A DNA stretch of 64,000 bases, taken from Myxococcaceae bacterium (GTDB taxonomy: Bacteria > Myxococcota > Myxococcia > Myxococcales > Myxococcaceae). Position 1 is the stretch's first letter. Every line of letters starts with the position of its first letter. This document shows, piece after piece, positions 1-64,000 of this stretch. The position numbers were made by a program, and so were the translations under genes. The notes under the pieces were generated by a model, which worked only from the letters and a program-made list of their open reading frames with translations, ran no database searches and had not been told where the DNA came from. The stretch spans positions 1 to 64,000 of the forward strand of contig JAEUJQ010000030.1 in NCBI GenBank assembly GCA_016793095.1, in the 5' to 3' direction.

Positions 1-180
1 GGACGGCAGGCGGTGGGACGGCAGGCGGTGGGACGGCAGGCGGTGGGACGGCAGGCGGTGGGACGGCAGGCGGTGGGACGGCAGGCGGTGGGACGGCAGG
101 GGGTGGGACGGCAGGCGGTGGGACGGCAGGCGGTGGGACGGCAGGGGGTGGGACGGCAGCCGGTGGGACGGCAGGCGGCA
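1..180. repeat. 15-bp tandem repeat inside a coding region (about 12 copies)
   Basis: Twelve head-to-tail copies of a 15-bp unit, GGACGGCAGGCGGTG, run from the window edge to about position 180. They differ only by single substitutions near 101, 144 and 159 and in the last copy. Because 15 is a multiple of 3, all three forward frames stay open. The frame that joins the downstream gene reads Thr-Ala-Gly-Gly-Gly, a flexible linker. The near-identity of the units suggests recent slippage expansion. The array continues to the left out of view, so total copy number is unknown. Confidence 0.95.
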
Positions 181-1283
181 CTCCAGACAGTGGTTCCTTT
201 TCCTGGGATGCAGGATGGCCAGCGAGCTGGACCGAGGTTGCACAGACGCTCTTCGCGACAGGCAACACCGACGCGAGCGTGCAGTTCTCGCTGGTCGAGA
301 TTCCCGGCCTGTCGTCGTCGGGTGCTCACTTCGTTGGCTCAGTGCTCTCCGCACACGGCTCCGTCATCTGCATTCCGGCAAACGCCGAGAACCTGGTCGA
401 GTACCAGCCCGATGGTTCGGTGCGGACTGTCGGCAGCGTTTCCAGCCAACTGGCGAAATGGGAGGGAGGAGTACTCTTCTCCAACGGAACCGTGGTCGCG
501 ACGCAGTACCAGGCGAACGGCTTCCTCACCCTCACGCCCACATTCGTCGTGGACTCGCTGCCGGGCGTTGCCGGGGTCCAGTTCGAGGGCGCAGTGGTCA
601 CCTTGTCGGGCACGATGGTGTCTGCGGGCCTGACTGGATCCGGATTCGCGACTGGACAACTGGGCGCGAGCGCTCAGTTCTTCCCGATCGACGCGGGCCC
701 GACGACCAGCAACTACTTCTCAGGCGCTGTGCTGCTTGGAGATGGCGCGAGCGTGCTGCTCGTCCCTCGAGGCGCCAACGCCTCGTGGCGGGTCAACGCA
801 AGCGGGGCGAGCTCGAGGGCTGCCGAAGTGACGGGACACTCGGGCGGCCTGCTGCTCGAGAATGGCGACCCGCTCCTGATACCGACACTTGATGGACGCC
901 CGTTCGTGCGGCTGCTTGCTGATGGAGGCGTGGTCGAGTCGGCGTCCACCCGCGGCGCGTTCGTCTCAGGCGCCTGGTCGACCAACGGCTTCGGCTACGC
1001 GATCCAGACCGACGGCCGGGAGGGACAGTACGCCATCATCGATCGCGACGGCGGGGTCACCATCCAGTTGCTCAGCCAACTGCCTGTGAGACTGCCGGAC
1101 GGGGGGGTCGACCTCGCGGCGAGCCACATCCGCTCCACGACACATTACGGCCTCACCGCCCTGGCAGATGGGCGACTGGTGTCCTGCCCTTACCAATCGC
1201 CACACCTGCTCGTCCTGACGCCCGCGAACCGGCGCACGTTGCCGCTCAGCGTGATGACGTCACCCTGGCTCAACAAGCTCTGA
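1..1283 (+). CDS. Surface/secreted protein with TAGGG linker and repeat-rich C-terminal domain (5' partial)
   Basis: The reading frame (codons from position 3) is open from the window edge to the TGA at 1281-1283; the start lies outside. The first 60 residues seen are the Thr-Ala-Gly-Gly-Gly linker. About 365 residues of Gly-rich, short-strand sequence follow, with recurring patterns such as LPDGGV, LADGRLV and ENGDPLL, which suggest a beta-propeller-like fold. Such linkers usually follow a lipoprotein signal in myxobacteria, so an outer-membrane or secreted location is inferred. The enzyme or ligand role is unknown. The last 140 residues are clearly related to a decayed copy at 45471-45899 (shared LVxLTP and SVM/EVMS-type endings), so this is a paralogous family. 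Confidence 0.8.
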   Translation, partial: TAGGGTAGGGTAGGGTAGGGTAGGGTAGGGTAGGGTAGGGTAGGGTAGGGTAAGGTAGGTPDSGSFSWDAGWPASWTEVAQTLFATGNTDASVQFSLVEIPGLSSSGAHFVGSVLSAHGSVICIPANAENLVEYQPDGSVRTVGSVSSQLAKWEGGVLFSNGTVVATQYQANGFLTLTPTFVVDSLPGVAGVQFEGAVVTLSGTMVSAGLTGSGFATGQLGASAQFFPIDAGPTTSNYFSGAVLLGDGASVLLVPRGANASWRVNASGASSRAAEVTGHSGGLLLENGDPLLIPTLDGRPFVRLLADGGVVESASTRGAFVSGAWSTNGFGYAIQTDGREGQYAIIDRDGGVTIQLLSQLPVRLPDGGVDLAASHIRSTTHYGLTALADGRLVSCPYQSPHLLVLTPANRRTLPLSVMTSPWLNKL

Positions 1284-1668
1284 CGCCGAGGCACATCTTT
1301 CGCGTGCCGAGGCCACTGCGCGAACGCAGGTCTGAGGCGGTGTCAGGCGTGCGGGCCGCGAGCGCGGCGATGTCCGGCGCTGAGTTCGCGGGCCACGACA
1401 CTGCTCGGTCATCGCGCCGTCGAAGGGCCTCGGCTCGACGTCACCTGTCCAGCAGTCCCATGCCGGCGCCATAGGGGAGCTCGATGAGCAGGGCCCCGGT
1501 GCCTTCCGCGTTGCCTTGCACTCTCCTCCCGGCCGTTCTGGATCAGCCAGCGGCTCGCGCGCCTCAAGTTCGCTGTGTGAGCGCGACGTCGCCCGTCCGG
1601 TCGGCGTGGTCGGCCGCAGAAGGCCAGCCTCTTCGCTTCGACATGCCAGTGGGACGCGGGTCGGACGC
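1284..1668. other. Gene-free stretch
   Basis: Between the left-edge gene and the CapA-like gene no frame gives a convincing protein. The region lies downstream of both flanking genes, which converge here. I see no clear terminator hairpin with a T tract and no RNA gene. A short minus-strand open stretch ending near 1446 is protein-like only over about 30 codons and has no visible start, so it is not called. Confidence 0.5.
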
Positions 1669-2676
1669 CTACCGCGCCGACAGCACACCCTCGGCCGACA
1701 CCCGCACGCCCGTCTTCGGAAAATCCCTCGAGGACAGCTCGGCGATGGCCTTCTCTCCGCGGCGGGCCTCGTCGCGCATCGGCACGCCCCTGCCCTCCTG
1801 CTTCGTCGAGAAGAGCCGCCCGGTGACGAAGCGCCCGTCGTCGCCGAGCTCGACCTCGAGCACCACCGAGACGCCCAGCGCGCCGCCGAGACTGAAGCGG
1901 CCGTACGTCGCGAAGTTGCCGAGCGAGTAGGCGATGAGACGGCCGCGGTACAGCTCCATGCCCCGCAACACGTGCGGCCCGTGACCGAAGACGACGTCAG
2001 CTCCCGCGTCGATGACGGCGTGGGTGAAGGCCTTCAGGTCGCCCCGGTTCTCGCCGAGGTACTTCTCGGGGCCGTCCTTCACGCGGTCGGCGCCCAGCCC
2101 TTCGGCGCCGCCGTGAAAGCTGACGATGACGACGTCGTGTGTGCTCGCAGCCTGCTCGACGAGCTTCCTGGCGGCCGCGACGTCGTTGACGTCGTTCGTC
2201 GCCGTCGAGGTGTGGAACGCCACCAGCGCCACCCGCTTCCCCTTCGCGGTGGTGGAGCCGATGGTGCCCGGCGGTCCGCTCCAGACGATGCCCTGCCCGT
2301 CCAGCGCGCGCTCCGTCTCGCGGCGGCAGGCCTCACCGAAGTCGCCCGCATGGTTGTTCGCCGTCGAGCCGAGGTCGATGCCCGCCGCCTTGAAGTACGG
2401 CGCGTAGCGGGTGGGCGTTCGGAAGGCGAAGCAGTTGCCGCCCTTGCGGCACTTCGCCGAGGTCCCCGTGTCACAGAGCGGGCCCTCGAAGTTCGCGAAG
2501 GTGAGGTCCGCGTCCTGAAGGAGCGGCGCGACGTCCTCCAGCAGGGTGGCGCCGTCAGCTGGCGGGAGGTGGCCCTCAGGCACCGAGGTGCCGAGCATCA
2601 TGTCGCCCACCGCGCGCAACCGCAGCGTCCCGCCGTCCTGGGCGAGCACCAACGCGATGGCGAGGAGGGGCGTCAT
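1669..2676 (-). CDS. CapA-family metallophosphatase-like secreted protein
   Basis: A 335-residue protein. The start at 2676 puts a short hydrophobic signal (residues 1-13, MTPLLAIALVLAQ) at the N-terminus; longer in-frame starts would add low-complexity sequence translated from a tandem repeat. CapA/PgsA motifs follow in order: GDMMLG (24-29), NFEGP (62-66), NNHAGDFG, SFHGGAEG and GHGPHVLRG, with the closing YSLGNF. These are the metal and phosphoester site motifs of the calcineurin-like CapA family, which is tied to poly-gamma-glutamate or capsule synthesis in Firmicutes. In proteobacteria the substrate is usually unknown. No capsule genes are nearby, so the role is open. It is separated by about 240 bp from actF and is probably a single transcription unit. 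Confidence 0.85.
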   Translation of the reverse strand: MTPLLAIALVLAQDGGTLRLRAVGDMMLGTSVPEGHLPPADGATLLEDVAPLLQDADLTFANFEGPLCDTGTSAKCRKGGNCFAFRTPTRYAPYFKAAGIDLGSTANNHAGDFGEACRRETERALDGQGIVWSGPPGTIGSTTAKGKRVALVAFHTSTATNDVNDVAAARKLVEQAASTHDVVIVSFHGGAEGLGADRVKDGPEKYLGENRGDLKAFTHAVIDAGADVVFGHGPHVLRGMELYRGRLIAYSLGNFATYGRFSLGGALGVSVVLEVELGDDGRFVTGRLFSTKQEGRGVPMRDEARRGEKAIAELSSRDFPKTGVRVSAEGVLSAR

Positions 2677-2702
2677 CCGAGAGAGGCGTCGCGAGGGGCG
2701 CC

Positions 2703-2744
2703 GGGCGGCGGCAGGCGAACGTGGGGCGGCGGCAGGCGAACGTG
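2703..2744. repeat. 21-bp tandem duplication
   Basis: A 21-bp unit rich in GGCGGC and ending in GCGAACGTG occurs twice in a row, with a partial third copy after it. It lies upstream of the CapA-like gene in the gap to actF. In the minus-strand frame it would encode Pro-Ala-rich sequence, but it is more simply read as non-coding, because a normal signal peptide begins downstream at 2676. Confidence 0.8.
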
Positions 2745-2919
2745 GGGCGCCGGCGTGCTCGAGCGCGGGGAGGCCCTCGAGCGAGAGGGGAAGACCCGCT
2801 TCATCGGCTACTCGGGCGGTGAGGCGCGGAGCGCATGCGGGGCTCGTCGGCGGAGACACCACCGCCCCGCGACTCCGCTCGAAGACGTGGCGGAGCGGCA
2901 GGGCCGTTCAGTGAACTCG

Positions 2920-4155
2920 TCAGAAGTTCTCGTGGGCCAGCGACTCGCCGAGGCGCGGGTCGTTGATGGCGACGGCCTTGTTCTTGTTGAGGAAGAAGCC
3001 GAACACCGCGAACAGCGCGCCCACCATGCCGAGCAGCGCGGTGACGTCGAGGTACGAGAGGGCCAGGTGCGGCTCGTGGTGCCCGCCGCCGTGCATGCCG
3101 AAGTTCGGCATGATGAGCCAGTACATGTCCACGAGGTGCATGACGAGCATCCACACGCACGCGATCGCGAGGCCCGTGCGGTGGCGCTTCACGTGCCGCG
3201 ACACCAGGTAGAAGAAGGGCACGAAGAAGTGCAGCACCGGCAGCGCGTACGAGATGTACTCCCAGCCACCCTCGACGCGCACCATGTAGAACTCGGTCTC
3301 TTCCGGAATGTTCGCGTACCAGATGAGGATGAACTGGCTGAACGCGATGTACGCCCAGAAGACGCCGTAGCCGTAGACGTACTTCCCGAGGTCGTGGAAG
3401 TGCTCGGTGGTGATGGCCTTCGTCAGCACGCCCGCCTTCTGCAACCCCATCGCCAGCAGCGCGAGGAAGGCGTTGAAGGCGAGGATGGACGCCGCGAAGT
3501 AGTAGACACCGAAGATGGTCGAGTACCAGTGCGGCTGGAGCGACATCATCCAGTCGATGGCCTGGAAGCTCTGAGAGAGCGCGTAGAGCGCGATGCCGGG
3601 CGTGCTCACCACCACCAGGCGCTTCACCATGCCCTCGCGCACCGTCGGGTTCGTCTCGGCGTCCATCTTCGTCGAGGTGCTGTAGAGCACCCACGCCAGC
3701 ACGCACCAGATGCCGAAGTAGAGCGCCGCGCGGGCGAAGAAGCCGCCCGAGGTCAGGAACCACGTCTTGCGCGCGAGGATCTCGTCGATGTGGTCCGCGT
3801 GCGTCCACGGGTAGAGCTCATGGAAGCCCAGCGTCGCGATGGGGATGAAGAGGAACGCGAAGACGGGCAGCGTCACCGCCACCGTCTCGGCGATGCGGCG
3901 CAGCACCACGTGCCACGACGCCTTCACCGCGTGGTTGATGAGCACCCAGCCGAGCGCGCCCAGCGCGAGCGCCAGCACGGACTCGAAGGCCCACAGGTAC
4001 GAGAACATCGCCCGGGCCTTGTTCTCGCCGGTCGCCGAGGCGAGCGTGGCGCCGAGCCCGATGACGGCCATGGCGCCGCCGATGACGGGCAGCTTCGCCC
4101 ACAGGCTCGAGGCGGGAATCGTGATGTCGGTCGGCTTTTCGATGGCGTGGCTCAC
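2920..4155 (-). CDS. actF: Alternative complex III subunit ActF (quinol:cytochrome c oxidoreductase, membrane subunit)
   Basis: A 411-residue polytopic membrane protein with about ten hydrophobic segments. It matches the quinone-binding subunit 2 (ActF) of alternative complex III by length, by features such as the LYPWTHADHIDEIL loop, and by its place as the last gene after actE. ActF resembles ActC/NrfD in fold and sits in the inner membrane, where the complex oxidises quinol and reduces periplasmic cytochrome c. The start at 4155 lies 7 bp after the actE stop. The gene ends the act operon; 243 bp without a gene follow. Confidence 0.93.
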   Translation of the reverse strand: MSHAIEKPTDITIPASSLWAKLPVIGGAMAVIGLGATLASATGENKARAMFSYLWAFESVLALALGALGWVLINHAVKASWHVVLRRIAETVAVTLPVFAFLFIPIATLGFHELYPWTHADHIDEILARKTWFLTSGGFFARAALYFGIWCVLAWVLYSTSTKMDAETNPTVREGMVKRLVVVSTPGIALYALSQSFQAIDWMMSLQPHWYSTIFGVYYFAASILAFNAFLALLAMGLQKAGVLTKAITTEHFHDLGKYVYGYGVFWAYIAFSQFILIWYANIPEETEFYMVRVEGGWEYISYALPVLHFFVPFFYLVSRHVKRHRTGLAIACVWMLVMHLVDMYWLIMPNFGMHGGGHHEPHLALSYLDVTALLGMVGALFAVFGFFLNKNKAVAINDPRLGESLAHENF

Positions 4156-4162
4156 GAGGTCC

Positions 4163-5089
4163 TCACTTCAGCGTCTCGAAGTACTTGGCGAAGCTCTCGG
4201 CTTCGACGTCGGTCACCACCGCGGGCGGCATCGCGGGCGGGTAGCCGTCCACCACCTTCGCCATCGGCTGGCGGATCGACTCGGTGACGTAGGCGAGGTC
4301 GACCACGACGTCGCCCGCGCTCGTCTTCTCGGTCTTGCCCCACAGGCCCTTGAGCGACGGGCCCACCAGCTTCGAGCCGTCGATGGAGTGGCACGCGTTG
4401 CAGCCCTTCGTCTTGTACAGCTTCTTGCCGAGCTCGGCGCTGGCCACCTTGTCGTCCACCGGTGGGCCCGCGTCGCCGCCGGGCTCCCACGACTGGTTGC
4501 CGTCCTTCTGGCGCTCGAGGTCGCGCACGAAGGCGACGACGGCCCAGCGGTCTTCCACCGGCAGCTGCGCCGCGTACGACGCCATATTGCCGTTGTTCAC
4601 GCCCACCGCCATCGCGGCGTACAGCTTGCCGTTGAAGAGCTCGCGCACCCGCTCGCTGTGCATGGAGGGCGGCGGCACCAGCAGGCCCTTCGAGGTGTTC
4701 ACCACGCCGTCGCCGTCGCCGTTGGGGCCGTGGCAGGGCGCGCAGAACACCTTGTAGCGGTCCTTCCCGCGGGCGATGACGTCGCTCTTCGGCGCGCCGT
4801 CGTCACCCTTGATGCTCGCCGGCAGCTTGATGACGTACTCGCCCTTCTCGTCGGTGCCCTTGAACCACGCGTCGTCGTCGTTCAGCTGCCCGATGGCGAC
4901 GGTGCCCTCGACGGGCGGCAACATGGTGCGGCCCTCGGGGAAGAGGCCGGTCGTGTCCTTGCGGAACGGCCGCACCTTCTCCTGGGTGTCCATGTTGTGA
5001 ATGAGGTGCACGGGCGGCTTCTCGGACTCCCAGCCACGGCACGAGAGGCCCACCAGCACCACGACTCCGCTCCACAAGACGTTTCGCAT
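4163..5089 (-). CDS. actE: Alternative complex III cytochrome c subunit ActE, with a second heme domain
   Basis: A 308-residue lipoprotein: the signal ends in VGLSC (acylated Cys about 17). The mature start, with HNMDTQEKVRPF and LFPEGRTMLPPVEGTV, is characteristic of ActE. A first heme site is CAPCH (116-120). After an acidic Pro/Gly linker there is a second cytochrome domain with CNACH (230-234). ActE of characterised complexes is mono-heme, so the second domain looks like a fused cytochrome c that could pass electrons to the adjacent oxidase; this is inference. Seven bp follow the actD stop and seven precede actF, so it is co-transcribed. Confidence 0.92.
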   Translation of the reverse strand: MRNVLWSGVVVLVGLSCRGWESEKPPVHLIHNMDTQEKVRPFRKDTTGLFPEGRTMLPPVEGTVAIGQLNDDDAWFKGTDEKGEYVIKLPASIKGDDGAPKSDVIARGKDRYKVFCAPCHGPNGDGDGVVNTSKGLLVPPPSMHSERVRELFNGKLYAAMAVGVNNGNMASYAAQLPVEDRWAVVAFVRDLERQKDGNQSWEPGGDAGPPVDDKVASAELGKKLYKTKGCNACHSIDGSKLVGPSLKGLWGKTEKTSAGDVVVDLAYVTESIRQPMAKVVDGYPPAMPPAVVTDVEAESFAKYFETLK

Positions 5090-5096
5090 GGTGACC

Positions 5097-5636
5097 TCAG
5101 GGCTCCAGCTCTTCGACGAGCGTGGCGCCGGACTCCGAGAGCAGCTTCTTGGTCGCCTCGAGGTTGAAGCGCGGGTCCTCTGCCTCGATCATGATGAAGA
5201 ACTTGTCGTCGGTGACGCGCTCGAACGCCTTCGACGCGAAGACCGGGTGGTACGGCTGCGGCAGGCCGTTCATGATCCAGTTCGCGAGGAACGCGGTGAC
5301 GCAGCTCGAGAGGACCGTCACCTCGTACCAGACAGGCACGAAGGCCGGCATCGAGAACAGGGGCTTGCCGCCGACGATCATCGGGTAGGCCCAGCCCATC
5401 GCCCACGACTGGAAGAACAGCATGAAGGTCGAGCCGGTGAGGCCGACGATGAGCACCGCCCAGGGCAGCTTCGTCGGCGGAATGCCCATGACCTTGTCGA
5501 GGCCATGCACGGGGAACGGCGTGCACGCGTCCCACTTCTCGTAGCCCGCCGCCTTCACCCGCTCACAGCCGTGGGTCAGCGTCGCCGGGTTCTCGTACTG
5601 CGCGAGCAGGCCCCACAGCTTCTTGTCGGCGCTCAT
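5097..5636 (-). CDS. actD: Alternative complex III subunit ActD
   Basis: A 179-residue protein with two transmembrane helices in the middle (about 68-88 and 103-125). It matches the DUF3341/ActD subunit in length and layout, including the N-terminal [27 protein letters not shown]-type domain (ligand-like fold) and the conserved FPVHGL. In alternative complex III ActD helps anchor the peripheral subunits. Its ATG overlaps the actC stop by four bases (ATGA), showing translational coupling. Its C-terminus is acidic. Confidence 0.92.
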
Positions 5637-7183
5637 GAGTGACCTCCCGAGGTGGCGACCGCGGTGGCGGGCACTCCCGAGGCGACCGGCGCGGGCGCGT
5701 CACCGTGGGCGTGCTCGCCGTGCGCGTGGCCGCCGTGCGCGTGCGCGTGGCCGTAGCCTTCCCAGTGCGGGTTCGCCTGCGGCATCACCGACTTCACCTC
5801 GCTCATCGCGACGACCGGGAAGAAGCGCACGAAGAGGAGGAAGAGGAAGAAGAAGAGGCCGAACGTGCCCGCGAAGAAGAACACCTCGGTCACCGGCACG
5901 AAGTACTCCCAGCTCGAGGGCAGCGCGTCTCGGTGCAGCGACGTCACCGTGATGACGAAGCGCTCGAACCACATGCCGATGTTCACGAAGATGGAGAGCA
6001 CGAAGGTGATCTTCACGTTCGTGCGGATCTTCTTGAACCAGTACAGCTGGGGCGTGATGACGTTGCAGCTCATCATGATCCAGTACGCCCACCAGTACGG
6101 GCCGCCCATGCGGTTCAGGAACGTGAAGCCCTCGTACTGGTTGCCCGAGTAGGCAGCCATGAAGAACTCCATGCCGTACGCGTACCCGACGAGCGAGCCG
6201 GTCAGCAGGATGATCTTGTTCATGTTCTCGATGTGCCGAACGGTGATCAGGTCCTTGAGGCCGAGCCACTCGCGCGCGGGGATGGCGAGGGTGAGCACCA
6301 TCGCGAAGCCCGAGAAGATGGCGCCGGCGACGAAGTAGGGCGGGAAGATGGTGGTGTGCCAGCCGGGCAGCTGCGAGACGGCGAAGTCGAACGAGACGAT
6401 GGTGTGCACCGAGAGCACCAGCGGCGCCGAGAAGGCGGCGAGGATCTGGTAGGCCTTCTCGTACGTCATCCAGTGGCGCATCGAGCCGCGCCAGCCGAGC
6501 GACAGCACGCCGTAGAAGTACCGGCGCCACTTGATGGTCGCGCGGTCACGCAGGGTGGCGAAGTCGGGCACCAGGCCGGTGAACCAGAACAGCAGCGAGA
6601 CGAGGAAGTACGTGTTGACGGCCCACACGTCCCACTCGAGCGGGCTGCGGAAGTTCGGCCACAGGCCCATCTGGTTGGGAATCGGGAACAGGTAGTAGTC
6701 CATCCAGATGCGGCCGGTGTGCAGCGCCACGCACGAGCCGGCCGCGATGACGGCGAAGATGGTCATCGCCTCGGCGAACCGGTTGATGCTCGTGCGCCAC
6801 TTCTGCCGGAACAGGTAGAGGATGGCCGAGATGAGCGTGCCGGCGTGGCCGATGCCGACCCAGAAGACGAAGTTGACGATGTCCCACGCCCAGGCGACCG
6901 GCGTGTTGTTGCCCCAGATGCCGGGGCCTTCCCAGAAGAGGTACCCGACGTAGCCGCCGAACATCGCGGCGCCGGCGGCCGCCAGCGCGATGCCGAACTT
7001 GAGCCCGTTCGGCGTCTTGAGCAGCGGGTACTCGTTGATCTTCACGACCATCTCGGTGACGGCGTGAAAGTCATGGGGCCCGCGCACGAGGGCTTCACGC
7101 CCTTCGATGACCTCGGGCAGCACGACGTCGCCGCGCGTCTTCGGGTCGTCGGGCAGCGTCACGGTGGCAGTTGGCGTTCCCAT
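5633..7183 (-). CDS. actC: Alternative complex III quinol-binding membrane subunit ActC (NrfD/PsrC family)
   Basis: A 516-residue NrfD-like membrane protein with about ten helices. The start at 7183 shares one base with the actB stop (TGATG) and gives the normal ActC N-terminus; upstream in-frame codons lie inside actB. ActC holds the quinol site and contacts the iron-sulfur subunit ActB. The helices carry the family's aromatic-rich segments (for example [12 protein letters not shown]). Unusual is the last 40 residues, a histidine-rich tail ([16 protein letters not shown], near 480-500) that could bind metal. The gene is coupled to actB upstream and, by an ATGA overlap, to actD downstream. 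Confidence 0.94.
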
Positions 7184-10100
7184 CAGGCCAGCTCCTCGTT
7201 CTCGTTGCGAACGCGCGCGAGGTACGTCGTGCGCGGGCGTACGTTGAGTTCCTGCAGCATCTCGTAGTTGCGCTCGCTGCTCTTGAGCGCGAACACCTTC
7301 GACTTCTCGTCGTTGATGTTGCCGAAGGTGATGGCGTTGGTCGGGCACGCCTGCTGGCAGGCGGTGACGATGGACCCGTCAGGCAGCGCCTTGCGGTCCT
7401 GGCCCTTGCGCTTGGCGGCGATCTTCGCCTCGTCGATGCGCTGGGCGCAGTACGTGCACTTCTCCATCACGCCGCGGTAGCGCACCGAGACGTCCGGGTT
7501 GCGCTGCAGCTTGAGCGTCTTCATGCGCTCCTGCCAGTACGGCTCGACGTAGACGTTCGCGCTGTGCGTGTAGTCCAGGTAGTTGTAGCGACGCACCTTG
7601 TACGGGCAGTTGTTGGCGCAGTACCGCGTGCCGATGCAGCGGTTGTACGCCATGGTGTTGACGCCCTCTTCGTCGTGCACGGTGGCAGACACGGGGCAGA
7701 CGGGCTCGCAGGGCGCGTTCTCGCAGTGCATGCACGCGACCGGCTGGTGCACCGCGGTGGGCGCGTCGACGTCGCCCGTGAAGTAGCGGTCGACGCGAAT
7801 CCAGTGCAGCTCGCGGCCCAGCAGCACCTGCTCGCGGCCGATGGACGGAATGTTGTTCTCGGCCTGGCAGGCGATCGCGCAGTAGTTGCAGCCGATGCAG
7901 GCCGACAGGTCGATGACCATGCCCCACTGCTGGCCCTCGTAGATGACCTCGGTGTGCGGCTGAATCGGCTTCGACGGCCGGTTCTTCGGCGTGCCGAGGG
8001 TGACCAGGTTCGCGGGCATGTCACCCTTGCGCGCGAAGTTGGCGTCCTTCTGGTACGTGTTCGCCGTCGCCGAGCGGAAGAGCGGGCGGTCAGACAGGCC
8101 CAGCTTCCGGTGGGGCGAGTCAGCCGGCTCGTCGAGCATGCCGACGAAGGTGAGCTCCTTGAGCGGCGAGGCCGGCACCGAGAAGTGGTCCTGCGTGGAC
8201 GCGAGCACCTGCGTCTTGCCGGTCTTCGTCAGCTTGACGCCCGTGACGACGCCGAGGCCGTTGTCGAGCAGCGGGTTCACGTCGACGCCGATGCCCTTCG
8301 CCACCTCGCCGAGCGCCCGGCCGTAGCCCTGCAGCATCGAGACGGTGCCGTTGGGCAGACCCGGCAGGATGAACGTGGGCGCCGTGATGGACCTCCCGCC
8401 CGCCGCCACCTCGACGAGGTCGGCGGTGTAGCCGTTGCGCTCGACCTTGCTGCCGATGCCCAGCTCCTTCGCGAGCGCGGGGCTGAGGAGCAGCGCGTTG
8501 TCCCAGCAGAGCTTCGACATCGTGTCGGGCAGCTCCATCACCCACGACACGTTGGTGAGGCGGCCGTCCCGTGGGTGGCCCTGCACCGCGACCAGCTCGT
8601 AGCTGTCCTTCGCGGGCGTCACGCTCTTCACCGCGCTCACCGCGGTGGCGATCTCGGCCGGCTTCGCCGCGACCGCGGCCGTCGCGAACGCCGTGCCCGG
8701 CACCACGCCGTCGTGCAGCGCCTTGCGCCAGGCCTTCTCGTTCGCCAGCACGCCGCCGGTCGCACGCCAGGTGGCCTCGACGAGCTTCTTGTCGTTCGTC
8801 TCGGCCTCGCCCGCCAGCACCGCGAGCAGCGACGTGAGCGGCCGCCCCGAGAAGAGCGGGAGGATGATGGGCTGCACCAGGCTGACCGTGCCGTCCCACC
8901 CGCGCGCGTCGTCCCAGGACTCGAGGAAGTGCGCGAGCGGCGCGTGCCAGGTGGCCTTCGTGCCGGTCTCCTCGGGGAAGAGCCCGAGGTGGATGGACGT
9001 CTTCGCCTTCGCGAGCGCCTCGCCGAACTTGAGCGCGCCGGGCGCCGTGTAGACCGGGTTCACGTCGCACAGCACGACGGTGTCGATGGCGTTCTCGTTG
9101 AGCGCCTTCGTGAGCGCCGCGAGCTGCTCGAACATGCTCGGGTGCTCGGCGGCGTCGCCCTGCGCGACCGCGTCACCTTGCGAGACCGAGAGCCCTCCGC
9201 CCAGCGCCGCGTTGATGGCGAAGGCCAGCGCGTGCACCGCCGCGGGCTGCCGCTCACCGACGAAGAGGGCCGCCGCGCCCTTGTTGGCGGCGAGGTCCTT
9301 CGCGAGCGCCGAGATGAACTTCGTCACGTTCTCGGGCAGCGCGCCGCCCTCGAATGCGCCGAGCGGCCCCAGGTCCACGCCGTTGGCCGCGAGCGCCTTG
9401 CCCAGCGCCTTCATCACGTCCACGCCCTGGCTCGCGGCCACGCGCACGCGGTGGTCGGCGTTGGTGCCGGTCGCGCTGAAGACGGACTCGGCCACGTACA
9501 GCCGCTGCATCTTCGCGAGGTCGTCGCGGGTGTGCACCGCACGGCTGGCCCCGAACTGCCGCGCCAGCTTCAGGTGGTCGGGGCCCGAGACCAGGAAGTC
9601 GGAGTCGAGCGCGAAGAGGACCTTCGTGTTCGTCAGGTCATAGTGAACGCGCGCGCCCGCGCCGAACGCGAGGTGCGCGCCCTGGTGCTGGTTGTCAGGC
9701 GCGAGCGGGTCCCAGCGCACCACCTTCGCCTGCGGGAGCCGCGTGGTGATGGCCTTGAGCAGGCGCTCCGCGGTCGGGCCGAGCTCGTCCTCGACGACGA
9801 GGGCCAGGCCCTGCCCCTGCGCGCCGGCGAACTTCGTGGCGAGCTCCTTGAACGCCGCGTCGAACTTCTCCCACGTGCTGGCCTGGCCGCCCTGCATGGG
9901 CGCGCGCGCGCGCTCAGGGTCATACAGACGAAGGACCTCGGTCTGCGCCCAGATGTCCGTGGCGCCGAGCGAGCCGGGGTGGTTCGGGTTGCCCTCGATC
10001 TTCGTCGGGCGACCGCTGTTCGCCTCGACGATGAGGCCCAGCGCCCCCTCGGAGCGCTGCATGGCGGTCGAGTAGAACATGCGCACGCCCGGCACGACCT

Positions 10101-10374
10101 GCTCGGGCTGCTTCACGAACGGCAGGATCTCCTCCTGCGGGCGGCGCGCCGGCAGCTTCTCGCAGCCCGCGAGCGAGCCGAGCGCCATCGCGGCGCCGCC
10201 GATCTTCAGCGCGTCGCGGCGGTTGAAGCCCTCGGCGGGGACGACACCGTTGGGGAACTCGACGTCGAGCTGCTCACGGACGGCGGGGGCGCCTTCCTTG
10301 TGCGCGATGGAGCGCCAGTAGGTCGGCGTCTCGTTCATCTGCTCGCGAATCGGGGCGTAGGGGTCTTTCTTCAT
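7183..10374 (-). CDS. actB: Alternative complex III iron-sulfur subunit ActB (molybdopterin-oxidoreductase-like fused to ferredoxin domain)
   Basis: A 1063-residue protein. Near residues 48-72 a twin-arginine signal ([18 protein letters not shown]) is followed by a lipobox-like LAGC, pointing to export. Residues about 75-750 resemble a molybdopterin oxidoreductase (ActB1), which in known complexes lacks molybdenum. The last 270 residues form a four-cluster ferredoxin-like module (ActB2), with [35 protein letters not shown] and CTYC...CQQAC Cys sets. It moves electrons from the ActC quinol site to the ActA/ActE hemes in the periplasm. It follows actA after 34 bp and shares a base with actC. 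Confidence 0.95.
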
Positions 10375-10408
10375 GGGGGCGGTCTCGAAGGAAGAAGACG
10401 AAGACGTC

Positions 10409-11131
10409 TCAGCGGTGGCAGCCGGAGCACCCGGCCGTCGCGTAGGTGAGCAGCTCGCCGTTGGGCCCGCGCTTCGCGGCGCCCGAGAGGCTGCCCGGCG
10501 GGTTCAACGTGGCGGCGATGCGGGTGGCTTTCTCGGCCCAGCCGAGGTCCGGCTTCCAGCCCATCGCGGTGAGCGCCTCGACGGGGCGCAGGTTCGGCGC
10601 GGGGTCGGAGTGGCAGTCGAGGCACCAGGCCATCGAGAGCGGCTGCGTCTGCCTGACGACCTCCATGGTGTCGATGCGCCCGTGGCAGGTCTCGCAGCCG
10701 ACCGCGGCGCGGTTCTCGCCGACGCCGACGCCCATGTGGGCCGAGTGGTTGAAGTAGGCGAAGTCGGGCGTCTTGTGAATGCGCACCCACTCCACCGACT
10801 TGCCGCTCTGCCACGAGTCGCGCAGCGGCTTGAGCTTCTCGGAGTCCTTCTTCACCTGGGAGTGGCAGTTCATGCACGTCTGCGTCGGAGGTACGCCGGC
10901 GTGCGGCCCGCGCTCGACGTAGGAGTGGCAGTACCGGCAGTCGATCTGCATGTCGCCCGCGTGCAGCTTGTGGCTGTACTCGATGGGCTGCGACGGCTTG
11001 TAGCCGACGTCGGTGTGCCACGGAGACGCCCACCAGTAGAGGGCAAACGTCACGGCGCCACCGCCAACCACCGTGCCGAACAGCGCCAGGCCGGGAGTCT
11101 GGTTCCACCACTTCGGGAAGATCTGAGCCAT
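10409..11131 (-). CDS. actA: Alternative complex III pentaheme cytochrome c subunit ActA
   Basis: A 240-residue protein with one N-terminal membrane anchor (about residues 14-34) and five CXXCH heme sites: CRYCH, CMNCH, CETCH, CLDCH and CSGCH, the last at the extreme C-terminus. Five hemes, the length and the first position in the operon match ActA. It accepts electrons from ActB on the periplasmic side. A GAGG sequence lies upstream of the ATG with a C-rich spacer, and a candidate promoter lies 30-58 bp upstream. It heads actABCDEF. Confidence 0.95.
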   Translation of the reverse strand: MAQIFPKWWNQTPGLALFGTVVGGGAVTFALYWWASPWHTDVGYKPSQPIEYSHKLHAGDMQIDCRYCHSYVERGPHAGVPPTQTCMNCHSQVKKDSEKLKPLRDSWQSGKSVEWVRIHKTPDFAYFNHSAHMGVGVGENRAAVGCETCHGRIDTMEVVRQTQPLSMAWCLDCHSDPAPNLRPVEALTAMGWKPDLGWAEKATRIAATLNPPGSLSGAAKRGPNGELLTYATAGCSGCHR

Positions 11132-11524
11132 TGTCGGGGGGACCTCGCGAGAGCGTGCCGCGTGTAGCGGTAACGGGCCGGAGCCTCAAGAAAGAAACCG
11201 AACCCGCCCTCGGCGAGAGCGATCGCGATCAAGCCTGCTGCAAGCCATTCGTTTCACTTCGAACACGAGCGATCTCCACGTGCTGTCGCGCTCGCGAAGA
11301 CGCCTCGCGCCCACGTGCGATGAGGCCCGCGGCAACGACGCGAGAAGCAGCGCTCATCGCCATGCGCCGCGCTGCGGTCGGCGAGGCCGGCGGGCACCGG
11401 GCCCGACGAGGTGCGGAGCCTTCGTCAGGTGTGCCAGTGCTGACTCCTGGGCGCGCTCGCCCTGGCCCGACGGGCATGAGGCCGCCCGCGAGCCGCTTCG
11501 CCAGCGCTGAGCGGCGCGCTTCGC
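11132..11524. other. Intergenic region separating the oxidase cluster from the act operon
   Basis: This 393-bp stretch separates the Sco-like gene's 3' end from actA. It contains the candidate actA promoter near 11161-11189 and a perfect 10-bp palindrome GATCGCGATC at 11221-11230. Short open frames on both strands lack starts with ribosome sites and are Arg/Ala-rich in the manner of out-of-frame GC-rich DNA. I see no gene here. Its size suggests that the act genes can be transcribed on their own. Confidence 0.5.
11161..11189 (-). promoter_or_regulatory. Predicted housekeeping promoter of the act operon
   Basis: On the minus strand, TTGAGG (11189-11184) is followed after exactly 17 bp by TACACG (11166-11161). 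This resembles the -35 and -10 boxes with ideal spacing. Transcription would start near 11154, giving a leader of about 23 nt that contains GAGG before the actA ATG. The match is partial (4/6 and 3/6), so this is a prediction only. Confidence 0.4.
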
Positions 11525-12160
11525 TCAGGGGTCGGGGCCGTGCTTCGCGAGCAGCCGCGCGGCGTTGATGGCGTTCCCGCGTCCCGCCTGGTCGGCGCGC
11601 CAGAAGTCGCGCACCATGCCGCGCTGGTCCACGAGGGCGAACGCCGGCAGGGCGATCTGCTCCGGCACGGTGGACCCGGCGTCGAAGCCGCCGCGAAGCG
11701 CCCACGCGGCGTGGAAGGCGCCGAGCACCGGCGCGAGCCTCTCATCCGGACCCGTCACGAGCTGCCAACGGCCCATCGCCATCGCCTTCAGCGCCGGCGC
11801 GGTCTCGGCCTTCACGACGGACACGAACTGAATCGCGTTGTCGAGGTCGTCGGTGTGGTCGAGGCCACGCCCGAACGCGCGCTGGCCTTCCATGCACCGG
11901 TCGTCACACGGCGCGGGGACGAACGAGAAGAGCACCACCCTGCCCGCGAGCTCCGCCGAGCCGAACGCGCGGCCGTCGTCCACCGTCGAGAGCGACCACT
12001 GCCCCAGCGCGGCGATGGGTGGCGGCGCCTTGAGGAAGCGCTTCTGCAGGAAGGGCAGCGCGGTGAGGAAGATGACGCCGACGACGAAGGCGACGACGTA
12101 CGGGTTGAGCCACTTCGGGCCCAGCGACGTCGGCTGCTCTGGCTGGACCTCAGTCGTCAC
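11525..12160 (-). CDS. Sco/SenC-like membrane-anchored thioredoxin-fold protein
   Basis: A 211-residue protein with one N-terminal transmembrane helix (about 20-37) and a thioredoxin-like domain carrying CDDRC (C85, C89), the CxxxC copper/redox motif of Sco proteins. Sco proteins deliver copper to the CuA site of cytochrome oxidase or keep it reduced. The conserved distal His that completes the Sco copper site is not visible where expected (LVDQRGMVRDFW instead), so it may act only as a thiol reductant; that is inference. The GTG start at 12160 overlaps the preceding gene by 11 bp. It is the last gene of the oxidase cluster. Confidence 0.82.
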   Translation of the reverse strand: MTTEVQPEQPTSLGPKWLNPYVVAFVVGVIFLTALPFLQKRFLKAPPPIAALGQWSLSTVDDGRAFGSAELAGRVVLFSFVPAPCDDRCMEGQRAFGRGLDHTDDLDNAIQFVSVVKAETAPALKAMAMGRWQLVTGPDERLAPVLGAFHAAWALRGGFDAGSTVPEQIALPAFALVDQRGMVRDFWRADQAGRGNAINAARLLAKHGPDP

Positions 12161-12554
12161 CTTTCTTGCCCTTGCCCTTCTTCTTCCCGCGCCCGCGCTC
12201 GCGGTCGTCGTCGTCGCGCTCCGCGTCCTTCACCGCCTTCTTCCACTTGCGGTACTGGCCGGGCGCGAGCCTCACCAGCGTCACCGGCACTCCCCGCTCT
12301 TCCACGACGACCCAGCCGCCCCGGTGCGTCTTCGTACGAAACCAGCGGTCATCGCGGCGGCACCAGTACCAGCCATCGACGAAGAAGACCTCGTCGTCAT
12401 ACTCGGGCACCACCTGCACGCCCGGCTGCACCACCACCAGCGGCGGCGGCGCCTCGAAGACGATGGTGGGCAGGGCGACGTCGATCTTCACCTGCACCTG
12501 CGCCAGGCTCGTCGTTGCGGCGAGCACTCCGAGGGTCACCAGGCTCCGCTTCAT
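12150..12554 (-). CDS. Small exported protein with acidic/basic tail, YXWXY-like
   Basis: A 134-residue protein with a cleavable signal peptide (MKRSLVTLGVLAATTSLAQ). A Val/Pro-rich stretch follows, then an aromatic core FFVDGWYWCRRDDRWFRT that recalls the YXWGXW family of exported proteins, and a highly charged Asp/Arg/Gly/Lys tail. The function is not known. It sits between oxidase genes and the Sco-like gene and overlaps the latter by 11 bp, so a role in oxidase or metal-centre assembly is possible but unproven. Confidence 0.72.
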   Translation of the reverse strand: MKRSLVTLGVLAATTSLAQVQVKIDVALPTIVFEAPPPLVVVQPGVQVVPEYDDEVFFVDGWYWCRRDDRWFRTKTHRGGWVVVEERGVPVTLVRLAPGQYRKWKKAVKDAERDDDDRERGRGKKKGKGKKGDD

Positions 12555-12572
12555 GCTCGTCCTCTTTCTCCG

Positions 12573-12785
12573 TCAGGGCTGCTCGGGGGTCGCGCTGCGC
12601 TCGACGCCGGTGTGCTGCGCGTCTTCGGCGTCGCGCTGCTTCGACGCCCGATAGAGCCAGAAGGCCACGCTGCCGATCATCGCCAGCGGCAGGAGCGACA
12701 CGACGCCCGTCATCGCCAGGTAGGCCCACTCGGTGCCTTCCTGGCCGGCGCCGCACACGGAGCAGGCGAGCACGAGCGCGTTCAT
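12573..12785 (-). CDS. 70-residue membrane protein of the oxidase cluster
   Basis: Starts with MNALVLACSVCGAGQEGTEW. A short hydrophobic stretch ends in CSVCGAG, followed by one clear transmembrane helix (about 23-44) and a charged cytoplasmic tail. Its ATG shares one base with the stop of the second subunit III gene (TGATG), so translation is coupled. The CSVC pair could bind metal or a thiol partner. No named family is recognised. Location and coupling suggest an accessory or assembly factor of the oxidase. Confidence 0.75.
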   Translation of the reverse strand: MNALVLACSVCGAGQEGTEWAYLAMTGVVSLLPLAMIGSVAFWLYRASKQRDAEDAQHTGVERSATPEQP

Positions 12786-13387
12786 CAGAAGTACACCCGG
12801 GCGTAGATGACCGGCCACATGAGGACGACGAAGTACCAGAAGACCTGGGCTCCGAAGAAGAGGCCCCCCTTCAGCGCCCCGCGGAAGAGCTGCGCGACCA
12901 CCAGCCCCAGGACCACCAGCGCACCGATGGCGTGTACGCCGTGCATGCCGACGATGAGGTAGAAGAACGCGCCCAGGCGGCTCGACGTCAAGGTGAGCCC
13001 ACCTGACAGCAGCTGCGCCCACTCCCGGCCCTGGAGCGCGACGAAGGCCGCGCCGAGCAGCCACGAGGCCAGCACCGCCCACTTCGACGAGCCCTTCTTC
13101 CTGGCGTGCAGCAGCTGCCCCACGAGCAGGAGGGCTCCGGAGCTCAGCAGGGCGAGGGTGTTGTAGAGCGTCGCGTCCTTCGGGAGCGTCGGCTGGCCCG
13201 GCACCGGCCACGTCCCCGCGGGCGCACCCGAGCGGCTGATGGTGAACGCGCTGATCAAGCCGACGAAGAACATCACCTCGGCGACGACGAAGATGAGCGT
13301 CCCCAGCACCGCGCTGGGCACGACGGGACGGTTCGGGCGCGGCGCGGTCATCGCGGGTGGAATAACGCCTGCGTCTGCGAGCGCCAT
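12785..13387 (-). CDS. Cytochrome c oxidase subunit III-like protein (second copy)
   Basis: A 200-residue protein with five hydrophobic helices. It shows the subunit III hallmarks ALQGREW in the middle and MHGVHAIGALVV before the last helices. It is a second CoxC/heme-copper oxidase III-type gene next to the first (13873-14445), which it resembles only modestly. Subunit III stabilises subunit I and proton uptake. The duplication may mean a seven-helix subunit III split over two genes, or an extra subunit. It lies 14 bp after the subunit IV gene. Confidence 0.87.
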   Translation of the reverse strand: MALADAGVIPPAMTAPRPNRPVVPSAVLGTLIFVVAEVMFFVGLISAFTISRSGAPAGTWPVPGQPTLPKDATLYNTLALLSSGALLLVGQLLHARKKGSSKWAVLASWLLGAAFVALQGREWAQLLSGGLTLTSSRLGAFFYLIVGMHGVHAIGALVVLGLVVAQLFRGALKGGLFFGAQVFWYFVVLMWPVIYARVYF

Positions 13388-13401
13388 GGCCGCCTCGGTC
13401 G

Positions 13402-13863
13402 TCAGTGCGCGGGCGCGGGCTCGGCCGGCTTCTCGCCCGCCTTGTGCTCGCCGCCGTGCGCGTCGTGACCACCGCCGGCCTTGAGGCCTTCCTCGACGGT
13501 CTTCTTCGCGGCGACGTTCGACCAGCGGTGGCCGTCGTGACGGAGCACGTCAGGGCCGACGCCGCCCACCATCAGCACCATGAGGGCCACCATGGTGATG
13601 AGGAGATAGGCGACGTACTTCTTCTCGACGCCGATGTGCATGAAGTTCTTGAGCACCAGGTACGCCTTCACGATGGCGATGCCGAAGGCGGTGATGAGCG
13701 TCACCACGCGAATGCCGAGCTCGGGGCCGATGACGGACACCACGAGCAGCACGAGCAGGATGCCCCAGATCCTGATGTAGAACTTGTCGTCGTGGGCCGC
13801 GTGGCCGTGCGCGTTCGACGGCTCGGCGCCGGGCGCCGCGGGAGCGTGTGCGTTGTCAGACAT
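13402..13863 (-). CDS. Cytochrome c oxidase subunit IV-like protein
   Basis: A 153-residue protein with three hydrophobic helices (about 30-47, 52-72 and 84-103), the layout of prokaryotic subunit IV (CtaF/CyoD-like; KAYLVLKNFMHI is typical). Both ends are histidine-rich (SNAHGHAAHDDK at the start, GGGHDAHGGEHKAGEKP at the end), like the N-terminus of subunit I and the C-terminus of ActC. It lies 9 bp after the first subunit III gene, in the oxidase operon. Confidence 0.87.
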   Translation of the reverse strand: MSDNAHAPAAPGAEPSNAHGHAAHDDKFYIRIWGILLVLLVVSVIGPELGIRVVTLITAFGIAIVKAYLVLKNFMHIGVEKKYVAYLLITMVALMVLMVGGVGPDVLRHDGHRWSNVAAKKTVEEGLKAGGGHDAHGGEHKAGEKPAEPAPAH

Positions 13864-13872
13864 GGGCGCGCC

Positions 13873-14445
13873 TCACTTCGCGATGTAGAGGAGAGGGAAG
13901 AGGAAGATCCACACCAGGTCGACGAAGTGCCAGTAGAGGCCGGCGTTCTCGACCCGCTGCAGCTCCTTGTTCTTCGCGGCGTCGGCGGCGACGAACATCA
14001 TCACGATCATGCCCGCGATGACGTGCAGGCCGTGGAGCCCGGCGGCCGTGTAGTAGAACGACCAGAACGTGTTCGAGGTGATGGTGTAGCCGTGCTGGAT
14101 CTCGTTGGTCCACTCGAAGCTCTTCACCACGAGGAACACCGCGCCGCCGCCGATGGTGGCCCACAGCAGCTTCGCGGCGCGCTTGCCGTCACCCCGGCTC
14201 GCCGCGTTGTGCGCGAGCACCGCCGACAGCGACGAGGTGAGCAGCACGAACGTGTTGAAGGCGCCGGCCCAGGTGTTCGTGTGCACCGACTGGTTGGCCC
14301 ACTCGGGGTGCCCGAGGCGGTGCATGATGTAGCTGCCCAGCACGCCGCCGAAGATGACGATTTCGGAGGCGATCAGCCACCAGACGGCGAGACGCCCGGT
14401 GGGCATCCCGGTGACTTCGCGGGTCGTTGCGATCGGTCGAATCAC
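13873..14445 (-). CDS. ctaE: Cytochrome c oxidase subunit III
   Basis: A 190-residue five-helix subunit III. It shows FEWTNEIQHG (the conserved Glu-containing helix), YYTAAGLHGLHVIAG, and the C-terminal YWHFVDLVWIFLFPLLYI typical of the family. It lacks the first two helices of the long, seven-helix form, as is common in bacterial oxidases with separate genes. A GTG at 14445 is the assigned start; an ATG at 14406 is possible. It lies 13 bp after subunit I. Confidence 0.92.
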   Translation of the reverse strand: MIRPIATTREVTGMPTGRLAVWWLIASEIVIFGGVLGSYIMHRLGHPEWANQSVHTNTWAGAFNTFVLLTSSLSAVLAHNAASRGDGKRAAKLLWATIGGGAVFLVVKSFEWTNEIQHGYTITSNTFWSFYYTAAGLHGLHVIAGMIVMMFVAADAAKNKELQRVENAGLYWHFVDLVWIFLFPLLYIAK

Positions 14446-14458
14446 AGGTCGCTCGTTT

Positions 14459-16180
14459 TCAGGACTTCGTGGGCTCAGGCTCGGTCTGCGGCCACCAGTC
14501 GGCCTGGCGGTCGGGGTGGCTGTACTCGTAGGGGCCCCGGTAGACGTTCGGCAGGCCCTGCGGGAAGTTGCCGTGCGGCGGCGGCGACGGCGCCTGCCAC
14601 TCGAGCGTGTTCGCCTCCCACGGGTTCGCCGGCGCCTTCGCGCCCTTGAACAGCGAGTAGAAGAAGTTCACCAGGAACACGACCTGGAACGCGAGGAGCA
14701 CGAGCAGCGCGAGGGTCGCGAGAATGCGCATGTCCTGCATGCCGGCCTTCATCAGGTCGGGGAAGTGCCGGTAGTCGTAGATGCGGCGGTGGTCACCGCG
14801 CGCCCCGAGGAAGAAGAGCGGGATGAAGATGAAGTTGAACGAGATGATGGTGCCCCAGAAGTGCACCTTGCCCCACGTCTCGTTCATCATCTTCCCGAAC
14901 ATCTTCGGGAACCAGTACGTGATGGCCGCGAACGACCCGATGAAGGCGATCGGGAAGAACGTGTAGTGGAAGTGGGCGATCACGAAGTACGTGTCGTGGA
15001 AGTAGATGTCCGAGCCCGACGCGCCGAGGAAGATGCCCGTCACGCCGCCCAGCAGGAACTCGGCGATGAACGAGAGCGCCCACAGCATCGGCGTCGTGAG
15101 GCGAATCGAGCCGCCGTACAGCGTGCCGATGTAGACGAACACCATCTCGGCGACGGGGATCGAGATGAGCAGCGTCGTGACGCTGAACACGTTCGCCATG
15201 CGCGGGTCGATGCCGGCGATGAACTGGTGGTGCGCCCACACGAAGAACGACAGCACGCCGGTGCCGATGGCCGTGTAGAGCACCGTCTTGTAGGCGAAGA
15301 GCTTCTTGCGCGAGAAGACGGTGATGATCTCGGCCACGATGCCCATCGCCGGCAGCAGCACCACGTAGACCTCGGGGTGCCCGAAGAACCAGAACAGGTG
15401 CTGCCACAGCACCGGGTCCCCGCCCTTCGCCGGGTCGAAGAAGCCCGTGCCGATCTGCTGGTCGAACAGCAGCATGACGGCGCCTGCGATGAGCGGGCCC
15501 ACCGACGCCATGAAGAGGATCGACGCGATGATGATCATCCACACCACGATGGGCACGTCGAACATCTTCATGCCCGGCGCGCGGGAGTTCATCACCGTGG
15601 TGACGAAGTTGATGCCGCCGAGGAGGAAGGCGGCGAACTCGAGCGCGACCGCCAGCAGCCACATCGACGACCCCAGGCCGGTGAGGCTGTACTCCGCCTT
15701 CGCCGACAGCGGCGGGTACGACGTCCACGCGCCGCCGAACGCGCCGCCGGGCACGTAGAACGAGGCGATGAGCACGATCGAGCTGATGAGGAACAGCTGG
15801 TACGAGAGGCGGTTGAGCCGCGGGAACACCATGTCGTCGCAGCCGATCATGAGCGGGATGAGGTAGTTCCCGAGCGCGGCGATCAGCACCGGCATCGCGA
15901 CCCAGAAGATCATCACCGAGCCGTGCGTGGTGACGAGCGCGTTGTAGTCGGTCGCCGTCACGCGGCCGTAGCCCGGCACCGACATGCCTGGAAACGCGAG
16001 CTGCATGCGGAAGGCGTACACGGTGAAGCCACCGATGAGCGCCATCGCCATGCCGGTGAACAGGTACTGCATGGCGATCATCTTGTGGTCGGTGGACCAG
16101 AGGTACTTCTTGATGAAGCCCTCGTCGTGGTGCGCGTGCCCGTGGGCGTGGTCCTGCTCGGCGTGAGCCGCGGTGCTCAT
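14459..16180 (-). CDS. ctaD: Cytochrome c oxidase subunit I (A-type heme-copper oxidase)
   Basis: A 573-residue, twelve-helix catalytic subunit that reduces oxygen to water and pumps protons. Visible sites are the low-spin heme ligand H86, CDDMVFPRLN (115-123, D-channel entry), HPEVY (268-272, with the E and the cross-linked Tyr), HH (317-318, CuB) and HDTYFVIAHFH (395-405, heme ligands). At the K-channel position, where A1 enzymes have PTGIK, it reads PVAEM (342-346), so the canonical Lys and Thr are absent. The N-terminus is His-rich (HAHGHAHHDE). The ATG overlaps the subunit II stop (ATGA). Confidence 0.96.
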   Translation of the reverse strand: MSTAAHAEQDHAHGHAHHDEGFIKKYLWSTDHKMIAMQYLFTGMAMALIGGFTVYAFRMQLAFPGMSVPGYGRVTATDYNALVTTHGSVMIFWVAMPVLIAALGNYLIPLMIGCDDMVFPRLNRLSYQLFLISSIVLIASFYVPGGAFGGAWTSYPPLSAKAEYSLTGLGSSMWLLAVALEFAAFLLGGINFVTTVMNSRAPGMKMFDVPIVVWMIIIASILFMASVGPLIAGAVMLLFDQQIGTGFFDPAKGGDPVLWQHLFWFFGHPEVYVVLLPAMGIVAEIITVFSRKKLFAYKTVLYTAIGTGVLSFFVWAHHQFIAGIDPRMANVFSVTTLLISIPVAEMVFVYIGTLYGGSIRLTTPMLWALSFIAEFLLGGVTGIFLGASGSDIYFHDTYFVIAHFHYTFFPIAFIGSFAAITYWFPKMFGKMMNETWGKVHFWGTIISFNFIFIPLFFLGARGDHRRIYDYRHFPDLMKAGMQDMRILATLALLVLLAFQVVFLVNFFYSLFKGAKAPANPWEANTLEWQAPSPPPHGNFPQGLPNVYRGPYEYSHPDRQADWWPQTEPEPTKS

Positions 16181-16896
16181 GGCATTCCTCCTGCGCTGGT
16201 CGGCGGCGTCGTCGGGGCGACCTCGGCCAGCTTGGGCGCGTTGGTCGTGTTCCAGACGCGGTGCTGGGCCTCGTTCTCGATGATGATGCGCGCGGGCATG
16301 ATGCCGTGGCCGATGCCGCAGATCTCAGTGCACTGAATGTCGTACTGGCCGGTCTGCGTGGCCTTGAACCAGCCCTTGATGATGCGCCCGGGGATCGCGT
16401 CCTGCTTGAGGCGGAAAACGGGCACCGAGAAGCTGTGCAGCACGTCGCGGCTGGTCAGCTCGAAGTGGTACGTCTTGTTCTCCTGCACGTGCAGCTCGTC
16501 CACCATCTGAATGTCGTCAGGCGTGTCGAGCTTGTTGTCGGGGCCGGGGTGCACGAACGTCCACGCCCACTGCTGCGCGATGACCCGCACCGTGCTGTCG
16601 GGCTCGGGCAGGTTGATCTTCACGTCGTGCCACACCTTGATGGCCATGATGATGATGGCCACGTCGAAGACGAGCGTCGCGTAGTGGGGAATCGTCACCC
16701 ACTTCTTCTCGTGCGGCTTCTCGCCCGAGATGTACTGGGCCTTCACGCCGGGCTTCGCGCGGAACTTGAGGATGAGCCAGAAGAAGACGACCTCGGCGAG
16801 GATGAACCAGAAGCCGACGCTGGCGAGGATGACGAGGATGACGTTGTCGATGTCGCCGGAGAACGTCGAGGCGGAGTCTACGTAGTGCTCGATCAC
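16177..16896 (-). CDS. ctaC: Cytochrome c oxidase subunit II (CuA)
   Basis: A 239-residue protein with two N-terminal helices (about 17-42 and 66-88) and a periplasmic cupredoxin domain. The complete CuA site is present: a His in VLHSFSVPVFRLKQDAIPG, and CTEICGIGHGIM with two Cys, Glu, His and Met. There is no C-terminal cytochrome c domain, so it is not a caa3 type; separate cytochromes upstream and on ActE probably feed it. The GTG start has AGGAG 8 bases upstream. It overlaps subunit I by 4 bp. Confidence 0.94.
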   Translation of the reverse strand: MIEHYVDSASTFSGDIDNVILVILASVGFWFILAEVVFFWLILKFRAKPGVKAQYISGEKPHEKKWVTIPHYATLVFDVAIIIMAIKVWHDVKINLPEPDSTVRVIAQQWAWTFVHPGPDNKLDTPDDIQMVDELHVQENKTYHFELTSRDVLHSFSVPVFRLKQDAIPGRIIKGWFKATQTGQYDIQCTEICGIGHGIMPARIIIENEAQHRVWNTTNAPKLAEVAPTTPPTSAGGMP

Positions 16897-16910
16897 GTAT
16901 CGGCTCCTGT

Positions 16911-17030
16911 TCAGAGAGCGAAGAGGAAGACGGCGGCGACGTAGGCCACCACGCCGCCCACCACGAGGAAGAAGAGGGTCTGCGCCAGCTTGTCGGACGT
17001 CTGACCGGGCGTCTGCGGAGCGTCAGCCAT
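16911..17030 (-). CDS. 39-residue single-helix membrane protein of the oxidase operon
   Basis: An ATG at 17030 opens a 39-codon frame ending at TGA 16911. The peptide has a polar N-terminus (MADAPQTPGQTSDKLAQ) and then one 22-residue hydrophobic helix running to the C-terminus. It fits exactly between the cytochrome c stop (8 bp before) and the subunit II start (14 bp after). AGAGG precedes the start. Its size and place resemble the tiny accessory subunits of heme-copper oxidases. No homology was tested. Confidence 0.65.
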   Translation of the reverse strand: MADAPQTPGQTSDKLAQTLFFLVVGGVVAYVAAVFLFAL

Positions 17031-17038
17031 GGGTGCCT

Positions 17039-17677
17039 CTAGCGGGAGAAGGTGGAGATGTGCGCGACCACGTTCTTCATGGCCTGCTCATCGGCGAGGG
17101 TCATCGACATCGGGCGCATCTGGCCGCCGGTGATGTCGGCCGGGTTCGCGCCGCGGACACCCGCCTTGAACTTCTTGAGCTGGTTCACGAGGTACCAGTC
17201 GTACTGGCCCGCGAGCGGCGGCGCGTTGAGCGCCTGGTTGCCCTGGCCCTTGTCACCGTGGCAGGCGAGGCAGGTGGCGTAGGCCGCCGCGCCCGCCGAC
17301 GCGTCACCGCCCTGCACCGACGGCGCCTGCTTCACGGCCGGCAGCGTCGCCACGTACGCCGAGACGGCCTTCACCTCGGCCTCGTCCATCATCTGCCGCG
17401 ACATGGGCCGCATGCGCAGGCCCTCGAGGTCTTCGGGGTGGTTGCCCCGCGCGCCGCTGCGGTACTTCACGAGCTGCGCCTCCACGTACCAGGCGGGCAG
17501 GCCGGCGATGTTGGGCGCGGCGATGTTCGCCTGGCCGGTCCCGGTCTCGCCGTGGCACGAGGCGCAGGCGGCGAAGAGCTCTTTGCCGGGCAGCGTCTTC
17601 TTCGCGCCGTCAGGGCGAATGCAGCCCACCGTCGCCAGCGTCGCGATGGCGAGAGTCGAAGTGATGAGTCGGTGCAT
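17039..17677 (-). CDS. Diheme cytochrome c lipoprotein (c4/c553-like)
   Basis: A 212-residue exported cytochrome with CASCH (38-42) and CLACH (about 135), i.e. two class-I domains in tandem, each with a downstream MRPM(S) that supplies the axial Met. The N-terminus MHRLITSTLAIATLATVGC looks like a lipoprotein signal (Cys 19). It heads the gene block of the 39-aa protein and oxidase subunits, so it most likely carries electrons from alternative complex III to CuA. The start at 17677 is chosen because it gives the signal peptide; the longer frame does not. Confidence 0.9.
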   Translation of the reverse strand: MHRLITSTLAIATLATVGCIRPDGAKKTLPGKELFAACASCHGETGTGQANIAAPNIAGLPAWYVEAQLVKYRSGARGNHPEDLEGLRMRPMSRQMMDEAEVKAVSAYVATLPAVKQAPSVQGGDASAGAAAYATCLACHGDKGQGNQALNAPPLAGQYDWYLVNQLKKFKAGVRGANPADITGGQMRPMSMTLADEQAMKNVVAHISTFSR

Positions 17678-17820
17678 GTTCGAATGCTCCAGCGCGCAGG
17701 ACTGTCGCGGGGTGCTGCCTGGCGCGACGCCGCGATTTGTCACAGGGTTTCCGGCCTGCCAACCAAATTTCCCGTTCCGTCAGAAGCGCCGATCATCCGC
17801 CTGCGCTGCCTTGCTTCACG

Positions 17821-18942
17821 TCAAGGCATGGCGCCGGCGTCGGGAGATGTGGGCAGGAAGACGAGGGGGGTGGCGGTGAAGCGGGTGAGGCAATGTTTCG
17901 AGCAGAAGAAGAAGCGCTTTCCCTCGTGCACGGACGAGAGGGCGTCGGGCACGGCGCGCACCTTCATGTGGCAGACCGGGTCGACCTCGACGGGCACCTC
18001 GGCGGTGGGAGACGGGCCCTCGGCGCTCGTCTCGAGCACGTACTTCGTCAGCACGAGCAGCGCCTCGGCGGACAGGTGGTCGTACGCCGGCATGTGCAGC
18101 GGGTAGCCCTTCGCGCGCTTCGCGTCGGGCGCGAGCAGCGACTCCTTCACGTAGTCGGCGTCGAAGGTGGCGACGAGGCCGTTGTCGAACGAGACGCGGC
18201 TGCCGGCGCGGCCGAGGAGCGGCGGCGCGAGCTCGGGGGCCTCGTGGCAGGTGGCGCAGGACTGCGCGTGGTACAGCTCGACGCCGCTGGGCGCGCCCTG
18301 CTCGGGGGCGGGAGCGGGCGCTCCGGCGAACGTGCGCACGGCCTGCTCGAGGGCCTTCAGGTCCTCCCGGTGCTCGCTGTCGAAGACGCCGCGCACCATG
18401 CCGGCCTTGTCCACGAGGACGAAGACCGACGAGTGGAGGATGGGGTCGAGCTCGCCGGGCTTGTTCTTCTCGGCGGTGACGTGGAAGCCGGCGGCGGTGA
18501 GCGGCAGCGTCTTCGCGTCGGTGGCGAGCAGCGCCCACCGCGGCTCGTCGGGCGCCCACTTGCGCGCGTAGGCGGCGAGCACCTCGGGGGTGTCGTGCTC
18601 CGGATCCACGGAGAAGGACACGAAGCGCACGTCGGCGTCTTTGAGCGCGCGCTGGAGCTGCACCATGCGCGCGGACAGCAGCGGGCAGATGGTGCGGCAG
18701 GTGGTGAAGATGAAGTTCGCGACCCAGACCTTCCCGCCGAGCGTCTGGGTGGTGACGGTCGCGCCGTGCTGATCAGGGTAGGCGAAGGCGGGCGCGGGGA
18801 AGAGCGGCTCGAGCGCCTTCTTCGGGGCGTGGGCCAGCGCCTCGGCGCGCTCGAGCTTCGAGGGCGAGCGCACCTTCACGTACGCGAGCAACGCGATGGT
18901 GAAGAGCGCGAGGACGCCGACCAGGGTGAGCCACTTCGCCAT
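17821..18942 (-). CDS. Sco / cytochrome c / YHS three-domain fusion protein
   Basis: A 373-residue protein. A membrane anchor (5-22) is followed by a Sco domain with CRTIC-P (C82, C86) and the distal His170 (PILHSSVFVL), so the copper site is complete. Next comes a mono-heme cytochrome c domain with CATCH (229-233) and a later HMPAYDHL. Last is a C-terminal YHS-type metal domain with DPVCHM (321-326) and FFFCSKHC (344-351). Sco-cytochrome fusions are known; adding a YHS domain, often linked to copper or heavy metal, is unusual. The role is inferred as copper delivery to CuA. A TATA-like box lies 6 nt before the ATG. It lies 143 bp upstream of the cytochrome gene. Confidence 0.88.
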   Translation of the reverse strand: MAKWLTLVGVLALFTIALLAYVKVRSPSKLERAEALAHAPKKALEPLFPAPAFAYPDQHGATVTTQTLGGKVWVANFIFTTCRTICPLLSARMVQLQRALKDADVRFVSFSVDPEHDTPEVLAAYARKWAPDEPRWALLATDAKTLPLTAAGFHVTAEKNKPGELDPILHSSVFVLVDKAGMVRGVFDSEHREDLKALEQAVRTFAGAPAPAPEQGAPSGVELYHAQSCATCHEAPELAPPLLGRAGSRVSFDNGLVATFDADYVKESLLAPDAKRAKGYPLHMPAYDHLSAEALLVLTKYVLETSAEGPSPTAEVPVEVDPVCHMKVRAVPDALSSVHEGKRFFFCSKHCLTRFTATPLVFLPTSPDAGAMP

Positions 18943-18948
18943 GGCGCG

Positions 18949-18954
18949 CGTATA
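18949..18954 (-). promoter_or_regulatory. Candidate -10 box adjacent to the start codon (leaderless)
   Basis: TATACG on the minus strand, 6 nt before the ATG of the Sco/cytochrome/YHS gene, preceded by GC. There is no Shine-Dalgarno sequence. The spacing would place the transcript start at the start codon. Confidence 0.35.
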
Positions 18955-19037
18955 GCTGCGAGGCGCGGTGGACGCCCGCGACAACTCGCCGCGGCTGGCG
19001 TCATTCGCGAGATGACGAGGAGGCGCCCAGGCAGGCG

Positions 19038-19574
19038 TCAGCGCTCGAGGCGGAACGTGTGGACGACGCGGAGGCCCGCGTTCACGCTGCTGTAGCTGAA
19101 CCAGAGACGACGCCCACACGGGCGGATCCACCAGAAGGTCCCCTGCTGCCGGCTGCCCCCCGCTTCGAAGAGCACCGCGTGTCCATCGCAGGCGTTCGTG
19201 AGCGCGTCGAGCCGGTAGCGTGCTCTGTCTGGCCAGATTGGGCCCCCGAAGCCGCGCCTGGCCTCGAGCGTCAGGGCGCCGTCCTGCGCGAAGGTGACGG
19301 TGGCCGGCTCGTTCACGCCCGGGTGCGACGTGTCAGCGACCGTGCCCGTCCAGGTGCCGACGACCGCGCGGCGCACGTCGTCGAGCCCGCGGCGCTCCGG
19401 TGGGCACACCTCCGCCGGGACCATGAAGGCGGCGACCCTCCCCTCGCACGCGGCCGCGGCGGGCATGCCCGATGCCGCCGTCGAGGCCTCCTGACCTGCC
19501 GCCCACTCGTCGGGGAGCACCGACCGCCCACACGAGAGCATCGCCACCGCGAGAAGCACGCCGATGCGCACCAT
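19038..19574 (-). CDS. Lipoprotein of unknown function
   Basis: A 178-residue protein with signal MVRIGVLLAVAMLSCGRS (lipobox, Cys 15). It has a Cys-containing mature domain with GTWTGTVAD, ATVTFAQDGALTL and RYRLDALTNACDGHAVLF, a pattern of short strands like the lipocalin-like domains found in many lipoproteins. Four further Cys could form disulfides. It ends 95 bp from the Sco fusion and is read in the same direction but is preceded by its own start-adjacent TACGGT box. The function is unknown. Confidence 0.75.
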   Translation of the reverse strand: MVRIGVLLAVAMLSCGRSVLPDEWAAGQEASTAASGMPAAAACEGRVAAFMVPAEVCPPERRGLDDVRRAVVGTWTGTVADTSHPGVNEPATVTFAQDGALTLEARRGFGGPIWPDRARYRLDALTNACDGHAVLFEAGGSRQQGTFWWIRPCGRRLWFSYSSVNAGLRVVHTFRLER

Positions 19575-19580
19575 CGGCAG

Positions 19581-19586
19581 ACCGTA
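19581..19586 (-). promoter_or_regulatory. Candidate TANNNT -10 box adjacent to the start codon (leaderless)
   Basis: TACGGT on the minus strand ends 6 nt before the ATG of the 178-aa lipoprotein gene. No Shine-Dalgarno and no good -35 box are present. Confidence 0.4.
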
Positions 19587-19617
19587 GCAGGCCGTCCCTG
19601 GAGGCGTTGGGCGCGAT

Positions 19618-19690
19618 GCTGCTCATCGGCATGCCGCTGTCTCCGGTGACGGCGCCGAAGCTGCACGTCGCGCCCGGTGAGGGCATCGCC
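19618..19690 (+). pseudogene. 65-bp exact copy of an internal piece of the acyltransferase gene at 28455-29615
   Basis: Positions 19618-19682 are identical, base for base, to 28757-28821, and similarity continues for 8 more bases with two mismatches. The copied part encodes LLIGMPLSPVTAPKLH and its neighbours inside the FemAB-like acyltransferase. Here it has no start, no flanking homology and no complete frame. Both copies run in the same direction. Identity at third codon positions shows that the copying was recent. Confidence 0.9.
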
Positions 19691-19771
19691 TGCACGCTGA
19701 CTCGGCGCTTCAGGAGACGGTGAAGCGGACCGGCGGCTCTCCGCGTGGGCGCTGGGGCGAGCGCGGCTCCC

Positions 19772-20770
19772 TCACGGACAGCCAAGCTCGGCGCGCGCTT
19801 GAGTGACGTCGGCCTGGTAGCGCCCCTGGGGGAATCGCCGAAGGTGCTCGCGCCAGTGCGCACAGGCTCGCTCTGCGTCGCGAAGCTGTCGCCCGAGCAA
19901 CGAGCCCAGCTCGAACGAGAGTCGCTCGTCGGTGGCTGGCGCGTGTCCTTCGGCCAACGTGCGGGTCAGTCGAGCGACGGCCTCTTCGTACGCTCCGCGG
20001 CTTCGCAGAAGCGCAAGCTCGTCGATGAACTGGGCGACGTCGAAGGGGGGCGTGCCCAGAGCTTCCTTCACCGGCGCTGCGGTGGGCCTCGGGGTGCGGG
20101 GCGGTGTGCTGGGGGCCGGTGCCGGCTTCGGCGCGGGCGCCGGAGCCTCGATGGCAGCGGCGACAGGCGGGAGCGGCCAGCGGAGTGTCTCACCGGGCTC
20201 GAGCAGCCGCCGCTGCCCGTCGTCCGCGAGGAAGCGAATCGAGCCGCGCAGCAAGGTGACCTCGCCCCCGAGCTCCCCCTGCACGACGATGAAGCGCGTC
20301 CCCAGCACCTCGATGAGCCCGTGAGACACGCGCACGCGGAAGGGCGCTGCCCGGGGGTGGGCGTGGTCCACGTCGAGGGAGACCTTCCCCGCGACGACCT
20401 CCAGCCCGTCGTCGAGAGGCCGCAGCGACGCAGCGGCGCTGACCTCGAGGTCGGCGCCCAGCGCCCCGTCACGCAGCACGCCATGTCCGTCGCGAATCGT
20501 GAGCACCGCTCCCTCGACCGCCCCGCTCAGCCCACCCTCGAGCACCACATAGCGGCCCAGCGTGCGCTCCTGCTCCCGCATCGAGCCGGCGACGACGACG
20601 GCCAGGGCGACCACCGCCGCGGCGCCCGCGACGCGTCCCCAGCGAACCCGGCGGGGGCGACGGGAGCCACCTCGAAGCCGCTGACGAACCCGCTCGGTCG
20701 CCTGCGCGCCGTGCGCGTCCTCGAGCCTCTCCTGGGCCTCAGTGATCGCGGCCTTGAGGTCACGCGGCAT
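19772..20770 (-). CDS. FecR-domain transmembrane protein (partner of the ECF sigma factor)
   Basis: A 332-residue protein. A cytoplasmic N-terminus (1-45) has many charged residues, and one transmembrane helix (about 46-65) follows. A periplasmic FecR-like beta domain (about 80-200) has GKVSLDVDH, VLGTRFIV and LLRGSIRFL. Next are an Ala/Pro linker and a helical C-terminus with tetratricopeptide-like spacing (Cys pair at the end). FecR-type proteins sense periplasmic signals and control an ECF sigma factor. The ATG lies inside the sigma gene's 3' end (11-bp overlap), so the two are coupled. Confidence 0.85.
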   Translation of the reverse strand: MPRDLKAAITEAQERLEDAHGAQATERVRQRLRGGSRRPRRVRWGRVAGAAAVVALAVVVAGSMREQERTLGRYVVLEGGLSGAVEGAVLTIRDGHGVLRDGALGADLEVSAAASLRPLDDGLEVVAGKVSLDVDHAHPRAAPFRVRVSHGLIEVLGTRFIVVQGELGGEVTLLRGSIRFLADDGQRRLLEPGETLRWPLPPVAAAIEAPAPAPKPAPAPSTPPRTPRPTAAPVKEALGTPPFDVAQFIDELALLRSRGAYEEAVARLTRTLAEGHAPATDERLSFELGSLLGRQLRDAERACAHWREHLRRFPQGRYQADVTQARAELGCP

Positions 20771-21317
20771 CGGGCACCTCCCACCCCGCGGCGCGCAGCC
20801 GGTCCCACCCACGCGCGGCGAGCTTCGAGACGTACCCTTCGGACATCGAGAGCGCCTCGGCGATCTCCCGCTGGCTCTTCCCGTCCATCACCTTCATCGT
20901 CAGCACCATCGCCTCTCGCGGCGGGAGCGCGCGCAGAGCCTCCAGGGCGGCACGGGCTTCTTCCTTGAGCGTGACCTCGACATCGGCGGACTCGGCGGCC
21001 TCTTCCTCGTCCGTGAAGAACCGCGTCACGAGCGAGGTGAAGGAGCGATCGCGACGCAGCCGGCTCAGCGCGAGGTTGGCGGTGACGCGATAGAGCCAGC
21101 CACCGACGTCCGTCTCGGTGTCCACGCGCGAGAGGTGCTGCCACAGCTTCATGAAAGCGTCGTGGGTGACGTCCTCTGCCCAGGTCGCGCGCCCGCCTCC
21201 GAACCGGAGCGCCCAGCGGAACACCTCGCGGCGGTGCGCGTCGTACAGCCGCTCGAACGTCGCCTCGCTCGCTCGAGGTCGAGAGGGCATCAGGAGGAGT
21301 GCTTCAGAGACGACCAT
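20760..21317 (-). CDS. ECF RNA polymerase sigma factor
   Basis: 185 residues with sigma region 2 (FERLYDAHRREVFRWALRFGG; DVTHDAFMKLWQHL) and region 4 (LPPREAMVLTMKVMDGKSQREIAEALSMSEGYVSKLAARG, a helix-turn-helix). Length and layout are those of an ECF sigma factor. The start may be 21317 or the ATG at 21290; the latter begins nearer to region 2. It is followed by the overlapping FecR gene, an arrangement in which the FecR protein relays a cell-surface signal. Targets are not identified here. Confidence 0.9.
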   Translation of the reverse strand: MVVSEALLLMPSRPRASEATFERLYDAHRREVFRWALRFGGGRATWAEDVTHDAFMKLWQHLSRVDTETDVGGWLYRVTANLALSRLRRDRSFTSLVTRFFTDEEEAAESADVEVTLKEEARAALEALRALPPREAMVLTMKVMDGKSQREIAEALSMSEGYVSKLAARGWDRLRAAGWEVPDAA

Positions 21318-21412
21318 CTGCGCTCACACGCACGAGCGGCTCCAGACTTTCCTCGCGCGTCGTCCACCACCACTCCCTCTCCTCGTGGTCGTCAGAACCG
21401 CCTGAATCCACT

Positions 21413-22327
21413 TCAGAACTTGAGAAACGCGAGCCCGCACGCCTCCACGGACGCCAGCCCTCTCGTCCACCCGCCCCGGGGATGCACGCCCGAGACGAGC
21501 GACGGCGCCACCCGCAGCCCGATGCCACCCCACGAGAGCGGAGAGAAGGAAAGCGTCACGGGCAGCGACGCCATCACGTCCACCCGCACGCCGGCGCGGT
21601 CGGTTCGGGCCGGGTCCGCCAGCAGGAAGGTGTGCACGAAGACGCCCGCCGCGAGCGCCGCTTCGAGCGCGAAGCCCTTCCCCAGATCGAGGTGAAGGCT
21701 GAGCGCCACGAGCACCGGAACCTCGAAGACCGTCACTTCCGTCACCCCCGACAGGACCAAGCCCGCCGTCACCTCGACCCCGAGCGTCCTTCCGTACCGC
21801 ACCGCCGCGCGAAGGACGGGGTCTGTACCTCCCGCGCGAAAGAAGAAGCCCATCGAGCCGCCGAGCCTCAGGCCCTTCGACGGCGGGGGAGCCGCCGGAG
21901 CTGGAGCATCCCCGGACGTGGGCGGGCGCGGCTCGTCAGGAGGAGGAGCACACCGTCGCGCGAGCGCTGCCAGCCGCTGGGCCACCTCGAGGTGCAGCTC
22001 TCCCAGGGGCGCGGCGCCGAGCGGAACGTCGGTCGTCTGCTCGCGCGCGCAGGTGCTGGCCCCCAGGACGAGCGTGTTCTCCCGTCGCGACACGGTGAGC
22101 CGCACCATCGCTCCGGCGTCCTTCGCCATCACCGCGAACCCGTCCTGCACCAGGCGCACGAGCACCTTCTTCTCGAGCGTCAGCACCTCGAGCTCGGTCC
22201 ACGTCGCCGGTGGAAGCTGCGTGAAATCGACCGCGACGGTGGTGGGCGCAGGCGTGACGCCACCGTCCTGTGCGTGGGTGAGCGCGCCCGCAAGGCAGAG
22301 CAGCAACGTCAGCCACCGCGCGGTCAT
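21413..22327 (-). CDS. Exported protein with predicted outer-membrane beta-barrel domain
   Basis: A 304-residue protein with a signal peptide (MTARWLTLLLCLAGALTHAQ). A periplasmic N-terminal domain contains one Cys pair (CAREQ...RRC), followed by a Pro/Ala linker and a C-terminal half with alternating hydrophobic strands that ends in Phe, as outer-membrane barrels do. It lies just upstream of the ECF sigma gene in the same direction (95-bp gap) and may be the sensor or target of that system. No named family is recognised. Confidence 0.68.
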   Translation of the reverse strand: MTARWLTLLLCLAGALTHAQDGGVTPAPTTVAVDFTQLPPATWTELEVLTLEKKVLVRLVQDGFAVMAKDAGAMVRLTVSRRENTLVLGASTCAREQTTDVPLGAAPLGELHLEVAQRLAALARRCAPPPDEPRPPTSGDAPAPAAPPPSKGLRLGGSMGFFFRAGGTDPVLRAAVRYGRTLGVEVTAGLVLSGVTEVTVFEVPVLVALSLHLDLGKGFALEAALAAGVFVHTFLLADPARTDRAGVRVDVMASLPVTLSFSPLSWGGIGLRVAPSLVSGVHPRGGWTRGLASVEACGLAFLKF

Positions 22328-22560
22328 CGTGCGATGGTGCCCACAGCGGGCGTGGACTTTCAATTCTCGCGGCGCCGCCCGAGACGCTTGATCAGCGTGA
22401 AGCCAGGGCGAGGTGGCGCTGGTGCACGGCCGGCACCGAGGTATCCGGGTGGATGGGTGACGCCAGACGAGAGGTCACTGCGTCGCGGACCAGTGACGGA
22501 GGTCCTCCGCGAGCTCCACCGGCGTCACGGCGCAGGCGAGCTGGAGAAGAAGGGGCGCAG

Positions 22561-23301
22561 TCAGGGAGCGCTGGGCGCGGCGGCGAGAGGCGCGAACACG
22601 AGGAAGCCGGCCAGGGCGCGGGCCTCGCCGGTAGAGAGCCCGAGCGCGGGCATCTCGGTGGTGGGCTCGACCGCGCGTGGGTCACGCAGAAAGCGCTCGA
22701 GGGTGGCGCGCGTGAGGCGGCGCCGCGCGTGGGCGAGATCGGGCGCGAGCGCCAGCAGGCGACCCGGCTCGCTCGAGGTGGCGGGCACAGCGCCGAGCTG
22801 GTGGCAGGCGTGGCAGCCCCGCACGGTGAAGAGGGCCCTGCCCTGCTCGAACTCCGCGGCGCTGGGCCGACTCGCCTCGCTCTCGGGCCCCTCTTCCGCG
22901 CTCCAGCCGGTCACCAGGGCGTCGATCTCGAGGGCGGTGAGGTCGGTGGGCGGCATCGGCTGCGCGAGCCCGGGACGCACGGGGAACGGGGCGGCGAGGA
23001 ACTCGCGCAGCCACGACGCGCGAAACCGCTCCATCGAGGCGAGCGCGGGGACGTGACAGAAGCCGTCGGCGGGCTCCTCGGCGGTGCAAGCTCGGTCGCG
23101 GGGCGACTCCCGGGTGGTGGTCGCGGCTCCGAAGACCGTGTCCACGCCGTGGCAGGACGTGCACTGGCGCCGCACCAGAATCTCGAGCGTCCGGCTCGGT
23201 CCGACGTGCGTCCACGGCTGTGGGGGTGGCGCCGATGCACAGCCGCTCACCATCAGGAACACCCTGACTCCGCTCCACCACTTCGGCGACGACGTCTGCA
23301 T
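22561..23301 (-). CDS. Diheme cytochrome c lipoprotein
   Basis: A 246-residue lipoprotein (lipobox VSGC, Cys 21) with two heme sites, CTSCH (47-51) and CHACH (163-167). Between them is an insert with CTAEEPADGFCH. Likely axial Met residues are in PMPPTDLTALEIDALVTGW and EMPALGLSTGEARALAGFL, both typical cytochrome c endings. It is the last gene of the five-gene unit that begins with the FAD enzyme at 26631 and lies 48 bp after the small barrel gene. It may take up electrons released by the oxidoreductase pathway; this is inferred from position only. Confidence 0.85.
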   Translation of the reverse strand: MQTSSPKWWSGVRVFLMVSGCASAPPPQPWTHVGPSRTLEILVRRQCTSCHGVDTVFGAATTTRESPRDRACTAEEPADGFCHVPALASMERFRASWLREFLAAPFPVRPGLAQPMPPTDLTALEIDALVTGWSAEEGPESEASRPSAAEFEQGRALFTVRGCHACHQLGAVPATSSEPGRLLALAPDLAHARRRLTRATLERFLRDPRAVEPTTEMPALGLSTGEARALAGFLVFAPLAAAPSAP

Positions 23302-23349
23302 GGCTTCCTCCTCGGGCTCGCCCTCGCCGCGACGGCAGGGCCGCTCCAC

Positions 23350-23850
23350 TCACGCCTCGATGTACAGGCCACCCACCGCGTAGGCCTCGAGCGCGGGCGT
23401 GAACGGGCCTTGGGCGTCGAAACGGCCGCGCGCGCCGAGCTCGAGCGCCAACCCCACGCCCCACATCATCAGCCACCGCACCGCCACGCCGGCCCGCGCC
23501 GAGAGATCGACCCGCTGCGTGCTCGGACGCCAGAGCACCTCCGGGGTGAGCAACGCCTCGACCGACCACCACTCATTGCGGAAGAGCGAGAGTCGCGGCC
23601 CGAGGAACCAGCCGAGGGTGGGCCCACCGCCCTGGAACTCGAGGCCCAGCCCGCTCGCCAGGGACCAGCGCTCCGAGAGCCCGTACGTCAGCGTGCCCAG
23701 CATGGGCGTCCTCCGCTCGGCGGCGACGACGGGCGCGAGCTCCAGCACCTGTCCGGCCTGGAGGGCGGCCGTGACCAGCCCTCGCTCGGCGAGCGCGGAC
23801 GTCGCCAGCACCGCCACCGCCGAAGCCACGACTGACTCGAGCCGCTTCAT
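23350..23850 (-). CDS. Small predicted outer-membrane barrel protein
   Basis: A 166-residue protein with a signal peptide (MKRLESVVASAVAVLATSALA). Regular 8-12 residue amphipathic strands follow (PMLGTLTYGLSERWSLASGLGLEF, GWFLGPRLSLFR, AVRWLMMWGVGLALELGARG). This would suit an eight-strand barrel. The ATG overlaps the stop of the 73-aa gene (ATGA). It may be a channel or anchor for the operon's redox proteins. No family is recognised. Confidence 0.72.
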   Translation of the reverse strand: MKRLESVVASAVAVLATSALAERGLVTAALQAGQVLELAPVVAAERRTPMLGTLTYGLSERWSLASGLGLEFQGGGPTLGWFLGPRLSLFRNEWWSVEALLTPEVLWRPSTQRVDLSARAGVAVRWLMMWGVGLALELGARGRFDAQGPFTPALEAYAVGGLYIEA

Positions 23851-24068
23851 ACGTCCTCCGGAAGTCCAAGGGAGCAGCGGCCGACCCGGTGACCTTCGTC
23901 CAGCACCTCGACGGTCGCCTCACCGGGTCGCCAGAACCGGCAGAGGTCGTGATCGCACTGCCGCGCGCTCGTGCCCGCGGTGCGTGGAAGGTGCTCGCCC
24001 ACGCGCGGCACGCGCGCGCACGCGCACAGCCACCCGGCGCCTGCTGCCACCAGCTCACGACGATTCAT
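23847..24068 (-). CDS. 73-residue Cys-containing protein of the FAD/CrtC-like operon
   Basis: The product begins MNRRELVAAGAGWLCAC: two arginines before a short hydrophobic stretch, recalling a Tat signal or a lipoprotein with Cys at 15/17. The mature part has CDHDLCRFWRPGE (C38, C43) and one late Cys 64. The start overlaps the CrtC-like gene stop (ATGA) and its own stop overlaps the barrel gene start (ATGA), which strongly supports that it is real despite its size. It may be a small metal or heme binder. No family is recognised. Confidence 0.7.
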   Translation of the reverse strand: MNRRELVAAGAGWLCACARVPRVGEHLPRTAGTSARQCDHDLCRFWRPGEATVEVLDEGHRVGRCSLGLPEDV

Positions 24069-25156
24069 GGAGCGCTCCTCGCGGCCTGCGGAGGCCCTGA
24101 GCGGTAGAGCGAGCGGAAGAACGGTTGTTCGACACCGAACACCTCGGCCATCGCGTTGCCCCGCACCGCCCTGCCTTCCAGGTGGCCGCGCACCTCGAGC
24201 GAGCCCGCCCAGATGGGCGTCGGGAACGAGAAGAGCTCCTGGCCCGGCACGGTGGTGGACAGCTCGAGCGCGCCCTCTCGCTCCGGCAGCTCGAGTCTCC
24301 AGCGGACGGGCCAGGTGATGCCGCTGCGGGGGCTGGTCCACACCTCGCCGGTCTGCATCACCCCCACCTGCTCGAGCTTCAGCCGGCGCGCGGTGCCGTC
24401 GCGCTCGACGACCTCGGCGAAGGAGCCCGCCATCGGCCGCCACTGACGGTCCTTGATCAACCCGACCTGCACCTCGCGCCCGTCGTCGAGCTGCACCCCG
24501 AACCAGACCCAGCCCGCGACCTCGTCGCCGTAGAGGAAGCCCCACTCGTGCTTCACCCACGCCTCGCCCTTCACCTCGAGCCGCTCGCCGTCGAGCGTGA
24601 GCGTGCCGGCCGCCGGCAGGCGCGGCAGCGTGTAGAAGAGGTGCGGAGGTGTCTCGAACCGGCCGTTCTCACCCTCGAGGACCACGGGCTTGCCGGTGCC
24701 CAGCACCAGCTCGAGCTCGGCCCCCCTCGCCGACGCGCGCAGGTGCATTCCGTCGGGCTCCTCACGCACCGCCCACTCGTCGTGGCGCAGGTCGAGCAGC
24801 CCTGTCGCGGCCGAGGCGGCCCACACGTCGGGGAAGGCGTACTTCTCACGGCCGAAGTACTGTTTGCCCGCGCGATCGGTGACGCAGAAGACCGCCGCCT
24901 GACCAGGGTCCACCACGAACCGGACAGGGATGAAGGCGAGGCGATCGTCGTCGGTGTGCCAGCGGACGAAGCCGAGGAAGAAGTCGTGGGCGTGGCCCCT
25001 GGTGTCCACGAGGTGGCCGTGGAAGTGCCACCACTCGGTCTGTGCCGGGTGCGCGCCGTGGTCGACCGGCAGGCGAATGTCGGCGACGGCCGGAGCGCCC
25101 ACCAGCGCGTGCTTCGCGCAGCCCACCAGCAGCACCGCCAACGCCGTGGACCTCAC
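24065..25156 (-). CDS. CrtC/AttH-like (lipocalin-type) hydratase-family lipoprotein
   Basis: 363 residues. The GTG start at 25156 overlaps the preceding stop (GTGA) and gives a lipoprotein signal with LLVGC (Cys 13). The two-domain lipocalin-like body has signature parts HPAQTEWWHFHGHL, ARGAELELVLGTGKPVVLEGENG and WVKHEWGFLYGDEVAGWVWFGVQL of the CrtC/AttH group. CrtC is a carotenoid 1,2-hydratase, but most members have unknown substrates. Its partner gene encodes a desaturase-like FAD enzyme, so a carotenoid or other polyprenyl/lipid substrate is likely. An outer-membrane or periplasmic location is inferred from the lipobox. Confidence 0.82.
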   Translation of the reverse strand: MRSTALAVLLVGCAKHALVGAPAVADIRLPVDHGAHPAQTEWWHFHGHLVDTRGHAHDFFLGFVRWHTDDDRLAFIPVRFVVDPGQAAVFCVTDRAGKQYFGREKYAFPDVWAASAATGLLDLRHDEWAVREEPDGMHLRASARGAELELVLGTGKPVVLEGENGRFETPPHLFYTLPRLPAAGTLTLDGERLEVKGEAWVKHEWGFLYGDEVAGWVWFGVQLDDGREVQVGLIKDRQWRPMAGSFAEVVERDGTARRLKLEQVGVMQTGEVWTSPRSGITWPVRWRLELPEREGALELSTTVPGQELFSFPTPIWAGSLEVRGHLEGRAVRGNAMAEVFGVEQPFFRSLYRSGPPQAARSAP

Positions 25157-26631
25157 GCCGAGGCCCTCCACGCGAGCGCCGCGTCCGCCGCCGCCAGTCC
25201 GCTCCGCACCGCTCCCTCCATGCACGGAAAGTCGAGCTCGTTGCGAATCCAATCACCGGCGAGGAACAGGTTCTCGAGCGGAGTGACCGTCGTCGGCCGC
25301 AGGTGCAGCGTGCCCGGCTCGGTGTACCAGTACCGGCCCTGGGGCCCGCGGTTGCGCATGACGGCGAAGTGCAGAACCCCTTCTCGGTCGATCTGCTCGA
25401 ACCCCGGCAACGGCCTGAGCGACGCCAGGCACCGCTCGAGGAGCGCGTCGTCGTCCAGCCCCTCGAAGCCGGCCTCCTGCCCGACGAAGTAGAGCACCGA
25501 GCCGTAGCGTGGGTCGTCGCGGAACTCGCGGACGACGGGCTTGTTGTCGAGCACGAACGACAAGGGCGGCGGAAGCCCGGCGATGACGCTCTGGTACTGC
25601 TTCGTCACCGGCGCGCGGTGCCAGATCTGGAGCCCGAGGGGCGGCACGCTGCGCAGCGCCCGCATGCGCTTGAAGGGCGGGAGCGACCAGAACCCGGCGT
25701 CGCCCTCGCACAGCCGCCGGAAGCAGCCCTCGGGCACCGCGAGGATGAGGGCGTCGAAGTCCGTCGCGACGCGCACTGAGCCCTTCTTCACCTCGAGCGC
25801 CTGCTGGGGCCCGCGGTGGTCGTGCTCGTGATGGCCGTTCGAGCTCGGTTCACCGACGCGCAGGCCCGTCACCCGCTTTCCTGCGCGGTCGAGCCCGACG
25901 GCGTGTTGGAAGAAGCGCAGCTCTCCGCCGAGCCGGCTGATGTAGGCGCCGATCGGGTCCCAGAAGCGGTCCGTCATGCCGCCGTCGGGGAAGCCGTACT
26001 CGCAGGTCTCCCAGCCGCGATCGAACGCCGAGAGGGCCTTGAGGAGCTGGTAGGCGCTGATCTCGCCCGGGTAGTTGAGCTGCCCGTCTCGGGAGACACG
26101 GAAGGCGTTGGTGCGGAGCACGCTCTCGGGCAGGCCGTTCTCGAGACACCAGGCGCTGAAGCACATGTCGTCGAAGCCCTCGAGCGACTCGAGCTGGGTC
26201 CAGGTAGCGGCGGTGCGGAAGACGAAGGCGGTGATGCCGGCCAGCTCGGCGGCGGTGAACCCGCTGTAGCCTGCCGTCGCGGCCAGGGTGAGCAGCGGGT
26301 TCCGGTGGAGCGCGAGGTCGTGCACCTTCCCGTCGCGGTCCTCGTAGATGTAGGTGTGGCCCCGGTTCGACCAGAGGTGCGCCTTCGGCTCGACGCCGGC
26401 CCGTCGGAGGAGCGCCTTCATCTCGCGATAGAAGCCGACGACGACGTGCTGGCCGTGGTCGATGAGCCGGCCCTCGTGGTCTCTCCACGACGCCGCCTTT
26501 CCTCCGAGGTGGTGGCCCAGGGTGAGCAGCCGCACCTTCACCCTGTCCCCTCCCTGCTCCAGCAGCCTGGCCGCCGCGGCGAGCCCGGCTGGGCCGCCGC
26601 CGACGACGGTCACCCGAAATGGTCGTGTCAT
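25153..26631 (-). CDS. FAD-dependent desaturase/oxidase of the phytoene desaturase/HpnE-like superfamily
   Basis: 492 residues from the ATG at 26631, which lies directly before the Rossmann motif VVGGGPAGLAAAARLLEQ (about 8-25). Other family marks are GGKAASW, GRLIDHGQHVVVG, an internal His-rich loop HHEHDH (about 275), and the C-terminal FAD motif LFLAGDWIRNEL...MEGAVRSGLAAADAAL. This belongs to the amine-oxidase-like desaturases that act on carotenoids, squalene derivatives and related lipids; the substrate cannot be told. There is no signal peptide, so it is cytoplasmic. It heads the operon. A 121-bp gap separates it from a divergent gene. Confidence 0.87.
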   Translation of the reverse strand: MTRPFRVTVVGGGPAGLAAAARLLEQGGDRVKVRLLTLGHHLGGKAASWRDHEGRLIDHGQHVVVGFYREMKALLRRAGVEPKAHLWSNRGHTYIYEDRDGKVHDLALHRNPLLTLAATAGYSGFTAAELAGITAFVFRTAATWTQLESLEGFDDMCFSAWCLENGLPESVLRTNAFRVSRDGQLNYPGEISAYQLLKALSAFDRGWETCEYGFPDGGMTDRFWDPIGAYISRLGGELRFFQHAVGLDRAGKRVTGLRVGEPSSNGHHEHDHRGPQQALEVKKGSVRVATDFDALILAVPEGCFRRLCEGDAGFWSLPPFKRMRALRSVPPLGLQIWHRAPVTKQYQSVIAGLPPPLSFVLDNKPVVREFRDDPRYGSVLYFVGQEAGFEGLDDDALLERCLASLRPLPGFEQIDREGVLHFAVMRNRGPQGRYWYTEPGTLHLRPTTVTPLENLFLAGDWIRNELDFPCMEGAVRSGLAAADAALAWRASA

Positions 26632-26752
26632 GCCGGCACCACGCACGAGGCCGGGCACAGTTTCCTCCCACGTGAAGCGGCCCCGACCGCGCGCAGGAAA
26701 GTTCCCGCCGCCCGGCGCGTGAGCCGAGCGCACCCGGCCTCACGGAGGACTC

Positions 26753-27808
26753 ATGAACCGCCTCACCTGGTTGTCGCTCCTCGTCTCACTCTCGACACAC
26801 GCCACTCCGCAGCTCGCGCTCGAGGCCTGGCGCGAGGACATCGTCGACGGCTCTGGGAAGATGGGCCAGCACGTCTCGCTCGCGTTCGACGCGGCGGGCG
26901 CTCCCCACGTCACGTACTACGAGTTCGTCGCGGGAGACCGGAGGCGCCTCAAGTACGCCCATCTTCGCGACGGAGCCTGGGTCGCTCAGACGGTGGACGG
27001 GCTCGGCAACGTCGGCGGCGTCAGCTCGCTCGCGCTGGACTCGGCGGGCCGGCCTCAGGTGAGCTACTTCGACTTCGGCGTGCAGAGCCTCCGCCTCGCG
27101 CGGTGGACCGGCGCCCGCTGGGAGCTCGAGCTGGTGGATGGGCTCGAGAGCGTGGGCGTGGACAGCTCCCTGGCCCTCGACGCACAGGGCGAGCCGCACA
27201 TCAGCTACTACGACCTGACCAACGGCGACCTCAAGTACGCCTGGAAGCACGCCGGCGCGTGGCTCGTCGAGACGGTGGACGCGGAGGGCGACGTGGGTGC
27301 CGAGACGACGCTCGCGCTCGACGCGCAGGGGCGCCCGCACATCGGGTACGTCGACCGGCAGGGCCGCCTCCTGAAGTACGCACGCTTCACGCGAGGCAAG
27401 TGGGAGGTCGAGCTCGTGGACGTGACGGGCGGGGCGGTCGGGCCGTCACTCGCGCTGGACGCCGAGGGCCGGCCCCACCTGAGCTACTTCGACCTGCGCC
27501 GCGACAAGCTGCGGGTCGCGTCGCGTGAAGGTCGGGGCTTTCGCGTGGACACGCTGCTGTCGGTGAAGGCAGGGCTCCGCACCTCGCTCACCTTCGACCG
27601 CGGGGGGGAGGCGCGCCTCGCGCTGCAGGAGCCGGGCGGCAACATCCTCTACCTCCGCCGCGCCAGACGCGCCGAGTGGAAGACGGTGGCCCTGCAGGGG
27701 CTCGAGGAAGCGGCCTGGGGCGCGTCGCTTGCGCTCGCCAGCAGCGGCTCGCCGACCATCTGCTACAGCGACCTGCGGCAGCACGCGCTCCGCTGTGCTT
27801 CTCCGTGA
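26753..27808 (+). CDS. Secreted repeat protein (beta-propeller-like)
   Basis: A 351-residue protein with a signal peptide (MNRLTWLSLLVSLSTHA). Six to seven repeats of about 50 residues follow, built on SLALDAQGRPHISYYD...LKYA...W..E.VD..G.VG. Such repeats form a propeller. Function is unknown; a secreted or surface role is inferred. GGAGG precedes the ATG at good spacing. It is divergent from the FAD enzyme gene and is followed by a short stop-to-stop gap to a convergent lipoprotein gene. Confidence 0.8.
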   Translation: MNRLTWLSLLVSLSTHATPQLALEAWREDIVDGSGKMGQHVSLAFDAAGAPHVTYYEFVAGDRRRLKYAHLRDGAWVAQTVDGLGNVGGVSSLALDSAGRPQVSYFDFGVQSLRLARWTGARWELELVDGLESVGVDSSLALDAQGEPHISYYDLTNGDLKYAWKHAGAWLVETVDAEGDVGAETTLALDAQGRPHIGYVDRQGRLLKYARFTRGKWEVELVDVTGGAVGPSLALDAEGRPHLSYFDLRRDKLRVASREGRGFRVDTLLSVKAGLRTSLTFDRGGEARLALQEPGGNILYLRRARRAEWKTVALQGLEEAAWGASLALASSGSPTICYSDLRQHALRCASP

Positions 27809-27896
27809 GCGCGGGCCTTGCTCGCGGCACGAAGCCGCCCTGCAATGGGTTCTTCACCTGACGATCCGCTGGTGGCCGAAAGTGGGTCTCCTCGAG

Positions 27897-28394
27897 CTAG
27901 CGGTCGCAGTCGCCCGTCGGGCCCTGCCGAACCAGGGCGGAGCCGCGCCTCGCCTCGGACAAGAGCTGCGCCTCGCTGATGCCGTCAGGCTCGTACTTCA
28001 CGGCGTTGGTGAACAGCCCGTCCTGTCGGCGCACGAAGAGCCCCTGACCGTACGGATCGGCGAAGACGCCGTCGTTCCAGACGACGAAGGCGATGACGTC
28101 ACCACGCGGCATGACGTCGGCCGACAGAGCCCGCTCCACCAGCACGCCGTAGCCGGGACCGGCCTCTCGGAGCAGCCGCAGCGCTTCGCTGGGAACCCGC
28201 TGGTCGTTGGGGGCCTTCGCCACGAGCGGTTCCAGGAGCTCGAGCTGCGCGCGCTCGTTCGTGGCACCGAGCACCTTGAAGCGCCCGAGGTAGTCCGCCG
28301 TCCGGCCCAGGGTGCAGGCGCTCACCGTCTCGCGAGAGGTGATGGGTGAAGGGCTGCACGACGCGAGGCACAGGGCGAAGAGTCCATGACGCAT
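27897..28394 (-). CDS. Lipoprotein of unknown function
   Basis: A 165-residue lipoprotein with signal MRHGLFALCLASCSPSP (lipobox LASC, Cys 13). The mature domain includes FKVLGATNERAQLELLEPLVAKAP, GVLVERALSADVMPRGDVIAFVVWNDGVF and FVRRQDGLFTNAVKYEPDG, with Cys 27 and Cys 163 likely to pair. Function unknown. It is divergent from the acyltransferase gene across about 60 bp. Confidence 0.75.
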   Translation of the reverse strand: MRHGLFALCLASCSPSPITSRETVSACTLGRTADYLGRFKVLGATNERAQLELLEPLVAKAPNDQRVPSEALRLLREAGPGYGVLVERALSADVMPRGDVIAFVVWNDGVFADPYGQGLFVRRQDGLFTNAVKYEPDGISEAQLLSEARRGSALVRQGPTGDCDR

Positions 28395-28454
28395 GAGCGC
28401 TTCTACCGCATTGCTGGGCAGCGGCGCGGCCTGCCGGTTAACTCGGACCCGACG

Positions 28455-29615
28455 ATGCCCCCCCTGAAGCTCAAGGTGCTCGAGGCCGTGTCCGAGGCGC
28501 CGAAGCACGCCTGGAACGCGCTGCTCTCTCCGGGAGAGCCGCCGGTGACGCGCTGGGAGTGGCTCGACGCGATGGAGCAGTCGGGCTCGGCGGTGCGCGA
28601 GCGCGGCTGGCAGGCGCGGCACCTCACCATGTGGCGCGGCGACGCGCTGGTGGCCACCCTGCCCGCCTACCTGAAGTTCCACTCGATGGGCGAGTACGTC
28701 TACGACTTCGGCTGGGCGAACGCGGCGCAGCAGTTCGGCGTCGACTACTACCCGAAGCTGCTCATCGGCATGCCGCTGTCTCCGGTGACGGCGCCGAAGC
28801 TGCACGTCGCGCCCGGTGAGGACGTCGCCGCGCTGCGAGAGGCGATGCTGGCCGCCGCGGTGCAGCTCGCCGAAGACGAGGGCGCCTCGTCGGTGCACGT
28901 GCTCTTCCCGCCGGAGGACGAGGCCCGCGCGCTCGAGCCCTTCGGCTTCTTCCGCCGCGGCACGCTGCAGTACCACTGGCGCAACCCCGGCTACCGCACG
29001 TACGACGACTACCTCTCACGCTTCGACTCGGGCCGCCGCAACCAGCTCAAGCGCGAGCGGGGCGCCGCCTCGAAGCAGGGCCTCTCGCTGCGCACCATCC
29101 GCAGCGCCGAGCTGACCGCCGACCACGCGAAGCTCGCCGCCCGCTTCTACGAGGCCACCGCCAGCCGCTACTCGTGGGGCCCCGTGCAGCTCACCGGCGA
29201 CTTCTTCCTGCGCGCCTTCGCCGCGATGCCCGACGCCATCGAGCTGGTGGTCGCCGAGCGCGGGCGCGACGTCATCGCAGGCGCGTTCAACCTGCACACG
29301 CCCACGCACCTCTACGGCCGCTACTGGGGCTGCTTCGAGGAGCACCCCTTCCTGCACTTCCACGTCTGCCTCTACCACTCCATCGACGACTGCATCCGCG
29401 CGGGGCGCACCACCTTCGAGCCGGGCGCCGGCGGCGAGCACAAGATCAGCCGCGGCTTCGAGCCCACGCGCGTGCACTCGGCGCACCGCCTCTTCCACCC
29501 GCGCTTCGGGGCGGCGGTGCGGCGCGCGTGTGAGCGCGAGGCGGCAGAGATCGACCGCGTCGCGGCGTCGGCGCTCACCCTCGCGGGCATGAAGCCGTGG
29601 CTCCCACGCCCGTGA
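28455..29615 (+). CDS. FemAB/peptidogalycan-type N-acyltransferase (GNAT superfamily)
   Basis: 386 residues. It belongs to the COG3146 group of FemAB-like acyltransferases. Motifs seen are TRWEWLDAMEQSGS near the start, FDWG-like YVYDFGWANAAQQFGVDYYPKL, WRNPGYRTYDDYLSRFDSGRRNQLKRER, and the end ISRGFEPTRVHSAHRLFHP with FEPGAGGEHK. Members are thought to act on cell-wall or lipid amines, but the substrate here is unknown. The ATG at 28455 is preferred over 28386, which would run through the promoter of the divergent lipoprotein gene. Bases 28757-28821 have an exact copy at 19618-19682. Confidence 0.87.
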   Translation: MPPLKLKVLEAVSEAPKHAWNALLSPGEPPVTRWEWLDAMEQSGSAVRERGWQARHLTMWRGDALVATLPAYLKFHSMGEYVYDFGWANAAQQFGVDYYPKLLIGMPLSPVTAPKLHVAPGEDVAALREAMLAAAVQLAEDEGASSVHVLFPPEDEARALEPFGFFRRGTLQYHWRNPGYRTYDDYLSRFDSGRRNQLKRERGAASKQGLSLRTIRSAELTADHAKLAARFYEATASRYSWGPVQLTGDFFLRAFAAMPDAIELVVAERGRDVIAGAFNLHTPTHLYGRYWGCFEEHPFLHFHVCLYHSIDDCIRAGRTTFEPGAGGEHKISRGFEPTRVHSAHRLFHPRFGAAVRRACEREAAEIDRVAASALTLAGMKPWLPRP

Positions 29616-29647
29616 CGCGGCCACTGGCTCTGCTATAGGCGTGTCCC

Positions 29648-30217
29648 GTGCGGCGGCTCCTTCCCCTCGTCTCGCTGGCGTTCGCGACGGCCTGCAGCCC
29701 GATTCCTTCGCGCGCCGCGAGCCTCTTCGAGGGCGACGACGAGGGCTGGCTCATCGAGGGCAACGCCGACACGACGCGGCCCACCTTCCGGCCGACCGGC
29801 GGCAACCAGAACGGCAACATCTGCACCACCGACGCCGACCCCGAGTTCTTCTACTTCGTCGCCCCGGCGAAGTTCCTCGGCGCAGTGAGCGACGTGGCCG
29901 GCAAGCTGCTGACGTTCGACCTCAAGATCAACCAGCAGTTCAACCTGCAGCGCGGCCGCGACGTGGTGATCACCGGCCGCGGGCTGGCGCTCGAGAAGAG
30001 CTTCAACGGGCCGCCCGGCACCGACTGGACGCCGCGGCGCGTGGGGCTCGACGGGAGCTCCGGGTGGATCGTGCAGGACACCGGTCAGCCGGCGACCGAC
30101 GACGACGTGCGGGCGGTGCTGCGCGACCTCACCGGCCTGCGCATTCGCGGCGAGTTCGTCGACGGCCCGCAGGACACGGCCTGCCTCGACAACGTGTACT
30201 TCGGAACGGCCCCGTGA
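29648..30217 (+). CDS. Lipoprotein with laminin B-like beta-sandwich
   Basis: A 189-residue protein with GTG start and signal MRRLLPLVSLAFATACSP (lipobox ATAC, Cys 16). The body has FEGDDEGWLIEGNADTTRP, YFVAPAKFLGAVSDVAGKLLTFDLK and the closing CLDNVYF, the layout of bacterial laminin-B/concanavalin-like lipoproteins that may bind carbohydrate. It is coupled by GTGA to the next gene. A CTATAG box lies upstream of the start with 9-nt spacing. Confidence 0.78.
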   Translation: MRRLLPLVSLAFATACSPIPSRAASLFEGDDEGWLIEGNADTTRPTFRPTGGNQNGNICTTDADPEFFYFVAPAKFLGAVSDVAGKLLTFDLKINQQFNLQRGRDVVITGRGLALEKSFNGPPGTDWTPRRVGLDGSSGWIVQDTGQPATDDDVRAVLRDLTGLRIRGEFVDGPQDTACLDNVYFGTAP

Positions 30218-30528
30218 GCGCCGGCGCCCACGAGTGCACGCGGTGCGGCGCCTGCTGCGTCGCGCCCGACATCGCCGCGCTCGACAAGCCGCTGGGCCTC
30301 GTGTGCCCGCACCTGGGCCCCGACGCGCTCTGCACGGCCTACGAATCACGCCCCGAGGTCTGCCGCAGCTACGCGCCGGACGAGCTCTGCGAGCGCATCG
30401 CCGCCCCGACCCTCGAGGAGCGCGTCGCGAAGTACCTCGCCCACTTCCAGCTCACCGCCGAAGCGGTGGCGGTGAAGGCCTCGGGGCTCACCAGCCGCGC
30501 CGCGCTGTTCGCCCGCCGATCCGCCTGA
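30214..30528 (+). CDS. YkgJ-family CxxCxxCC zinc/iron-chelating domain protein
   Basis: A 104-residue protein from the GTG at 30214, which overlaps the previous stop (GTGA). It holds the hallmark CTRCGACC near residue 8, followed by CPHLGPDALCTAYESRPEVCR. These Cys form the metal (Zn/Fe-S) centre of the YkgJ (UPF0153) family. Function is unknown in detail. The rest is helical. Co-expression with the lipoprotein gene is likely. Confidence 0.88.
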   Translation: MSAGAHECTRCGACCVAPDIAALDKPLGLVCPHLGPDALCTAYESRPEVCRSYAPDELCERIAAPTLEERVAKYLAHFQLTAEAVAVKASGLTSRAALFARRSA

Positions 30529-30538
30529 GCGCACAGCC

Positions 30539-30889
30539 TCAGTGTGCTCCGCCGGCCGCCGCCGAGCCCACGCTGAGCGCGAGCAGGCCCAGCAGCCCGA
30601 CGACGACGAGCGCGGCCACGATGCTCGCGGTCACCACCACGGCGCGGCCTCCACGGTTCACCAGCGCCCACGCGAGCACGAGCTGACCGGCGGCCAGCAG
30701 CGGCTCGAGGACGAAGACGACGCCCTCGACGGGCGCGTCGCGCGCACGGTCCACCATCCATCCTGCGCCCTGGTCGAGCACCTGGTGGAAGTTCGGCGCG
30801 GCGACGAAGGCGAACGCCGAGAGCCCGGCGCCCAGCACCATCACCCCGGCCAGCACGAGCTTCATGAGGCCCACGGGCGTCACGTTCAC
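30539..30889 (-). CDS. Small integral membrane protein
   Basis: A 116-residue protein with three hydrophobic helices (about 8-30, 58-76 and 84-108). The GTG start overlaps the stop of the upstream helical protein gene (GTGA), so translation is coupled. There are no known motifs. It is the last gene of a three-gene unit with the 384-aa protein and the Cys-rich lipoprotein. Confidence 0.72.
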   Translation of the reverse strand: MNVTPVGLMKLVLAGVMVLGAGLSAFAFVAAPNFHQVLDQGAGWMVDRARDAPVEGVVFVLEPLLAAGQLVLAWALVNRGGRAVVVTASIVAALVVVGLLGLLALSVGSAAAGGAH

Positions 30890-32040
30890 AGCCCGAGGCG
30901 CCCGAGCGCCACCCGCAGCTCGTCGAGGTCGGCCTGCACACTCTCGGTGAGTCCGTCCTCGAGGTCCTTGCGCACCTGCCGCGCCAGGGTGTCGAGGCGC
31001 TCGTCGCGGCCACGCAGCTTCTCGACGATGGACAGGGCGGCGCCGAGCGCCCAGCTCTCGGCCCCGGTGCCCAGCCTCACGTGCAGCCGTGCCTGCTCGA
31101 GCCGCGAGCCCGCCTCGACGATGACCTGCAGGTCGTGCGACGAGAGGACCTCGCGGGTCATCGCCTCGGAGAGCTCGGCCAGCACGTCGAGCAGCCCCTG
31201 CATCGCCTCCTCCACCGACGGCCGGGTGACCTGCTCATGTGAGAGCAGCGACAGCACCAGCAGCAGGTGCCGCTTCGGCCCTGCGTGCACGTGCCGCCAC
31301 GCCGGCATCGACGCGAAGAGCTCCAGATCCGACCGCAACGACGCCAGCAGCCGTGGCAGGGGCTCGTCGGCCCGGGCGAGCCGCGCCTTCACCTGCTTGA
31401 TGAGATCGGCCGACGTCGCGCGATAGAGCAGCGCCCGCTGCACCTCCTGGCTCGCCCCGGGCACGACGTCGTCGCGGCGCACGAGGCCGGTCGCGGCGGC
31501 CGACAGGTAGACGGCGTCTCCCACCCGCCGACGAAAGTCCGCGCGCAGGCGCTGCAGCTCCTCGAGCAACGCCCAGCGCGACGCCATGAGCTCGGGGCGC
31601 CGCACCATGTCGCGAACCTGCTGCAGCTCGCGCTTGAGCAGGCTGGCCACCGTGCGAAACACGAGCGCTGCCTCGGCTTCCGCGCGCTCATCGCTTCGCT
31701 CCATCGAGAAGACGCCGGTGCGGGACGACTGCTCGGAGAACTCGTGGTCGATGACGACGGTGAGGCCCGAGATGGACGCGACGGTGTCGGCCACGGCCGG
31801 CGCCATCTGCTCCCACAGCGAGAGATCGGCGCTCCCCTCGTCAGCCGTCGTCGGCTCGAGGTTGACGAGGGTGATGGTCTGCAGCTGCTCGATGCAGCGC
31901 GCCGCGGCCAGGCCGAGCCGCTCGAGGCGCCCGGCGAGCTCGCGATCGACGATGGCGTCGAGCGCCGCCTGGAGTCCCTTCGGCAGCGACGGGCCGTCAC
32001 CGGGAACGAAGGACGCGGCCTGCTTCGCGGTGGTGTCCAC
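30886..32040 (-). CDS. Helical cytoplasmic protein of unknown function
   Basis: A 384-residue, almost entirely helical protein, with repeated Leu/Arg/Glu heptad-like stretches (for example LASLLKRELQQVRDMVRR) and no signal or membrane segment. The GTG start directly follows the stop of the lipoprotein gene. I recognise no catalytic motif. A coupled small membrane protein follows, and the two may act together. Codon use and base composition match neighbours, so this is a resident gene. Confidence 0.7.
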   Translation of the reverse strand: MDTTAKQAASFVPGDGPSLPKGLQAALDAIVDRELAGRLERLGLAAARCIEQLQTITLVNLEPTTADEGSADLSLWEQMAPAVADTVASISGLTVVIDHEFSEQSSRTGVFSMERSDERAEAEAALVFRTVASLLKRELQQVRDMVRRPELMASRWALLEELQRLRADFRRRVGDAVYLSAAATGLVRRDDVVPGASQEVQRALLYRATSADLIKQVKARLARADEPLPRLLASLRSDLELFASMPAWRHVHAGPKRHLLLVLSLLSHEQVTRPSVEEAMQGLLDVLAELSEAMTREVLSSHDLQVIVEAGSRLEQARLHVRLGTGAESWALGAALSIVEKLRGRDERLDTLARQVRKDLEDGLTESVQADLDELRVALGRLGL

Positions 32041-32778
32041 TCAGCGCCCCGCGTCCGGATAGCCGGCGTCGGGCAGCACGAGGCAGGGGCGCGCGCAGGT
32101 GGCGAACGTCCGGCCGCAGCCGGCGGCGCAGTCGGAGCAGCTCTGCGCGTCCGTGCGGGGGCAGGCCATCAGGCACGCGCTGGAGGCCTGGTCGCAGGCG
32201 TCGTAGCAGCCCTGAGCGAAGCGGGACCCCAGTGCGGCGGTGCACGCGTCGAGTTGCTGAACCACCAACTGCAGCGTGCTCTGGCCCGCGTCGCGCGCCG
32301 CCGCGCACGCCGGGAAGACCGCCGCCAGACAGCGCATGCGCTCGGCGCCGAACAGGGAGCACGCCTCGACGGTGCCCTGGTCCACGAGGCGGAAGACCTC
32401 TTCGCGCGAGAGGACCCCGCCATCGGGGAAGCGAATGCTCGCGCAGCGGGAGGCTCCGAACGGGTTGGCCGGCTCCATGCGGCAGGCGTCGATGAACGCG
32501 CGCTCGAGCGCCGGGTCGCACAGCGGGCCGAACAGGGAGCCCGGGTCGTACTGCCGCCCTGCGTCGAGCGCGCCGCCAGCTCCGCCGCCCGCCATCGCCG
32601 CGCCGCCGCCCGAGCCACCAGCACTCCCACCAGGCGCGCCACCAGCGCCACCGGCCGAGCCTCCTGCCGCGCCTCCCCCTCCCGTGGCCAGGCCTCCGGC
32701 CGAGCCTCCGTCGACCGCGCCGACAGGTGAGCTGCAGGCGACCAGCACCAGCAGGGAGGCCAACGTGCCCGTTCGCAT
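32041..32778 (-). CDS. Cys-rich lipoprotein with Gly/Ala/Ser linker
   Basis: 245 residues: signal with lipobox LVAC (Cys 15), a Gly/Ala/Ser-rich linker (about 24-70) typical of myxobacterial surface lipoproteins, then a compact domain with about 16 Cys (including CSDCAAGCGRTFATCARPC), likely disulfide-bonded and exposed on the cell surface. Binding partner unknown. The next gene starts immediately after its stop, so the three genes 32778-30539 form an operon. Confidence 0.77.
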   Translation of the reverse strand: MRTGTLASLLVLVACSSPVGAVDGGSAGGLATGGGGAAGGSAGGAGGAPGGSAGGSGGGAAMAGGGAGGALDAGRQYDPGSLFGPLCDPALERAFIDACRMEPANPFGASRCASIRFPDGGVLSREEVFRLVDQGTVEACSLFGAERMRCLAAVFPACAAARDAGQSTLQLVVQQLDACTAALGSRFAQGCYDACDQASSACLMACPRTDAQSCSDCAAGCGRTFATCARPCLVLPDAGYPDAGR

Positions 32779-32823
32779 GGCGGGGGACGATGCTCTGGGC
32801 GGGCTGTCACTTCAACCTCCGGA

Positions 32824-33105
32824 TCAGAAGGTCAGCACCGGTGGACTCACCGGGCCTTCCACCAGACGCGCTGAGAGGATGGCCTGCCGCTCGTTCGAGA
32901 GCGACGCCCGCTGCTCGGCGTTCTGCGCGAGCACATGCTGGTACGCCAGCGCGCTGGCGCCAACCAGCGCAAGGCCCACGCCCGCCACCACCCAACCCCA
33001 GACGGGCAAGGCGTAGACGAGCCCGAACGTGAAGATGAAGGGCGAGAACACGACCCCGACCCAGCCAGCCTCGGCGATGACCGCGCCCACCAGCCAGACC
33101 GCCAT
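32824..33105 (-). CDS. Small membrane protein
   Basis: A 93-residue protein with two to three hydrophobic helices (residues 3-28 and 33-57) and a charged C-terminal helix (LAQNAEQRASLSNERQAILSARL). The ATG at 33105 shares a base with the upstream stop (TGATG); a GTG at 33108 is the only earlier option. It pairs with the 77-residue gene before it. Unknown function. Confidence 0.65.
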   Translation of the reverse strand: MAVWLVGAVIAEAGWVGVVFSPFIFTFGLVYALPVWGWVVAGVGLALVGASALAYQHVLAQNAEQRASLSNERQAILSARLVEGPVSPPVLTF

Positions 33106-33338
33106 CACGGACTGTAGGTCAGCGGGGCTGCAGTCGCGACCAGCCCGATGACCTGCAACGCCCGAAGTCCTCCCGGCATGGCGTTGAGGGCCGCGAGCTC
33201 GTGCTCCACCTCGGCGAGCCGGGCCTCGGACGACACGAGCGACGCCGCCCTTCCTTCGACGGAGAGCAGGGGCGGCGGGGGGAGCGCGGGCTCCGCAGCG
33301 GAGGTGGTCAGCACAGCGGAGAGCAGGGCAGTGAGCAT
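33105..33338 (-). CDS. Short exported or membrane protein
   Basis: A 77-residue protein beginning MLTALLSAVLTTSAAEPALP, a signal peptide. A short coiled segment (SLVSSEARLAEVEHELAALNAMPG) and a C-terminal hydrophobic helix follow. Its stop overlaps the start of the next small membrane protein. Such pairs may form an envelope complex. No family is recognised. It is divergent from the NAD synthetase gene over about 156 bp. Confidence 0.6.
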   Translation of the reverse strand: MLTALLSAVLTTSAAEPALPPPPLLSVEGRAASLVSSEARLAEVEHELAALNAMPGGLRALQVIGLVATAAPLTYSP

Positions 33339-33494
33339 GCCTGGCGGTTCAGCAGGACCCGCGCCAGCGCGGCGGCGAGAGGCATCAGCGGCTTGCGCGA
33401 TGACCCTGTGCAACGAGCTGCGCAGCCTGACACGCAGCGAGTGCAACCGGTCGGCCGCTCGGGCACGCTCGCGCGACTTCTCGCGGAGGCAGCC

Positions 33495-35354
33495 ATGCGG
33501 CTCGTGAAGGTGGGACTGGCGTCGGTGAACACCACGGTGGGCGCGTTCGGGGCCAACGTCGATCGGGCGCTCGTGCTGGCGAAGGAGCTCGCGGCGCAGC
33601 ACACGAACATCGCCGTCTTCCCCGAGCAGTGCATCGCCGGCTACCCGGCCGAGGACCTCGTGCAGTGGCAGGCCTTCGTCGACCGGCAGTGGACCGAGCT
33701 CGAGCGCTTCGCCCGAGAGACCGCGGCGCTGAGCCTCGTCTCGGTGCTGGGCGTCGCCGTCATCCACCGGGGCATGCGGTACAACTGCGCGGCGGTGGTG
33801 GGCGGCGGCTCCATCTGGGGCCTCGTGCCCAAGGAGAAGCTGCCGACGTACAACATCTTCTACGAGGGCCGCACCTTCGCCCGGGGCCTGCCTGGCATGA
33901 AGGAGGAGCACCGCGGCGTGCCGCTCGGCGACTTCCTCTTCCAGTGCGACTTCGGGCTGGTGGGCGTCGAGGTGTGCGAGGACATCTGGAGCGCCGACGG
34001 GCCGATGAAGCGCCGCGCGTACTCGGGCGCCGAGCTCATCTGCAACGTGTCGTCGTCTCCGTTCCGCATCGGCGTGGACGGCACCCGGCGCGAGCTCGTC
34101 TCGACGCGCGCGGGCGACCACCAGTGCACCATCGCCTACGCGAACCAGGTGGGCGCGCAGGACGGGCTCATCTTCGACGGGGGCGGCTTCGTGAACCAGA
34201 ACGGCCGCATGGCGCTCGAGCTGCCCCGGTTCCGCCAGGCCTGCGCCGCGACCGTCGTCGACCTCGAGCGCACCAACCGCCTGCGCACCGAGAACACCAC
34301 CTGGCGCGACGACCGGAAGAGCTGGGCCGCGCGCGAGAGCCAGGTGCCGGTGCTCGAGGTGAAGGTGGCCACCAGGCGCGACGGCCTCACCTACCCGTTC
34401 CCCGACCATCGCAGCTTCTTCCTGCCCGGGCCCCACGCGCGCCCGTCAGCGAAGGAGCAGTACTGCGAAGACCTGCTCGACGCGCTCTCGCTGGGCATCG
34501 GCGACTACTTCGAGAAGACGAAGGGCTTCTCGCGCCTCGGCATCGCGCTGTCGGGCGGCCGCGACTCCCTGCTGACGCTCCTCATCGCGCACCGCTACGC
34601 CACGCGCGCGAACGTGCCCATCGAGACGTTCTACATGCCGACGCGCTTCTCGTCGGAGCACACACGCAGCGCCGCCGAGACCATCGCGAAGGACCTGGGC
34701 GTGCGCTTCACCGTGGTGTCCATCGACGAGGCCTTCGAGCGCGAGATGACGGCGGCGAAGGAGATGCTCGGCCCCGGCAAGGAGCTGACGCCCATCACGC
34801 AGCAGAACGTGCAGGCGCGGCTGCGGGCGCAGCGCATGTGGAACTGGGCGAACACCTCGGGCGGCCTCTTCCTGCAGACGGGCAACATGTCGGAGAAGGC
34901 GGTGGGCTACACCACCATCGGCGGCGACCTCATGGGCGCGCTCGCCGTCATCGCGAACCTGCCGAAGACGGTGGTGATGTACCTGCTCGACTACCTGTAC
35001 GAGAAGCACGGGTACGCGGGCATCAAGGCCGTCACCGCGAAGCCCGCGGGCCCCGAGCTGGCGCACAACCAGGTGGGCGAAGACGAGCTCATGCCCTTCC
35101 CCGTGCTCGACGCGTGCTTCCACCTCTTCGCCGGCGAGAAGCTGTCTCCGAAGGACGTGCTGGCCGCGGTGACGACGATGTTCCCCGAGGTGAAGCCCGA
35201 GACGCTCTCGACGTGGGTGGCGAAGTTCGTGCGGCTCTTCACCATCAGCATCTACAAGTGGGTGCAGTCGCCCATCTCGCTGCACGTGGGCAACCTGGAC
35301 CTCGACCGCGAGCGCGCGCTGCAGTTGCCGGTCGTCACGCGCACCGAGTGGTAG
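33495..35354 (+). CDS. nadE: Glutamine-dependent NAD+ synthetase
   Basis: 619 residues: an N-terminal nitrilase-type amidase with catalytic Glu (FPEQ, about 43), Lys (PKEKLP, about 114) and Cys (GVEVCEDIW, about 160). The C-terminal ATP-dependent synthetase has the PP-loop SGGRDS (about 352, normally SGGxDS) and GNMSEKAVGYTTIGGD. The amidase releases ammonia from glutamine and the synthetase makes NAD+ from deamido-NAD+. The ATG at 33495 has GGAGG just upstream and begins at the amidase domain. It is a housekeeping cytoplasmic enzyme. Confidence 0.94.
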   Translation: MRLVKVGLASVNTTVGAFGANVDRALVLAKELAAQHTNIAVFPEQCIAGYPAEDLVQWQAFVDRQWTELERFARETAALSLVSVLGVAVIHRGMRYNCAAVVGGGSIWGLVPKEKLPTYNIFYEGRTFARGLPGMKEEHRGVPLGDFLFQCDFGLVGVEVCEDIWSADGPMKRRAYSGAELICNVSSSPFRIGVDGTRRELVSTRAGDHQCTIAYANQVGAQDGLIFDGGGFVNQNGRMALELPRFRQACAATVVDLERTNRLRTENTTWRDDRKSWAARESQVPVLEVKVATRRDGLTYPFPDHRSFFLPGPHARPSAKEQYCEDLLDALSLGIGDYFEKTKGFSRLGIALSGGRDSLLTLLIAHRYATRANVPIETFYMPTRFSSEHTRSAAETIAKDLGVRFTVVSIDEAFEREMTAAKEMLGPGKELTPITQQNVQARLRAQRMWNWANTSGGLFLQTGNMSEKAVGYTTIGGDLMGALAVIANLPKTVVMYLLDYLYEKHGYAGIKAVTAKPAGPELAHNQVGEDELMPFPVLDACFHLFAGEKLSPKDVLAAVTTMFPEVKPETLSTWVAKFVRLFTISIYKWVQSPISLHVGNLDLDRERALQLPVVTRTEW

Positions 35355-35436
35355 GGGCCGGGGAGCAGTGGACCTTCGACCAGCGCCGCCGTCGTGAGCT
35401 CGCACCTCCGGGCGCGCGCCGTTGGTCAGTTCGCGC

Positions 35437-35442
35437 TATGCG
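35437..35442 (+). promoter_or_regulatory. Candidate -10 box adjacent to the start codon (leaderless)
   Basis: TATGCG, preceded by GC, ends 6 nt before the ATG of the YebC-like gene. There is no Shine-Dalgarno sequence. It deviates from TANNNT at the last base. Confidence 0.3.
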
Positions 35443-35448
35443 AACGCC

Positions 35449-36144
35449 ATGGGCGCTCAGTGGAAGCAGAAGGGACGCGAGGCGAACTCGAAGGCGAAGG
35501 CGAAGCTGCTGAGCAAGGCGGCGAAGGAGGTGCTCATCGCCGCGAAGGCGGGGGCTGACCCGGCCTCCAACGCGCGGCTGCGGCTCGCCATCGAGTACGC
35601 GAAGAGCGTCAACATGACGAAGGACACGCTCGAGCGCGTCATCAAGAAGGGCGCGGGGCTGCTCGACGAGCAGGTGACGTACGAGAGCGTCACCTACGAG
35701 GGCTTCGGGCCGCACCGCGTCCCCATCATCGTGGAGTGTCTCACCGACAACCGCACCCGCACCGCGAGCAACGTGCGCCAACACTTCCGCAGCGGGCAGC
35801 TCGCGGCCACCGGCGCCGTCAGCTGGGACTTCGACCGGCTCGGCGCCATCGACGCCACTGGCCCTGCGGGCGCCGACGCAGAGACCGTCGCCATCGAAGC
35901 CGGCGCGCAGGATCTCGAGGCGGGGGACGAGGGCGTGACGCACTTCTACACCGCCCCCGCAGACCTCGACGCGGTCAGGAAAGCCCTCGAGGCCGGGCAC
36001 TGGACGGTGAAGTCCGCCGCGCTCGTCTGGCGCGCGAAGAACCCGGTCGAGGTGCCGCCCGAGGCTCGCGCCGAGGTCGATCGCTTCCTCGAAGAGCTGG
36101 ATGAAGACGACGACGTTCAGACGCTCTTCGTCGGCATGAAGTGA
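35449..36144 (+). CDS. YebC/PmpR-family DNA-binding or translation-linked regulator
   Basis: A 231-residue protein beginning MGAQWKQKGREANSKAKAKLLSKAAKEV, the YeeN-like variant of the YebC N-terminal region. Three-domain features are seen: NARLRLAIEYAKSVNMTKDTLERVIKKG, YEGFGPHRVPIIVECLTDNRTRT, and the acidic C-terminal LDEDDDVQTLFVGMK. YebC proteins are described as transcription regulators and, more recently, as factors that ease ribosome stalling; which applies here is unknown. The start at 35449 fits the family; upstream in-frame codons add unrelated sequence. It may be leaderless. Confidence 0.9.
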   Translation: MGAQWKQKGREANSKAKAKLLSKAAKEVLIAAKAGADPASNARLRLAIEYAKSVNMTKDTLERVIKKGAGLLDEQVTYESVTYEGFGPHRVPIIVECLTDNRTRTASNVRQHFRSGQLAATGAVSWDFDRLGAIDATGPAGADAETVAIEAGAQDLEAGDEGVTHFYTAPADLDAVRKALEAGHWTVKSAALVWRAKNPVEVPPEARAEVDRFLEELDEDDDVQTLFVGMK

Positions 36145-36181
36145 AGCCGGCTCCCGGGCCGTCCCGCCTGCGCCAGCGGGC

Positions 36182-37536
36182 TCAGAGCTTCACGGAGGCG
36201 AACTGTGACAGCCGCACGTCGGCGAGCAGGTCCTTCGGGTCCACGCGCTCGAAGGCGTCCTTCACCTTGTCCACGCCCTGGAGGATGGTGCCCACGAGCT
36301 GCGCGCGCGGGTCGTAGCTGATGTCGGCGAGGCGCTTCTCGAAGTCCTCGCGGGGGATGCGCTCCTCGCGGCCCCACGGGTTCGTGTAGGTGACGTACTC
36401 CTTGCCGTCGATGGTCTCGGTCCCGGTGACGAGCACCTTGTGGTATCCGTCGCCCCACGACAACGCGACCGGCACGCTGGCGCCCGCCCGCAGCTGCGTG
36501 TCGATGACGTCCATCGCCTTCGCGCGCTGCTCGTCGGTGGTGAGGCGCTGGTCGCTCATCTTCCGGCCCGTGACGGCCTCGTAGAGCACGTCGAGCTTGT
36601 CGCTCCACGCGCCAGCCCCCTCGCCGCTCTCGTTCTGGTAGTCGCGGTCGCCGTTGGCGAGCTCCATGAACGCCGAGCCGATGAGGCGCTGGGTGACGCT
36701 GCGGGTGGTGCCGTCGGGGGACGCGGTGCCGTCCTCGCGCGTGATGGTCTGACCGCCGGCCAGCGTCACCTTGCCGTCGGGGCTCGCGAGTCCCGCAGCG
36801 ATGCGCGCGTACTCGGCCGGGTCGTTCATCGCGAGCTGGATGGCAATGGTGGTCGGCGCGCAGGTGCCACGATTGCCCTGGTTGATGGAGCTGGGCGTGG
36901 CGAGCTCCTGCACGAGGTCAGTGACGAGCTGGTTGCGGTCGATGCCCTCGGCGAGCGGCGTCTTCTCGTCGGCCAGCTTCGAGAGTGGTCGAGCGTCGTG
37001 CCCTCACCCTTCAGGTCCTTCTCGCCGGGCAGCTTGCCGTCGAGCAGCAGCTTCTCGAGCGCCAGCGCGGCGACCGGGTCGTTCGCGTCGAGGCAGCGCT
37101 GCTTCACCGCCTGGTACTGCTGCTGCTCCGTGGGCGAGAGCCTCTTCAGGGCGGCCGCCTCGAGCGCCTCGTTCGCCTTGAGCTGCTCGAGCGCCGCCTT
37201 GTGCCGCGTGGACTCCACGTCGGTGTCGCGGGAGTCGTTCACGTTCGCCGCGTCGCGGATCGTCTGCGCCGTGCCTTCGGAGTCGCGGTCGACGGCAGGC
37301 CCGCGCAGCAGCTCATCGGCTTCGCGCACCGCGTCGCCCGACGTGCGCTTGTCACCCAGGGTCTTCGGCAACAGCTTCTCGAGCGCGAACTCGACGACCT
37401 TCTTCACCGGTGGGAGCACCGCTTTGAAGGTGTCGAGCCTGAGGTTGGCCTGTGTGTTCGTGTGCGCAGGCTTCGGGGGCGTCGAGGGGCGCGGCGCGAG
37501 CTTCTGGAACTTCGAGGAGTTGGTGCGAATGGTCAC
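36182..37536 (-). pseudogene. Papain-like cysteine peptidase-domain protein, interrupted by a frameshift
   Basis: Two overlapping frames on the minus strand make one protein. The first, from a GTG at 37536 with AAGGAAGG upstream, runs to KGEGTTLDH near 36990 and then goes out of frame. The second continues (SKLADEKTPLAEGIDR) to the stop at 36182. One missing base near 36983-36990 would restore about 450 residues. The C-terminal half shows a papain-like triad: GNRGTCAPTT (Cys), GDGYHKVLVTG (His) and YTNPWG (Asn). The N-terminal 180 residues are charged and helical. It may be an effector or processing enzyme. It is either a real frameshift or a sequencing error. Confidence 0.75.
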
Positions 37537-37734
37537 GGGGTGCCTTCCTTGTGAGAGAGGTGTCGGCCGCGGTGGACCTCGAAATTCGAGTGCGTTTGTC
37601 AGCTCGCTTCGCACGTTGCCCGTCGCGCAGGGGTTGGGCTACGACCGGGCGGTCGCCTTCGCGGGCGCCCCGAATGAACGCCTGACTCGAAGCACAGCGA
37701 GCCGTTTCACCGCCGCCCTCTTCGGGAGTCGTCC

Positions 37735-39240
37735 ATGTCATCCACTGCCGTCCGCGCCGAGCGCGTATCCTTCTCCTTCGCCGATCGGGCCCTGCTCGAC
37801 GACGCCACCTTCCACCTCGCCCGTGGTTGGACGGGCCTCGTTGGCGCCAACGGGAGCGGCAAGTCGACGTTGCTCCGGCTGATCACCGGCGCGCTGAAGC
37901 CGACCAGCGGCGCGTTGCGGGTCCCGCCTTCCGTCGTCCTCTGCACGCAGGAGGTCGACGCGCTCGACGCCGGCGTGCGCGATTTCGCCGGCGCGGACGA
38001 TGGCCTCGCGCGCAGGCTCCACGGCCGCCTCGGGCTGGACGCGGCGATGCTCGCGCGGTGGGCGACGATGTCTCCCGGCGAGCGGAAGCGGTGGCAGGTG
38101 GGCGCGGCGCTGTGGCGGGAGCCCGAGGTGCTGCTCCTCGACGAGCCGACGAACCACCTCGACGCCGGGGCCGCGCGGTGGCTGCGCGACGCGCTGGCGG
38201 ACTTCCGCGGCGTCGGCGTGCTCGTCTCCCACGACCGCGCGCTGCTGGACGAGGTGACGAGCGCGACGCTGCGCCTCGACGGCGGCACCGCGCGGCTGTG
38301 GCCCGGCGCGTTCTCGGTGGCGCAGGCCGCGTGGCGCGCGGAGGACGAGCAGGCGCTCGACGCGCAGCGGGAGACGAAGCGGCGGCTCGAGTCCGAGGAG
38401 CGGCGCCTCGACGCCAGCAGGCGCAGACACGAGGCGAGCACGCGCTCCCGCAACGCCGGCGCGCGCATGAAGAGCGCGAAGGACGCCGACGCACGGGGGC
38501 TCGGCGCCAACTACCGCGTCGAGACGGCCGAGCGCGCCCACGCCGCGGCCCTCCGCAGGAGCGTCGCGAAGTCCGACGAGGTGCGCGAGCGGCTCGCGGC
38601 CATCACCGTGCGCGACGAGGCGGGTCGCGACCTGTTCCTGCGTGACGAGCCGTGCCCGCGCAGCGTGATCGCGCGCTTCGCCGGCGACCTGCCCCACCCC
38701 GCCTCGAGCGAGCCGTTGCTCCGGGCGCTCTCCCTCACCGTGCGTCGCGGGCAGCATGTGGTGCTCGCGGGTCGCAACGGCGCCGGTAAGTCCACCCTGC
38801 TGCGCGCGCTCGTCGTGGCCGCGGCGCTGCCGGAGGAGCGGGTGCTCGTGCTGCCGCAGGAGCTGACGCCGCAGGACGTCGAGCACGACCTCGCGGTGCT
38901 TCACGACCTGCCGAGGGACGAGCGGGGGCGCGTGCTTCAGTTGGTCCACGCGCTGGGCGTGGAGCCGGACGTGCTGCTCACGACCACGAGCCCGTCGCCC
39001 GGTGAGGCCCGGAAGCTCCGGCTCGCCCTCGGCCTCGGGCGCAGCGCCTGGCTCGCGGTGCTGGATGAGCCCACCAACCACCTCGACCTGCCGTCCATCG
39101 AGCGGCTCGAGGAGGCGCTCGCGACGTTCCCGGGCGCGCTACTGCTCGTGACCCACGACAGCCAGCTCGCCGCGAAGGTGGCGACGACGCGCTGGCTCGT
39201 CGCGGACGGCACCGTGCGTGAGCAGGCCAGCGGGTGGTGA
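37735..39240 (+). CDS. ABC-F family ATPase
   Basis: 501 residues with two ATP-binding cassettes and no membrane part. Cassette 1 has GANGSGKST (about 38), SPGERKRWQ (signature) and LLLDEPTNHLD. A charged linker of 80-90 residues follows, then cassette 2 with GRNGAGKST (about 350) and SPGEARKLRLALGLG...LDEPTNHLD. ABC-F proteins act on the ribosome or in antibiotic resistance. It starts 198 bp from the divergent peptidase gene. The exact subtype cannot be read. Confidence 0.9.
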   Translation: MSSTAVRAERVSFSFADRALLDDATFHLARGWTGLVGANGSGKSTLLRLITGALKPTSGALRVPPSVVLCTQEVDALDAGVRDFAGADDGLARRLHGRLGLDAAMLARWATMSPGERKRWQVGAALWREPEVLLLDEPTNHLDAGAARWLRDALADFRGVGVLVSHDRALLDEVTSATLRLDGGTARLWPGAFSVAQAAWRAEDEQALDAQRETKRRLESEERRLDASRRRHEASTRSRNAGARMKSAKDADARGLGANYRVETAERAHAAALRRSVAKSDEVRERLAAITVRDEAGRDLFLRDEPCPRSVIARFAGDLPHPASSEPLLRALSLTVRRGQHVVLAGRNGAGKSTLLRALVVAAALPEERVLVLPQELTPQDVEHDLAVLHDLPRDERGRVLQLVHALGVEPDVLLTTTSPSPGEARKLRLALGLGRSAWLAVLDEPTNHLDLPSIERLEEALATFPGALLLVTHDSQLAAKVATTRWLVADGTVREQASGW

Positions 39241-39249
39241 CCTCGTTGG

Positions 39250-39861
39250 TCAGCTGGTGGCCTCAGGCTTCGCGTCGAGCACCGTCCACAACCGGGGGGC
39301 CTCCTGGACCCGCACGCCTCGTGGCGGCGGAGCTCTGGCAGCCTCGAGGCGAAGCGCAGCGAGCGCGCGGAGGGAGACCTTGAGCTCCTTTGCGACGCGC
39401 TTGAGCGGCTCCTTCGAGTACTCGGGCTCTTCACCTTCTGCCGGCGCTGCCCACCGTCGTTTGCCGCGCGCGTCCAGCGAGGCGGCGCGCAGGTCGGAGG
39501 GCCGGTCGAGGAACAACCAGACGCCTCGCCCGCTCTCGTTCGCGAGGGCGGCGGCGGTGGCCTCGATGAGCTCGAGACCCGGCGCTTCGGCATTCCACAG
39601 GCTCCCCTCCAGCGTCGAGATGCACACCGCCCAGGGCCCCTTCGCCTTGAGCTGCTTCACCACGGGCTCGTCTCGCTCCTGGTCGACGACCAGCGCGATC
39701 ATCCGGTCGGCCTCCGCGTCGCTGTACCCCGCCTCGAGGTACCTCTGACGGAGCGACGACCGGCGTTCCGCGCGGACGCGGTCCAGTGGCGGCGTGAGCG
39801 TCGCGCGGAGCAGGGTCGCGAGCGTCGGGGGCGGAACGCGGTCGAGCAGGATGCAGAACAT
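39250..39861 (-). CDS. Hypothetical cytoplasmic protein
   Basis: 203 residues from an ATG at 39861 (MFCILLDRVPPPTLATLLRATL). No signal or membrane helix. It has a charged, helical middle with RQRYLEAGYSDAEADRMIALVVDQERDEPVV and a strand-rich GPWAVCISTLEGSLWNAEAPGLELIEATAAALA. I recognise no family. It is convergent with the ABC-F gene (9-bp gap). A TACGGT box lies upstream of the start, 8 nt away. Confidence 0.65.
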   Translation of the reverse strand: MFCILLDRVPPPTLATLLRATLTPPLDRVRAERRSSLRQRYLEAGYSDAEADRMIALVVDQERDEPVVKQLKAKGPWAVCISTLEGSLWNAEAPGLELIEATAAALANESGRGVWLFLDRPSDLRAASLDARGKRRWAAPAEGEEPEYSKEPLKRVAKELKVSLRALAALRLEAARAPPPRGVRVQEAPRLWTVLDAKPEATS

Positions 39862-39914
39862 GACCAGCGACCGTACTACGCGTGGCCTGCGCACCGTGGT
39901 GTGCAGCGAAGCCC

Positions 39915-40307
39915 TCAGACCGCGCTGCCGCTCCTGCGCGACGTGAGCAGGAGCCGCGCAGCATTCACCCCGAGCGGCACCGCGATGGCCAGCATCGACC
40001 ACATGAGCGGGCTCGCGAGGTCGGGCAGGCCGGTGAACACCGAGGCCGCGCTCGCAGCGACGGCGTAGGCGAGCCCACCCGAGAGCACCGCGCGCTGCGC
40101 GCCGACGTCACGCGTCGACGCGGCGAGGAACGCCGAGAGCCCGAAGCCCAGATTCAGTGGCCCGGCGCCAACGCGCGCCATGAGGACGGCGCCAGCGTCC
40201 GCCTCGACGGAGAAGAGCCCGAGCACCTGCGCCGGGGCCAGCAACTCCGACACACCGAACAGCGCACCGAGCGCTCCGAAGAAGAGCGCGTGACCCTTGA
40301 AGCCCAT
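39915..40307 (-). CDS. Small four-helix membrane protein
   Basis: A 130-residue protein starting at the ATG 40307, with GGGGGTG upstream, and four hydrophobic segments (about 6-25, 40-62, 70-92 and 95-118). Glu and Asp at ELLAPAQVLGLFSVEADAG are the main polar features. Function unknown. It precedes the hypothetical gene 39861-39250 in the same direction by about 53 bp. Confidence 0.7.
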   Translation of the reverse strand: MGFKGHALFFGALGALFGVSELLAPAQVLGLFSVEADAGAVLMARVGAGPLNLGFGLSAFLAASTRDVGAQRAVLSGGLAYAVAASAASVFTGLPDLASPLMWSMLAIAVPLGVNAARLLLTSRRSGSAV

Positions 40308-40406
40308 GAGCACCCCCTGGCGTGCGACCGCGCAGACCGTCTCGCTTCCAGGCCGTCCCGTCCATCAGAACCGCCACGCGGCACGAGACCTGCTTGAGTG
40401 TCCGAC

Positions 40407-41231
40407 ATGAGCCAGCGCGCGTGGTGCTGCGGCCTCGTCGTGTGTTCGTTCGCCCTCACGGCCGGGGCCGAGGTGGCCTTCAAGCCGCTCCAGCCGGGCG
40501 TCGAGTACGGCAAGGTGACGCTCGTCGAGAAGCCGGAGGCCGGCGACGGGAAGCTGCACGTCGTGCGCGTCGACCCGGAGCTCACCTCCCTCGACCTCGG
40601 CCTCGCCAGTGAGTCGGGCGCGATGCGCACCGCCACCCAGTGGAGCAGCCAGCAGGGCTTCTCGGTCGTCATCAACGCCGGCATGTTCGAGACCGACTAC
40701 CGCTCGAACGTCGGCCGCCTCGTCCACGGCGACCACGTCAACCAGAAGCGCTGGAAGAAGACGTACCAGTCGGTGCTGGCGATGGACCCGTCGTCGCCCG
40801 GGCTGCCGAAGGCGACGATGCTCGACCGCGACGCGCCGGACTTCGAGGAGGCGGTCAAGCCGTACCGCACCGTCGTGCAGAACCTCAGGCTCATCAAGGC
40901 GCCTGGGGAGAACGTGTGGAAGCCGAACGGCCGCAAGTGGAGCGAGGCCTTCGTCGCGCTGGACACGAAGGGCCGGCTGCTCTTCTGCTTCACCCGCACG
41001 CCCTTCGAGATGGCCGACCTGATGACGCGGGTGCTGACGTCGGGGCTCGGGGTGACGCGCGCGATGCACGTCGAAGGCGGCCCGGAGGCGAGCCTCACCG
41101 TGCGCACGAAGGACGTCTCGTTCGACTTCTCGGGCAGCTACGAGACAGGCTTCTTCCCGCGGGACGACAACGACCGGCAGTGGGAATTGCCCAACGTCCT
41201 CGGTGTGCGCGCGACGAAGCCGGTCGACTGA
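40407..41231 (+). CDS. Phosphodiester glycosidase family (NAGPA/DUF2233) secreted protein
   Basis: A 274-residue protein with signal peptide MSQRAWCCGLVVCSFALTAGA. The domain shows FSVVINAGMFETDYRSNVG, LVHGDHVN, FVALDTKGRLLF and AMHVEGGPEASLTVR, the hallmarks of the phosphodiester glycosidase (NAGPA-type) fold. Members remove GlcNAc from phosphodiesters; in bacteria some act on cell-wall or exopolysaccharide. It is probably periplasmic or secreted. Confidence 0.86.
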   Translation: MSQRAWCCGLVVCSFALTAGAEVAFKPLQPGVEYGKVTLVEKPEAGDGKLHVVRVDPELTSLDLGLASESGAMRTATQWSSQQGFSVVINAGMFETDYRSNVGRLVHGDHVNQKRWKKTYQSVLAMDPSSPGLPKATMLDRDAPDFEEAVKPYRTVVQNLRLIKAPGENVWKPNGRKWSEAFVALDTKGRLLFCFTRTPFEMADLMTRVLTSGLGVTRAMHVEGGPEASLTVRTKDVSFDFSGSYETGFFPRDDNDRQWELPNVLGVRATKPVD

Positions 41232-41354
41232 GCTCTGTGCGAGCGTCCCCTCGACAGCCCCGGCGGCTGGAGGGACGTCGACCGCGGGGCGAGTCGCTCG
41301 TTCGACCCCGGCGCGAGGCCGCTCACCGCGCCCGCAGCGCCCGCGCGGCTGGTC

Positions 41355-41360
41355 TACAGT
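41355..41360 (+). promoter_or_regulatory. Candidate TANNNT -10 box adjacent to the start codon (leaderless)
   Basis: TACAGT ends 6 nt before the ATG of the 86-aa gene, with CTGCCC between. No ribosome-binding sequence is visible. Confidence 0.4.
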
Positions 41361-41366
41361 CTGCCC

Positions 41367-41627
41367 ATGTCCGTGGCGTGGTGTCGGGTCTGTGGGACGT
41401 ACCATGAGCCGCGCGCGGCCTCCGTGTGTCGCCGGCGCGCCGGTCGAGGGCCTGGCGGGCCCGTCAAGACGCTGCCGGGCGCCATCCTCCACGGGCTCGC
41501 GCTGGGGGTGCTGCTGGGGTTTCCCGTGGGCGCGCTCACCCAGCACCCGGTGCCGTTCGCCGCGGTGGCCCTGCTCGTGACCGTCGTGCGCACGGTCGTC
41601 TTCGTGGTGCAGCGACGGCGCTCCTGA
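41367..41627 (+). CDS. 86-residue protein with a Cys motif and membrane helices
   Basis: Starts MSVAWCRVCGTYHEPRAASV with CRVC and a later Cys, which resembles half of a zinc ribbon. An Arg/Gly stretch follows, then two hydrophobic helices (about 38-58 and 65-80) and a basic C-terminus. Probably real: it has a start-adjacent TANNNT box and good coding character. No family is recognised. Confidence 0.6.
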   Translation: MSVAWCRVCGTYHEPRAASVCRRRAGRGPGGPVKTLPGAILHGLALGVLLGFPVGALTQHPVPFAAVALLVTVVRTVVFVVQRRRS

Positions 41628-41633
41628 GCCGCC

Positions 41634-42080
41634 TCAGGGCGTCGCGGCGGCCAGCGCGCCATCGGGTGACGCGCACACGCCGGCGACGGGCTTCACGTTC
41701 TTTCCGAGGAGAACGCCGGAGGGTCGGAACGAGTCGCCCCGCTTGACGAACACCTCGCCGCTCGCCGGGTACACGCAGCCCACCACGTCTGCGTCCTTCC
41801 ACCCAGCGCCGAAGCGCACGTCGATGGCGAAGGCGAGGAACTCGCGGCCCTGGGCGTCGGCCACCGGCGTCGTCTGCGTCACCCGCACGCGGCGCTCGCG
41901 GGGCGGGAGGCGGGCGCGGGAGAACCGGCTGCGGTGTTCCTCCGCCTCGGCGAGCGGCTTGAGGAGGCTCGTCTCCACCCTGGCCTGCGCGTCGGCCTGA
42001 GGCGCGACGGGCTCAGCGGCCCACGCGAACGAGGGAAGGAGCGAGAGCACCACGAGCAGCGACGACAGGAGGGTCTTCAC
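41634..42080 (-). CDS. Exported protein of unknown function
   Basis: A 148-residue protein with signal peptide MKTLLSSLLVVLSLLPSFAWA. The mature part contains RRVRVTQTTPVADAQGREFLAFAIDVRFG, VVGCVYPASGEVFVKRG and a final VAGVCASPDGAL; two Cys may pair. GTG start with AAGGA upstream. It overlaps the 3' end of the membrane protein gene by 68 bp, in another frame. Function unknown. Confidence 0.7.
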   Translation of the reverse strand: MKTLLSSLLVVLSLLPSFAWAAEPVAPQADAQARVETSLLKPLAEAEEHRSRFSRARLPPRERRVRVTQTTPVADAQGREFLAFAIDVRFGAGWKDADVVGCVYPASGEVFVKRGDSFRPSGVLLGKNVKPVAGVCASPDGALAAATP

Positions 42081-42696
42081 GGCGGTTCCTTTCGGAGGTG
42101 AGGGACAACAACTCGACGACGGCTGCGCTCGCCAGCACCGGCCCCCAGAGCGCGACGACGTAGGCGACGTCAGGGTCCATGGCGGCGGCCTCGAGCGCGA
42201 GCAGCAGCGCCCGTGACGTCACGGCCACGCTCATCTGCGCCACGACGTGCCAGGTCGCCCGGCGGTGCACCAGCAGCTCACGGCGGCGCGCGCTCACGAT
42301 GCCCTGCACCATGAAGTACGCGATGAGGGCTCCCGAGAGCAGGAAACCCACCGTCACCAGCGGGCCTCCCTTCGCGTCGAACGCCAGCACCACGCCGGAG
42401 GGCACCAGCCCCACCAGGATGACGGCCCCCGTCGCCCGGCCCAGCCAGCGGTGCGCGGCGACTCTCCGCTGCAGCCACCGTGTCATCAGCAGCAGACACG
42501 AGGGCAGCGAGAGCGCCGCTGCGAGGACGTGCACGCGGAGCGACCCGAGCCAGAGCGCCTCGAAGCGCACCGGCAGCTTCTCGATGACGAACGGGGGCAG
42601 GTTCTCGTCGTCGAAGTACCCGAGGCTCGAGGCGGTGATGAAGGCAGACCCGGCGAACAGGAGAGCCAGCAGCGCGAGGCGGGGGAGGTGTCGCAC
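42013..42696 (-). CDS. DUF2306-type membrane protein
   Basis: A 227-residue protein with six to seven hydrophobic helices and the DUF2306 pattern: ALWLGSLRVHVLAAALSLPS, RWLQRRVAAHRWLGRATG, and LLVHRRATWHVVAQMSVAVTSRALL. These have conserved His in helix ends and may bind heme or metal; biochemical function is unknown. GTG start. It is divergent from the histidine kinase across 95 bp, and its last 22 codons overlap the next gene. Confidence 0.8.
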   Translation of the reverse strand: MRHLPRLALLALLFAGSAFITASSLGYFDDENLPPFVIEKLPVRFEALWLGSLRVHVLAAALSLPSCLLLMTRWLQRRVAAHRWLGRATGAVILVGLVPSGVVLAFDAKGGPLVTVGFLLSGALIAYFMVQGIVSARRRELLVHRRATWHVVAQMSVAVTSRALLLALEAAAMDPDVAYVVALWGPVLASAAVVELLSLTSERNRREDPPVVAARGALAPSLVRVGR

Positions 42697-42779
42697 CCGG
42701 CCTTCAACGGGCGAGCGCCAGAGACGATCTTCCCGTGAGATTCCGCGTCGATGGCCGTGCCGGGAGGTGACCTGGTTGC

Positions 42780-42785
42780 TACATT
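42780..42785 (+). promoter_or_regulatory. Candidate TANNNT -10 box adjacent to the start codon (leaderless)
   Basis: TACATT, preceded by GC, ends 6 nt before the GTG of the hybrid histidine kinase gene, with CGTCTC between. No Shine-Dalgarno sequence. Confidence 0.42.
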
Positions 42786-42791
42786 CGTCTC

Positions 42792-44594
42792 GTGGGGACT
42801 CCTGACGCGACCCTCGAGCGCTTGAGCGAGTGGCGCACGGCGATCGCCCGGCTGTACCTCACCGGCGTCACCACGGTGATGCCCATCATCATCGTCGCCT
42901 GGGTGGTGTCTCGCAGGCCAGTGAGCATCGACGGCCCCGTCCTCTACGTGACGGGCGCCTGGGTCGGCTTCGTCCTCGCGCGCGTCTTCGCGCCTCCGCG
43001 GCTCCAGGCGGTGCTCGTCGTCGGGCTGCTCTTCGGCATCGGCGTCACCGGGCCGTCGGTGCTTGGCCTGTCTCCGGGGCCGTTCCTGTCGGGGCTCACC
43101 GGCGCCATCCTCGCGGGCACGTTCTTCGGGCGACGGGTGGCGCTCGGGGTGCTGGGAGCCTTTGGGGTGGTGCTGCTGGGGTACGGGGTGCTCGCTTCAC
43201 GCAACGCCCTGCCCTGGATCCAGACCACCCCGACCGACCCCTTCATCCTCGCGAACTGGATCCGCCTCGCGGCGTTCACCTCCCTCACCACCGGGCTCCT
43301 CATCTTCGTGCTGACCGGGTTGTTCGAGCGGCTGGTCGAGGCCTGGCGAGCGACGGCCGAGGCGGCGGAGCGAGAGCGGGTGGCCGCGGCCCACCGACGA
43401 GAGGCAGAGGAGCGCGCCGTCGAAGCACAGCGGCTCGAGGCCATCGGTCGCCTGGCCGGAGGCGTGGCCCACGACTTCAACAACCTGCTCGTCGTCATCA
43501 TGACGTGGGCCGACCTGCTCCCCACCGCTCGCAGTGAGGAGGAGAAGAAGGAAGGGTTGACGGCGATCCGGGAGGCGTCGGCCCAGGCAGCCCAACTGAC
43601 GCGTCAGTTGTTGTCGTTCGCGAGGAAAGGAGTCACCCAGCTCGGCCCCGTCGACGTCGAGGCGTCCATCACCAACACCATCCGCGCCCTCCGCCGGCTG
43701 CTGCCCGACGATGTGCAGCTCCAGCACGCGCCGACGAAGGTGCCCCTGGCGTGGGCCGACGCTGGCCAGGTGGGGCAGGTGCTGCTCAACCTCGCGGTGA
43801 ACGCCCGCGACGCGATGCCGCGCGGGGGAACCCTGACGTTCCGCACGAGCCTGGCGGAGCCGCCTGGACTGCCGCCCGAGGCCCCAGACCCCACAGGCCG
43901 CTACGTCACCATCTCGGTGACGGACACCGGCGTCGGCATGGACGAGGCCACCCGCGCGCGCGTCTTCGAGCCCTTCTTCACCACCAAGAGCATGGGGCGT
44001 GGCACCGGGCTCGGCCTCGCGACGGTGTACGGCATCGCGACCCAGGCGAGGGGCTTCGTCACTGTCGAGTCCGCGCCTGGAGTGGGTTCGACCTTCAGGG
44101 TCGCCTTTCCCGTCGCGCCCGCCGACCAACCGGTCCCCGTCGTGCACGAGAGCGCGCGCCCCGAGGCGTTCGTCGGAGTGACCCACCGTGTCCTCCTCGT
44201 CGAAGACGACGCGCGCGTTCGCTCGACGATGGCGACCGCGCTCCGGCAGGCGGGCATCGAAGCGGTCGAGGCCTCCAACGCCGAAGAGGGCCTCCAGCTC
44301 GCGCGACGTCACACCGCGGACCTCGAGCTGCTCTGCACCGACGGCGTGATGCCGGGCCTGCCGACCCACCAGCTCATCGAGGGCTTCCGACAGCTCTACC
44401 CGAGAGCTCCCATTCTCCTCTGCTCCGGCCACGTCGAGGAGGAGCTGCTCGTGCGCGGCATCGCGGAAGGCACGGTCTCGGCCCTGCCCAAGCCCTTCAC
44501 CGCCGAGGCCCTGGTGACCCGGGTTCGTGAGCTGCTCACCCGCCGACGCAGCAGCGACCAGGTGCCGCGCGTCGAGCAACCGAGCGCCCCGTAG
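42792..44594 (+). CDS. Hybrid histidine kinase with C-terminal receiver domain
   Basis: A 600-residue protein. About six N-terminal membrane helices (20-185) without a clear periplasmic domain are followed by a coiled linker (FERLVEAWRATAEAAERERVAAAHRREAEERAV). The HisKA phosphoacceptor GGVAHDFNNLL (His about 225) and the HATPase with NLAVNARDAMPRGG, DTGVGMD, FEPFFTTK and GTGLGLATVYG come next. A receiver domain has VLLVEDDARVR, the phospho-acceptor Asp in CTDGVMPG (about 516) and Lys in PKPF. No output partner is adjacent, so signal and target are unknown. Confidence 0.93.
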   Translation: MGTPDATLERLSEWRTAIARLYLTGVTTVMPIIIVAWVVSRRPVSIDGPVLYVTGAWVGFVLARVFAPPRLQAVLVVGLLFGIGVTGPSVLGLSPGPFLSGLTGAILAGTFFGRRVALGVLGAFGVVLLGYGVLASRNALPWIQTTPTDPFILANWIRLAAFTSLTTGLLIFVLTGLFERLVEAWRATAEAAERERVAAAHRREAEERAVEAQRLEAIGRLAGGVAHDFNNLLVVIMTWADLLPTARSEEEKKEGLTAIREASAQAAQLTRQLLSFARKGVTQLGPVDVEASITNTIRALRRLLPDDVQLQHAPTKVPLAWADAGQVGQVLLNLAVNARDAMPRGGTLTFRTSLAEPPGLPPEAPDPTGRYVTISVTDTGVGMDEATRARVFEPFFTTKSMGRGTGLGLATVYGIATQARGFVTVESAPGVGSTFRVAFPVAPADQPVPVVHESARPEAFVGVTHRVLLVEDDARVRSTMATALRQAGIEAVEASNAEEGLQLARRHTADLELLCTDGVMPGLPTHQLIEGFRQLYPRAPILLCSGHVEEELLVRGIAEGTVSALPKPFTAEALVTRVRELLTRRRSSDQVPRVEQPSAP

Positions 44595-44635
44595 GTTTGC
44601 CGGGTGGCGTCTGTCAGCGGGCGACGCCCGTCTGG

Positions 44636-44641
44636 TACGGT
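44636..44641 (+). promoter_or_regulatory. Candidate TANNNT -10 box adjacent to the start codon (leaderless)
   Basis: TACGGT ends 6 nt before the ATG of the START-like protein gene, with GCGTTC between; the same hexamer and spacing occur at 19581-19586. Confidence 0.42.
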
Positions 44642-44647
44642 GCGTTC

Positions 44648-45295
44648 ATGTCGTCGCGTCTCGCCCCCGCCATCGCCCTGCTTGCCTGCGCCGCGGCGTG
44701 GGCCGACCCGGTCGCGTTTCCCAGCCTGACCGCCGAGGAGCGGCAACTGCTCGAGCGTCGCGGCGTGGTGGTGCGCGACCGGACTCCGACTGACAACCGG
44801 GGCATCGGCGCCGAGTCGATGGCGCTCGTCGAGGCGCCCACGAGCGAGGTCTGGCCGGTGGTGCGCGACTGCGAGCACTTCTCGCGCTTCATGCCGAACA
44901 CGAAGTCGAGCGCGCGCAAGGAAGAGAACGGCGAGTCGCTCTGCTTCGACGAGATCGCCCTGCCCTTCCCGCTGCCGAACCTGTGGGCCGACACGCGCTC
45001 GAAGGTGACCGAGGAGCCGCAGGGGCACTTCATGCGGTCCTGGTCGCTGGTGCGAGGCAACTACAACCGGGACAGCGGCGCGTGGAAGGTGCTGCCGTGG
45101 GGCGCCGACGGCAAGCAGTCGCTCGTCGTGTACATCATCGACTCCGACCCGGCGATGGTGCTGCCCGACGCCATCTTGCGCGCCGCGCAGACAGGCTCGC
45201 TGCCCGAGGTCTTCAAGTCCATTCGCAAGCGCGTCTACGGGCTGCGGGCTGCGGCAGGCAGCGCCGCTCCGTCGTCGTCCACTGCCCAGCGCTGA
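44648..45295 (+). CDS. Exported SRPBCC/START-like domain protein
   Basis: A 215-residue protein with signal peptide MSSRLAPAIALLACAAAWA. A START/polyketide-cyclase fold is suggested by SMALVEAPTSEVWPVVRDCEHFSRFMPNTKSS near the front and LPDAILRAAQTGSLPEVFKSIRKRVYG in the long C-terminal helix. Such periplasmic proteins may bind lipids. The upstream ATG-like options add no signal, so 44648 is the start. Confidence 0.82.
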   Translation: MSSRLAPAIALLACAAAWADPVAFPSLTAEERQLLERRGVVVRDRTPTDNRGIGAESMALVEAPTSEVWPVVRDCEHFSRFMPNTKSSARKEENGESLCFDEIALPFPLPNLWADTRSKVTEEPQGHFMRSWSLVRGNYNRDSGAWKVLPWGADGKQSLVVYIIDSDPAMVLPDAILRAAQTGSLPEVFKSIRKRVYGLRAAAGSAAPSSSTAQR

Positions 45296-45470
45296 GAGAC
45301 GAACCCCGTCGCGGCGTTGAGGTGAGAACCGACCGGGTCCACCGCCCCGGCTGCCGAGCAGGCCCCGACCACGCGGCCGGCCCTCGAGAGGAAAGAGCGG
45401 GTCGTGCTCGCGACGGGGACCGCACACGGTTCCCGAAGCGACCAGCTGCTGGTCGAGCCGTGGACGGAGT

Positions 45471-45899
45471 CAGGAGTGGTTGTACGGGGGCGCTCATCAC
45501 CTCGACGGGCACCGGCTCGCGGAGCTGTGGGGTGAGGATGAGCGCGACGGAGTTTGGATCGAGCGGAAACGCGACGAGCCGGCCGTCCGGCAGGCCCAGC
45601 AGGTGCTCGAACTGGTAGAAGGTCCACCAGGTGCCACCGTCGGCGGTCCCGGCATCAACCACGGCCGCGCCGAGCGGCGTGCTGACGACGAGCATCCCGC
45701 TGCGGCTGAACGCAAAGGCCGTCTGCCTCCCTGAGGAGAGCGCGCCCGCGACGAGTCGCTCCCGACCCGAGAGGTTCCAGAGACCGGCGATTGCCGTCGT
45801 GGCCCCGCCTGGCCAGGCGACCAGCTGATCCGAGTTCCTCGGCAGGAAGAGCGCGTCCGAGAGCGAGAGCGCCCGCCCGACCGACCCCGTCTGGCGTGC
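45471..45899 (-). pseudogene. Decayed 3' fragment paralogous to the left-edge surface protein
   Basis: About 143 codons in one minus-strand frame resemble the C-terminus of the protein at 1-1283: LPDGRLVAFP...ALILTP and PVEVMSAPVQPLL here against LADGRLVSCP...LLVLTP and PLSVMTSPWLNKL there. The frame has no start and begins right after the stop of the sigma-54 activator gene (45923). It reads through where the relative stops. No signal or linker is present. This is best read as a remnant of a second copy, perhaps deleted when the activator region was joined. Confidence 0.72.
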
Positions 45900-45922
45900 C
45901 CGGGTGAGCCGTGCGCCGTGGG

Positions 45923-47287
45923 TCAGGGCTCTTCGGCGTCGGGCAGGAAGAGCCCCAGCCGCTTCATCACGCGGTAGAGCTGCGTGCGGTGCATGTCGAG
46001 CTGCTTCGCGGCGGCCGACACGTTGTTCCCCGTCGCCGCGAGCGCCGCCATGATGGCCTCGCGGTCGGGGTCGCCGCTGCTCGGCACGGGCGGAGCGCCC
46101 GGCTTCACACCCGAGCCGACGGACGCGCGAGACGACGCCGGCGGCACCGGCGCGCCGCCCGCCACCGGTTGCCCGGCCTGCGGCGCGAGGTGCTCGGCCC
46201 TCAGCACGGTGCCCTTCTCGGCTTGCGCTGCAGCAGCCGCCTTCCGGGTCTCGGACAAGAGCTCGCGCACGTTGCCGGGCCACGGCCGCACGAGCGCCGC
46301 CTCGACGGCGGTGGCGTGGAGCTCGACGGGAAGCCCCGACAGCGCGTGCCGCATGAGCCACGGCACCTCTTCCTTGCGCTCCCGGAGCGGCGGCAGCAGC
46401 ACCTCGAACTGCGAGAGCCGGTAGAAGAGGTCCGAGCGGAAGGTGTTCGCGGCCACCGCCGTGCGCAGGTCCCGATGTGAGGCCGCCACGACGTGCACCG
46501 ACGCCTTACGCGGCGTCGCGGCGCCGAGCTGCAGGTACTCGCCGGTCTCGAGCGCGCGCAGCAGCTTCGCCTGCACCTGCAGGTCGAGCTCGGCAATCTC
46601 ATCGAGGAACAGCACACCGCCGTCGGCGGCCGCGAGGTAGCCCTCGGCGTCCTGCTTCGCCTCGGTGTAGGCGCCCTTCACCGCGCCGAAGAAGAGCCGC
46701 TCGGCCACGCTCGCCGGAATCGCCGCGCAGTTGACGGCGACGAAGGGTCCCTTGCGCGCGCCGGCCTCGTGGTACCGCGACGCCACCAGTTCCTTGCCCG
46801 CGCCGCTCTCGCCACGCACGAGCAGGTGGGCGTTCGTCGCGCGCGCCACCGTCGCCCGGTCGAGCGCCTGCTGCAGCGTGGGCCCGATGATGACGTCGTC
46901 GTGCTTCACGTGCCCGGCGAGCCAGCGGCGCAGGTCGGCCTCGAGCAAGAGCACCGTCTGGGCGAGCCGCACGACGGCCCCCGACCTCGCCTTCACCGTG
47001 CCCTCGACGCGGGCGCCGTCCACCCAGGTGCCGTTCCGACTGCCCAGGTCCTTCACCTGGAAGTCGCCGTCGCTCAGCGTCACCTCGGCGTGCTGTCTCG
47101 AGACCTTCTCGTCCGGCACCGGCAGTCCGCCGATGTCCTCCCGGCCGAGGCGCAGCACGCCGTCCCGGGGCAGGACGACCGGCCGGTACTGCGGCGCGCG
47201 GCCCGAGAAGATGAGGATGGCGCCCGGCACGGGGACGGACACGGCGTTCGTCTCGACGACGCTCTCGCTCTGGGTGCTCTGCGACAT
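45923..47287 (-). CDS. FHA-domain sigma-54-dependent transcription activator (enhancer-binding protein)
   Basis: 454 residues. An N-terminal FHA domain (about 25-105) has LRLGREDIG, SRQHAEVTL and LGSRNGTWVDG, which binds phosphothreonine. The AAA+ domain (about 125-350) has GESGAGKE (Walker A), GGVLFLDEIAEL (Walker B) and WPGNVREL. The sigma-54 contact loop reads GAYTEA instead of GAFTGA. A Fis-type helix-turn-helix (about 405-445) follows: NNVSAAAKQLDMHRTQLYRVMKRLGL. In myxobacteria FHA activators pair with Ser/Thr kinases. Divergent to it lies a kinase gene behind a sigma-54 promoter, so it probably controls that gene. Start at 47287. Confidence 0.94.
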   Translation of the reverse strand: MSQSTQSESVVETNAVSVPVPGAILIFSGRAPQYRPVVLPRDGVLRLGREDIGGLPVPDEKVSRQHAEVTLSDGDFQVKDLGSRNGTWVDGARVEGTVKARSGAVVRLAQTVLLLEADLRRWLAGHVKHDDVIIGPTLQQALDRATVARATNAHLLVRGESGAGKELVASRYHEAGARKGPFVAVNCAAIPASVAERLFFGAVKGAYTEAKQDAEGYLAAADGGVLFLDEIAELDLQVQAKLLRALETGEYLQLGAATPRKASVHVVAASHRDLRTAVAANTFRSDLFYRLSQFEVLLPPLRERKEEVPWLMRHALSGLPVELHATAVEAALVRPWPGNVRELLSETRKAAAAAQAEKGTVLRAEHLAPQAGQPVAGGAPVPPASSRASVGSGVKPGAPPVPSSGDPDREAIMAALAATGNNVSAAAKQLDMHRTQLYRVMKRLGLFLPDAEEP

Positions 47288-47325
47288 GGGCAGCGGACGG
47301 TAGCGAAAATCAGGCCATGAGGTTG

Positions 47326-47358
47326 GTGACACAGCCTGTGTCGCGCTCGTGCTGTGTC
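47326..47358. promoter_or_regulatory. Inverted and direct repeats, candidate activator-binding site
   Basis: GACACA (47328-47333), three bases, then TGTGTC (47337-47342) form a perfect 6-bp-arm inverted repeat, and a further TGTGTC stands at 47353-47358. The repeat lies 57-72 bp upstream of the -24 element of the sigma-54 promoter, a usual distance for an enhancer-binding protein. It sits midway between the divergent activator and kinase genes. Confidence 0.6.
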
Positions 47359-47398
47359 AGCAGCCGCTGCACGGGGATTTGCGCGGCGGAGCCAGTGG

Positions 47399-47413
47399 TG
47401 GCACGAACGTTGC
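47399..47413 (+). promoter_or_regulatory. Sigma-54 promoter (-24/-12)
   Basis: TGGCACGAACGTTGC matches the consensus TGGCAC-N5-TTGC at every fixed base, with the invariant GG (47400-47401) and GC (47412-47413) ten bases apart. Transcription would begin near 47425 and read the kinase gene. The neighbouring gene encodes a sigma-54 activator, which makes chance occurrence unlikely. Confidence 0.8.
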
Positions 47414-47430
47414 GGAGAGCTCTCGAACCC

Positions 47431-49740
47431 GTGTCTGCGGCGCTGACCCCACCCGACTCACAGGAGCTCGACTCGTCGTCGAGCGACCGCTCCCCGCCGG
47501 GGCCGGCGCAGGTGTTGTCCCGGGGCACCTCCGTTGGCCGCTATGTCGTGCTGGACGCGCTGGGCACGGGCGGGCAGGGCGTCGTCTACGGCGCGTACGA
47601 CCCGCAGCTCGACCGCAAGGTGGCCCTGAAGCTGGTGCGCGTGAAGACGGGCGCGGACGCGAGCGACGAGCAGCGCGCGCGGCTGCTCAAGGAGGCGCAG
47701 GTGCTCGCGCGCCTCTCTCACCCGAACGTGGTGACGGTGCACGACGTCGGTCGCTTCGCCGATCAGCTCTTCATCGCCATGGAGTTCATGGCCGGGGGCA
47801 CCCTCGCCGCGTGGCTCGAGACGAAGCCGCCGGTGGACGCGGTGCTGGACCGCTTCCGGGAGGCAGGTCGGGGCCTGGCCGCCGCGCACTCGGCGGGCAT
47901 CGTCCATCGTGACTTCAAGCCCGACAACGTGCTGCTCGACGAGCACGGCATGGCCCACGTGACGGACTTCGGGCTCGCGCGGGCGCTCGACGGCAGCTCC
48001 TCGGCCACCGGCGGCGGCACCGCGGCGTGGATGTCGCCCGAGCAGCGTGCGCGCCGCGACGTCACGCCCGCCTCGGATCAGTACTCGTGGTGCCTGGCGC
48101 TCTTCAGGGCGCTCACCGGGGCCATGCCGTTCGACGGCGGTGACGCCGAGCTGCGCTTCCCGCCCCAGGTCCCCGCCTGGCTGCGCCGGGTGCTGACGCG
48201 CGGCCTGGCCGCAGACCCTTCGCTGCGGTACCCGTCGATGGACGCGCTGCTGACCGCCGTCGCGAGCGACCCCGACCAGACGCGACGGCGGTTCTGGCGG
48301 GGCGCGCTGGCGGTCGCGGGCCTCGTCGCGTTCGGGGTGGCGGGCGGCGCCCTCGTCTTCCGTGAGAGCCCCGCTGAGCGCGCCACCCGTGAGTGCCTCG
48401 CGAAGGTCGACACCACCATGGCCACCACCTGGGGGCCCGCCCGCGTCGCCGCCATGAAGGACGCCTTCGTCACCAGCGCAGGCGAACCCGGGCGCGAGGC
48501 CTTTGCCCGAGTGTGGACGCAGCTCGAGCCCGAGACGCGGGCCTGGGCCGACGCCTCACGTGCGCTCTGCCTCCTCGACGCATCGAGCCCCACACGCCGA
48601 GCGACCGCCCGCTGCCTCACCGCCCGGAGCAACGCCCTGTCGAGCCTCGCCGAGGTCTTCGCGTCGGCCGACGCCCAGGTGGTGGAGAACGCGCAGGCCA
48701 CCGTCACCCTCGAGGTGCAGCCGGTGGGGACCTGCGAGGCCTCACCAGCCACCCTCCCCGCGCTCGCCCAGGACACCGAGGCCGATCGCGAGCTGCGCCC
48801 GGAGCTGAGCCGCGCGCGGGTGTTGAGGGCGGCCGGGCGCTACACCGAGGGGTTGAGCGCCGCGCTCGAGGTCGCCTCCACCGCGCACGACGAGAAGGCG
48901 CTGCAGGTGGAAGCCGAGGCACAGCTCCTGGCCGGCCAGCTCTCCGCCGAGCTGCGCCGCCCCGACGCCGAGTCTTTCTTGAAGAGCGCCGCCAGCCTCG
49001 CCGAGCGTGCAGGCGCCGACGACGAGCGGGCGAGCGCGTGGATCTCCCTCGTCGGCTGGTACTCCGAGCGCGACCGCTTCGACGCTGCGCACGACGCCGC
49101 CGCCACCGCCGAGGACATCACCACACGGCTCGGCCAGCCGGACCTGCTCGAGGCGCTGCGCTTGAGCCAGCTCGGCCAGCTGCTCACCCGCGAAGGCGAT
49201 GTCGCCGCCGCGCGCGAGGCCTTCCAGAAGGCGCTGACGCTCCGGCGCCGACACTTCGCGCCCTCGCACCCGCTGGTGACGCGCGCGCTCACCAACCACG
49301 CGCTGTCCCTGCCCGCGGCCGAGGCCCAGCCGCTGCTGCTCGAGGTGCTGCGCATCCGCGAGCAGACCCTCGGCCCCACGCACCCCGAGACGGCGCTGGC
49401 CGAACACAACGTCGGCGTGGTGATGCTGGGCAACGGCTCGTGCGAAGGCGCACGCACCCACGTCGGCCGCGCGCTCGCCATTCGCCAGCAGATGCCGCAG
49501 GCCGACGTCGCCCGGCTCGGCCGCGAGCACGCCGTGCTGGCCCGCGCCCAGGAGTGCCTGGGAGCGCTCGAAGCCGCCGCGGAGAGCCTCCAGCAGGGCA
49601 TCGACGCGATGAGGCAGGGCGGCGCTCCAGACGCCGAGCTGCGCCGGGAGCTGAACCACCTGCTCGACCTGCTCGAGCGCCTCGAGCGCCCGAAGGACGA
49701 GCTCGACCGTGTGACGGAGGCCCTGCGACAGCTCGATTGA
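47431..49740 (+). CDS. Membrane-bound Ser/Thr protein kinase with TPR sensor domain
   Basis: About 769 residues from the GTG at 47431. The long frame opens at 47317, but that would put the sigma-54 promoter and operator inside the gene, so a later start is preferred; another GTG is at 47512. The kinase domain (about 35-285) has GTGGQGVVY, VALKLV, HRDFKPDN, DFGLA and SPEQ. One membrane helix (about 295-315) follows, and a long periplasmic part has TPR repeats. Eukaryote-like kinases of this form are common in Myxococcota and can phosphorylate FHA partners; the divergent activator is the clear candidate. Confidence 0.92.
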   Translation: MSAALTPPDSQELDSSSSDRSPPGPAQVLSRGTSVGRYVVLDALGTGGQGVVYGAYDPQLDRKVALKLVRVKTGADASDEQRARLLKEAQVLARLSHPNVVTVHDVGRFADQLFIAMEFMAGGTLAAWLETKPPVDAVLDRFREAGRGLAAAHSAGIVHRDFKPDNVLLDEHGMAHVTDFGLARALDGSSSATGGGTAAWMSPEQRARRDVTPASDQYSWCLALFRALTGAMPFDGGDAELRFPPQVPAWLRRVLTRGLAADPSLRYPSMDALLTAVASDPDQTRRRFWRGALAVAGLVAFGVAGGALVFRESPAERATRECLAKVDTTMATTWGPARVAAMKDAFVTSAGEPGREAFARVWTQLEPETRAWADASRALCLLDASSPTRRATARCLTARSNALSSLAEVFASADAQVVENAQATVTLEVQPVGTCEASPATLPALAQDTEADRELRPELSRARVLRAAGRYTEGLSAALEVASTAHDEKALQVEAEAQLLAGQLSAELRRPDAESFLKSAASLAERAGADDERASAWISLVGWYSERDRFDAAHDAAATAEDITTRLGQPDLLEALRLSQLGQLLTREGDVAAAREAFQKALTLRRRHFAPSHPLVTRALTNHALSLPAAEAQPLLLEVLRIREQTLGPTHPETALAEHNVGVVMLGNGSCEGARTHVGRALAIRQQMPQADVARLGREHAVLARAQECLGALEAAAESLQQGIDAMRQGGAPDAELRRELNHLLDLLERLERPKDELDRVTEALRQLD

Positions 49741-49788
49741 GCCGGCCACTCCGCACCCGACGCGCGGCACCGGCCTGAGCGCAGGCGG

Positions 49789-49823
49789 GTGTCACACTGT
49801 GTCGTGTCACTTCGCCGGTGTCA
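49789..49823. promoter_or_regulatory. Cluster of TGTGTC/GTGTCA repeats upstream of the cupredoxin operon
   Basis: GTGTCAC (49789-49795), TGTGTC (49798-49803), GTGTCAC (49804-49810) and GTGTCA (49818-49823) lie within 35 bp after the kinase stop. They share the core of the operator at 47326-47358. No -24/-12 box is visible here. Confidence 0.4.
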
Positions 49824-50379
49824 GGCGAGGTCCGCCCGGATTTCAACGAGTTCCGCAGCGCGCTCCAGTCTGGGAGCGGCGGCGGTGCGGCTGGCAAGGC
49901 GGGTCGCGAACGGCCTCGAGGTCTCGGTCAACGGGCAGGTCGGCGTACAGGACCGGCAGTCGGACCCGACGGTGTGGCAGTTCCACGCGGGGGCGGCGGC
50001 GAAGCTCGACTTGTCCGTCCTCGTGCTGACGGCCGAGGGCATGTTCGGGCGAGCGGCCGGCAAGACGGGCGTCCTCGCAGGTGAGGCGGTGCCGTGCACG
50101 GCGGCCTCGTGTCTCGTCTACCGCGGCGCCTATTTGCAGGCGGGCTGGCGCGCGCTGCGCTGGCTCACGCCGTACGCGCGGGTCGACTGGCGCTCGGGCA
50201 CGATGACGTTCGCGCGCGAGTGGCTCTACGAGAGCGTGCGCGTGCGGGCGACAGCCGGCGTGCGGGTCGAGCCCCTGCGGCGCGTGGCCCTCAAGGCGGA
50301 GTACACCTTCAACCGCGAGCTCGTCGGCCCCGACTTCCCCGACGATGTCTTCACCACCAGCGTCGTCGTGAGCTACTGA
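49789..50379 (+). CDS. Outer-membrane barrel-like protein, probably 5'-truncated
   Basis: An open frame of 196 codons. From about residue 40 it shows barrel strands (LEVSVNGQVGVQDRQ, FHAGAAAKLDLSVLVLTAEGMFG, YLQAGWRALRWLTPYARVDW) and ends VVVSY, the aromatic end of outer-membrane proteins. The first 38 residues look like random frame and no signal peptide is seen in any frame, so the gene may have lost its 5' half. It sits between the kinase and the cupredoxin gene, with 2 bp to the latter. It is either a remnant or a miscalled start. Confidence 0.5.
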   Translation: MSHCVVSLRRCQARSARISTSSAARSSLGAAAVRLARRVANGLEVSVNGQVGVQDRQSDPTVWQFHAGAAAKLDLSVLVLTAEGMFGRAAGKTGVLAGEAVPCTAASCLVYRGAYLQAGWRALRWLTPYARVDWRSGTMTFAREWLYESVRVRATAGVRVEPLRRVALKAEYTFNRELVGPDFPDDVFTTSVVVSY

Positions 50380-50381
50380 CC

Positions 50382-51062
50382 ATGCGCTCCACCGTCCTCG
50401 TCACCGCGACGCTGCTCGCCTCGTCGATGGGCCTCGGGCAACCACCAGCCCCCTCGGCGAAGGCCAGCTGCAGCGTGACAGGCACGGTGGCGTTCTCGAC
50501 GAGGGACGCCACCCTCACGCCGAGCGACGTCGTGGTGTACGTCGCCCAGGGCAAGCGCAAGGGCATGTCGCTGCCTGCCGCCACGCGCCACGAGATCGCC
50601 CAGGTGAAGAAGCAGTTCACCCCGCGCACGCTCATCATCCAACGCGCCGACTCGGTGGCCTTCCCGAACCGCGACACCCCCGTCGAGCACTCGGTGTTCA
50701 GCAGCGACCGCACCACCGTGCGCATCAAGCCGAACTCGAAGGCCGAGCCCGAGCCAGCGACGTTCACGAGGGAAGGTGGCTTCCGCATTCAGTGCGACAT
50801 CCACAGCAAGATGCGGGCCTGGGTCATGGTGGTGCCTGACCGCAGCCTCGCCACGCAGGTGCGCGAGGATGGAAGCTGGCGAATCGACAACGTGCCGGCT
50901 GGAGCCCACACGCTGAAGGTGGCGGAGCCCAACGGCGCGACCGTCGAGCTGCGTGTCACCGCCTGTGACAGTGACACACCGGTGCAGGTGACGCTCGAGG
51001 GCAACGAGGCGCCCACGCTGCGGCGCTTCAACGGCTCGCCGTATGGAGAGTACCAGCCGTGA
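50382..51062 (+). CDS. Exported cupredoxin-like protein
   Basis: A 226-residue protein with a signal peptide (MRSTVLVTATLLASSMGLG). The plastocyanin-like domain (about 30-150) has VEHSVFS and IQCDIHSKMRAWVMV, giving the His, Cys, His, Met set of a type-1 copper site. A beta-sandwich domain of carboxypeptidase-regulatory type (about 155-215) follows. It probably carries electrons in the periplasm. Its stop overlaps the next GTG (GTGA), so translation is coupled. Confidence 0.85.
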   Translation: MRSTVLVTATLLASSMGLGQPPAPSAKASCSVTGTVAFSTRDATLTPSDVVVYVAQGKRKGMSLPAATRHEIAQVKKQFTPRTLIIQRADSVAFPNRDTPVEHSVFSSDRTTVRIKPNSKAEPEPATFTREGGFRIQCDIHSKMRAWVMVVPDRSLATQVREDGSWRIDNVPAGAHTLKVAEPNGATVELRVTACDSDTPVQVTLEGNEAPTLRRFNGSPYGEYQP

Positions 51063-51985
51063 GCGGGCGGCTCGCCTGGAGGCTGGTGGGGGTGCTCGCG
51101 GCGCTGGTGCTGGTGTGCTCGGTGAAGCCCGTGCTGGCCGGGCCCGCCGAGCAGCGAGGCCGCGCCACGTTCCTCGACCGGTGTGCGCTGTGCCATGGCG
51201 AAGACGCCGACGGCCACGGGCCGGTCGGCGCGACCCTGCCGCTCAAGCCGCGGAACTTCCGGCGCGAGCCGCTGCAGTGGGGCAACTCGCTGCGCAGCGT
51301 GGTGGACACGGTGAAGCACGGCCGACAGGGCGTGATGCCCTCGTTCCAGGAGGTGCTGTCGCCCTCGGAGCTCGCCGACGTCGCGGCGTACGTCTGGTCC
51401 ATCATCCCCGCGGAGCAGAAGAAGAAGTCGGCGCAGGCGCCGAAGCCGCAGGCCGCGCAGGCGCGGGTCTTCCTCATCCACCAGAAGAACAAGCTCTTCA
51501 CGCCGACGGCCGTCACCGCGCGCGTAGGCGACACGCTCGTCTTCGTGAACGAGGACGAGGTCGAGCACGAGGTGCACGCGCTCGACGACACCACCAGCCC
51601 TCCCATCCAGAGCCAGAAGCCGCGCCAGTGGGACCGCGTCGAGCTGACGACCGCGGGCACGCTCCGCTTCGGCTGCGCGATTCACCCTGCGATGCGGCTC
51701 GAGGTGAAGGTCGAGCCCGCAGCGGGCAGGCCCGACGGCGCCATCGAGGTGCGGCAGAAGGGCCAGCAGTTCTCACCGGCCGAGGTGACGGTGCCGGTGG
51801 GCCGCTCCATCACCTTCGTCAACGACGATGACGTCGCGCACAGCGTCTTCAGCAAGGAGGGGGGCTTCGAGCTGCCGGTGCAGCGGCCAGGCGAGCGGGC
51901 GCCGGTGACGTTCGACACACCGGGGACGGTGGAGGTGCGCTGCGCCATTCACCCGGGCATGAAGCTCAAGGTGAAGGTGAAGTGA
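51059..51985 (+). CDS. Cytochrome c with two C-terminal cupredoxin domains
   Basis: A 308-residue exported protein. Signal peptide MSGRLAWRLVGVLAALVLV...LAG; cytochrome c with CALCHGEDADGHG (about 43) and a Met in GVMPSFQEVLS. Two plastocyanin-like domains follow, each with a type-1 copper site: EHEVHAL...GCAIHPAM, and AHSVFS...RCAIHPGM. One heme and two copper centres in a single chain would make a wire. Coupled to the genes on both sides (GTGA, TGATG). The arrangement is uncommon, and the physiological partner is not known. Confidence 0.87.
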   Translation: MSGRLAWRLVGVLAALVLVCSVKPVLAGPAEQRGRATFLDRCALCHGEDADGHGPVGATLPLKPRNFRREPLQWGNSLRSVVDTVKHGRQGVMPSFQEVLSPSELADVAAYVWSIIPAEQKKKSAQAPKPQAAQARVFLIHQKNKLFTPTAVTARVGDTLVFVNEDEVEHEVHALDDTTSPPIQSQKPRQWDRVELTTAGTLRFGCAIHPAMRLEVKVEPAAGRPDGAIEVRQKGQQFSPAEVTVPVGRSITFVNDDDVAHSVFSKEGGFELPVQRPGERAPVTFDTPGTVEVRCAIHPGMKLKVKVK

Positions 51986-52971
51986 TGCAGGCGCTGCTCG
52001 TCGTCCTCCTCGCCGCCGCGCCGAAGGAGCCGCCCCTCGAGCTCCAGGCACGTGCCTTCGCGAAGGCCACCGCGCGGCCCGCCTCGGTGAAGCCGGCGAG
52101 GGCCGAGCTGGTCGCGCTGGGGCGGCAGCTCTTCTTCGAACCGCTGCTCAGCGGCTCCGGCGCGATGTCGTGCGCCACCTGTCACAACCCGTCGCTGAGC
52201 TGGGGAGACGGGCTGCCGCGCGGGCTGGGCAGCGACGGCAAGGCCCTGCCACGCCGCACGCCGACGGTGCTCGACGTCGCGTGGGGCCAGACGTTCATGT
52301 GGGACGGGCGCTTCGAGACGCTCGAGGCGCAGGCGTTGAGCCCCATCACGTCGCCGGCGGAGATGAACCTGCCCGAGGAGCACCTCGCGCCGCGGCTCGA
52401 AGCCGTGCCTGGCTGGCGGGAGGCGTTCGCGCGGGCGTTCCCCGACGCGGGCGTGTCGGCGCAGAACGTCGCGGTGGCGCTGGCGGCGTTCGAGCGCACC
52501 ATCGTGTCGGGGCGTGCTCCGTTCGACCGGTGGGTCGCGGGCGAGCGGACCGCGTTGAGCGACGCCGCGAAGCGCGGCTTCGTCGTCTTCAACACGAAGG
52601 GCGCCTGCGTGAAGTGTCATTCGGGCTGGCGCTTCACGGACGAGAGCTTCCACGACATCGGCGTCGCCGATGACGACCGGGGCCGGGGCGGGCTGCCGGC
52701 CTTTCAGTCGTTCCGGGTGCTGCAGCACGCCTTCAAGACGCCGTCGCTCCGAGACACCGCCCGGCGCGGGCCGTGGCTGCACGACGGGTCCGCGAAGACG
52801 CTCGAGGCTGTCGTCGAGCTCTATGACGTGGGTGGCCTGGTGAAGCGGCCGAGCCTGTCGGCGGACATCAAGCCGCTGGGGCTCTCGCCGCAGGAGAAGC
52901 AGGACCTGGTGGAGTTCATGAAGAGCCTCTCGGGCCCCGTCGAGGTGTCCGTGCCCGTGCTGCCTCGCTGA
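51985..52971 (+). CDS. Diheme cytochrome c peroxidase / MauG-family protein
   Basis: A 328-residue exported diheme protein. Heme sites are CATCH (63-67) and CVKCH (208-212). Family features are LGRQLFFEPLLSG near the front, LPRRTPTVLDVAW, AFERTIVSGRAPFDRW and FKTPSLRDTARRGPWLHDG. Such enzymes reduce hydrogen peroxide with electrons from cytochrome or cupredoxin, or oxidise protein residues (MauG). The upstream cupredoxin proteins are likely donors or substrates. The ATG shares a base with the stop before it. Confidence 0.9.
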   Translation: MQALLVVLLAAAPKEPPLELQARAFAKATARPASVKPARAELVALGRQLFFEPLLSGSGAMSCATCHNPSLSWGDGLPRGLGSDGKALPRRTPTVLDVAWGQTFMWDGRFETLEAQALSPITSPAEMNLPEEHLAPRLEAVPGWREAFARAFPDAGVSAQNVAVALAAFERTIVSGRAPFDRWVAGERTALSDAAKRGFVVFNTKGACVKCHSGWRFTDESFHDIGVADDDRGRGGLPAFQSFRVLQHAFKTPSLRDTARRGPWLHDGSAKTLEAVVELYDVGGLVKRPSLSADIKPLGLSPQEKQDLVEFMKSLSGPVEVSVPVLPR

Positions 52972-52974
52972 CCG

Positions 52975-54117
52975 TCAACCCGCGCGCCGGGTCGTGAACT
53001 CGAAGGCGGGCGACGGCGTGAAGCCGGACAGGGGCTTTCCCTTCAGGTGATGGTCGAAGAAGCCGACGGTCATCGCCCGAAGCACCTTCGCCATCTCGAC
53101 CCGATCGATGGGACCGAGCGCGCGCGCCATCATCGAGAGGTTGTTCATGTCGGTGAAGTTGAGGTGCGACGCGCCGCGAATGACGACGCCGCAGCCGCCT
53201 GGCCCCAGGAAGCCGTCGTTGATGCCCTCGCTTCGCGCGGTGGCTGCTCCCACCTTCGACGCATCGGCGTAGACGAAGCAGAACGGCACGGGCAGCGCCG
53301 AGGGCCCGTCTCCCGGGAAGGGAAGCTGCGCGCCGTCGTAGCTCATGCCGGCGCGCACCCGCGGGTCGTTCATCGCGAGCTGGCCCGCGACCATGCCTCC
53401 GAGGGAGTGACCGAAGACGCCGACCCGCGACGCGTCCACCTGCTCCGCGAGCGGGCTCGCGTCGAGCTGGTCCAGCACCGTGGCCGTGTCCTGCCGCCAC
53501 GCCGTCACGAGCGGCGCAAGCACGGCGTACGAGCGGTGGGCGGCGATGGCGTTCATCACCTCGCGCAGGCGGCCCGGGTCCTTCGCTGCGCGCGCGCGGT
53601 CGAAGAGCGGCTCGAGCTCTCGCACGTTCTTCTCGAGGTTCTCGAGGCCGGCGGTGATCTCGACCCACGCCGGGTGGTCGGCGCGGCGGCCCTGGCTCGT
53701 CCCGTCGGCGAACTGCACCACGAGCGACTCCGACGGGTGCCCGACGCTCAGCACGACGAACCCGTGGCTCGCGAGCTCCTCCATGAGCGACGTGCTCTGC
53801 TTCTGGAACGAGCCGAAGCCATGGTTGAAGAGGAGGACGGGGAACCGGCCTGCGACCCGCGCCGCGTTCGGATGGCTGTAAGACGGGTTCTGCGGGAGGA
53901 GGAACTTCGGCACCCGGGTGAACTCGGCGAGCGCGGCGCGCACGACGTCGTCGAGGTACGGCTCGGTCGGCCCATCGCCTCGCTGCGCGGGGTACCACGC
54001 CTGCACGCACACGGTCCGGGCTGCGGCGGCGTTCTTCACGTCGAAGCGCCTGGTGCCGACGGCGTGCTCCCCGCTCGGCGGAGGGATGACCTGCTTGCGT
54101 CCGAAGAGGAAGGCCAT
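52975..54117 (-). CDS. Alpha/beta hydrolase of the PAF-acetylhydrolase/dienelactone hydrolase type
   Basis: 380 residues. The alpha/beta hydrolase core has the oxyanion HGFGSFQKQSTSL, the nucleophile elbow GHSLGG, DASKVGAATARSEGINDG near the acid, and a late His in RGASHLNFTD. The family includes PAF acetylhydrolases and carboxylesterases; substrate unknown. No clear signal peptide. The start at 54117 is preferred over 54129 and 54171. Its stop lies 3 bp from the peroxidase stop, so the genes converge. Confidence 0.85.
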   Translation of the reverse strand: MAFLFGRKQVIPPPSGEHAVGTRRFDVKNAAAARTVCVQAWYPAQRGDGPTEPYLDDVVRAALAEFTRVPKFLLPQNPSYSHPNAARVAGRFPVLLFNHGFGSFQKQSTSLMEELASHGFVVLSVGHPSESLVVQFADGTSQGRRADHPAWVEITAGLENLEKNVRELEPLFDRARAAKDPGRLREVMNAIAAHRSYAVLAPLVTAWRQDTATVLDQLDASPLAEQVDASRVGVFGHSLGGMVAGQLAMNDPRVRAGMSYDGAQLPFPGDGPSALPVPFCFVYADASKVGAATARSEGINDGFLGPGGCGVVIRGASHLNFTDMNNLSMMARALGPIDRVEMAKVLRAMTVGFFDHHLKGKPLSGFTPSPAFEFTTRRAG

Positions 54118-54408
54118 GCGGCGCACCATGCGCGGGTGCCCAGCTGGAGTCGATACGCGCGAGCCGCGCATCGCCAGGACATCGTCGCGACCCGCGGCGC
54201 GGCCTCTTCCGGTCAGTCGCCGGTCTGAGCAGCTGTCGCCCGAGCGCGCGCTTCGTCTCGGTCGGCGCCGACCGCTCAGTGGCGTGGTGCAGCTACACGA
54301 GCGCTCGACGCAGGCTGAGCGCGCTGACGTGGGCCGCGCTGGTCAACGCGCTGGCGTCGGTCGGCCACGAGCCCTGCGACACCCGCCTCGCGCGCGACGG
54401 CGACGCGC
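54118..54408. other. Gap between two minus-strand genes
   Basis: No confident gene. A plus-strand frame ending near 54476 reads protein-like over about 50 codons (around WAALVNALASVGHEP), but it has no start, signal or support and overlaps the 3' end of the CBM96-type gene. It could be a remnant or chance. The rest should hold the promoter of the hydrolase. Confidence 0.4.
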
Positions 54409-55899
54409 TCAGTGGACCCTCGCCCTCACGCGTGAGTCGCGGAGGCGCCGGGTCGTCACCAGCACCATCGCGATGACGAGCGCGAACCACGAGCTGCCGC
54501 CACCCGCCGCTGCACAGCCGCCCTTCACCTGAATCCGCTGCGCCGGCTCACCACCTGCCGTCGGAGCGCTCGCGCCGCCGGCCTGACCTCCGCCCGACGC
54601 CAAACCGCCGCCCATCGCTGCTCCGCCGGCGGCGCCACCCGCGGCCGCGCCGCCTCCCGCGCTCCCACCGCCAGCCGCCCCTCCGCCCGCGACGCCGCCT
54701 GCCGCCGGACCTCCGCCGGCCGAGCCGCCACCCGTGCCCGGCGTCCCGCTCCACTCGACGACCAGCTCGGGCCGGTTCTCCGCCGACTCGCGCGAGAGGT
54801 AGCCCGAGCCGTCACCGTCGGTCGAGGTGATGGCGAACGCGCAGGCGCCGTTTCCCCGCACCGCGCTGGTCACGTCGAACGCGTATTCGGAGTCGATCTC
54901 CACGCGGCCCAGGCTCGCCAGCACCGACGGCTCGGGCATCGGCCGGTTCTGGTGCGTCACCGAGGTCTCGCTCCACGACGTGTCCAGCACGCGGCGCACG
55001 TCGCCACCGCCGCCGGCGTTCATCGCGCGCAGCACGAGCCGCGCCCGCGACACCTGCCCGACCCCCTGCACGTCGAAGCGGAAGTAGATGGTGCGCCCAT
55101 CGCCGCCCGTGCGCAGGTCGCCGTCACTGCCGTGCACCGCCGTCGGGTTGAGCGGGTCGGTCCACGTGTCGGCACTGGGCACGAAGCGCGAGGGGCTGCC
55201 GCCTGGCGTCGGCGGCACGCCCGCGTCGACTGGCGGTACCACCGGAGCGGTCGTGCCGTTGACCCGCACGTTCCGGAAGATGACGCCGGCCTGCGGGCCA
55301 TAGGTGCCGCCCGGCGCGTCATCGGTGCCGATGAAGACGTAGCGCAGGCGAAGCGCCGTGCCGTGCCGGTGCGTGACGCCCTCGACGCCATCGACGAAGA
55401 CGGCGACGTTGCCGGCGCGCGTCCAGCGCACCTCGATGGTGTGTGGTTGTGCCGGGGACAGCTCGCCCGGCTGGCGCGAGATGCGCGTCTCCTGGCGGTC
55501 GGTGAAGCCCGCGGGGCTCGAGAGGAACTTGAAGCAGTTGTTGTAGTTCGCGCCGGTGCGCACCTGCCACGACGAGGTCTTCGGTGAGTCGGCGTCGGCC
55601 TGGTGCGGGGAGCCGTGCGGCGCTTCGTACATGGCGAGGATCTGCTGCTTGTCGAACTGGTGCTGCGGGCTGTCGAAGCTGGGGTTCCAGTTGAGCAGCT
55701 CGACCGAGAAGCTGCCCTCGGTGAGCGCGGCGCCGAGGTCCCACTTCACCTGATGACCGGCCTGCCAGCCGCCACCGGAGACGAACTGGCCGCCGTTGCG
55801 CGCGCCGGTCGTCGCGCCGTTGAGGTCGTCAGTGAACGCGACCTGCGCCAGCGCGGGACAGGAGAGGAGCGTGAGGCTGATCAGCAGTCGAGAATGCAT
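54409..55899 (-). CDS. Surface protein: lectin-like domain, CBM96/DNRLRE domain, Gly linker, MYXO-CTERM-like tail
   Basis: 496 residues. Signal peptide MHSRLLISLTLLSCPALAQ; a beta-sandwich (about 20-220) with LLNWNPSFDSPQHQFDKQQ and HTIEVRWTRAGNVAVFVDG; a DNRLRE/CBM96 domain (about 245-390) with FVPSADTWTDP and RGNGACAFAITSTDGDG; a Gly/Ala-rich linker; and a C-terminal Gly-Cys followed by a hydrophobic helix and Arg cluster (GGCAAAGGGSSWFALVIAMV, then RR). The ending fits the MYXO-CTERM sorting signal, so the protein is probably anchored to the outer surface. It may bind polysaccharide. Confidence 0.85.
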   Translation of the reverse strand: MHSRLLISLTLLSCPALAQVAFTDDLNGATTGARNGGQFVSGGGWQAGHQVKWDLGAALTEGSFSVELLNWNPSFDSPQHQFDKQQILAMYEAPHGSPHQADADSPKTSSWQVRTGANYNNCFKFLSSPAGFTDRQETRISRQPGELSPAQPHTIEVRWTRAGNVAVFVDGVEGVTHRHGTALRLRYVFIGTDDAPGGTYGPQAGVIFRNVRVNGTTAPVVPPVDAGVPPTPGGSPSRFVPSADTWTDPLNPTAVHGSDGDLRTGGDGRTIYFRFDVQGVGQVSRARLVLRAMNAGGGGDVRRVLDTSWSETSVTHQNRPMPEPSVLASLGRVEIDSEYAFDVTSAVRGNGACAFAITSTDGDGSGYLSRESAENRPELVVEWSGTPGTGGGSAGGGPAAGGVAGGGAAGGGSAGGGAAAGGAAGGAAMGGGLASGGGQAGGASAPTAGGEPAQRIQVKGGCAAAGGGSSWFALVIAMVLVTTRRLRDSRVRARVH

Positions 55900-56103
55900 G
55901 GCGCGAGGCAGAGCAAGGCGGTTGCCACCCCCAGGGCCGCGAAACGAGGAGGCCTCCGAGCCACTTCGACTGTGCACCCGAGTGGGCAGCGACCGCCAGG
56001 CGCCTCCCGCGAGGTTTACATCGCGGCGTCTTGCTCGAGTTCTGAGAGGCGCGCCGTCCGCCCGACACGACACGGGACTCTGTCGGGCCGAGTGGCAGGC
56101 CGC

Positions 56104-56411
56104 GACGGAACTCGGTCCAGACGCGCCGCTCGCGTGCGTGCACGGGCTGGTCGCCGCGACGGAGTTCGGTCCAACGCGTGTCGTGACGTCCCGCTCGCGT
56201 GCGTGCACGGGCGGTCGCCGCGACGGACCTCCCAATCCGCGTCGCGATTGCCGCTCGCGTGCATGCACGCTCGTCGGGGCGACGGAGCCCGGTCCAATCC
56301 GCGTCGTGAGGTGCCGCTCGCGTGCGGTGCACGTTCGTGCCGTGCGTGCGACGGAGCCCGGTCCAATCCGCGTCGTGAGGTGCCGCTCGCGTGCACGTTC
56401 GTCGCCGCGAC
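56104..56411. repeat. Five-unit degenerate tandem repeat with a palindromic core
   Basis: Units beginning with GACGG at 56104, 56158, 56222, 56281 and 56350 (spacings 54, 64, 59 and 69), plus a partial copy at 56409. Each has a GGTCCAA-type head, a CCGCGTCGTGA-like middle and a palindromic CTCGCGTGC-N0-2-TGCACG core; the third unit is a perfect GCGTGCATGCACGC. The unit lengths are not multiples of 3, and no frame is kept, so it is non-coding. It lies just upstream of the permease start and could bind a regulator or be a repeat element. Confidence 0.85.
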
Positions 56412-56437
56412 GAGGCTCGCTTCACTGGGGGCGGTGC

Positions 56438-56443
56438 TATAGC
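56438..56443 (+). promoter_or_regulatory. Candidate -10 box adjacent to the start codon (leaderless)
   Basis: TATAGC, preceded by GC, ends 6 nt before the GTG of the FecCD permease gene. It follows immediately after the repeat array. The last base differs from TANNNT. Confidence 0.33.
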
Positions 56444-56449
56444 CGGCGC

Positions 56450-57463
56450 GTGCGCGCGACAGCCGTCCGCGTGGTGGCTGTCAGCGGCGCCGGGACGCTG
56501 CTGGTCGGGCTCTGCGCGCTCGCGGCCCTCGCCACTGGAGAGCAGCCGCTGTCGCTCAGCGAGGCGTTCACCGACGGCACCACGGCCCACACCATCCTCG
56601 TGTCGTTGCGGCTCCCGCGCGTGGTGCTGGCGGCGCTCGTCGGCGCGGCGCTCGCGGCCGCCGGCTCGATGCTCCAGGCGCTGCTGCGCAACCCCCTGGC
56701 GGACCCGTTCGTGCTCGGCGTGTCGGGGGGCGCGGCGCTGGGCGCGACGGTCGCCATCGCGCTCGGCTTCACGACCGCGGGCCTCGCCGGGCTCTCGGGC
56801 ACGTCGGTGTTCGCGCTCCTGGGCGCGACGCTCGCGACGTTGCTCGTGCTGGCCGTCGGGCGCTCGAGCCGTGGGGAGGGGTCGACGAACACGCTCCTCG
56901 CGGGCGTCATCTTCAACGCCTTCGCGCTCGCGGCCATCATCTTCATCAAGGCGCTGGTCGCGCCGGATCGCCTGGGCGAGGTGCTCTTCTGGCTCGCGGG
57001 CGCCCTCGGGCACGAGTCCTGGAGCGCGCTCGGCTTCACTGGCGCGGTGATCGGCGTCTCGACCGCGGCGCTGTGGAGCCTCTCCCACCGCATCAACCTG
57101 CTCACGCTGGGCGACGACGACGCGCGCTCGCTGGGGGTGGACGTGGGCTCGACGCGCGTGCTGCTGCTGCTGCTCGCCTCGGCGGCGGTGTCGGCCGCCG
57201 TCGCGCTCTCGGGGCTGGTGGGCTTCGTGGGGCTGCTGGTGCCGCACCTCGCGCGGTTGGTGCTGGGCGCCGATCAACGCCTGTCGCTGCCGGCCAGCGC
57301 CTTCCTGGGAGCAGCCTTCCTGGTGCTGGCCGATCTCTCGACCCGGCTCATGTTCCGCGTGTTCCAGACCGAGCCACCGGTGGGCGTCATCACCGCCCTG
57401 CTCGGTGGGCCCGTCTTCCTGCTCCTGATGGTGCGCCGCTTCCGCGCCCCCGAAGCCGGCTGA
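56450..57463 (+). CDS. FecCD/BtuC-family ABC transporter permease
   Basis: A 337-residue membrane protein with nine to ten helices and FecCD signatures: LRLPRVVLAALVGAALAAAGSMLQALLRNPLADPFVLGVS near the front (the first cytoplasmic motif), GDDDARSLGVDV in the middle, and VGFVGLLVPHLARLVLG and EPPVGVITALLGGPVFL at the end. Such permeases import ferric siderophores, heme or cobalamin together with an ATPase and a binding protein. Neither partner is nearby, so it is an orphan in this window. GTG start at 56450. Confidence 0.9.
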   Translation: MRATAVRVVAVSGAGTLLVGLCALAALATGEQPLSLSEAFTDGTTAHTILVSLRLPRVVLAALVGAALAAAGSMLQALLRNPLADPFVLGVSGGAALGATVAIALGFTTAGLAGLSGTSVFALLGATLATLLVLAVGRSSRGEGSTNTLLAGVIFNAFALAAIIFIKALVAPDRLGEVLFWLAGALGHESWSALGFTGAVIGVSTAALWSLSHRINLLTLGDDDARSLGVDVGSTRVLLLLLASAAVSAAVALSGLVGFVGLLVPHLARLVLGADQRLSLPASAFLGAAFLVLADLSTRLMFRVFQTEPPVGVITALLGGPVFLLLMVRRFRAPEAG

Positions 57464-57475
57464 CAGTGAGTCTGC

Positions 57476-57865
57476 TCAGGGGCTCTTCGCCGCTGCGCTC
57501 GCCTTCTGCTCGGCGATCTCCTGCTTGATCTTCGCCATGTCGAGCCCGCGCACCTGCTCGATGACGCCGTCGAGCGCCGCGGCTGGCAGCGCGCCGGCGT
57601 TGCGCCCCAACAGCACCCCGTCACGGAAGACGGCGAGCGTGGGGATGGCCTGCACCTCGAAGGCCGCCGCGAGGCCCTGCTGCGCCTCCGTGTCCACCTT
57701 CGCGAAGACGATGTCGGGGTACTTCTTCGCCGCCGCCTCGAAGACCGGCGCGAACGCGCGGCACGGCCCGCACCACTCGGCCCAGAAGTCGATGAGCAGA
57801 ATGCCGCCCTTGTCGAGGGTGGCCTCGAAGTTCGTCTCGGTCAGCTCCAGCGTGCTCGCAGCCAT
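57476..57865 (-). CDS. trxA: Thioredoxin
   Basis: 129 residues with the active site WCGPC (31-35), then KVDTEAQQGLAAAFEVQAIPTLAVFRDG with the cis-Pro. Standard length plus a C-terminal charged extension (QEIAEQKASAAAKSP). A cytoplasmic thiol reductase. A GAAAGGA sequence precedes the ATG. It converges with the permease gene (12 bp). Confidence 0.93.
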   Translation of the reverse strand: MAASTLELTETNFEATLDKGGILLIDFWAEWCGPCRAFAPVFEAAAKKYPDIVFAKVDTEAQQGLAAAFEVQAIPTLAVFRDGVLLGRNAGALPAAALDGVIEQVRGLDMAKIKQEIAEQKASAAAKSP

Positions 57866-57965
57866 GGTGAGGGGGTCCTTTCGGGGCCAGTCTATGCCGG
57901 TTGAGAGGCACGATGGCCACCCGGGGATTCAGCCGATCCGCGCAGACCGGAATAGGCTGGGGCCC

Positions 57966-58517
57966 GTGTTCGCCACGCCGCGCCCCTTCTCCATCGACGA
58001 GTACCACCGGCTGCTCGACCTCAACGTCCTCAAGCGAGGGAGCCGCACCGAGCTGCTCGACGGCCTCGTGCTGGAGCGGCCGTTGCGCACCGACCGGCAG
58101 GCCTCCATCGCCGCGCAGCTGCATCGGCGCCTCGACCAGGGGTTGCCGGCCAGCTTCCTGCTCCGCGCCGAGGAGCCCCTCACCCTCGCGAACGACACCG
58201 AGCTCATCCCGGCGTTCAGCCTCGTGACGCGCGCCGACGCAGCCCGCGCGGTCCGCCACCCGATGACGGCTTCCCTGGTGGTGGAGCTCGCCGATGCCCT
58301 CGACCTCGAGCGGGTTCGCGACGGCCACCTGCCCGCGTATGCCCGCGCCGGCGTCGCTGAGGTCTGGCTGCTCAACCTCGTGGACCGGCGAGCCGAGCTC
58401 GTCTGGAAGCCGTCTGGCGGCGCGTTTCACGACACGATGGTGCTCGACGCGCCCCTCACGCTGACGTCCCGCGCGATCGCTGGCCTCTCGGTGAGCGGCG
58501 CCGGCCTGCTGGGGTGA
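57966..58517 (+). CDS. Uma2/DUF820-family protein lacking catalytic residues
   Basis: 183 residues (GTG start). It has the fold of the Uma2 PD-(D/E)XK family: LLDGLVLERP, HRRLDQGL, LVVELADAL and YARAGVAEVWLLNLVDR. The motif usually written PD reads PAF (in ELIPAFSLV), and the catalytic Lys before the Tyr-Ala helix is missing (VRDGHLPAYA). The Glu in LVVE is kept. The nuclease activity is therefore probably lost. Function unknown. Confidence 0.75.
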   Translation: MFATPRPFSIDEYHRLLDLNVLKRGSRTELLDGLVLERPLRTDRQASIAAQLHRRLDQGLPASFLLRAEEPLTLANDTELIPAFSLVTRADAARAVRHPMTASLVVELADALDLERVRDGHLPAYARAGVAEVWLLNLVDRRAELVWKPSGGAFHDTMVLDAPLTLTSRAIAGLSVSGAGLLG

Positions 58518-58587
58518 AGCCGCGCGGCCGTCTCGGCTGGCCGATTCACTGCGCGGCGAAGGCAGTTGGTGCGACAGTGCGCGCCCC

Positions 58588-59403
58588 ATGCTGACGTTTC
58601 CGGCGAGCGCGAAGGCCTTCCCCGTCACCCTTCAACGCAACTCCTTCTCGCCCCGGCTGGCAGCGCGAGCAGGTGACGTCTGGCGCGCCATGCAGGACGT
58701 CGTGGTGGACCAGTCAGCCGACGTGGGGTGGAGCCCCGCCCGCTACGAGTCCGCGGGCACCATGTTCGTCGTGCGCTCGATGACGCTCACGCACACGCGC
58801 GAGGTGCGCTTCGAAGACCGCCTCGTGGGCCGCACCTGGCCCGTGCGCGCCCGCCGCGACATGCTCTTCACGCGCGAGGTGCGGCTCTTCGCTGGCGCCG
58901 AGCTGGTCGCGGCCGCCTCGCAGGAGTGGGCGTACCTGTCTCGCGCGCTCGAGCCGATTCGCGCCGGCCAGGACATCTACTCGGCGTTCCTCCGCGAGGA
59001 AGGCTTCCCCTCGGTCGCGCTGCCCGAGGCAGCAGCGCTCCCTGGCCTGCCCGTCTTCACCTTCAGCTTCCACACCTGGCACCTGTGGATGGACCCGTTC
59101 GGCCACATCAACCACCCCGCGTACGTCGACTTCTGCGACGAGGCGACCAGCCGGGTGCTGGCGAAGGCGGGCCTGCCGGCGCTCCAGCTGTCGCCGCTCG
59201 CCGAGTCGGTGCACTTCCGCGCGGCCATCGGCGCAGAGGAGCAGGTCACCGTCGAGGCGCACCTCATCGGCACGGTGGGCGAAGACGCGGTGCTGCTTGG
59301 CCACCGGATCCTCGTCGGGGACAAGGTGTGCGCGACCGCGAAGACGGTGCGGCGGCTCTTCGGCCACGGCCGTGACGCATGGCGTACTGCCTTCGGCGGT
59401 TGA
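58588..59403 (+). CDS. Acyl-ACP thioesterase-like double hotdog protein
   Basis: 271 residues with two hotdog domains. In the second, HLWMDPFGHINHPAYVDFCDEA is the active-site helix (Asn and His as in FatA/4HBT). The first is VGWSPARYESAGTMFVVRSMTLTHTREVRFEDRLVGRTWP, typical of acyl-ACP thioesterases. It should release fatty acids from ACP or CoA; chain length unknown. No signal, so cytoplasmic. Confidence 0.82.
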   Translation: MLTFPASAKAFPVTLQRNSFSPRLAARAGDVWRAMQDVVVDQSADVGWSPARYESAGTMFVVRSMTLTHTREVRFEDRLVGRTWPVRARRDMLFTREVRLFAGAELVAAASQEWAYLSRALEPIRAGQDIYSAFLREEGFPSVALPEAAALPGLPVFTFSFHTWHLWMDPFGHINHPAYVDFCDEATSRVLAKAGLPALQLSPLAESVHFRAAIGAEEQVTVEAHLIGTVGEDAVLLGHRILVGDKVCATAKTVRRLFGHGRDAWRTAFGG

Positions 59404-59420
59404 CCGGCGCAGCGCTGGGG

Positions 59421-59426
59421 TAACGT
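59421..59426 (+). promoter_or_regulatory. Candidate TANNNT -10 box adjacent to the start codon (leaderless)
   Basis: TAACGT ends 6 nt before the ATG of the FHA gene, with CAGCCC between. A TTGACC lies 15 bp upstream, a possible -35 box. No Shine-Dalgarno sequence. Confidence 0.42.
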
Positions 59427-59432
59427 CAGCCC

Positions 59433-59816
59433 ATGGCCTCGAGGCGTACGCAGACCATCGACGACGACTCGCCGCAGACGGCGATGACGAAGCTGCCGGC
59501 GAACTTCAAGCCACGCCCCCGGCGCGCGCACGTGCTCGACCAGACGGCCGGCCCTGGCAGCCCCAAGCGGCACGAGCTGTCGGACGACACGCTGGTCATC
59601 GGCCGGGGCAGCGCCGCCGACCTGCGCCTGGACAGCGACGACGTGAGCCGCACGCACGCCCAGCTGCTGCGCGTGGACGACGAGTACTCCATCGAAGACC
59701 TCGACAGCCGCAACGGCATCTTCCTCAACGGCCTGCAGGTCCACGCGGCGGTGCTGCGCGACGGCGACCAGGTGCAGCTCGGTGACGTCGTCTTCATCTA
59801 CAGCGAGGGCAGCTGA
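59433..59816 (+). CDS. FHA domain protein
   Basis: A 127-residue protein made almost entirely of one FHA domain (about 30-120), with LVIGRGSAADLRL, DDVSRTHAQLLRV and DLDSRNGIFLNGLQV, which recognises phosphothreonine. The N-terminus is short and has Thr-rich QTIDDDSPQTAM. It may report on Ser/Thr kinase activity. The next gene starts 2 bp after the stop, so they form an operon with the metallo-hydrolase. Confidence 0.9.
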   Translation: MASRRTQTIDDDSPQTAMTKLPANFKPRPRRAHVLDQTAGPGSPKRHELSDDTLVIGRGSAADLRLDSDDVSRTHAQLLRVDDEYSIEDLDSRNGIFLNGLQVHAAVLRDGDQVQLGDVVFIYSEGS

Positions 59817-59818
59817 CG

Positions 59819-60706
59819 ATGGGCTTCTTCGTCCGTTTCTGGGGTGTGCGCGGCTCGATTCCCACCCCTGGTCCCCGAACGCGCCGCTACGGCGGCAACA
59901 CCTCGTGCATCGAGCTGCGGAGCGACAGCACGGTGCTCATCTTCGACGCCGGCACGGGCCTGCGCGAGCTCGGCGTCAGCCTGCTGCGCAACCCGCCTCG
60001 CGAGGGGCTCGACCTGCACCTGTTCCTCTCGCACCCGCACTGGGACCACATTCAGGGCTTCCCGTTCTTCGGGCCGGCGTACCTGCCGACGACGACGCTC
60101 ACGGTCTACGGCTCGGAGAAGAACGAGAACTACCAGCTGCTCTCGGGCCAGATGTCGAACGCGTACTTCCCCGTCGCGTTCAAGGACCTGTCGGCGCGCA
60201 TCGTGCCGAAGGCCTTCAAGAAGGACGTGGTCGAGGCGGGAGACTTCGTGGTGCGGCGCTTCGAGCAGAAGCACCCGGGCGGCTCCTCGGGCTTCCGCGT
60301 CGAGCACGGGGGCAGGGCGTGCGTGTACGCGACGGACAGCGAGCTCGACCAGCTGCTCGCCGATCAGCAGCAGCCGGTGAAGTCGCCGCGTATGCTGCGC
60401 CGGCTGCCCGCGCCGCTGGTGAACGCGGTGAAGGACGCCGACCTGCTCATCGCCGACGCGCAGTACACCGACGAGGAGTACCCGACGAAGGTGGGCTGGG
60501 GCCACGCCCGCGCGAATACGGTGGTGGACCTCGCGATTCAGGCGGGCGTGCGGCAGCTCGCGCTCACGCACCACGACCCGATGCACAGCGACCGTGACGT
60601 CGACGCGAAGGTGCTCACCGCCGCCGACCGGGCCCGCACCGTCGGCGCAGAGCTCGAGATCTTCGGGGCGCGCGAGGGCGTCACCCTGCGCCTCGACCGC
60701 GACTGA
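59819..60706 (+). CDS. Metallo-beta-lactamase-fold hydrolase
   Basis: A 295-residue protein with HPHWDH (78-83), the metal-binding HxHxDH motif, plus FWGVRGSIPTPG at the start, ATDSE (metal Asp) and LTHHDPMHSD near the end. The N-terminal and overall layout match the PhnP/CycR-like MBL subgroup that often acts on cyclic phosphate esters. Actual substrate unknown. Cytoplasmic. It follows an FHA gene by 2 bp, which suggests a signalling-linked role. Confidence 0.9.
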   Translation: MGFFVRFWGVRGSIPTPGPRTRRYGGNTSCIELRSDSTVLIFDAGTGLRELGVSLLRNPPREGLDLHLFLSHPHWDHIQGFPFFGPAYLPTTTLTVYGSEKNENYQLLSGQMSNAYFPVAFKDLSARIVPKAFKKDVVEAGDFVVRRFEQKHPGGSSGFRVEHGGRACVYATDSELDQLLADQQQPVKSPRMLRRLPAPLVNAVKDADLLIADAQYTDEEYPTKVGWGHARANTVVDLAIQAGVRQLALTHHDPMHSDRDVDAKVLTAADRARTVGAELEIFGAREGVTLRLDRD

Positions 60707-60820
60707 CCTCGCCGCCGTCGTGTCGCCGGTGAGGCTCCCGCAGGCTGCAGACGGAGATGAGCGGAGGCCGACGCGTCGCGAGCGTGGAGAACGGGCCCCG
60801 GTCGGGCTACACACCTCGTC

Positions 60821-62161
60821 GTGCCCCGACCGCTTCGCGATCAGGTGTCCCGCCCCCTCGTCCCCCGGCGCGAGCCCATCGCCGAGGTCGTTCGTCGGAC
60901 CGACGAGCGCCGCGCTCAGGTGTCCCTGCACCTCAAGATCCTCGCCGGCTATGTGGTGCTGGCCGCGGCGCTGGTGGCCCTCTTCGCGCTGGGCGCCTCG
61001 TGGGACTGGTCGCTGAAGATCATCGCTGCGGCCATCGTGACGCTGGTGCTCGCCATCGCCCTGCCCGCCCTCGTGCTGCGCGTCACCCGCGTGAAGACCC
61101 TGTCGCAGACGGCCCTCGAGATCTCCCGGGGCGACCTCTCCCGCCGGGTGAACGTCGACGCTGCGGGCCTGCGCGACGACATCGACGAGCTGGCGGTGGC
61201 CATCGCCAACATGCAGGAGAACCTGCGCGAGCTGGTGAGCTCGATTCAGCGCACCGCCGAGTCCGTCGCCTCGTCTGCCTCCGCCCTCGAGGCGAGCGCC
61301 GAGGGCGTGAACGCGCAGGCCACCGAGGTCGGCTCGTCCATGATCCGCATCGCCGACGGGGCTGAGGCGCAGAAGTCGCTGGTGACGAAGGCCAGCACCG
61401 CCATCACCGACATGGCCCAGGCACTGCAGCGCACCGCGACGACGGCCGAGGAGTCCACCCGCGCGGCCGCCGCCACCAGCGCCTCGGCGGTGGAGGGCTC
61501 GAACGCGGCGACGCTCGCCAGCGAGAAGGTGCGCAAGGTCTTCTCGCGCATCGAGGCCGCGAGCAGCGAGGTCTTCAAGTTCGGTGAGAAGACACAGGAG
61601 ATCTCGAAGATCGTCGACGCCATCACCCAGGTGGCGCAGCAGACGAACCTGCTGGCGCTCAACGCCACCATCGAGGCCGCGCGCGCGGGGGAGTACGGCC
61701 GTGGCTTCGCGGTCGTCGCCGACGAGGTGCGGAAGCTGGCCGAGAGCGCGGGCAAGAGCGCCGAGCAGATCAGCCTGCTCGCCCGCAACATCAGCCAGCA
61801 GTCCACCCTCGTCGTGAGCGCGATGAAGGAGGGCATCGAGGAGCTGGCCGAGGGCCGCGAAGATCTCACCACCATCGTGCGCTCCATGGGCCGCATCTCG
61901 GACAGCGCGCGCGCCGGAGCCGAGAAGGTGGCGCTCATCAGCACGTTCGCGAGCGAGCAGCAGAAGGGCTCGGAGTCGATGGTGCAGGCGATGACCGAGA
62001 TCTCCTCGGTCGCCCGCGCCAACGCTCAGGCCACCGACGCGGTGAAGCGCGTCATCGAGGAGCAGACCGAGGCCGTCTCGCAGATGACCGCCGCGTCGCA
62101 GGAGCTCACGAACCTGTCGGAAGAGATGCAGACGATCGTGCGGCGCTTCCGGCTGCTCTAG
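60821..62161 (+). CDS. Methyl-accepting chemotaxis-like receptor without a ligand domain
   Basis: 446 residues (GTG start). Two adjacent membrane helices (about 38-60 and 66-86) with only a few residues between them, then HAMP ([18 protein letters not shown]), a long helical bundle, and the conserved MCP tip [41 protein letters not shown]. There is no periplasmic sensor, so it may sense membrane or internal signals. No chemotaxis genes are adjacent. Confidence 0.92.
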
Positions 62162-62177
62162 CCCGCGGACGGCCCGG

Positions 62178-62627
62178 CTACTTGAGGCCGAGCAGGAGGG
62201 CCCCGGGGATCTGGATGAGCACCTTGAGCACCTCCGTGCCGACCTCCGCGACCACCTTGCCGGTCTTGATGAGGTCGGGGATGGCCAGGATGATCGCCGC
62301 GGTGACGGCCACGAAGGCGCGCTTCGTCTCGTCGGTGGGCCGCAGCGCCTCGGCCGCCGACACGAGGGTCTGACGCGCCTGCTCCGGAGGTACGCCCGAG
62401 GCCCGCGCGAACTCGTTCTCGAAGCCCGTCTTGAAGGACTCCCGCGCCGCGTCGGTCGTGAACTCGGGCGGCACCGCGGGGCTCGCGCGCAGCCCGTTCA
62501 CGAGGGAGTCCGCCAGCACGCCGGCGCTCTGCTGCACCTCGACGGTGACGACCTCCTCCCGGGTGGGCACGTGACGGCACGAGGCGGCGACGAAGGCGAC
62601 GAGCACGGCGGGGGCGAACGCGCGCAT
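62178..62627 (-). CDS. Lipoprotein of unknown function
   Basis: A 149-residue protein with signal MRAFAPAVLVAFVAASC (lipobox AASC, Cys 17), a helical body with FTTDAARESFKTGFENEFARASG, and a C-terminal hydrophobic stretch VLKVLIQIPGALLLGL that may also sit in the membrane. Unknown role. It converges with the MCP gene (17 bp). Confidence 0.75.
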   Translation of the reverse strand: MRAFAPAVLVAFVAASCRHVPTREEVVTVEVQQSAGVLADSLVNGLRASPAVPPEFTTDAARESFKTGFENEFARASGVPPEQARQTLVSAAEALRPTDETKRAFVAVTAAIILAIPDLIKTGKVVAEVGTEVLKVLIQIPGALLLGLK

Positions 62628-62654
62628 GGCCGCGCATGGTAGCCGTTGGGCCCG

Positions 62655-63119
62655 TCAGTGCACCCAGGCTTCGCGCGGCGCGTCGGCGGCCTGAGCGACG
62701 AGCAGCCGCTCGAGCTTCGCCACGCGGTCGCGGTCGAGCCGGGTGCCGCGCTCGGGGAAGCCGAGGCCCTTCGCGGTCCACTCCGGCAGGAAGAGGATCG
62801 GCGTCGCCTCGCCGTCGTAGCCGAGCTGCACGAGCTGGCCCTTCGGGAAGCGGGTGCACTGCTTGTCGCAGCAGAAGAAGTCCTCGCGCACGACGTAGAG
62901 GCCTTCGGGCGCGAGCGGCTCGAGGGTGGCGCTCCACTCGGGGCCGGGCGAGGTGATGCCCTGCGCGTGCCACTCGGCGCGGTTCAGCGTCCAGGCGCGC
63001 GGCAGGTAGACCCCGGGGCCCGGGTCGCCGTGGTCGTGGAACATGACGAGCCGGCCGGCGGGGAGCTGCTCGAGCGGGCGCGTGGTGCGGTAGAGGCCAC
63101 AGGGCGGGTTCTTCGACAT
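62655..63119 (-). CDS. Hypothetical cytoplasmic protein with a Cys pair
   Basis: A 154-residue protein starting MSKNPPCGLYRTTRPLEQ. No signal. It has VMFHDHGDPGPGVYLPRAWTLNRAEWH, EDFFCCDKQCTRFPKGQLVQLGYDG (Cys cluster) and a helical C-terminus. No family is recognised; the CC...C cluster could bind a metal. GTATGG lies 6 nt before the ATG, with no Shine-Dalgarno sequence. Confidence 0.7.
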   Translation of the reverse strand: MSKNPPCGLYRTTRPLEQLPAGRLVMFHDHGDPGPGVYLPRAWTLNRAEWHAQGITSPGPEWSATLEPLAPEGLYVVREDFFCCDKQCTRFPKGQLVQLGYDGEATPILFLPEWTAKGLGFPERGTRLDRDRVAKLERLLVAQAADAPREAWVH

Positions 63120-63136
63120 GCCCCGCCATACCAAAC

Positions 63137-63162
63137 GGGGCGCCCGGTTGCCCGAGCGCCCC
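63137..63162 (-). terminator. GC-rich hairpin, likely terminator
   Basis: An 11-bp stem (GGGGCGCCCGG at 63137-63147 pairing with CCGAGCGCCCC at 63152-63162, one mismatch) with a TTGC loop. It lies 25 bp beyond the stop of the right-edge gene on the minus strand. A GTTTGG follows but no long T tract, so termination may be partial. Confidence 0.5.
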
Positions 63163-63187
63163 GCGTAAGTCAGTCGCTCAGCTCAGC

Positions 63188-64000
63188 TCACGGCGTGAAG
63201 CGGTAGCCCCCGCCGGTGGCAATGCCCGGGTTAACGCTGTTGGTCGAGACCTGGGTACCGCGGCTGCCGTCGAGCGACTCGACCCCGACGGTTGCGCTGC
63301 CTCCGGACGTACGGGCGGCGCTGCTCATGGTCATCGCAGGAACCAGTGAGCAGTAGTGAACCTCGACCAGGTTTGTCGTCTCGTGGAGCTGAACCTGGAT
63401 CGTGAGCTGCTCCGACTCGCCACCGAAGAAGGTGTAGTTCGCCCACTGGAAGGTGAAGCGGCGATTCGGCGCCATGCCGAAGGTGTTGTAGGTGCCGCTG
63501 GCCCCAGTTCCGACGTTCAGGTCGTCCCAGAGCGCGGCAATCAGCCCGTTCGGTGTCGCCGAATCGGGAATGCTCGCGTTGAAGGCGGTGCTCGAAGTCA
63601 AAGAGGGTGCGAGGTGGTGGATCTGGACGAAGCCGTTGGAGCTCGCTGAGAAGTGCGTCGCGGGTACGCCGAAGTAGCTGAAGGCGAATCCAGACGGGAG
63701 CGCCGTGACTGCCGACGTGACGTCGTCACCAGTCACCCCTGAGAGCGCGGTCGCGCCGGTCATGTCGTCGCAGGCCGACATGATGGGGGCTGCTGCGTAG
63801 TTCACGATTGGACCGAGCACGATCTGCAGCGCGAACTGACCCGGCGTCGTCGTCGAGGTGTCGACGATGAGCGAGACGGTTCGTGAGGTGGTGCCCGGGT
63901 TCGTGAACTGAAGCGCTTCCCCGGAACCGGCCGCGGTCGACACGAGCGCATTCCTTCCGCCAACACAGGTCTGAGTGCTGCCCCCGCAGCTCGTCCCATC
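63188..64000 (-). CDS. Secreted beta-sandwich surface protein (5' partial)
   Basis: The frame is open from the right window edge to the TGA at 63188. The visible 270 residues start with Gly/Ser/Cys sequence (CGGSTQTCVGGRNALVS), then a PPC/carbohydrate-like domain (FTNPGTTSRTVSLIVDTSTTTPGQFALQIV), then a nidogen-like FGVPATHFSASSNGFVQ...NRRFTFQWANYTFF. This is a typical secreted or surface myxobacterial protein. Start and N-terminal domains are beyond the window. The GTG at 63943 is an internal codon. Confidence 0.8.
   Translation of the reverse strand, partial: DGTSCGGSTQTCVGGRNALVSTAAGSGEALQFTNPGTTSRTVSLIVDTSTTTPGQFALQIVLGPIVNYAAAPIMSACDDMTGATALSGVTGDDVTSAVTALPSGFAFSYFGVPATHFSASSNGFVQIHHLAPSLTSSTAFNASIPDSATPNGLIAALWDDLNVGTGASGTYNTFGMAPNRRFTFQWANYTFFGGESEQLTIQVQLHETTNLVEVHYCSLVPAMTMSSAARTSGGSATVGVESLDGSRGTQVSTNSVNPGIATGGGYRFTP

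Follow-up and report, generated by a model that had tools for sequence, protein, structure and literature searches.

We propose that a divergent gene pair in the window, which is the whole stretch of 64,000 nucleotides analysed here from a Myxococcaceae bacterium, probably acts as a kinase-gated sigma-54 switch that feeds back on the gene of the kinase and whose output is a local envelope/redox operon (probability about 0.6). The features of the pair and of the 143-bp gap between the two genes are the following:

45923–47287, minus strand: FHA-domain bacterial enhancer-binding protein of 454 aa, with FHA domain, AAA+ sigma-54 interaction domain and Fis-type HTH (PF00498, PF00158, PF02954)
45959–46066, minus strand: HTH_8 (Fis-type) DNA-binding domain of this activator (Pfam)
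46658–46675, minus strand: L1 loop GAYTEA, which is GAFTGA in sigma-54 activators (motif pattern, alignment)
46964–47152, minus strand: FHA domain; GR, SxxH and NG of the phosphothreonine pocket are present (alignment)
47302–47317, minus strand: sigma-54-like box TGGCCTGATTTTCGCT, facing the activator gene (gap alignment, box scoring)
47326–47342, no strand: palindrome GTGACACA-N3-TGTGTC(AC), candidate activator-binding site (pattern counts, gap alignment)
47353–47359, plus strand: extra half-site TGTGTCA (sequence), not conserved at the same place in relatives
47399–47413, plus strand: sigma-54 -24/-12 box TGGCAC-N5-TTGC of the kinase gene (pattern match, invariant in 4/4 genomes)
47431–49740, plus strand: transmembrane Ser/Thr kinase of 769 aa with TPR domain (PF00069, TPR_12)

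The left gene had been described in the initial annotation as a sigma-54 activator with an FHA domain, and Pfam indeed recovers the FHA, sigma-54 AAA+ and HTH_8 domains, the AAA+ domain (PF00158) with an E value of 1.9e-53. Walker A, Walker B and the arginine finger are intact (GESGAGKE, LFLDEI and FRSDLFYR), and the genome encodes sigma-54 itself (rpoN; PF04552, E 1.8e-64). The orthologues in the genus members G001, G003 and G005 are 78–83% identical, and GR, SxxH and NG of the FHA pocket are invariant in an alignment of 7 relatives. As the mechanical start at 47332 falls within the inverted repeat, the most likely start is the ATG at 47287. The right gene had been called a kinase, which agrees with its Pkinase and TPR matches in Pfam. 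Four orthologues carry the motifs VALK, HRDFKPDN, DFG and SPEQ together with a hydrophobic, predicted transmembrane stretch near residues 292–310, so that both the catalytic motifs and the membrane segment of a Hanks-type transmembrane Ser/Thr kinase are present. For the kinase, GTG 47431 is the most likely start, because from there on the differences between G003 and G005 are nearly all at third codon positions.

In the gap, the sigma-54 box TGGCACGAACGTTGC at 47399–47413 (plus strand) and the inverted repeat GACACAGCCTGTGTC at 47328–47342 were both found where the initial annotation had placed them. The box agrees with 11 of 12 consensus positions and has the top score among GG/GC boxes in the 64-kb window; its GG and GC elements are spaced by 10 nt and are conserved upstream of the kinase gene. 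Genome-wide counts were made by pattern and family searches. In the 8.81-Mb genome there are 9 exact copies of the core TGGCAC-N5-TTGC and 7 of the reversed control pattern, so the box by itself is not significant genome-wide. At this rate (9 per 8.81 Mb), its chance occurrence inside the 143-bp gap has a probability of about 1.5e-4. GACACA-N3-TGTGTC is present as a single copy in the genome (control: 0), and the palindrome of the relatives is longer, GTGACACA-N3-TGTGTCAC. Together with the HTH_8 domain of the activator, this conserved palindrome, whose centre is 90 bp ahead of the start predicted for the kinase transcript, provides a candidate site of the kind expected for an enhancer-binding protein. 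The predicted start near 47425 would leave a leader of 6 nt before the likely GTG, with a Shine-Dalgarno-like GGAGAG upstream, and its exact position is therefore doubtful. The activator-facing box lies 15 nt before the activator ATG and reads TGGCACGTTTTCCGCT in G001, G003 and G005. Its GG and GC are conserved in 4/4 genomes; taken alone it is weak (p 0.035), and it appears to be a weaker sigma-54-like element than the kinase box.

The divergent pair is present in the window genome (G000) and in G001, G003 and G005; G002, G004 and G006 are the pair-less members of the genus. The initial annotation had named loss of the boxes in orthologues with both genes as a refutation, but they are intact in 4/4 pair-bearing genomes: 14/14 palindrome columns and 10/10 sigma-54 columns are invariant, compared with 45/133 in the rest of the gap, although G003 and G005 are closely related and the four genomes amount to fewer than four independent tests. 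The distance from the palindrome centre to the predicted kinase start is 90, 90, 91 and 91 bp. When one mismatch was allowed, the palindrome 17-mer was found once per pair-bearing genome and was absent from G002, G004 and G006. A wide regulon using this 17-mer was considered and rejected, as one further match with two mismatches in the genome is at about the control level. Where distant relatives have a divergent kinase, TGACAC-N4-GTGTCA or its core precedes the kinase gene. For three such relatives, the site is 129–131 bp away from the start predicted from a conserved sigma-54 box, which belongs to an inserted gene (in the copy examined, one for a GH16 hydrolase). At three Myxococcus-type loci, the palindrome is 14–36 nt ahead of the kinase ATG.

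A second array follows the kinase gene, and behind it lie the genes of the putative target operon:

49791–49823, plus strand: second half-site cluster GTCACAcTGTGTCGTGTCA-N8-GTGTCA, shortly after the stop codon of the kinase (pattern search, alignment)
49912–50379, plus strand: 3' remnant of a porin-like gene (comparison with relatives)
50380–51062, plus strand: cupredoxin-like exported protein, putative target operon, start approximate (homologues in G001 and G005)
51059–51985, plus strand: cytochrome c fused to cupredoxin domains, putative operon member (PF13442, PF00127, PF13473)
51982–52971, plus strand: di-haem cytochrome c peroxidase/MauG-type protein, putative operon member (PF03150)

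All four pair-bearing genomes have a single copy of the core of this array (at most two mismatches), and G002, G004 and G006 have none. The operon of the relatives encodes pentapeptide-repeat, di-haem peroxidase, porin-like and cupredoxin-like proteins. In the three relatives with an intact operon start, a sigma-54-like TGGCAAG-N4-CTGCA lies 84–93 bp downstream of the array and precedes a normal leader and Shine-Dalgarno sequence. In the window genome, a deletion near 49830–49912 took this second box and part of the operon, namely the upstream part of the porin-like gene and the relatives' di-haem peroxidase and pentapeptide-repeat genes. The protein at 51982–52971 scores under the NCBIfam MauG equivalog cut-off, and the G001 homologue of the cupredoxin-like protein has a weak Cupredoxin_1 match. 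An apparent divergence of an activator gene from the porin gene on contig C277 of G018 was set aside as regulatory evidence, since the two genes meet head to head at a junction where each of them is truncated.

In the kinase-gated switch, the membrane kinase would sense an envelope condition through its TPR ectodomain and, alone or via a partner, make a phosphothreonine mark that the FHA domain of the activator would bind. Phosphorylation of the activator by the kinase receives indirect support from the intact catalytic motifs, the intact FHA phosphothreonine residues and the adjacency of the genes, and the balance tips slightly towards the kinase signalling to the adjoining activator. Judging from position, conservation and HTH type, the activator would bind arrays of TGACAC/GTGTCA half-sites, and the palindrome is very probably its site, as a candidate. 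From there, 90 bp upstream, the activator would turn on the sigma-54 promoter of the kinase gene and close a feedback loop. The conserved boxes at constant spacing support this step, and we regard control of the kinase gene via sigma-54 as quite probable. At the second array, the activator would turn on the adjacent envelope/redox operon, which is supported by the second sigma-54-like box kept in three relatives; the operon is a likely target. Since this promoter is deletion-damaged in the window genome, operon transcription there would depend on read-through of the kinase transcript. As the start predicted for the activator gene is about 45 bp away from the palindrome, occupancy of this site may also repress or weakly activate that gene. 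Of the earlier reading, control of the kinase gene by the activator is favoured by the boxes at constant spacing in 4/4 pairs, but the downstream operon with its array, the activator-facing box and the GAYTEA loop had been missed.

An incidental palindrome and sigma-54-like string in a GC-rich gap would agree with the 9 versus 7 genome counts of the box and its control, but the invariance of the boxes, their fixed spacing in four genomes and their strict co-occurrence with the gene pair rule out a chance origin at the sequence level and make this explanation extremely improbable. The kinase and the activator could also adjoin by way of a shared envelope operon, with the FHA domain reading the marks of another of about 150 kinases. 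Such an arrangement would fit the 151 Pkinase matches in the genome, the 14 of 21 FHA activators without a kinase within 1.5 kb, and the scatter of related activators' kinase neighbours over different parts of the kinase tree. Yet a kinase is found within 1.5 kb of 7/21 FHA activators and of 0/22 activators without FHA in this genome, an enrichment that bears out the general pairing of FHA activators with Ser/Thr kinases noted in the initial annotation. The pairing is also seen in Myxococcus-type genomes and in a Sandaracinaceae contig; an FHA activator beside a kinase is a recurrent myxobacterial kind, and we consider the shared-operon explanation quite unlikely. In the kinase tree, the pair kinase of the window genus is not sister to the Myxococcus-type pair kinases, which speaks against the two genes having descended together one-to-one across genera; this branching is weakly supported, so we claim neither common descent nor independent recruitment.

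The L1 loop bears on the contact with sigma-54. GAYTEA is found in all four orthologues and GAFTEA or GAYTDA in two sister sequences, and together they form a supported clade (99/94), while the rest of the subfamily mostly has GAYSGA or GAFSGA. Other activator loops recovered by pattern in the window genome are GAFTGA, GSFTGA, GAFSGA and GAFTDA (two). NorR of E. coli becomes non-functional when glutamate replaces the second glycine of GAFTGA and constitutive when aspartate does (PMC2941729), and in TyrR, DhaR and HupR an altered GAFTGA accompanies sigma-70 dependence (PMC3162934). By analogy, GAYTEA casts real doubt on the sigma-54 contact of the activator, which might bind the palindrome as a repressor or as a sigma-70-type regulator like TyrR and HupR, with another activator serving the box. 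The position of the palindrome at the three Myxococcus-type loci is likewise repressor-like. We nevertheless consider this unlikely, because the intact sigma-54 box is held 90–91 bp from the palindrome in all pair-bearing genomes, the second array also precedes a sigma-54-like box, the Walker A, Walker B and arginine-finger motifs are intact, and Tyr replacing Phe at position 3 of the loop is tolerated (PMC2941729). An acidic-loop switch, in which the FHA domain and the paired membrane kinase have become the centre of a re-tuned control and the output is a periplasmic di-haem peroxidase/cupredoxin operon, is a tentative suggestion. For the effect of an acidic substitution in GAFTGA, the locus is a natural test case.

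For the question of what triggers FHA-type activators of sigma-54, and which of the roughly 150 kinases of a myxobacterium does so, the locus offers a compact, testable case: one kinase and one activator, with two arrays of candidate sites, two or three promoters and a nearby output operon. The FHA enhancer-binding proteins of Myxococcus xanthus combine FHA, AAA+ and Fis-type HTH domains in a sigma-54-rich host with a large Ser/Thr kinome, and the window activator has the same architecture. It differs from them in its divergent TPR kinase, candidate operator, local target operon and GAYTEA loop. EmbR of Mycobacterium tuberculosis is not an AAA+ sigma-54 activator, but EmbR-PknH and the window pair both join a transmembrane Ser/Thr kinase to an FHA-bearing transcription regulator. 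The M. xanthus proteins are those of Jelsbak, Givskov and Kaiser (2005), as cited in PMC12288465 and PMC4320627. For EmbR-PknH, phosphorylation mediated by the FHA domain is known (Molle et al. 2003, as cited in PMC2877116), whereas phosphotransfer within the window pair is a proposal. In the norR-norVW locus of E. coli (PMC2941729), as in the window locus, the genes of activator and target diverge and there are several enhancer sites and a sigma-54 promoter, but NorR senses nitric oxide through a GAF domain and has GAFTGA, whereas the window activator has FHA and GAYTEA.

The sigma-54 box and inverted repeat that the initial annotation had placed between the two divergent genes were exact in their coordinates when checked on the sequence. 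Its gene labels also held, as the left gene encodes FHA, sigma-54 AAA+ and HTH_8 domains and the right gene a protein kinase domain and TPRs. At the sequence level, the FHA pocket is intact, the catalytic motifs of the kinase are complete, and a transmembrane segment is present; rpoN was found in the genome.

42792-44594: hybrid histidine kinase that carries a receiver domain, encoded close to the activator gene
45923-47287, minus strand: activator gene, likely start ATG 47287
47326-47342: 17-base palindrome, candidate activator-binding site
47377-47387: TTTGCG-bearing string, GATTTGCGC
47399-47413, plus strand: kinase sigma-54 box
47431-49740, plus strand: kinase gene, likely start GTG 47431
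49791-49823: second array
49830-49912: deletion junction
50380-52971: cupredoxin-like, cytochrome c-cupredoxin and MauG-type di-haem genes in a row

Of 12 consensus positions, the kinase box fits 11, and it scores highest of its type within the window. Across the 8.81 Mb genome, the exact sigma-54 core and a reversed control pattern are about equally common (9 vs 7), so the case rests on place and conservation. The inverted-repeat core has a single genomic copy (control, 0), and the 17-base palindrome with up to two mismatches recurs at one other site. The divergent pair is present in four of seven genus genomes (the window's genome G000 and the relatives G001, G003 and G005), with activators 78–83% and kinases 72–76% identical. 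The gap alignment which had been proposed as a check was run over these four genomes (157 columns), and both boxes were kept wherever the pair occurs. Invariant columns comprised 14/14 in the palindrome and 10/10 in the sigma-54 box vs 45/133 elsewhere in the gap (hypergeometric 2e-10, a value that ignores relatedness and so overstates the strength). The palindrome centre lies 90, 90, 91 and 91 bp from the predicted start, a normal enhancer spacing as first supposed. The palindrome is perfect and single-copy in G001, G003 and G005, and a 17-base search did not find it in the three genus genomes lacking the pair (G002, G004, G006). Downstream of the kinase GTG, G003 and G005 differ almost exclusively at third codon positions. 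Across the genus, the TTTGCG string is kept between palindrome and box (CGTTTGCGG in the relatives' stretches L142, L143 and L144). The finding is real, and its support exceeds what a sequence-only reader could know.

Toward the activator gene, a weaker sigma-54-like box lies 15 nt upstream of the ATG (TGGCCTGATTTTCGCT in the window, TGGCACGTTTTCCGCT in three genomes). TGGCAC differs by one base from the half-site TGACAC; hence, a lone TGGCAC could pass wrongly for a -24 element. For the kinase box, a conserved and properly spaced TTGC speaks against such a mix-up; the argument is weaker for the activator-facing box.

The kinase-side boxes of the initial annotation stood, but it overlooked a second array directly behind the kinase stop, GTCACA-N-TGTGTCGTGTCA followed by another GTGTCA. 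Its core is single-copy in each pair-bearing genome and absent from G002, G004 and G006. In G001, G003 and G005, a good sigma-54-like box, TGGCAAG-N4-CTGCA, follows 84–93 bp beyond the array, with a leader carrying a Shine-Dalgarno sequence downstream. Behind this box, the putative operon in G001 and G005 encodes pentapeptide-repeat (read from sequence, no Pfam match), CCP/MauG di-haem, porin-like (by eye) and cupredoxin-like proteins; the G003 contig ends shortly past the pentapeptide-repeat gene. Relative to G001, G000 lacks ~2.9 kb (G001 6.8–9.8 kb); this takes away the -12 part of the second promoter, the genes for the pentapeptide-repeat protein and the peroxidase, and the greater part of the porin gene. 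The junction joins the kinase-downstream region to the middle of the porin-like gene and may reflect either an event in the strain or a join made during assembly. The cupredoxin-like gene is retained in G000; behind it lie genes for a cytochrome c-cupredoxin and a further di-haem protein, both missing from the G001 and G005 operons. On contig C277 of genome G018 (L146), activator and porin genes are both cut off where they meet head to head, which probably arose in assembly.

In the proposed circuit, the TPR ectodomain would sense an envelope condition, the kinase would make phosphothreonine, and the FHA domain would dock it; the docked activator may then fire both the kinase and the operon promoters. 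The activator gene has its own predicted start ~45 bp from the palindrome, so self-repression and weak self-activation are both possible.

The weak point of the sigma-54 activator reading is the sigma-54-contacting loop, GAYTEA in all four orthologues. In NorR, the glycine at the place of this glutamate has been replaced: aspartate gave a constitutive protein and glutamate a non-functional one (PMC2941729). Glutamate occurs at this position in 5 of 158 distinct loops in one survey of fetched DNA. GAYTEA, GAFTEA (a G003 paralogue) and GAYTDA (G018) sequences form a supported clade in the tree, within a subfamily mostly GAYSGA or GAFSGA. From the conserved boxes, we infer that the activator still works with sigma-54. 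A complete local circuit together with an unusual loop places the locus above routine.

The pair is a member of a recurrent myxobacterial kind. A kinase domain lies within 1.5 kb of 7/21 FHA activators in G000 vs 0/22 other activators (Fisher 0.0036); another divergent FHA activator-kinase pair lies on its contig C13 (L172:3612-5406). Six genomes of the same family, presumably Myxococcus- or Archangium-like, have a ~55% identical activator in divergent orientation to a TPR kinase; the two genes are immediate neighbours in three genomes and separated by a single gene in the other three. A palindrome of the same half-sites at 4-base spacing lies 5' of the kinase in five (TGACAC-N4-GTGTCA in three, GACAC-N4-GTGTC in two), with one half only in the sixth. 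At the three loci with an inserted gene, a conserved sigma-54 box, TGGCAYNTCGGTTGCC, reads into that gene, and the palindrome lies 129–131 bp from the start this box predicts; in genome G105 (L237), the product of the inserted gene is an exported GH16 hydrolase. These activators and that of the window have the HTH recognition region HRTQ[LV]YR in common. This fits one activator subfamily that would keep one operator type while the local target varies. GTTTGCG, similar to the genus string, sits between box and palindrome in L237-L239. Repeated CGACACG / GTGTCGACAC strings 5' of a 53% G003 paralogue (L145:5850-6180) are a candidate operator, related yet different. In a 45% activator subclade (L147, L148, L149), TGGCACGG...CCGTG(T)GCCA palindromes upstream of the activator differ by one base from the TGACAC half-site.
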